Shown in pieces: positions 1-20,387 of a stretch of DNA of 20,387 nt. Both the position numbers and the translations under genes were made by a program. Origin of the DNA: a virus; the IMG/VR virus record IMGVR_UViG_3300013101_001051, positions 1-20,387 of that record. One strand, given 5' to 3'. A model generated the notes under the pieces. It was not told the DNA's origin. It was given only the letters and a program-made list of their open reading frames with translations, and searched no databases. Position 1 is the first letter of the stretch, and every line of letters begins with the position of its first letter.

Positions 1-171
1 CTCAAGTCTGCCCACCACACTACCTGGGGGCTGGTGAACGCAGTGACGTTCTATCAGGACCACATGGCAAAATCCAGCAAGACAGGTTCACGTTTGAACT
101 CTGGTTGGTTTGGGCAGGGAGCGAACAGGAAGAACAAGGCGTTCGAGGAGGCGCTGAAGATTGCCGCCTAA
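1..171 (+). CDS. C-terminal fragment of a DUF932-like phage/plasmid protein (5' end outside window)
   Basis: Frame 1 is open from the left edge to TAA at 169-171 and encodes 56 residues. It contains the segment TTWGLVNAVTFYQDH followed by an R/S/N/G-rich stretch (SRLNSGWFGQGANRKNKAF) and a short helix ending KIAA. From memory, DUF932 proteins (phage/plasmid-related TIGR03299-like) end in a similar T-x-W-G-x-x-N-A-V-T-x-Y-x-D-H block and a glycine-rich tail, so I assign it to that family. The molecular function of the family is not established; in phages it often sits near recombination or replication genes. The start lies upstream of the window. The fragment reads in the same direction as the rest of the replication cluster but is separated from the next gene by a structured 129-bp leader. 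The family call is moderately sure. Confidence 0.6.
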   Translation, partial: LKSAHHTTWGLVNAVTFYQDHMAKSSKTGSRLNSGWFGQGANRKNKAFEEALKIAA

Positions 172-179
172 GTAAAAAG

Positions 180-211
180 GCGGGAGGCGGGTAACCCCAC
201 CAACCTCCCGC
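180..211 (+). other. GC-rich stem-loop 1 after the DUF932-like gene
   Basis: A perfect 8-bp stem is formed by GCGGGAGG (180-187) and CCTCCCGC (204-211), with a 16-nt loop that can itself pair GGG with CCC. It starts 9 nt after the upstream stop codon. No T-run follows, so it is not a classic intrinsic terminator; it could stabilise the upstream mRNA 3' end, attenuate, or act as a processing site. The structure is visible; the role is inferred. Confidence 0.5.
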
Positions 212-229
212 AAACACCTTAGCAGCAAC

Positions 230-265
230 GCGGGGGAGAGGCACCTAGCAGAACCTCTCCCCCGC
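230..265 (+). other. GC-rich stem-loop 2, 12-bp perfect stem
   Basis: GCGGGGGAGAGG (230-241) pairs perfectly with CCTCTCCCCCGC (254-265) around a 12-nt loop. It resembles stem-loop 1 in its GCGGG...CCCGC ends, and each hairpin is followed by a similar single-stranded tail (CAAACACCTTA at 211-221, ACAACCACCTTA at 266-277). No T-tract follows. The two together look like a duplicated structural module in the leader of the next operon. Confidence 0.55.
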
Positions 266-272
266 ACAACCA

Positions 273-290
273 CCTTACCAATAAGGAGGG
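273..290 (+). promoter_or_regulatory. Shine-Dalgarno GGAGGG partly in a small hairpin
   Basis: The SD GGAGGG (285-290) lies 10 nt before the ATG at 301. CCTTA (273-277) can pair with TAAGG (282-286), placing the 5' part of the SD in a weak 5-bp hairpin with a 4-nt loop. The same AATAAGGAGG string recurs before the gene at 955. Confidence 0.45.
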
Positions 291-300
291 AATTCCCATA

Positions 301-582
301 ATGAAAAATTATGAACTAAGTAGTATTAACTTGGCTGAATATCGGTATCGAATCCGATCAAAAAATCGACTCCAAGATGCCGAGTTTGTTTTGAAAACAG
401 ACGAGAAAAACAGGGCACTGGAAGTTGCCAAGATCCATCTGGATACTTGGTCGAAGGCTGACGACAGGACGGGTTCGCTCAGGGGGGATGGGCGAGTGGA
501 CTTTTGGGTAGACGGAGTGAAGACCGGCTACGTAATTATTGAAGAGCACAGGCACGGACAATACGTGCAGATAGGAGGTTAA
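301..582 (+). CDS. Small hypothetical phage protein (93 aa)
   Basis: This 93-residue ORF starts with ATG behind GGAGGG and ends with TAA at 580-582. I do not recognise the family. The protein is soluble-looking, with no membrane segment, rich in charged residues, and its C-terminal half (RVDFWVDGVKTGYVIIEEH) reads like a short beta-hairpin domain. It is the first gene after the structured leader and is followed at once by the next gene: the SD for 584 (AGGAGG, 573-578) lies inside its last codons, so the two are very likely translationally coupled. Base composition is A/T-richer than the following 955 gene, a mild sign of independent acquisition. No function is proposed. Confidence 0.7.
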   Translation: MKNYELSSINLAEYRYRIRSKNRLQDAEFVLKTDEKNRALEVAKIHLDTWSKADDRTGSLRGDGRVDFWVDGVKTGYVIIEEHRHGQYVQIGG

Positions 583-583
583 G

Positions 584-904
584 ATGGCAGACGTTAGAAA
601 GTTCCCGAACAGGTTCCGCGAGAGATTTGAGGAGGATGACAACCCATACACACAAGGCCTCCCCCCTCTGCTGAACCTGCCAAGGCAGTATGTATTTGAT
701 CAGGTGTTTGAGGTTAATCGAGAATTTCTTGGAGTGATTGATTATGACGTGGCGGATATGGTTGAGTTCTTTGAAGATGGAAGGTACCCCGGCGCGGTAC
801 TAGTGGACATCAGCATCCCCGGCATCCGGGGGTTGTACAGGGTGGATCTCGACAGCTTTATATTAGTGAAGATAATGGATAATACTTTAATTCACTTTAA
901 ATAG
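584..904 (+). CDS. Small hypothetical acidic phage protein (106 aa)
   Basis: The 106-residue ORF has ATG at 584, five nt after an AGGAGG and one nt after the previous stop. The N-terminus is basic (ADVRKFPNRFRERFEEDDN); the rest is acidic and hydrophobic, with blocks such as YDVADMVEFFEDGRYPG and GIRGLYRVDLDSF that look like a compact alpha/beta fold. I do not recognise a family, and no cysteines or catalytic motif stand out. Its stop codon (TAG, 902-904) is part of the left arm of a stem-loop at 903-938. It probably belongs to the same transcript as the 301 and 955 genes. Confidence 0.7.
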   Translation: MADVRKFPNRFRERFEEDDNPYTQGLPPLLNLPRQYVFDQVFEVNREFLGVIDYDVADMVEFFEDGRYPGAVLVDISIPGIRGLYRVDLDSFILVKIMDNTLIHFK

Positions 905-938
905 TATGTAGTATCAGTAACAATTAATACTGCATACT
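903..938 (+). other. 12-bp stem-loop spanning the stop codon and leading to the next SD
   Basis: AGTATGTAGTAT (903-914) pairs with ATACTGCATACT (927-938) through 12 positions, one a G-U wobble, around a 12-nt loop. It begins inside the stop codon of the 584 gene and ends just before AATAAGGAGG (940-949), the SD of the 955 gene. It is A/T-rich with no T-run, so it is a candidate operator or translational control structure rather than a terminator. The AGTA/TACT composition resembles the repeat block at 2099-2127. Confidence 0.5.
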
Positions 939-954
939 GAATAAGGAGGAACCA

Positions 955-1635
955 ATGGCATCCCTACGACAACTACAACCCTCCAAAACTATCCACCTCG
1001 ATACCAAAGGGGCCAAGCCCGGAGAAGGGCTCCCCTTCAACAGGAAGGTGGGACACCTAAAGGTCGGACCCAACCGCCCCATAGGAAAGGAGTCCAAGTT
1101 CTTCTTCACCTGCGACTGCGGTAACAGCGGATGGCTCACAGCCGGGGAGATGCGGGAGATCCTGTGCCGCTATAGCGGGTGTGGGGAGCCTGACTGCACC
1201 GCCCTGAGCTTCGATGAGACAGTGTGGACTTCCAGAGACTCCCTACGCATCCAGCTGTTCGCCCTGCTCCTCCTGTGCCCTGAGGACGTTCAGAGTTTCT
1301 GGGGCGGCACCATGGACGACATGTATGAGGGTATCGACTTCGAGGAGGCCCTGATAAACCTCAGCCTGTACCTTGAGGATAACGACTGTGGCGGCGTTTG
1401 GCTGGGACGGGTATCAGAACGCCTGCCGTTCATGGAAACCAACGTGCGGCTGTCCAGCAAGCCAGACAAGGTGCTGTTGAACTTCTCCAAGGCCAAGATT
1501 GAGGTGGAGGGGGAGGACATGACCATGAAGGAGCTATGCGGCATCGGGAACCTCAGCCCTGATGAGTTATTGCTGAGGCTGTATGAGCTGGGAACAACTG
1601 ACGATTTATTGATCAATTTGATGGAGAATAAGTAA
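955..1635 (+). CDS. Hypothetical phage protein with N-terminal cysteine cluster (226 aa)
   Basis: ATG at 955 follows AAGGAGGAACCA, an ideal Shine-Dalgarno and spacer. The 226-residue protein has a cysteine-rich N-terminal third: C53-x-C55-G, then C71, C76-G and C81, in a layout like the short zinc ribbons (CxCG...SGCG.xxC) common in small phage proteins. A structural zinc site is therefore likely. The remainder is helical and acidic (DDMYEGIDFEEALINLSLYL), ending with a leucine-rich helical segment (LSPDELLLRLYELG). I do not recognise a named family. The stop TAA (1633-1635) overlaps the next ATG, so 955 and 1635 are coupled. The zinc assignment is inference from the cysteine spacing. Confidence 0.75.
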   Translation: MASLRQLQPSKTIHLDTKGAKPGEGLPFNRKVGHLKVGPNRPIGKESKFFFTCDCGNSGWLTAGEMREILCRYSGCGEPDCTALSFDETVWTSRDSLRIQLFALLLLCPEDVQSFWGGTMDDMYEGIDFEEALINLSLYLEDNDCGGVWLGRVSERLPFMETNVRLSSKPDKVLLNFSKAKIEVEGEDMTMKELCGIGNLSPDELLLRLYELGTTDDLLINLMENK

Positions 1636-2003
1636 TGGCAGGGTTTAAAAAAGATTCCATTTCTGTAATATCGGTGGGGCATAAGCAGTACGATCTGTTG
1701 GACGTGAAGGAGAGTGGGTCTGGTGTTCGACATACCTCCACCAAGTTCTATGACGATGTGATCACTGCATACAATGTCAGCAAGGTAGGAGACATCCTGA
1801 TCATCCCCCTGCCAGCGGAGGTGAAGTTCTTCAACCTGACCAACGTGTTCAGGGGGAGGGGGCTGACTCGGGGGCTGGATATTGTGATCGCCAGACAGGA
1901 GACGGATATGGACGGCAAGCTACTTCCACGGAGTGAGCGTCCTGTTAAATTAAAGAAACTTACCAAAACCAAAGGGAGAATTATTGACACGAACCGCGAG
2001 TAG
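1635..2003 (+). CDS. Hypothetical phage protein (122 aa)
   Basis: The ATG at 1635 shares its A with the previous stop (TAATG), with GGAG upstream at 1623-1626. The 122-residue product is basic at its C-terminus (PVKLKKLTKTKGRIIDTNRE) and beta-rich in the middle (VGDILIIPLPAEVKFFNLTNV). I do not recognise a family. It is the last gene before a stem-loop (2014-2045) and a rho-independent terminator (2062-2087), so it closes the first operon of the window. The basic tail would suit nucleic-acid or ribosome binding, but there is no motif to support a specific role. Confidence 0.7.
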   Translation: MAGFKKDSISVISVGHKQYDLLDVKESGSGVRHTSTKFYDDVITAYNVSKVGDILIIPLPAEVKFFNLTNVFRGRGLTRGLDIVIARQETDMDGKLLPRSERPVKLKKLTKTKGRIIDTNRE

Positions 2004-2013
2004 GTAGATGATG

Positions 2014-2045
2014 GTCATGCTTCACTCCCTATGTTGAAGCATGAC
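2014..2045 (+). other. Perfect 11-bp stem-loop upstream of the terminator
   Basis: GTCATGCTTCA (2014-2024) and TGAAGCATGAC (2035-2045) form a perfect 11-bp stem with a 10-nt loop, 10 nt after the stop codon of the 1635 gene and 16 nt before the intrinsic terminator stem. It lacks a T-tract. It may be an mRNA 3'-end stabiliser, an RNase III processing site, or a protein-binding inverted repeat. Confidence 0.6.
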
Positions 2046-2061
2046 TGTCATGGGTTCATTT

Positions 2062-2087
2062 GCCCCCTTATACCGGGGGCTTTTTTT
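2062..2087 (+). terminator. Rho-independent terminator
   Basis: GCCCCC (2062-2067) pairs with GGGGGC (2075-2080) around the 7-nt loop TTATACC and is followed directly by seven T residues (2081-2087). This is a textbook intrinsic terminator. It ends the 301-2003 operon, so the genes from 2154 onward need their own promoter or antitermination. Confidence 0.9.
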
Positions 2088-2090
2088 ACG

Positions 2091-2127
2091 CCACTAATAG
2101 TACTATGTACCAGTGGTACTATGTACT
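2091..2127 (+). promoter_or_regulatory. Operator-like repeat block before the HTH gene
   Basis: GTACTATGTAC occurs twice (2100-2110 and 2116-2126) with a 16-bp period, and each copy is GTAC-N3-GTAC. The whole segment 2099-2127 is also a near-perfect inverted repeat (AGTAC..GTACC/GGTAC..GTACT); ATAGTACTAT at 2097-2106 is a perfect palindrome, and CCACT (2091-2095) mirrors AGTGG (2112-2116). It lies between the terminator and the SD (TAGGAGG) of a small HTH gene, the usual place for an autoregulatory operator. No convincing -35/-10 pair is visible to me, so the promoter itself is inferred from position. Confidence 0.6.
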
Positions 2128-2153
2128 AATCATTAATAATAGGAGGCATCACT

Positions 2154-2378
2154 ATGGCCGACGCACATTTTATGGCAGAAGATAATCTAAAATACATTCG
2201 ACGAGTGAAGGACGGAAGCAACCTCACTTGGAGACAACTCTCACAACTTACAGGGTACAGCGACGAGTACGTGCGAGCTTGGTTCGCCAAGCCCGGAAGT
2301 TCAAAGTTTAGAACAGTTCCTGACAGGGCAGTGACAATAGTAAAACTGAAAATGACAAGTGAAAACCCAGCTGCCTAA
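2154..2378 (+). CDS. Small helix-turn-helix DNA-binding protein (74 aa)
   Basis: ATG at 2154 follows TAGGAGG with a 7-nt spacer. The 74-residue protein has a helix-turn-helix core at about residues 23-45: TWRQLSQLTGYSDEYVRAWF, which shows the Q-L-xx-L-T-G-xS-xxxV-R-x-W pattern of Cro/XRE-like or MerR-like recognition units, followed by a basic region (KFRTVPDRAVTIVKLKM). Known small phage HTH proteins of this type act as transcriptional regulators. It sits first in its transcription unit, immediately downstream of a repeated inverted operator-like block, so autoregulation and control of the replication operon are the simplest reading. The gene ends 12 nt before the primase start, whose SD AGGAG follows its stop. 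HTH assignment is fairly sure; the regulatory role is inferred. Confidence 0.7.
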   Translation: MADAHFMAEDNLKYIRRVKDGSNLTWRQLSQLTGYSDEYVRAWFAKPGSSKFRTVPDRAVTIVKLKMTSENPAA

Positions 2379-2390
2379 CAGGAGCAACCA

Positions 2391-5171
2391 ATGTACCGAT
2401 ACATCCAACGGTCTGAAAAAGGCTCGTGGGTGCCAGTAAAGTCGAATGAGTTGGACGTTAAGATACAGGAGCTGGAAGCTAAAAAAGTCACCATCCTTGA
2501 AGTAACAGAAATAGTTGAAGAAAGCGCGAGGGATAAGAGAACCTACTCTTACCGGGGACCGCTCTACTTCGACATAGACTGCAAGGAAGATTTAAGGCTC
2601 GCCATAGAGTCGGGGAAAACTTTAGTAGAGAAGCTTGTTGAGCTTGGCGTACCAAAGCAAGGGGTAAAGATTTTTGCCTCAGGCTCCAAGGGCATACACG
2701 TAACAGTCGATCAGAAATACTTTAGTGCGGGGAGGGCAATAAAAGGATTACCGTTAGTTTACAAAGTGATGGCTAAAGAGTTTTACGTCCCCGGCATGGA
2801 CTTTGCGGTTTACAGTTGTGGCAGAGGCAATGCTTTCAGACTGGAGAACGTGGAAAGATATGACGGCAACTATCGAGTACCTGTCCTGTACGAAGAGCTG
2901 AAGGATCTGGATGCGGATGGGTATAAAAAACTGACATCCAAGCCGCGCAATATTACCCAGATAGACCCGAAGCCCATGAAGGTGGTGCTGCTTCAGAATA
3001 TTTTTGAAGAGGCGAGGCGGGAGGTGAACACCAACACCAAACCTGCTGTTATTGTATCGTCAGAGGAAGGGCTAAAGGAGTTAAGGGATGATGTCCCTCC
3101 CTGTATACAAAACTTGTGTGACTGGAAGGGGGTCAGGTCTGAGCGTAACCTCAATCAGGCCTCAATGCAGCTGGGTATATTTATTGGCAGGGCTGACATC
3201 AGTGATGTGGTGGCCGATGGGTTGATATCGAGGCTGGCAGACAGCTCCACCAGCTCGAAGTACGACAGCCTACGAGCCAAGTATGACCATGTAAAGGGCA
3301 GCGTGTCCTACATGAAGAACTCACCCTCGTACCAGTTCAGCTGCGCATCAATGAGGGGTCTGTTTGACAGAGCCCCCTGCGACGGATGTGTGATTGAAGA
3401 CTCTCCTGAATCAGCCAACTCAGCATCCCTCAACATGGGGCTGCTGGAGAGGGAGGACGGGATGTTTATCGTCTCCACTAAAGGGGACAAACCCCTTACC
3501 AATTTTACTATGCTACCCACCGACCACTACATTGACATGCCACAGACAGGAGGTACTGGGGCACGAGTCGGCACTCGGATGGAACTGTACGATACCGGCG
3601 AGATGGTAGCTACCGTGGTGTTCCACGAATCAAGCTGGCTATCAAGAACAGCATTCATGAAGGATACGACTGAAGGGCATGGAGTTCTGATGTTCTTTGG
3701 CAGCGACAATGACGTGCAGGCAATTAAAGGGCATGTCCTCAACAAAGAGAATAGTATGGGAGAAATACTTAGGGTACATACTTGCGGGATTCAACGAGAA
3801 GAGATTGGAGATTCCGAAATATTTACATACGTCGAGCCCGACATGTCGATTAACACTAACAGGATTCAAAATACACATGAGTATGCCGGGAGTTTGGTGG
3901 CTCGACCTTACTTTTCCGAGTCAAGCATCTGTGCGATAGAGGATGAAGAGGCTGACGATGCGCTGTTCAACATGCTGGGCATTAATCAGGAGGTAGAGAT
4001 GGGGCTGATGGTTGGGTGGTTTATTGCCTGCCACTTTAAGGCTCACATTATGGCACTGTTCAGCCAGTTCCCAGTGCTGGCAGTGTGGGGGAGTGCAGGG
4101 TCAGGGAAGAGTGTTACCGTCTCCCTGATTAGTTGGCTAAACGGAACGGACTACACCATGCGAGACACCCCCGTCAACGTTTCCAACATCACCCCCTTCG
4201 CCATTTTAGATTACGCCTCCTCCACTACCACTGTCCCCAGAGTCCTCGAAGAATATAACAAGTCAAAGATGAGATTGTCTCAGTGGAAATCAGTGGGGGA
4301 AATACTCAAGGCTACGTGGAACTCGGAAGCTGTGTTGCGTGGAGGGTTGGCCAGCAAGAAGGACAACACCCGCAGTGGGGGGAAGGTTACAAAGATCCCT
4401 ATTAGCGGCCCTCTGGTTGTAGTCAGTGAGCAGGAGCTGGAGATGCCTGCCCTGCAGGAGCGCAGTATTCGTGTGAAGCTGTCTAAAGATAAGCGACAGG
4501 GGAAGCGAACTGAATTGCGCAACGCCAATCGAGGTCGAAAGAAGTTGAGGGAGGTAGGCAAGGCAGTGATGGCCGTAGCCTTGCAAACTTCCACTAACGA
4601 GATAGAGGAAGTCTTTGATGCCACGGAAGGTCTGATCTCTGAGGATCTGGACGACAGGCCCCGCTATTGTTACCAGACCAGTATGGTAGGGCTGAAACTT
4701 TTCCGGGGGGTAGTTAGCAAACAGCTCAAGCTGCCACGGTCCACTGAAAAGTTGGACGAAATAATCAGCACAATGGAAGAATATTTCGTACATCTCGGGG
4801 AGTCAGCCAAGGATATCAACGCTCGCTCTGAAGTGGACGCGGTGCTGGAAGAGATGAACATCATGGCCAGTATCAAGAACGGTCAGGAGAACTGGCTGGT
4901 CAAGGTTGACCACTACCTCCTGCTGAAGAACGACGGGGTACTGGTGATGGACCCATTAATCTGCCACGCAATTTACAGGCGGTATATCAAGACCGTCAGT
5001 AATTCCGCAGCTGTCATTGAAAGTAGTAAGGCGTTTATTGGCCTGCTAAAAGAAGAGCCGTATTTTATAGAGTTCGCCCCCACCGAATCAATGGGCAATG
5101 GCAGAGCGATGGCACGGCTGGACATTAAGAAGTTGGACGAGAAAGGTTTGGATACTAGTGGATTCATATAG
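2391..5171 (+). CDS. Primase-helicase: AEP (PrimPol-like) primase fused to P-loop helicase-like domain
   Basis: This 926-residue protein starts at ATG behind AGGAGCAACCA. The N-terminal domain shows archaeo-eukaryotic primase motifs: YFDID with D61/D63 (metal-binding DxD), SGSKGIHV with H103 (the sxH motif) and GMDFAVYS with D137 followed by GNAFRLE. After it comes a cysteine-bearing region beginning PPCIQNL (C238, also C243) and ending SC318...PC330-DGC333, which resembles the Fe-S C-terminal domain of the PriL primase subunit. The C-terminal half has a Walker A motif GSAGSGKS (567-574, K573) and a segment GPLVVVSEQELEMPALQERS typical of phage DUF927/D5-like helicase domains. It should synthesise primers and unwind DNA at the phage fork. 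It opens the replication operon and is followed by the SNF2 helicase, whose SD overlaps its stop. Domain order is clear; the precise helicase family is less sure. Confidence 0.85.
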   Translation: MYRYIQRSEKGSWVPVKSNELDVKIQELEAKKVTILEVTEIVEESARDKRTYSYRGPLYFDIDCKEDLRLAIESGKTLVEKLVELGVPKQGVKIFASGSKGIHVTVDQKYFSAGRAIKGLPLVYKVMAKEFYVPGMDFAVYSCGRGNAFRLENVERYDGNYRVPVLYEELKDLDADGYKKLTSKPRNITQIDPKPMKVVLLQNIFEEARREVNTNTKPAVIVSSEEGLKELRDDVPPCIQNLCDWKGVRSERNLNQASMQLGIFIGRADISDVVADGLISRLADSSTSSKYDSLRAKYDHVKGSVSYMKNSPSYQFSCASMRGLFDRAPCDGCVIEDSPESANSASLNMGLLEREDGMFIVSTKGDKPLTNFTMLPTDHYIDMPQTGGTGARVGTRMELYDTGEMVATVVFHESSWLSRTAFMKDTTEGHGVLMFFGSDNDVQAIKGHVLNKENSMGEILRVHTCGIQREEIGDSEIFTYVEPDMSINTNRIQNTHEYAGSLVARPYFSESSICAIEDEEADDALFNMLGINQEVEMGLMVGWFIACHFKAHIMALFSQFPVLAVWGSAGSGKSVTVSLISWLNGTDYTMRDTPVNVSNITPFAILDYASSTTTVPRVLEEYNKSKMRLSQWKSVGEILKATWNSEAVLRGGLASKKDNTRSGGKVTKIPISGPLVVVSEQELEMPALQERSIRVKLSKDKRQGKRTELRNANRGRKKLREVGKAVMAVALQTSTNEIEEVFDATEGLISEDLDDRPRYCYQTSMVGLKLFRGVVSKQLKLPRSTEKLDEIISTMEEYFVHLGESAKDINARSEVDAVLEEMNIMASIKNGQENWLVKVDHYLLLKNDGVLVMDPLICHAIYRRYIKTVSNSAAVIESSKAFIGLLKEEPYFIEFAPTESMGNGRAMARLDIKKLDEKGLDTSGFI

Positions 5172-5182
5172 GAGGAATACCC

Positions 5183-6685
5183 ATGACGTATACTCTAGAC
5201 ACTTACTTTAAAAAGGCTGGACTGAAAAACCCAGTAGCATTTGCACCGTTCATTACGATGAACCCGGAAAAGATACCTATGGAGCATCAGGTCAGTGGGC
5301 TGAACAGGCTGCTGACCAACGAGTACTGGGGGCTGTATGACCAGCCGGGAACCGGCAAGACGCTTACCAGCCACGCATTCTTCCTGTACTGGGTGAGCGA
5401 GGGGCAGCGTACTATCGCAGTGATGCCCCCCAACCTTGTGTACCAGTTCGAGGAGGAGTTGTACGATGTGTATCAGGGGGCAGAGAAGTACGTTGCCAGT
5501 CACATACTGGACGACTCTCCTGCTAAACGTAAGAAACTGTACGCCCAGTGGAGAGAGAACGATAGCTGGCCCCAACTCCTGTGCATGTCGTACCAGATGT
5601 TCAGCAGGGAGTGGGAGAAGTGGAGCAAAGTTTACCGAGTCGGCATCTTCGACGAGGCACAGGCCTTGAAGAATTCCAACTCCGGGTTCTTTAAGCATGT
5701 CCACGAGTGGCAGCACCAGAAGGGAGGCACCTCTTCCACATTCATGACTGGTACCCCGACACATAACGAGTTGATCGACACCTACTCCCTGATAGAGTTA
5801 ACTGACCCCGGCGCGTACTTCAGTCTGAAGACTTTCGACAAGATCCACTGCGTGTACAAGAGGGTGCCACTGAAGAAGCCGCGCAGGATGAAGAACGGAG
5901 GATGGCAGAAGTCATTCACAGTTCGGACGGGGTACAAGGCGGTCCCTGATATCTCCAAGGCGCTGTACAAACGTGCCAGCAGGACGCTGAAGAAAGATGT
6001 GATCGAGATTAAAGACCCGACGATTACAGAGGTGGCAGTGAAACTGGAGGCGGGGCACCTCAGGCTATACAAGAAGCTAGTGAAGGAGAGGCTGCTGGAA
6101 GTGGGTGATGAGATGATCATTGCTGATAACGCTCAGGCTTTGCGCCAGAAGTGTTTGCAGATTGTCACCTGCCCGGAGTTGTACATTGAGGAGATGAAGT
6201 TTAAAAATAATGTAGTGATGGCCATTCAGGAAATAATTGACGGGATGGATATCGAGAAGTCGAAGGTAATAATCTTCGTCAACTATCAAGACTCAGTACG
6301 AAACCTAGATTCCTATTTTTCCAAGTTTAATCCGGCGCTCATGTACGGTGCCTCAAACACGGAGAAAAATCGTCAGAAATTCTTGAAGGATGATACCTGC
6401 CGACTACTCATCGCTAACCCCAAGTCAGCAGGCGCAGGCTTTAACTTTCAAAGCGTCTGCCACACAATTATATTCGGGGAGCCTACCGGAGTGCCGGGGG
6501 ACTTCAAGCAGGCAATGGATAGAGTCCACCGCAGTGGGCAACGCAACCTAGTGAACATCTGGATCATCAAAGCACTTGGAACCATCTCCCCCAAAGCGAC
6601 AGAGGAAATGCTGCGCAAGGAAGGGGAAGCTCAACAAGTTTACAAAGACAGACATACGTTCCTGTCTGAATTTAAAGCCGCATAG
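5183..6685 (+). CDS. SNF2/SF2-type DNA helicase (500 aa)
   Basis: The 500-residue protein has the complete motif set of a small phage SNF2-like SF2 ATPase: the Q-like element MEHQVSGLNRLL, Walker A DQPGTGKT (53-60, K59), DEAQ box FDEAQALKN (D157-Q160), motif III MTGTPTHN, motif V GAGFNFQ, and motif VI DRVHRSGQR (H449-R454). The HRSGQ form with a DEAQ box is characteristic of SNF2/RapA-like translocases. Its likely role is ATP-driven remodelling at the fork or during recombination. The SD is the TAGGAGG created by the stop codon of the primase gene, with ATG 7 nt on, so the two are coupled. It is followed by the 6696 gene through a second TAGGAGG. Lengths around 450-550 residues are usual for phage members. 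Family assignment is strong; the exact role is inferred. Confidence 0.9.
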   Translation: MTYTLDTYFKKAGLKNPVAFAPFITMNPEKIPMEHQVSGLNRLLTNEYWGLYDQPGTGKTLTSHAFFLYWVSEGQRTIAVMPPNLVYQFEEELYDVYQGAEKYVASHILDDSPAKRKKLYAQWRENDSWPQLLCMSYQMFSREWEKWSKVYRVGIFDEAQALKNSNSGFFKHVHEWQHQKGGTSSTFMTGTPTHNELIDTYSLIELTDPGAYFSLKTFDKIHCVYKRVPLKKPRRMKNGGWQKSFTVRTGYKAVPDISKALYKRASRTLKKDVIEIKDPTITEVAVKLEAGHLRLYKKLVKERLLEVGDEMIIADNAQALRQKCLQIVTCPELYIEEMKFKNNVVMAIQEIIDGMDIEKSKVIIFVNYQDSVRNLDSYFSKFNPALMYGASNTEKNRQKFLKDDTCRLLIANPKSAGAGFNFQSVCHTIIFGEPTGVPGDFKQAMDRVHRSGQRNLVNIWIIKALGTISPKATEEMLRKEGEAQQVYKDRHTFLSEFKAA

Positions 6686-6695
6686 GAGGCAACCA

Positions 6696-7169
6696 ATGTT
6701 TGAATTTAATTTAGGTACTTTCGTTACTGACAAATCAACAGGGTTCTGTGGAGTCATTATCGGTCGGGTGAGGTGGAACTCTGGAGCTATCCAGTACTCT
6801 GTCCAACCCCCAGTAAAGGAGGGGGAGACATCTATGCCAGACTCCATTTGGATTGACGGAGACTACTTCGAGGTCGACGAAGAAAGAGGAGTAGCCTCTG
6901 CATGGGGAGCCCCTGACTTCTTGTTTGATCTCGGGACAAAAGTAAAATCTATCCACACTCCCTTGGTAGGGTACGTCACTGGACAGTGTCAGTGCCTGAA
7001 CGGATGCCTTCGCTACACCGTAACCAGCAACACCTTGCACGAAGGGAACAAGGTAGTCTCTTGGTTTGATGAGACCTCTATTGAGTCGTTAAACAAATCG
7101 ATTTCACAAGAGGAGCGTACCTCTGGCGGCCCCTCCTCCAGTTCCAGAGGGGCGATGCAGCAATGCTAA
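6696..7169 (+). CDS. Hypothetical phage protein (157 aa)
   Basis: I chose the ATG at 6696 because it follows TAGGAGGCAACCA (SD overlapping the SNF2 stop); the frame is open further upstream but only inside the helicase gene. The 157-residue product contains two similar beta-rich segments: LGTFVTDKSTGFCGVIIGRVRW...IQYSVQPPVKEG and LGTKVKSIHTPLVGYVTGQCQC..LRYTVTSNTLHEG. Each has the pattern LGTxV-x(5-9)-G-x-V/I-x-G-x(6-11)-Y-x-V, so the protein looks like a tandem duplication of a small KOW/SH3-like beta-barrel, ending in a low-complexity serine-rich tail (SGGPSSSSRG). Phage proteins of this type are annotated as hypothetical. Its stop overlaps the ATG of the 58-residue gene. The duplication is visible by eye; the fold name is inference. 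Confidence 0.75.
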   Translation: MFEFNLGTFVTDKSTGFCGVIIGRVRWNSGAIQYSVQPPVKEGETSMPDSIWIDGDYFEVDEERGVASAWGAPDFLFDLGTKVKSIHTPLVGYVTGQCQCLNGCLRYTVTSNTLHEGNKVVSWFDETSIESLNKSISQEERTSGGPSSSSRGAMQQC

Positions 7170-7339
7170 ACAAAGAGATGAACTTAGAATCCATCTTCAC
7201 CTTTGGAGCGCACAAAGGAAAGCAGTTGGAGGATGTAATCCACGACGACCCCAGCTACATAGAGTGGATGATTATGGAGCGTGTGTCAGAGTTTGACGAC
7301 GAGGCTCTTGAACTTATAACGAAGGAGGGTATAGCATGA
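7163..7339 (+). CDS. Stand-alone ExoX C-terminal-like small protein (58 aa)
   Basis: This short ORF has ATG at 7163 overlapping the previous stop by 7 nt, with the purine-rich GAGGGG upstream, and TGA at 7337-7339 overlapping the ThyX ATG. The 58 residues include FTFGAHKGKQLEDV and DDPSYIEWMI, the hallmark F-x-FGxHKGKxLxxV...D-x-x-YxxWM pattern of the ExoX C-terminal/DUF3820-like domain, found at the end of exonuclease X and as small stand-alone phage and bacterial proteins. The role of that domain is not settled; nucleic-acid or partner binding is plausible. The tight overlap on both sides argues for a real, translated gene in the replication operon. Confidence 0.75.
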   Translation: MLNKEMNLESIFTFGAHKGKQLEDVIHDDPSYIEWMIMERVSEFDDEALELITKEGIA

Positions 7340-8010
7340 TAGAACTTTTAGATCACGGACACGTAAGACTGGTTGACCACATGGGTTCCGACCTGTCCAT
7401 TGTTAGAAATGCTCGTTGTAGTTACAACGCAGAGTGGAAGGCTGGAGACGACGAAGGAAGTGACTCCCGCCTGATAAACTACCTCTACAAGAACGGGCAC
7501 AACACCCCGTTTGAAGCGGTGGTGTTCACCTTTGACGTGAAGGCTCCCATCTTCGTGTTCAGGCAGTGGCACCGTCACCGCACCCAAAGCTACAACGAGG
7601 TGAGCGCACGGTACACCGAATTGCCCGAAGAATTCTACGTCCCAAAACCTGAACACATCGGTACGCAGTCGAAAGACAATAAGCAAATGCGGGACATGAA
7701 CAGAGAGGTGGACGATTATCTTTTAGGTGCTGTAGGGGTGATGAGAAAGCACAATGAACGGGCATTTCAACATTACCGCGAGCTTATAACAGTCGGAGTC
7801 CCCAGAGAGCTGGCCCGATCAGTTCTCCCTGTCGCCACCTACTCTCACATGTTCGCAACGATGAACCTGCACAATCTGTTCGGGTTCTTGAGGGAGAGGT
7901 TGCACGAGCATGCTCAGTATGAGATCAGAGTGTACGCCCAAGCAATGCTAGAACTGATTGAACCAATCGTACCTGTTGCGGTAGAGGTGTTCAGAAAGGA
8001 GAGGGTATGA
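7336..8010 (+). CDS. thyX: Flavin-dependent thymidylate synthase ThyX (224 aa)
   Basis: ThyX makes dTMP from dUMP using methylene-tetrahydrofolate with FAD and NADPH, supplying thymidine nucleotide for phage DNA synthesis. The signature RHRTQSYNEVSARY (R80-Y93) matches the family RHR-x7-S motif with the catalytic-site serine S90 in place, and HNTPFEAVVFTFDVKAPIFVFRQWH just before it is typical of the FAD/dUMP site. The C-terminal ARSVLPVATYSHMFATMNLHNLFGFLR helix block, with an arginine near the substrate, also matches. Length 224 is normal. ATG at 7336 follows AAGGAGGGT and overlaps the previous stop; the gene overlaps the next start (ATGA at 8007). No active-site substitution is seen, so a normal thymidylate synthase activity is expected. 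Confidence 0.95.
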   Translation: MIELLDHGHVRLVDHMGSDLSIVRNARCSYNAEWKAGDDEGSDSRLINYLYKNGHNTPFEAVVFTFDVKAPIFVFRQWHRHRTQSYNEVSARYTELPEEFYVPKPEHIGTQSKDNKQMRDMNREVDDYLLGAVGVMRKHNERAFQHYRELITVGVPRELARSVLPVATYSHMFATMNLHNLFGFLRERLHEHAQYEIRVYAQAMLELIEPIVPVAVEVFRKERV

Positions 8011-8414
8011 ATCGTAGAGGATTTCTCAAGAGGTTGATGGCAGCAGCAGTCGCTGCCAATATTCCTGCAGGTACCAAGAAGCTTTTGGGGATTATGTTCC
8101 CAGAGGCTGGGCTTCCCGAAGCAGCGTTGGTGCCGGGGAAGCGGCACCGCATCTGCATAACAAGAAATGCTGGAGTTACCAGTAGTTATGTGGACGGACT
8201 TCAAGTATCTAAGATTAGCGACGACGTGCTGAAGTTTACCTACGAAAACGAAAATGCTGAGGAGAGGCTTGCTGGCAGTATTGAGTTAAAGACTGGTAGC
8301 ACCTCGTTAGACATGCCGGAGATGGAGGCTAACCTTGATGGGGACTTCACTTTTGAAATGGATATTCGCCCAGCGGAAGGTGAAGTCGACACAAGGTTAG
8401 ATAATTTTATTTAG
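8007..8414 (+). CDS. Small exported protein with twin-arginine (Tat) signal, LamG-like fragment (135 aa)
   Basis: ATG at 8007 overlaps the ThyX stop and follows GGAGAGGG. The N-terminus MNRRGFLKRLMAAAVAANIP is a textbook twin-arginine signal: N-R-R-G-F-L-K followed by an alanine-rich hydrophobic stretch. The mature part includes RHRICITRNAGVTSSYVDG, resembling the WHHxAxTR...xYxDG strand pair of LamG/concanavalin-A-like domains, and later DGDFTFEMDIRP, resembling the DFTxExW strand that normally comes first in such domains. So it may be a shortened or circularly permuted lectin-like fold. It would be exported folded by the host Tat system if the signal works. Its location between ThyX and replication genes is unexpected. 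The Tat motif is visible; LamG relationship is tentative. Confidence 0.7.
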   Translation: MNRRGFLKRLMAAAVAANIPAGTKKLLGIMFPEAGLPEAALVPGKRHRICITRNAGVTSSYVDGLQVSKISDDVLKFTYENENAEERLAGSIELKTGSTSLDMPEMEANLDGDFTFEMDIRPAEGEVDTRLDNFI

Positions 8415-8433
8415 CCTAAAGAATTGAGCAAAA

Positions 8434-8466
8434 CTTGTTGACTCATCGGGTCGACAAGAGTAGCTT
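8434..8466 (+). promoter_or_regulatory. Stem-loop and weak sigma70-like promoter candidate before 8525
   Basis: CTTGTTGAC (8434-8442) pairs with GTCGACAAG (8450-8458), nine positions with one G-U, around a 7-nt loop. Overlapping it, TTGACT (8438-8443) lies exactly 17 nt before TAGCTT (8461-8466), a good -35 but poor -10. The 110-bp gap before 8525 is the longest in the replication cluster, which supports a separate control region. The promoter is uncertain. Confidence 0.35.
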
Positions 8467-8524
8467 AATCAATGCCCGAAAGGGAACACTGGAGTAAAAC
8501 TTAAACTTGAAAAGGAGAATGCCA

Positions 8525-9262
8525 ATGGCACTTTCAAAGAAGAATGAAGCTACGCCTGAAGTAACTGAAACTGAAACTGAAACACCTGCCGCTGTTGAAG
8601 AGGTAGTCGAAACGGAATCAGTCCTCGAAGAAGACACTCCACCCGAAGCAGCTCCCGTAGAATCCCAAGCAGTCTCAACCGCAACTGACCAACCCCCAGC
8701 TGTCACCTCCCAACAGGAAGGTGTGCTCGGTCACTTGCAAAGCAAAGGTTTCGGCGGTCTGACTCTCGACTGGACTTCCTTCCCCACCATCGTGCTCGAC
8801 AACGGCGAGTTCTGCACAGCAGACGGAAACCCTCTGGATACTAAAGAGATTACCGTTCGCCTGAGCCAATCTCGCAAGCGTTATGTGCTCCGCACTGACG
8901 CGGCTAAGGACGAAGATGCTGAGCTGGCCTACACCTATGACATAGGTGAGCTGGCTGACCCGGAATCTGAACTGGCTGTGAAGGTGCGCACTTGGCGGGA
9001 AGAGGATGACATCGGCTTCAAAGTTAAGGAGTATATCGAGGCGTTAGCCATCGTACAGGACGAGGAGCTTGAGCTTCACCAGAACATGGTGCTGCTGCAA
9101 GTCCCGCCCACCTCCTGTGGCCGTTTCTCAGGTTACCTCACCGAGTTGGAATTGATTCACAACATTAATCCAACTCAATGTCTTACCACCTGTTACGCCG
9201 GTAAGAAAATCACCAAGGCTGTGAAGCCCTTCGTTCCTTGGTCTTTTAAAAAGGCTGACTAG
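8525..9262 (+). CDS. Unrecognised protein with acidic N-terminus, candidate ssDNA-binding protein (245 aa)
   Basis: ATG at 8525 is chosen because AAGGAG (8512-8517) precedes it at normal spacing with the CCAATGG context used by neighbours; a TTG (8507) and an ATG (8519) in the same frame are less likely. The first 65 or so residues are low-complexity, rich in Glu, Thr, Pro, Val and Ala. The remainder is a folded domain with beta-like segments (KEITVRLSQSRKRYVLRTD, LAYTYDIGELADP, MVLLQVPPTSCGRFSGYL) and a basic end (GKKITKAVKPFVPWSFKKAD). I do not recognise a family. Replication cluster position, its own bounded transcription unit and strong terminator suggest an abundant protein such as a single-stranded DNA-binding or recombination mediator protein. 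That role is inference; unlike typical SSBs, the acidic segment is N-terminal. Confidence 0.7.
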   Translation: MALSKKNEATPEVTETETETPAAVEEVVETESVLEEDTPPEAAPVESQAVSTATDQPPAVTSQQEGVLGHLQSKGFGGLTLDWTSFPTIVLDNGEFCTADGNPLDTKEITVRLSQSRKRYVLRTDAAKDEDAELAYTYDIGELADPESELAVKVRTWREEDDIGFKVKEYIEALAIVQDEELELHQNMVLLQVPPTSCGRFSGYLTELELIHNINPTQCLTTCYAGKKITKAVKPFVPWSFKKAD

Positions 9263-9270
9263 TAAGACCT

Positions 9271-9307
9271 GAAGCTGGTCGGGGGATTATCTTTCCCGAC
9301 CAGCTTC
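9271..9307 (+). terminator. Strong terminator-like hairpin (13-bp perfect stem)
   Basis: GAAGCTGGTCGGG (9271-9283) pairs perfectly with CCCGACCAGCTTC (9295-9307) around an 11-nt loop, starting 9 nt after the stop of the 8525 gene. The downstream CTTCTATTT is only moderately T-rich, so termination may be partial. It isolates the 8525 gene from the exonuclease/polymerase gene that follows. Confidence 0.75.
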
Positions 9308-9339
9308 AACCCTTCTATTTAAAAATCTGAGGTACTCCC

Positions 9340-9996
9340 ATGACTAGACCAAAAGTTATTTTGGATTCTAAGGGTTTGCTCACCCAAATGTTTTACCGGG
9401 GGCAAGATCCTAAAGCAATTCTAACCAAGTGCGGCAAGCGAATTAACACTGCTGGCTGGGGATTCGACAACTGGATGGAAGAGTATTTGATGCCCATCCT
9501 TAAAGTGTATCGCACTAGCGATATTATCGCGGTGTGGGACGGAGGTAACGAGTACCGCAAGTCCCTGCATCCCGGCTACAAGAAGAAGCGACACGAGGCC
9601 AGCGAGAAGGCTCCTATAGAGGAAAAGCAGCAGAGGAAGCTGCTGGAGAACGCGATCAAAGTGTTCCTCGCCAACATCGGAGTGGTTAACGTGCAGGCTG
9701 ACGGGGTAGAGGCTGACGACGTTATCGCTACCATCTGCAGAGCGCATCCTGACGAAAAGAAAGTCATTCACACTGGAGACGCTGACATGCTCCAACTGGA
9801 TGACGAGAACACTTACGTCTACTTGCGCAACACCCCTATCAAGGGGGAGCATCAAGGCATCCCGCTCAACATGACAAGGTTGAACAAGTGTTTGGTCGGT
9901 GACAAGTCACGAGTACATTGGTGTGCTGCGCTTCGGGGAGAAGGCGTGGAAGGCTATGGTAGCCGAGTATGGTTACGACGGTCTGGCAGAGATTGA
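9340..9996 (+). CDS. 5'-3' exonuclease domain of a Pol I-like protein, frame broken after residue 190 (218 aa as read)
   Basis: ATG at 9340 follows GAGG with a 7-nt spacer. Residues 1-190 match the FEN-like 5'-3' exonuclease family: an N-terminal metal aspartate in VILDSKG (D9), VWDGGNEYRKSLHPGYKKKR (D67 and the Y-x-x-x-R clamp region), GVEADDVIATI (D126, D127), HTGDADMLQL (D147, D149) and VGDKS (186-190), the start of the GDxSDNIxG helix-hairpin element. At that point homology stops in this frame and the last 28 residues look like an unrelated read-through ending at a TGA. The expected continuation (EYIGVLRFGEKAWKAMVAEYG) is encoded in the +1 frame at the start of the polymerase ORF. So this is the N-terminal part of a fused exonuclease-polymerase. 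As read alone, it lacks the last catalytic aspartate and the K+-binding hairpin. Confidence 0.8.
   Translation: MTRPKVILDSKGLLTQMFYRGQDPKAILTKCGKRINTAGWGFDNWMEEYLMPILKVYRTSDIIAVWDGGNEYRKSLHPGYKKKRHEASEKAPIEEKQQRKLLENAIKVFLANIGVVNVQADGVEADDVIATICRAHPDEKKVIHTGDADMLQLDDENTYVYLRNTPIKGEHQGIPLNMTRLNKCLVGDKSRVHWCAALRGEGVEGYGSRVWLRRSGRD
9898..9916 (+). other. Site of reading-frame change between exonuclease and polymerase
   Basis: Frame of 9340 reads G-D-K-S through TCA at 9907-9909; the family continuation E-Y-I-G is read in the +1 frame from GAG at 9911. Skipping one base (C9910), or restoring two bases, would join the two ORFs into a protein of about 1175 residues. The +1 frame is open only from 9884 (TGA at 9881-9883), so the switch must lie between 9884 and the TGA at 9994-9996, and conservation narrows it to about 9904-9914. 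No Shine-Dalgarno is present for a separate polymerase start here. Confidence 0.75.
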
Positions 9997-12868
9997 GAAG
10001 TGCATTGCCAGTAAGGACTGGGCTGCTGTTGAGGAGTCTTTGGAAGAGAATCCTGAAAAAACATTACGACATGTGTACGACAACAGGAAGGATGCGCAGA
10101 AGTTTTACAAGGTTGCCACCCTCAACCCTGACATCTGCTACGGGTTTCGTGGTAGCAAGTTGATCTGGCCTGTCTATTACGTCCGGTTACCGACCCGCTC
10201 AAAGGTCATCAACGTGTTGGACGAGATGTACTGCGCCAAGTACCTTGAAGATCTTGAATACCTGTTCCCGACAGAGACGCTGGTCACAGCTGAAAACTTT
10301 GACGAGGTGTCCCGGCATTTCACCGAACATCTACCAATGACTCCCTGCGTGTCGTTTGACTACGAGACGGTAGATACTTTGAAGAGTGAGGAATTCAATG
10401 CGGCCATGCCAAAGGGCAAGGGAAACTACGTTGATGTGATCAGCTCTAGGATCACCGGCTGCTCTCTCAACTACGGACCTGACCTGCAGTACACCATCTA
10501 CATCCCCACCCTGCACAAAGAGACTTACAGCTGTGACCCTTCGACTATCAGGGGGTACCTGAAGGAAGTGGAACGAGCAGAAGTTCCTCTAATCGCCCAC
10601 AACAATTCGTTCGAGCTATTGGTGTCGGACTTGAATTTAGATTACCGCCCAGAGAAGCCTTACGACACCATGATCATGGCATCCTATGTCAACGAGAATG
10701 AGTTGAAGGGTTTGAAGCCATTGTCGGAGAGAGTTTTCCGCTACCAGCAAACCAGCTACAAGGAGGTGCTGGAAGCTGCCGGAGCTAATGACATGTCGGA
10801 GCTTACTGGGGAGCAGGTGTTGTCCTACGGCTGTGACGACTCGTTAATCACAGGACGCCTGTTTGGTTTGTTCAAGCTTACCCTGAAGATGGAAGGCATG
10901 TGGGACTTCTATGATCAGAAGGAACGTGCCCCAGTCCACGTACTGAACCATGCGTTTGATACTGGAGTTAGAATAGATTACGCCAAGGTGGACGAGCTGC
11001 ATAAGGAAGCCGACGTTATTATTGAAGAGGGTATGCTGCGTGTCCGAGAAATTCTGGGGGAGCGCTGTCTGGAGCCAAGCCCGGACGCTGCTGCCCACCT
11101 TGATGAGATGGACGGCTCCAACCTGACTGCCATTCTCAGCTACAAGGCCAGCAAAAAAGGTGACAAAGCCCCTACTGACGACGCTCTTCTAGCCAAGAAG
11201 CAGGAGAGGCTGTTCCACTGGGAGGAGGCGGCAGTATACGAGCCGTATGCTGAAACCTACTTCCCCCCTACGTTCCTCGGCACCCACACGCAGTTGAATA
11301 TTGTGGCTGAGGGGCTTGGACTTGATATGGAAGTCCTTAAGCTGCCGTCTAACTCCAAGAAGCAGATCAACATTTTTCTTACCAACGTGAGGCAGTTAAA
11401 TTATGGGGAGGAGGCTGTAGTTTTCGCCCACCTTCTGGGGGAGTCAGCCCACATGATGAAGAAACGTGAAGGTCCAGAGTTTGAAGGTCTGGCAAAATTC
11501 TGTGTCCCCTACCTGGGGGAGGGAAGCCTAGTGAAAGAGGGGGACGAACTAAACTTCAACTCTCCCCTGCAGATGCAGGAACTTATCTATTGCAAGCTTG
11601 GGCTTCCAGTACGGAAGCGCACCAAGGTACAGCGAGACAGTTCCAGAAGTACTTTAGGGCTGGAAGGCTCCCCCTCCTGCGATGAGAAGGGCATGAAAAT
11701 GGCTATCGCGGAGGACTGCCACGGAGAGAATGCGTGGAAGGCTGACGTACTTAACACCGTCATCGACGTGAAGGAACAGAAGACACTGACCTCTCTGTAC
11801 TATAATCCGTACCCACTATGGAAGCACCCACGGGACGGAGTGATACACCCACAGATACGCAATTGCGGCACGGTGACGAGGAGGCCAACAGGAGGTCAAC
11901 CTAACCTGCTGCAGGTTAAGAAGGGGCGCACTCGGACTATCGTACTACCGAGAGAGGATGATCACGTCATCGTAGCTATAGATTTCTCTGGGCAGGAGTT
12001 GAGGATAACAGGATCTGAAGCCAACGACCCTGTGATGATCGATGCCTATACTGGAGGGGGAGTCAGCACTGACGAGTACGGGATGGTTCACCCCGTCTGC
12101 AAAGACATCCACTCGGTCACTGCTATCTCGTTCGCGGAAACTATTTTCCAAAGGGAGCTGAGCACCTCTGATTTTAGTTTCTCTGGGGACCACGCTTATG
12201 GGGCTTTCAGAGACCTTCTGTTTTGTGACGACCCCAAGTTGTCGGCAGCAGCGAACCTGTGTAGGAAGATGGCGAAGGTCGTCAACTTCCTGATCATCTA
12301 CGGAGGGCAGGCCAGCACTCTGGCAATGGGTCTTGGAGTGCCAGAGAAGTTCGCAGAGGAGCTGATGAAACTGGTGTTCCGTACTTACGGCAGGTTGGCT
12401 CCGTGGCAGGATGAGACCATCACCTTCGCCAAGCAGCACGGCTACGTGAAGACCGCCTACGGTAACCTGAAGCACCTGACTGAAGATATCAGAAGTAAGG
12501 ACGGGTCTAGGAGGTCTAGGCAGGAGAGGCAAGCAGTCAACCAGACTGTGCAGGGGTGTGCTGCTGACATCCTGAAGGAAGTACTTACAGCCTCCTACGA
12601 AACCAACATCTGGGAGGAGACCGAGTCAGTTATGATTGCCCCAGTCTACGACGAGATCGTATCCTCTGTCCCTGTCAGCACGGTGTTTGAGTACTGCGGA
12701 AGGATGCAGGAAATTATGAACGTAACTCCTCCCGGACATGCGATCCCCATGATGGCTGAGGTAAGCATCGGGCCGAACTGGGGGAGTGTGGTGGAGCTTG
12801 GAGACAACCCAGCGGAGGTAAAGATTATGGAATGTATTGAATCATTTGAAGGGGAGGTGAGCATATGA
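9899..12868 (+). CDS. Family A DNA polymerase with 3'-5' exonuclease domain (989 aa as read)
   Basis: The frame opens with the helix-hairpin end of the 5'-3' exonuclease, then a 3'-5' exonuclease domain: Exo I SFDYET (D154, E156), Exo II AHNNSFELL (the usual Asp is Glu) and Exo III SYGCDD. The polymerase domain has GTVTRRPTGGQPNLLQV, motif A AIDFSGQELR (D695), motif B RKMAKVVNFLIIYG (R789-G802) and motif C PVYDEIV (D918, E919), where Tyr917 replaces the usual His. It should replicate phage DNA with proofreading. GTG at 9899 is only the first possible start; it has no SD, and no better start with an SD precedes residue 154, so translation probably enters from the 9340 frame. Its stop overlaps the helicase ATG (ATGA). 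Polymerase assignment is certain; the N-terminus is not. Confidence 0.9.
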   Translation: MTSHEYIGVLRFGEKAWKAMVAEYGYDGLAEIEKCIASKDWAAVEESLEENPEKTLRHVYDNRKDAQKFYKVATLNPDICYGFRGSKLIWPVYYVRLPTRSKVINVLDEMYCAKYLEDLEYLFPTETLVTAENFDEVSRHFTEHLPMTPCVSFDYETVDTLKSEEFNAAMPKGKGNYVDVISSRITGCSLNYGPDLQYTIYIPTLHKETYSCDPSTIRGYLKEVERAEVPLIAHNNSFELLVSDLNLDYRPEKPYDTMIMASYVNENELKGLKPLSERVFRYQQTSYKEVLEAAGANDMSELTGEQVLSYGCDDSLITGRLFGLFKLTLKMEGMWDFYDQKERAPVHVLNHAFDTGVRIDYAKVDELHKEADVIIEEGMLRVREILGERCLEPSPDAAAHLDEMDGSNLTAILSYKASKKGDKAPTDDALLAKKQERLFHWEEAAVYEPYAETYFPPTFLGTHTQLNIVAEGLGLDMEVLKLPSNSKKQINIFLTNVRQLNYGEEAVVFAHLLGESAHMMKKREGPEFEGLAKFCVPYLGEGSLVKEGDELNFNSPLQMQELIYCKLGLPVRKRTKVQRDSSRSTLGLEGSPSCDEKGMKMAIAEDCHGENAWKADVLNTVIDVKEQKTLTSLYYNPYPLWKHPRDGVIHPQIRNCGTVTRRPTGGQPNLLQVKKGRTRTIVLPREDDHVIVAIDFSGQELRITGSEANDPVMIDAYTGGGVSTDEYGMVHPVCKDIHSVTAISFAETIFQRELSTSDFSFSGDHAYGAFRDLLFCDDPKLSAAANLCRKMAKVVNFLIIYGGQASTLAMGLGVPEKFAEELMKLVFRTYGRLAPWQDETITFAKQHGYVKTAYGNLKHLTEDIRSKDGSRRSRQERQAVNQTVQGCAADILKEVLTASYETNIWEETESVMIAPVYDEIVSSVPVSTVFEYCGRMQEIMNVTPPGHAIPMMAEVSIGPNWGSVVELGDNPAEVKIMECIESFEGEVSI

Positions 12869-14148
12869 TTACTTTAAACGAAGGTCAGAAGGCAACTATA
12901 GGAAAATGCCTTAAGTTTTTGGAAGACCCCAATGAACGGCTGTTCCTGATAGAAGGGAGCGCCGGTACAGGTAAGACGACTTGTATCCAGCAGGTGGTGA
13001 TGCAGCGTGGTGATCTGGAGTTTGTTATGACAGCTCCCACCAACAAGGCGACCAAGGTGCTGCGTGAGATAGGGGTGAAAGAAGGACTGAGAGAGGTGGA
13101 GTGCAGAACTATCTACTCCCTGCTAGGTCTGCGGGTACAGAAGGACTCAGAATATGTTCGGGTGGAAGCTCTGGCAGAGAGTGAGGTGTGCAAGTACGAT
13201 GTCGTGGTTCTGGATGAGGGATCAATGGTAAATTCGGCGTTGACTGGGCATGTGTATGACGCATCGATCCAGACCAACACCAAGTTCATCGTCATGATGG
13301 ACCCCCTTCAACTCCCTCCGGTCGGGGAGGAGAACTCTGAACTGTCTGCCATACCAAACAAAGTCACACTGACTAAGGTAGAGAGGCACGACAATCAGAT
13401 CCTGACGTTCGCTACCAACTTGCGCAAGGGCATTCTTACCGGCACCCTACCTAAATTCCGCAGCGACAACGATGAGAACGGTGGAGTGTACACAGTAGAT
13501 GCTAGAAGGATGCGGAAGCATCTTCAGAAGGCGTACACTTCAGAGACCTACCAGAACACCCCCTCCTCCTGTAAAACTATTGCTTGGAGGAACTCTACGG
13601 TTAACGGTTACAATGACTTTATTCGTGACTCTATCTACGGGGAGGCAGCGCAGGAGATGTTCGTGGTGGACGAGAGGGTGGTAGCGATCCACCCTATACC
13701 CTCGCTCAGCCAAGACGAGTCGTTCGACATGGTGACGGACGAGGAGGGTACGATAGCGGAGATGGAGGTTCGTCAACACCCTACCTTCCCCGACTTCAAA
13801 GTATATTATCTGAAGGTGGAGACAGAGTTCAGCCAGACGTGGGCCAACTGTTTTGTTATCCACCCTGACAGCAGGAAGGCGTATGACGCTCGGCTACAAG
13901 AGCTGTCCTCCGCCGCCCGTAATGGCAAAATGCCGTGGAAATCTTTCTGGGCGATGAAGAATGAGTTCTTCCACGATGTCAGACCCTGCCATGCTATCAC
14001 GGCACACCGATCACAGGGCAGTACCTACCGCTCTGTCTTTGTGGATGTTGAGGATATCCTCGCCAACCATAACTTTATAGAGTCTCTGCGCTGCCTGTAC
14101 GTAGCAGCAACTAGAGCCTCTGACATTCTTGTACTGAGGACACGGTGA
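12865..14148 (+). CDS. SF1B helicase, RecD2/Dda-like (427 aa)
   Basis: The 427-residue protein carries the SF1B motif set: Walker A EGSAGTGKTTC, motif Ia TAPTNKATKVLRE, motif II VVLDEGSMVN, motif III MDPLQLPPVGEE, motif IV-like KVERHDNQI, motif V AITAHRSQGSTYRSVFVD and motif VI YVAATRASDILVL. The order and length (T4 Dda is of similar size) fit a 5'-3' translocating Dda/RecD-like helicase that acts in origin firing, fork progress and recombination. The AHRSQGSTY and AATRA elements are diagnostic. ATG at 12865 overlaps the polymerase stop, so the two are co-translated. The stop overlaps the next ATG as well. MDP replaces the more common GDP in motif III, which is a mild variation. Confidence 0.9.
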   Translation: MITLNEGQKATIGKCLKFLEDPNERLFLIEGSAGTGKTTCIQQVVMQRGDLEFVMTAPTNKATKVLREIGVKEGLREVECRTIYSLLGLRVQKDSEYVRVEALAESEVCKYDVVVLDEGSMVNSALTGHVYDASIQTNTKFIVMMDPLQLPPVGEENSELSAIPNKVTLTKVERHDNQILTFATNLRKGILTGTLPKFRSDNDENGGVYTVDARRMRKHLQKAYTSETYQNTPSSCKTIAWRNSTVNGYNDFIRDSIYGEAAQEMFVVDERVVAIHPIPSLSQDESFDMVTDEEGTIAEMEVRQHPTFPDFKVYYLKVETEFSQTWANCFVIHPDSRKAYDARLQELSSAARNGKMPWKSFWAMKNEFFHDVRPCHAITAHRSQGSTYRSVFVDVEDILANHNFIESLRCLYVAATRASDILVLRTR

Positions 14149-14396
14149 TGAGTACTAGGCAGCAGGAGGAGGATCTGGTTGTTGACCTGAATATGTTTCA
14201 GCTAGATAAGTTGAGAAAAAACCGCGACAAAGATTGGATGGATGTCAGCCCAGAGAAGCTATTAGAGTTTCTTGTGGAGGAGGTGGAGGAGTTAAAAGAA
14301 GCTTTATCTTCCGACGGCAGCAATTTGGATGTCTGCAGAGAGTGTGCAGACGTGGCTAATTTTGCCGCTATGATTGCATCTCATCATAAGGTATAA
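14148..14396 (+). CDS. MazG-like nucleotide pyrophosphohydrolase, short form (82 aa)
   Basis: I place the start at ATG 14148 (TGATG overlap with the helicase stop); a GTG three bases earlier is also possible. The 82-residue protein has the full MazG metal-binding pattern EExxE-(x16)-ExxD: E44-E45-V-E-E48, then E65-C-A-D68, within LEFLVEEVEELKEAL and RECADVANFAAMI. MazG-family enzymes hydrolyse (d)NTPs to monophosphate and pyrophosphate; phage versions are proposed to shape the nucleotide pool or to lower host ppGpp signalling. It is followed by a second, diverged MazG-like gene after a 69-bp gap, so two paralogous pyrophosphohydrolases stand in tandem. Substrate cannot be predicted from sequence. 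Confidence 0.85.
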   Translation: MSTRQQEEDLVVDLNMFQLDKLRKNRDKDWMDVSPEKLLEFLVEEVEELKEALSSDGSNLDVCRECADVANFAAMIASHHKV

Positions 14397-14410
14397 AATT
14401 GTAGTAGTAG

Positions 14411-14424
14411 TCCACAACTGTGGA
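14411..14424 (+). promoter_or_regulatory. Palindrome TCCACA-AC-TGTGGA between the two MazG-like genes
   Basis: A perfect inverted repeat with 6-bp arms and a 2-nt centre lies 15 nt after the first MazG-like stop and 42 nt before the next start. It could be a repressor site or a small hairpin; T- and A-rich sequence follows, but no terminator run. Function is unknown. Confidence 0.35.
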
Positions 14425-14465
14425 AAGGCATTTATCACTTTAACTTCTAAATGAGGACAGTACTA

Positions 14466-14852
14466 ATGAGTAAAGAAACAAATCAAGAACTTGAAGCGGC
14501 TTTAAATACACTGAGCCAGATGTGTTACAAGGCTTCGGCCAAGTCAGGGTGGTGGCATGACCTTGAGACAGGGGAGCCCCTCGTTAGGAACAAGGGAGAG
14601 CTGATCTGCCTGATGCACTCTGAACTGTCAGAGGCGATGGAAGGTGCTCGCAAAGGGCTTATGGATGACCACCTGCCGCACCGTACGATGGAGGAGGTAG
14701 AGCTGGCCGACGTACTAATCCGTGTCTTCGACTACGCTGGGGGGCACAACCTCGATCTCGGGGGCGCTCTCATGGAGAAGGTTGCATACAACGCCAATCG
14801 CGCCGACCACAAACTAGAAAACAGGAAGAAGGATGATGGTAAAAAGTTCTAA
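14466..14852 (+). CDS. MazG-like nucleotide pyrophosphohydrolase, second copy (128 aa)
   Basis: The ATG at 14466 is preferred because GAGGA lies 8 nt before it; an in-frame ATG at 14451 has no SD. The 128-residue protein has HSELSEAMEGARKG (E53, E56) and EEVELADVLIRVFDYAG (E79, D82), the ExxE...ExxD metal site of the MazG/HisE-like all-alpha NTP pyrophosphohydrolases, with a spacer between the two halves that is longer than in the first copy. Phage proteins with this exact layout (GELICLMHSELSEA...ADVLIRVFDY) are common in marine phages. It overlaps the next gene by 20 bp. It probably works alongside the first MazG-like protein and ThyX in nucleotide pool control; different substrate preference is likely but not shown. 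Confidence 0.88.
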   Translation: MSKETNQELEAALNTLSQMCYKASAKSGWWHDLETGEPLVRNKGELICLMHSELSEAMEGARKGLMDDHLPHRTMEEVELADVLIRVFDYAGGHNLDLGGALMEKVAYNANRADHKLENRKKDDGKKF

Positions 14853-15327
14853 GAAAACTCCTCAGCAGCTGGGTAAGGATTTCGAAGGAAAAGTTCAAGG
14901 GGTACTCACTGACTTGCAAAGGACATCCAAGACTTACTGCCTCCGCCTGTACGACACAAGATCGGCGGGCAATTACCTGCCGTCCCAGCCGGGGGACATG
15001 GTCTGCGTACACGAAGGTAGGCCTGTCCTGATAGAGGTTAAGTCCAGCGGGAAGGTAGAGAGTCTGTCCCAGAACAGGTCGGCACTAACCAGTCTGTTTG
15101 ACAACGAACAACTGGCGAAGGCAAAGCTCTGGGTTCGGGCGGGAGGCTATGCTTCTGCCATCTTCCAGTGCCAACACTCTAAAGTCATTGAAGTATGGGA
15201 TTTGAATTACATAAGAGACTGCTTCAACACTCCCCGGCTCCGGGCAGACAAGAAGCAGGCTTATTTATTTCCCAAGGCTAATCTTAAAGCGGCATGTCTG
15301 TTCATGCTGAAAGGGAGGATGATGTGA
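14833..15327 (+). CDS. PD-(D/E)XK nuclease, RecU/Holliday-junction resolvase-like (164 aa)
   Basis: Start ATG 14833 follows AGGAAGAAGG, and the gene overlaps the second MazG-like gene by 20 bp; ATG 14836 is an equal alternative. The 164-residue protein has GKDFEGKVQGVL (E18), a RLYDTRSAGNYLPSQPGD segment (D55) and RPVLIEVKSSG (E68-V-K70), the PD-(D/E)XK catalytic core, followed by an aromatic-basic helix (LAKAKLWVRAGGYASAIFQ) and a strand KVIEVWDLNYI. Size and order match RecU-type resolvases and small VRR-NUC-like phage nucleases. It probably cuts branched recombination or replication intermediates. Its neighbour SbcD starts inside its 3' end, linking it to DNA end processing. The nuclease fold is well supported; the resolvase role is inference. 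Confidence 0.78.
   Translation: MMVKSSKKTPQQLGKDFEGKVQGVLTDLQRTSKTYCLRLYDTRSAGNYLPSQPGDMVCVHEGRPVLIEVKSSGKVESLSQNRSALTSLFDNEQLAKAKLWVRAGGYASAIFQCQHSKVIEVWDLNYIRDCFNTPRLRADKKQAYLFPKANLKAACLFMLKGRMM
15313..15326 (+). promoter_or_regulatory. Shine-Dalgarno deciding a GTG start for SbcD-like gene
   Basis: GGGAGG (15313-15318) lies 5 nt before GTG (15324-15326), which overlaps the TGA stop of the nuclease (GTGA). The longer reading from ATG 15294 has no SD and adds ten residues without family similarity before VINLYSDPH, so the GTG is preferred. Confidence 0.65.
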
Positions 15328-16373
15328 TAAATCTATACTCGGACCCTCACCAAGGGCTCAACCTTGCGTCCAACACCACCCCAGCCTCACGCAAGATGTT
15401 AAAAGAATGGATCGCTCTGCATACAGCAGAGGTGGTGGACAGCTTTAAGGGGGGTACTGCCATATGTGCCGGAGATTTCTACCACACCTACAAGAACTCT
15501 GAGGAGGTACTGTACAGTACCATGTGGACCGCCAGTCGCACCAGCAAGATACTGGCAGGCAATCACGACGTGGTGAATATCAAAGAGGCGAAAGGTACGC
15601 TTGATATTATAGGTACGGTGTTCGACTCTCAGGTGGTGCCATGTAAATTTGGTAAGGTAAACTACGAGGTGATGTCATCCGACTTCCCCAGTGTCACCGC
15701 CCCCCTGCTCTATCTGGTACCTCACCACTCCAATCAGGAGCTATTCAACTCGGCTCTGGAAGCAGCGGCTGAGTCAGCAGTTGGGTATGAAAACGACTGT
15801 TTCCTTATCGCTCACTGCAACTACGACAGCCCCTTCGTAAATGATGACGTGGCGCTCAACATGACGCAGCGACATGCCAAGAAGTTATTGGAGTCGTTTG
15901 CCCATATTTTTCTTGGGCACGAGCACAACCCTCGTGGAGATTTTGGAGGGAGGCTGTCAGTTATAGGCTCCCCCCACCCTACAGGGTTTGGAGACATATC
16001 CGACAAGTATGTGATTTCCATCGATACTGAAAAGTTGAATATAACCTACAGAAGGGTTTGGGAGGAAGCCAGACACTACTTGGAGTGTGACTATTCCGAA
16101 TTGGCTGACCGGCTGAACAAGGATCACCAGTGGGTAAGGTTGACTGGGGAGATAGCCCCCTCCGAGATCCACACGCTGGCCGCTGCCATCAGACAGGCGT
16201 GGAAGATGTTCGAACCCTTTGCTATCCGCAGCGACGTGAAGATATTAACAGGAGATACCTCTGCTACCTCCTTCGACACGTCCAACGTAGACAATATAGG
16301 GGAGACAATTGAACGAGAGTTGAAGAATTCCCCTGATTTGTATGAATTATGGAGGAGTTTGCACGATGATTAA
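15324..16373 (+). CDS. sbcD: SbcD/Mre11-like (T4 gp47-like) metallophosphoesterase nuclease subunit (349 aa)
   Basis: From the GTG at 15324 the protein is 349 residues, close to T4 gp47. All five metallophosphoesterase motifs are present in order: YSDPHQG (D7, H9), CAGDFYH (D51, H54), LAGNHD (N80, H81, D82), IAHCNYD (H164) and LGHEHNP (H199, H201). This is the Mre11/SbcD nuclease fold that pairs with the SbcC/Rad50 ATPase to process DNA ends and hairpins. The adjacent downstream gene, overlapping by 8 bp, is that partner, so the pair is almost certainly a functional complex. In T-even phages gp46/gp47 promote recombination-dependent replication and degrade host DNA. No missing metal ligand is seen. 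Confidence 0.9.
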   Translation: MINLYSDPHQGLNLASNTTPASRKMLKEWIALHTAEVVDSFKGGTAICAGDFYHTYKNSEEVLYSTMWTASRTSKILAGNHDVVNIKEAKGTLDIIGTVFDSQVVPCKFGKVNYEVMSSDFPSVTAPLLYLVPHHSNQELFNSALEAAAESAVGYENDCFLIAHCNYDSPFVNDDVALNMTQRHAKKLLESFAHIFLGHEHNPRGDFGGRLSVIGSPHPTGFGDISDKYVISIDTEKLNITYRRVWEEARHYLECDYSELADRLNKDHQWVRLTGEIAPSEIHTLAAAIRQAWKMFEPFAIRSDVKILTGDTSATSFDTSNVDNIGETIERELKNSPDLYELWRSLHDD

Positions 16374-18531
16374 GTCACTAGTGCTGAATAACTTCAAGAA
16401 GCATGCTCACGCTGAGTTCACGTTCACTGAGGGGCTGAACGGGATCTTCGGACCCAACTACACCGGGAAGACTACCATCCTGTACGCCATCCTGTACGCC
16501 CTTGGAGGAGCTTCCCACGTCCCCGGCACCAACATACAGAAGAAGGGTACGAATCTTGGCCTGTCGGTGGTGATGGAGTTCGACGTGGGAGGTATGGACT
16601 ACAGGGTGGAACGTAAGAAGTCTGGAGCCTACCTGTACGACAACGAGGGGATGATAGCCAGTGGCACCTCAAACGTCACCAAGAAGATCGAGGAGCTACT
16701 GGGTATGCCCATCAAGCGGTTCCGGCAGCTCAAGTACGCAGAGCAGAAGAAGGCTCACGCCCTGCTGTCCATAGGGGCCACGGAGCTGCACAAGATCCTT
16801 GAGGAGCTGACAGGTCTCGACCAGATCAATAACGCCATGGAGAAGCTCAAGAGCATTGTCTCCTCTGCTTCTGGGGCGCTGGAGGTACTGTCACACGAAG
16901 ACACTAAGGATCTTGAGAAATCTGAAGTAGAGTATAAGGATTTGGTTTCAGTTTTTAATTATCAGGTTAAAGACATCGTAAAAGACAAGGAGGCGGCAGA
17001 CAAAAATTACGCTGCGCTGCTTGAGGATACTGCCAATAGGCTGGAGCAGTACAATAAGTGGAGGGAGTGGAGTGCTGAGAAAAACTTACTCTCTGCTGCT
17101 GAGGAAATACACAAGTCCTCCATAGCCAGCTTGACCTCCAAGGCAGACATTAGTATTGATTTTGAAAAGAGGAAATACAAAATCGATAAGGCTGAGGAAA
17201 ATGTAGGAGGTCTTGATAACTCCCTGTCCAAAATGAAAGCGGATGCGATGACAGCTAAGCAGATGGAGTCAGAGTTGAAGGGGTTGGACGACTTCGTGGA
17301 CAAGACTGAAAAACTTGTTGCCAGAGGGGAGAGGGATCTGCAGGAGATGCCCGAATCCCTGTGTCAGGATAGTTTGGACAAGGCGGAGGGAAGTATGGAG
17401 AAGCAGAGAGAGGACGCTGCTCTCTCCCAGTTAAAATATAGCAATATACTGAATCTGTTTACCGACTCCAAGTGCCCTACATGCGACAGAGACTACGAGG
17501 GTTTCGAAGAGGTGACCAAGGAGCAGGTGGATAACTACGAGTCCTTGTGTGAGGAGGCTAATTACAAGTTCAAGAAGATGAGAGGGGAGTTCAGGAATCT
17601 TAGGACAGGGCTGTCTGTTAAAGTTGAACTGGAAAACGATCTCCGTAGAAATCTAGAGGCTATGGCAGAGGCTGTAGTAGATCGCAGAGGTAAGTTGGAG
17701 GCTGCTTCCGAATTCGCAAAGATATCTAACCTTAAGGCAGACCCTGTTGCTGCTGCCAGAGAAATCAGGGAAAAGCGTCACGCTATATCTGAGATGAGGA
17801 CTGAGTACTCCCGTCAAAAAGATTATCACGATTTGCTTGTAGATGAGAGGGGGAAGTTGGAGGATTGCACCGCCACCCTAGAAAAATTGGTAGAGCCTGA
17901 ATATGACTCGGGAGGGTACGACGAAGCACAATGCCAGATGTCAAAAAGCATTACTATCAGAAATGAGCTTTCAGATGAACTGATAGAAAAGAGTAAGCAC
18001 TTATCTGGAGCTGTAGCAGAGCTAACCTCCTGCAAAGACAAGCTCACGAGACTAAAGGAAGACAACCATGCGTATGACCAAGCGAACAAAAGACTGAGTA
18101 CTGCAAAAGCTCTACAAAAATATCTCAGAGACAATCGTGACCGTTACACTGGGGAGATCTGGGACTACTTCTTGGGAAGCGCCTCAACCTTTGTGGAGGC
18201 ATGCACCAACGGAGCCATTACCAAAATAAGCCGATCAGAGGATGGAAAGTTCTTCTTCGAAGAGGAAGGGCATGCCATGTCCATGAGTGATGCGTCCGGG
18301 GCGCAGGAGGCGATCATGGGTATCTCTGTCCAGCTGGCTCTAGCACAGGCAACTCAATGCCCTCTGGATATTTTGCTGGTGGATGAGCCTACCGCTGACA
18401 TGGATGCTGAGCACTCTATAGCGGTGGCGGGTATGTTAGCTACGAAGGGCAGTCAGGTAATCACCATCTCCCACAGGGAGATGGACGCCAGCGTCTGCAA
18501 CAATGTAATTTTAATGGGAGAGAGTGTATGA
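16366..18531 (+). CDS. sbcC: SbcC/Rad50-like (T4 gp46-like) ATPase subunit (721 aa)
   Basis: ATG at 16366 sits 8 nt after GGAGGAG (16351-16357) and matches the family start MIKSLVLNNFKKH; an in-frame ATG at 16342 has no SD. Residues 29-37 are Walker A (GPNYTGKTT, K35). A long coiled coil runs through the middle, interrupted by a zinc-hook motif CPTCDRDY (C370, C373). The C-terminal half has a degenerate ABC signature SDASGAQEA (about 641-649), Walker B DILLVDEPTADMD (D673, E674) and the H-loop ISHREMD. With SbcD it forms an ATP-dependent end-processing complex. At 721 residues it lies between T4 gp46 and E. coli SbcC, consistent with a shorter coiled coil. Overlap with SbcD and with the next gene shows co-translation. 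Confidence 0.92.
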   Translation: MIKSLVLNNFKKHAHAEFTFTEGLNGIFGPNYTGKTTILYAILYALGGASHVPGTNIQKKGTNLGLSVVMEFDVGGMDYRVERKKSGAYLYDNEGMIASGTSNVTKKIEELLGMPIKRFRQLKYAEQKKAHALLSIGATELHKILEELTGLDQINNAMEKLKSIVSSASGALEVLSHEDTKDLEKSEVEYKDLVSVFNYQVKDIVKDKEAADKNYAALLEDTANRLEQYNKWREWSAEKNLLSAAEEIHKSSIASLTSKADISIDFEKRKYKIDKAEENVGGLDNSLSKMKADAMTAKQMESELKGLDDFVDKTEKLVARGERDLQEMPESLCQDSLDKAEGSMEKQREDAALSQLKYSNILNLFTDSKCPTCDRDYEGFEEVTKEQVDNYESLCEEANYKFKKMRGEFRNLRTGLSVKVELENDLRRNLEAMAEAVVDRRGKLEAASEFAKISNLKADPVAAAREIREKRHAISEMRTEYSRQKDYHDLLVDERGKLEDCTATLEKLVEPEYDSGGYDEAQCQMSKSITIRNELSDELIEKSKHLSGAVAELTSCKDKLTRLKEDNHAYDQANKRLSTAKALQKYLRDNRDRYTGEIWDYFLGSASTFVEACTNGAITKISRSEDGKFFFEEEGHAMSMSDASGAQEAIMGISVQLALAQATQCPLDILLVDEPTADMDAEHSIAVAGMLATKGSQVITISHREMDASVCNNVILMGESV

Positions 18532-18923
18532 GAGAAGATTTAGAAAAAGAGATGCAAGATCTAGGGAAGGCAGAGAGGGATCATCCCGCTAGTAGTGCGG
18601 AGGAAGTACCCAACGAACCATTTGCAGCAGAGCCTACCACCATAGAACAGGTGACAGCCATCCTTGAGCAGGCGATAACAGAGATAGGTGGGCGAGCCGC
18701 TCTGTACGACCAGCCAGACGGTGAGGAGTCAATGCCCAAGGTGATCAGAATGTTCAACACGCTCTACGGCAGAGACCTCACCGTAGAGGAGGGCTGGATG
18801 ATGATGGTGCTACTCAAGGCAGTACGCAGCGCCAACGGTGACTACAAGCGAGACAACTACGTAGACCTTGCAGCCTACGCAGCGTTCGCCGGTAAGGCTG
18901 CTAGAGATGATTCTTCGCCTTGA
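18528..18923 (+). CDS. DUF6378-like phage protein (131 aa)
   Basis: ATG at 18528 overlaps the SbcC stop (ATGA). The first 40 or so residues are acidic and low-complexity; the rest contains AITEIGGRAALYDQPDGEESMP, LYGRDLTVEEGWMMMVLLK and DNYVDLAAYAAFAGKAA, which match my memory of the DUF6378 domain (R..xYGdp.e.....n...G..lt.edv..mmvLlKxaR...DN.vDxaGYaala). That domain is widespread in phages and its function is unknown; location next to nucleotide-metabolism genes is usual. It is the last gene of the forward cluster, and its 3' end overlaps the opposing LamG gene by 23 bp. Confidence 0.75.
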   Translation: MREDLEKEMQDLGKAERDHPASSAEEVPNEPFAAEPTTIEQVTAILEQAITEIGGRAALYDQPDGEESMPKVIRMFNTLYGRDLTVEEGWMMMVLLKAVRSANGDYKRDNYVDLAAYAAFAGKAARDDSSP

Positions 18924-20387
18924 AGTCGTACACAGTTTCATTGTCGGGGTAGGCTTCAGTCGGTATGGCAAAGTTTGTAACGTACCTTGCTTGCCCGACG
19001 GTGATTCTGCAGTCATCAAGGTGCCCCTCTATTGAAGCTGCTGCCAGATTTGAAGAATCATTACCCCATATCAGTCCGTTGCTGCCTACGATATAACTAG
19101 CTGTGTCAGGGTTGTAGGTACTCCCTTCTTGAGCCCCATCGATAAATAACCTCGTCGACTCCTGATGGCGAGTTAGAGCTATGTGATGCCAATTAGTATC
19201 TCTAGTGTTGGTGGAAGTTACTATCTGGTCAACTCCTCCAGTATTAAATCTTAAGTAATTCTGAGCGGCTGAAAAGTAAATTACGAAAGCAACTGCAGAG
19301 TTATTGTCAGAGTCAGGTCTTATGTCAAATAAGACCCCGGTGGATGCGTTTGACACACTCTTGAACCAACACTCTATCGTAAAGTCTTCCGTCCCAAAGG
19401 CGGGTACGTCATAAGTTCTTAAGTAGTTAGTTCCATCGGCAACTAGGTAGCTGGAACCCCCCCACTTAAATTCAGCAGTACTTATGTCGGCGGTACCTAC
19501 GATATCCCACGTTACCTCTCCCACCTCATCCAGAGTAAACTGATCGTCGTCAGCCCCCTCAAAGTGCAGCAGGCTGGCAGTGTAGGGGTAGGGGATTTCT
19601 CTCATGTACTGGGACTTTGGCAGTCTGCCGGGAGGTGTGAAATCCGCAGTGTATCTAACAACGCCACTGGTCACCCTGAAGTCCTCAAGGTAACCAGTCA
19701 TAGTGAGACTTCCACCAGTGTACCCGCCAATGGCAAATTCTGTATCAGTGAATGATAGTCCGGGATCGTTATAGGTGCCTAGAGATACTCCATTCAACCA
19801 AAACTTAAAATCTGTTCCGTCATAAGTAAGGGCAACGTGATGCCACGTTACTGCCGCAGGGGGGGTGACAGTTATTCTGGAAGCGCCGTCTGTCCAAAAT
19901 ATTAATTCTGGTCCGGCGGCAGCGTTGTACACCACAAATTCCTGATCAGTCGCAGCTGTATTTGAAAAAAGATATTGGTCACCCACTGTGGCGTCTAGGT
20001 TGAAAAAAGTTTCTATAGTAAAGACAGACCCTAGAGTAAAGGAATCGTAATCTATCCTATCCGCTTCCATCCTGATTGAAGTGTCGACAAATCTACTTAA
20101 TACGTTTGAGTAGGCAGGATCTCCCACAATGTTTGAGGGAGCGTTACCCATTGCGTCAACAAAGGTTGTAGATCCGTCAACCTCCCCCCCTGATAAGAGA
20201 AGTTGAACAGATGGGAAGTTAGAGTCTGCTTCTACAGTCAAATACTCATCCCTGTCCAAGATGTAGTTTTCATCTTCAGCATATCGTGATACTTGCTTGG
20301 TGAATCTCACACGGATAATTTCGCCAAGGAGAGAGCTGCCGGGGGTGGCGTTCCTGTCTGACCCCAGCCTGACACCACCAGTGCCTA
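18901..20387 (-). CDS. LamG/concanavalin A-like domain protein, 5' end outside window
   Basis: The minus-strand frame is open from the right edge to TAG (complement of 18901-18903). A GTG at 20310 is available as a start, but codons upstream remain open (GVRLGSDRNATPGSS...) with no SD, so the gene almost certainly begins beyond the window. Two LamG-like lectin modules are visible: one with FTIETFFNLDA and TWHHVALTYDGTDFKFWLNG, ending DFRVTSGVVRYTADF; the second with DFTIECWFKSV, NWHHIALTRHQESTRLFIDG and DCRITVGQARYVTNF. Such proteins in phages are tail, fibre or capsid-decoration proteins with carbohydrate-binding potential. Opposite orientation marks the border of a structural module. Domain family is confident; virion location is inferred. 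Confidence 0.85.
   Translation of the reverse strand, partial: GTGGVRLGSDRNATPGSSLLGEIIRVRFTKQVSRYAEDENYILDRDEYLTVEADSNFPSVQLLLSGGEVDGSTTFVDAMGNAPSNIVGDPAYSNVLSRFVDTSIRMEADRIDYDSFTLGSVFTIETFFNLDATVGDQYLFSNTAATDQEFVVYNAAAGPELIFWTDGASRITVTPPAAVTWHHVALTYDGTDFKFWLNGVSLGTYNDPGLSFTDTEFAIGGYTGGSLTMTGYLEDFRVTSGVVRYTADFTPPGRLPKSQYMREIPYPYTASLLHFEGADDDQFTLDEVGEVTWDIVGTADISTAEFKWGGSSYLVADGTNYLRTYDVPAFGTEDFTIECWFKSVSNASTGVLFDIRPDSDNNSAVAFVIYFSAAQNYLRFNTGGVDQIVTSTNTRDTNWHHIALTRHQESTRLFIDGAQEGSTYNPDTASYIVGSNGLIWGNDSSNLAAASIEGHLDDCRITVGQARYVTNFAIPTEAYPDNETVYDFKAKNHL

Follow-up and report, generated by a model that had tools for sequence, protein, structure and literature searches.

Two overlapping ORFs on the plus strand of the virus record IMGVR_UViG_3300013101_001051, the whole of which (20,387 bases) is the window analysed here, raise the question of whether a 5'-3' exonuclease and a DNA polymerase are encoded by separate genes, by one gene that is recoded during translation, or by one gene that has been broken. 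The short ORF (9340-9996) encodes 218 aa in the 5'-3' exonuclease frame, and the polymerase-frame ORF (9899-12868) encodes 989 aa in a frame that is open from 9884, such that the two open frames overlap at 9884-9993. A preliminary description of the locus took both ORFs for a single Pol I-like gene with a frame change at about 9910, and offered programmed +1 frameshifting, a real inactivating indel, or a sequencing error as the cause. The evidence set out below favors, with a probability of about 0.87, a single exonuclease-polymerase gene that was broken when two bases were accidentally lost from the codon for an invariant Asp, a metal ligand.

Two frames, one gene

The view that the two ORFs are parts of one gene was borne out by Pfam searches and by tblastn comparison with fused relatives. 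Both domains of a Pol I-like protein are present, an N-terminal 5_3_exonuc_N domain (E=1.8e-21) and a C-terminal DNA_pol_A domain (E=7e-54), and they lie in two frames. The part of the short ORF that matches relatives, a FEN-like N-terminal domain, spans 9340-9909 and has ...LVGDKS as its last residues. The rest of the exonuclease domain (the H3TH region), the linker, the 3'-5' exonuclease and the family A polymerase follow in the +1 frame at 9911-12868. Reading through both parts would yield a product of 190 + 985 residues, in agreement with an earlier estimate of about 1175. The remainder of the short ORF (9910-9996) is an out-of-frame tail of 28 residues, RVHWCAALRGEGVEGYGSRVWLRRSGRD, followed by a stop codon; nothing in the relatives, which match the +1 frame here, corresponds to it, consistent with its description as junk. 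Each frame is conserved on its own side of the change, with 43-45% identity to fused relatives for the exonuclease part up to base 9909 and 33-45% across the full length of the polymerase-frame part. Furthermore, the invariant polymerase residues are kept, the polymerase and 3'-5' exonuclease motifs are intact, and both halves of the gene retain their active-site residues, apart from the Asp of the lesion codon.

In the relatives, a single uninterrupted gene of about 1,190-1,360 residues encodes both activities. An alignment-based scan of IMG/VR returned 33 relatives of full or nearly full length (L009-L041; best 43-45% identity), some of which are the same phages as GenBank entries, and later scans added L047, L051, L061, L071 and L073. 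Both parts occur together in 42 distinct ORFs across all loci, and leaving out L113, a more distant Pol I, gives 41 distinct family members. The frame is continuous in 41/41 of these and changes at 9910 in the window, where the match to relatives breaks off at 9909 and resumes at 9911; at no locus examined were the exonuclease and the polymerase found in separate ORFs.

The single-protein relatives in GenBank are those of phages Lana (1221 aa), PMBT3 (1216), UAntarctica (1218), SHOU24 (1322), K478b (1326), 264E42.1 (1327) and phivp505_B (1364 aa), with 31-35% identity to both parts. The Pseudomonas phages Lana, PMBT3 and UAntarctica and the Vibrio phages SHOU24, K478b and 264E42.1 share the domain order of the window and are 33-35% identical to it across the entire polymerase frame and 31-34% identical across the exonuclease; several also resemble it in having ThyX or SbcD genes close by. 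Unlike the window, all six have one unbroken ORF and an Asp at the site. The closest polymerase relatives found, at 38-45% identity, are the IMG/VR contigs L009-L015, L047, L051 and L061, and some of these (L009, L010, L012, L013 and L015 among others) have primase, helicase, SSB-like, SbcD or SbcC neighbors in common with the window; they too differ from it in having a fused frame and the Asp. The gene belongs to a tailed phage that is kin to the Lana, PMBT3 and SHOU24 phages. A search for closer relatives with the polymerase alone, a search with two degenerate DNA patterns for the lesion site, and a scan of genome contigs for relatives all returned nothing. The nearest kin found is the contig L063 (IMGVR_UViG_3300013101_002016), which encodes a primase 74% identical to that of the window followed by the same helicase gene; this contig is 4.6 kb long and ends before the polymerase gene.

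One relative is unusual in another respect. The polymerase ORF of L033 (IMGVR_UViG_2546826722_000003; 5368-9987, 1539 aa) contains an in-frame insertion of about 319 residues (about 1011-1329) at polymerase motif B, which is not present in the close relative L036. The insertion has intein hallmarks, in that it begins with C-IAEGSMVLTDQGLVPIEFI and ends in VIVHN before C, and it has no intein or homing endonuclease match in Pfam.

The lesion and the missing Asp

The extent of the lesion follows from the alignment of the window with the single protein of L009, in which residues 38-220 match 9355-9909 in frame 1 and residues 222-1215 match 9911-12856 in frame 2 (E about 0 for both). The two pieces abut, and the sole unmatched residue is number 221, which is an Asp, as is the corresponding residue 212 of L010. 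Exactly one residue lies between the matching stretches in 41/41 family members, and it is always Asp. The window keeps one base of this codon, at 9910. Of the two possibilities considered at the outset, a single surplus base or two missing bases, only the second stands, because the relatives hold one extra codon, that of the Asp, at this position. An intron or intein at the lesion is ruled out, as there is no insert and the tblastn stretches abut.

Alignment of a profile HMM of the relatives with the T5 5'-exonuclease and Taq polymerase places the lesion Asp at the last Asp of the GDxxD motif, which by residue count is Asp204 of T5 FEN and Asp191 of Taq. In T5 FEN, the Cat2 metal site is made up of Asp155, 201 and 204, and 5'-3' exonuclease activity needs both metal sites, whereas flap cleavage needs Cat1 only; ExoIX lacks Cat2 entirely (PMC3783174). 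Given that flap cleavage needs Cat1 alone and that ExoIX manages without Cat2, loss of this Asp by itself would not be absurd. It is seen, however, in 0/41 relatives, and the window retains a single base of the codon for this otherwise invariant Cat2 residue.

A probable sequence error or recent mutation

In the proposed course of events, accidental removal of two bases of the Asp codon would have broken the frame at 9910, and nothing was found at the lesion site to restore it. As it stands, the DNA specifies a truncated, 218-residue exonuclease, and the polymerase frame lacks a proper start. By tblastn, the other genes of the window that match relatives each align in one frame, namely those for the 926-aa primase, the 500-aa helicase, ThyX, the SSB-like protein, the 427-aa helicase, SbcD and SbcC. 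With all other comparable genes unbroken, this is therefore a lone indel in about 20 kb. Decay is not seen in either half of the gene: the 30-residue bin that spans the lesion has an identity of 0.47 to eight relatives, versus 0.2-0.7 elsewhere, and GC3 is 0.65 on both sides. Thus, the lesion is either recent or absent from the phage itself, and we infer that the loss was accidental.

Both a real indel and a sequence error, two of the three causes offered earlier, survive these observations. On balance the loss is somewhat more readily attributed to a sequencing or assembly error, although a loss of two bases outside a homopolymer is not the commonest type of short-read error. A real and recent mutation in the sampled phage is possible but less probable; fixing a null mutation in a replicative polymerase would come at a high cost. 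The weighting of error against mutation is a matter of judgement. For annotation, both ORFs should be recorded as one frameshifted exonuclease-polymerase gene, and neither as two genes nor as programmed recoding. Should the lesion prove real in a phage that replicates, it would test whether this family can survive with a Klenow-like polymerase and without a FEN domain.

Other explanations for the two frames

It is improbable, but conceivable, that the split is tolerated, with a truncated exonuclease and a Klenow-like polymerase begun internally, for instance at ATG 9956, and with the FEN activity dispensable or supplied by the host. The intact polymerase and 3'-5' exonuclease motifs would suit such an arrangement, and working split polymerases are known from other phages, gene 43A/43B of Aeromonas phage 25 among them (PMC2988022). 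The split genes of Aeromonas phages 25 and 44RR resemble the window in that the polymerase coding region lies in two ORFs. In contrast to the window, they encode family B enzymes, are split by intercistronic sequence or a homing endonuclease gene, and have a translatable second ORF (PMC2988022), whereas the window has a two-base lesion and no insert. The break coincides with neither a domain boundary nor a mobile-element insertion but lies inside a catalytic codon, and the remainder of the exonuclease domain directly after the lesion is still conserved. As for a start codon, the statement in the preliminary description that the polymerase lacks an SD or sensible start holds for GTG 9899 and GTG 9923, for which an SD scan found no match, but not entirely for the first ATG of the polymerase frame (9956-9958). 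This codon is preceded by a modest SD-like match, GGAGAAGG, of -6.4 kcal/mol, close to some of the real starts in the window, which mostly score -6 to -13 kcal/mol. However, its spacing of 11 is long and the Met is not conserved among relatives, such that this possible internal start is probably incidental.

Programmed frameshifting near 9910, whether +1 or the equivalent -2, would yield a short exonuclease together with a long fusion of exonuclease and polymerase; in its favor, the two open frames overlap and each is conserved on its own side. Sequence features at the site make it very unlikely. The +1 product, ...VGDKS-EYIG..., lacks the Asp that is invariant in 41/41 relatives, and the -2 product has His in its place. 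None of the codons GGT, GAC, AAG and TCA can re-pair in the +1 or -2 frame, and codon inspection of 9898-9912 found no slippery site that would permit tRNA re-pairing, in keeping with the earlier remark that TCA-CGA-G is not an obvious slippery site. A stimulator is lacking as well: there is no stop codon or SD-like stretch ahead of the site, and the downstream fold is unremarkable (z = -1.0). Rfam matches around the lesion are sub-threshold with none at the site, and the window contains no tRNA gene able to suppress the shift. Furthermore, the terminated product would be a FEN without the H3TH region, and conservation of the shift site, a check suggested at the outset, was found in 0/41 relatives, the nearest of which are about 45% identical. 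There is only a slight chance that an exonuclease-polymerase with a modified Cat2 site arises through an unusual, non-slippery programmed frameshift or a hop; if T5 FEN is a guide, such a product could retain flap endonuclease activity but lose 5'-3' exonuclease activity.

A chimera, in which contigs of two phages were misjoined at the conserved GDKS-EY stretch, is exceedingly unlikely, for although the junction falls in a conserved motif, the two sides are alike in their identity to the same relatives (43.5% and 44.6%), in GC3 (0.65 and 0.65) and in gene order.

Two further features of the window lie outside the broken gene. A strong hairpin at 9256-9321, GAAGCTGGTCGGG / CCCGACCAGCTTC, sits between the SSB-like and exonuclease genes and is probably a terminator; an Rfam mir-75 match that overlies it is sub-threshold and spurious. 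On the minus strand, opposite the replication genes, 18901-20310 encodes a protein with two concanavalin-like (Laminin_G_3) domains, which is possibly associated with the virion or tail.
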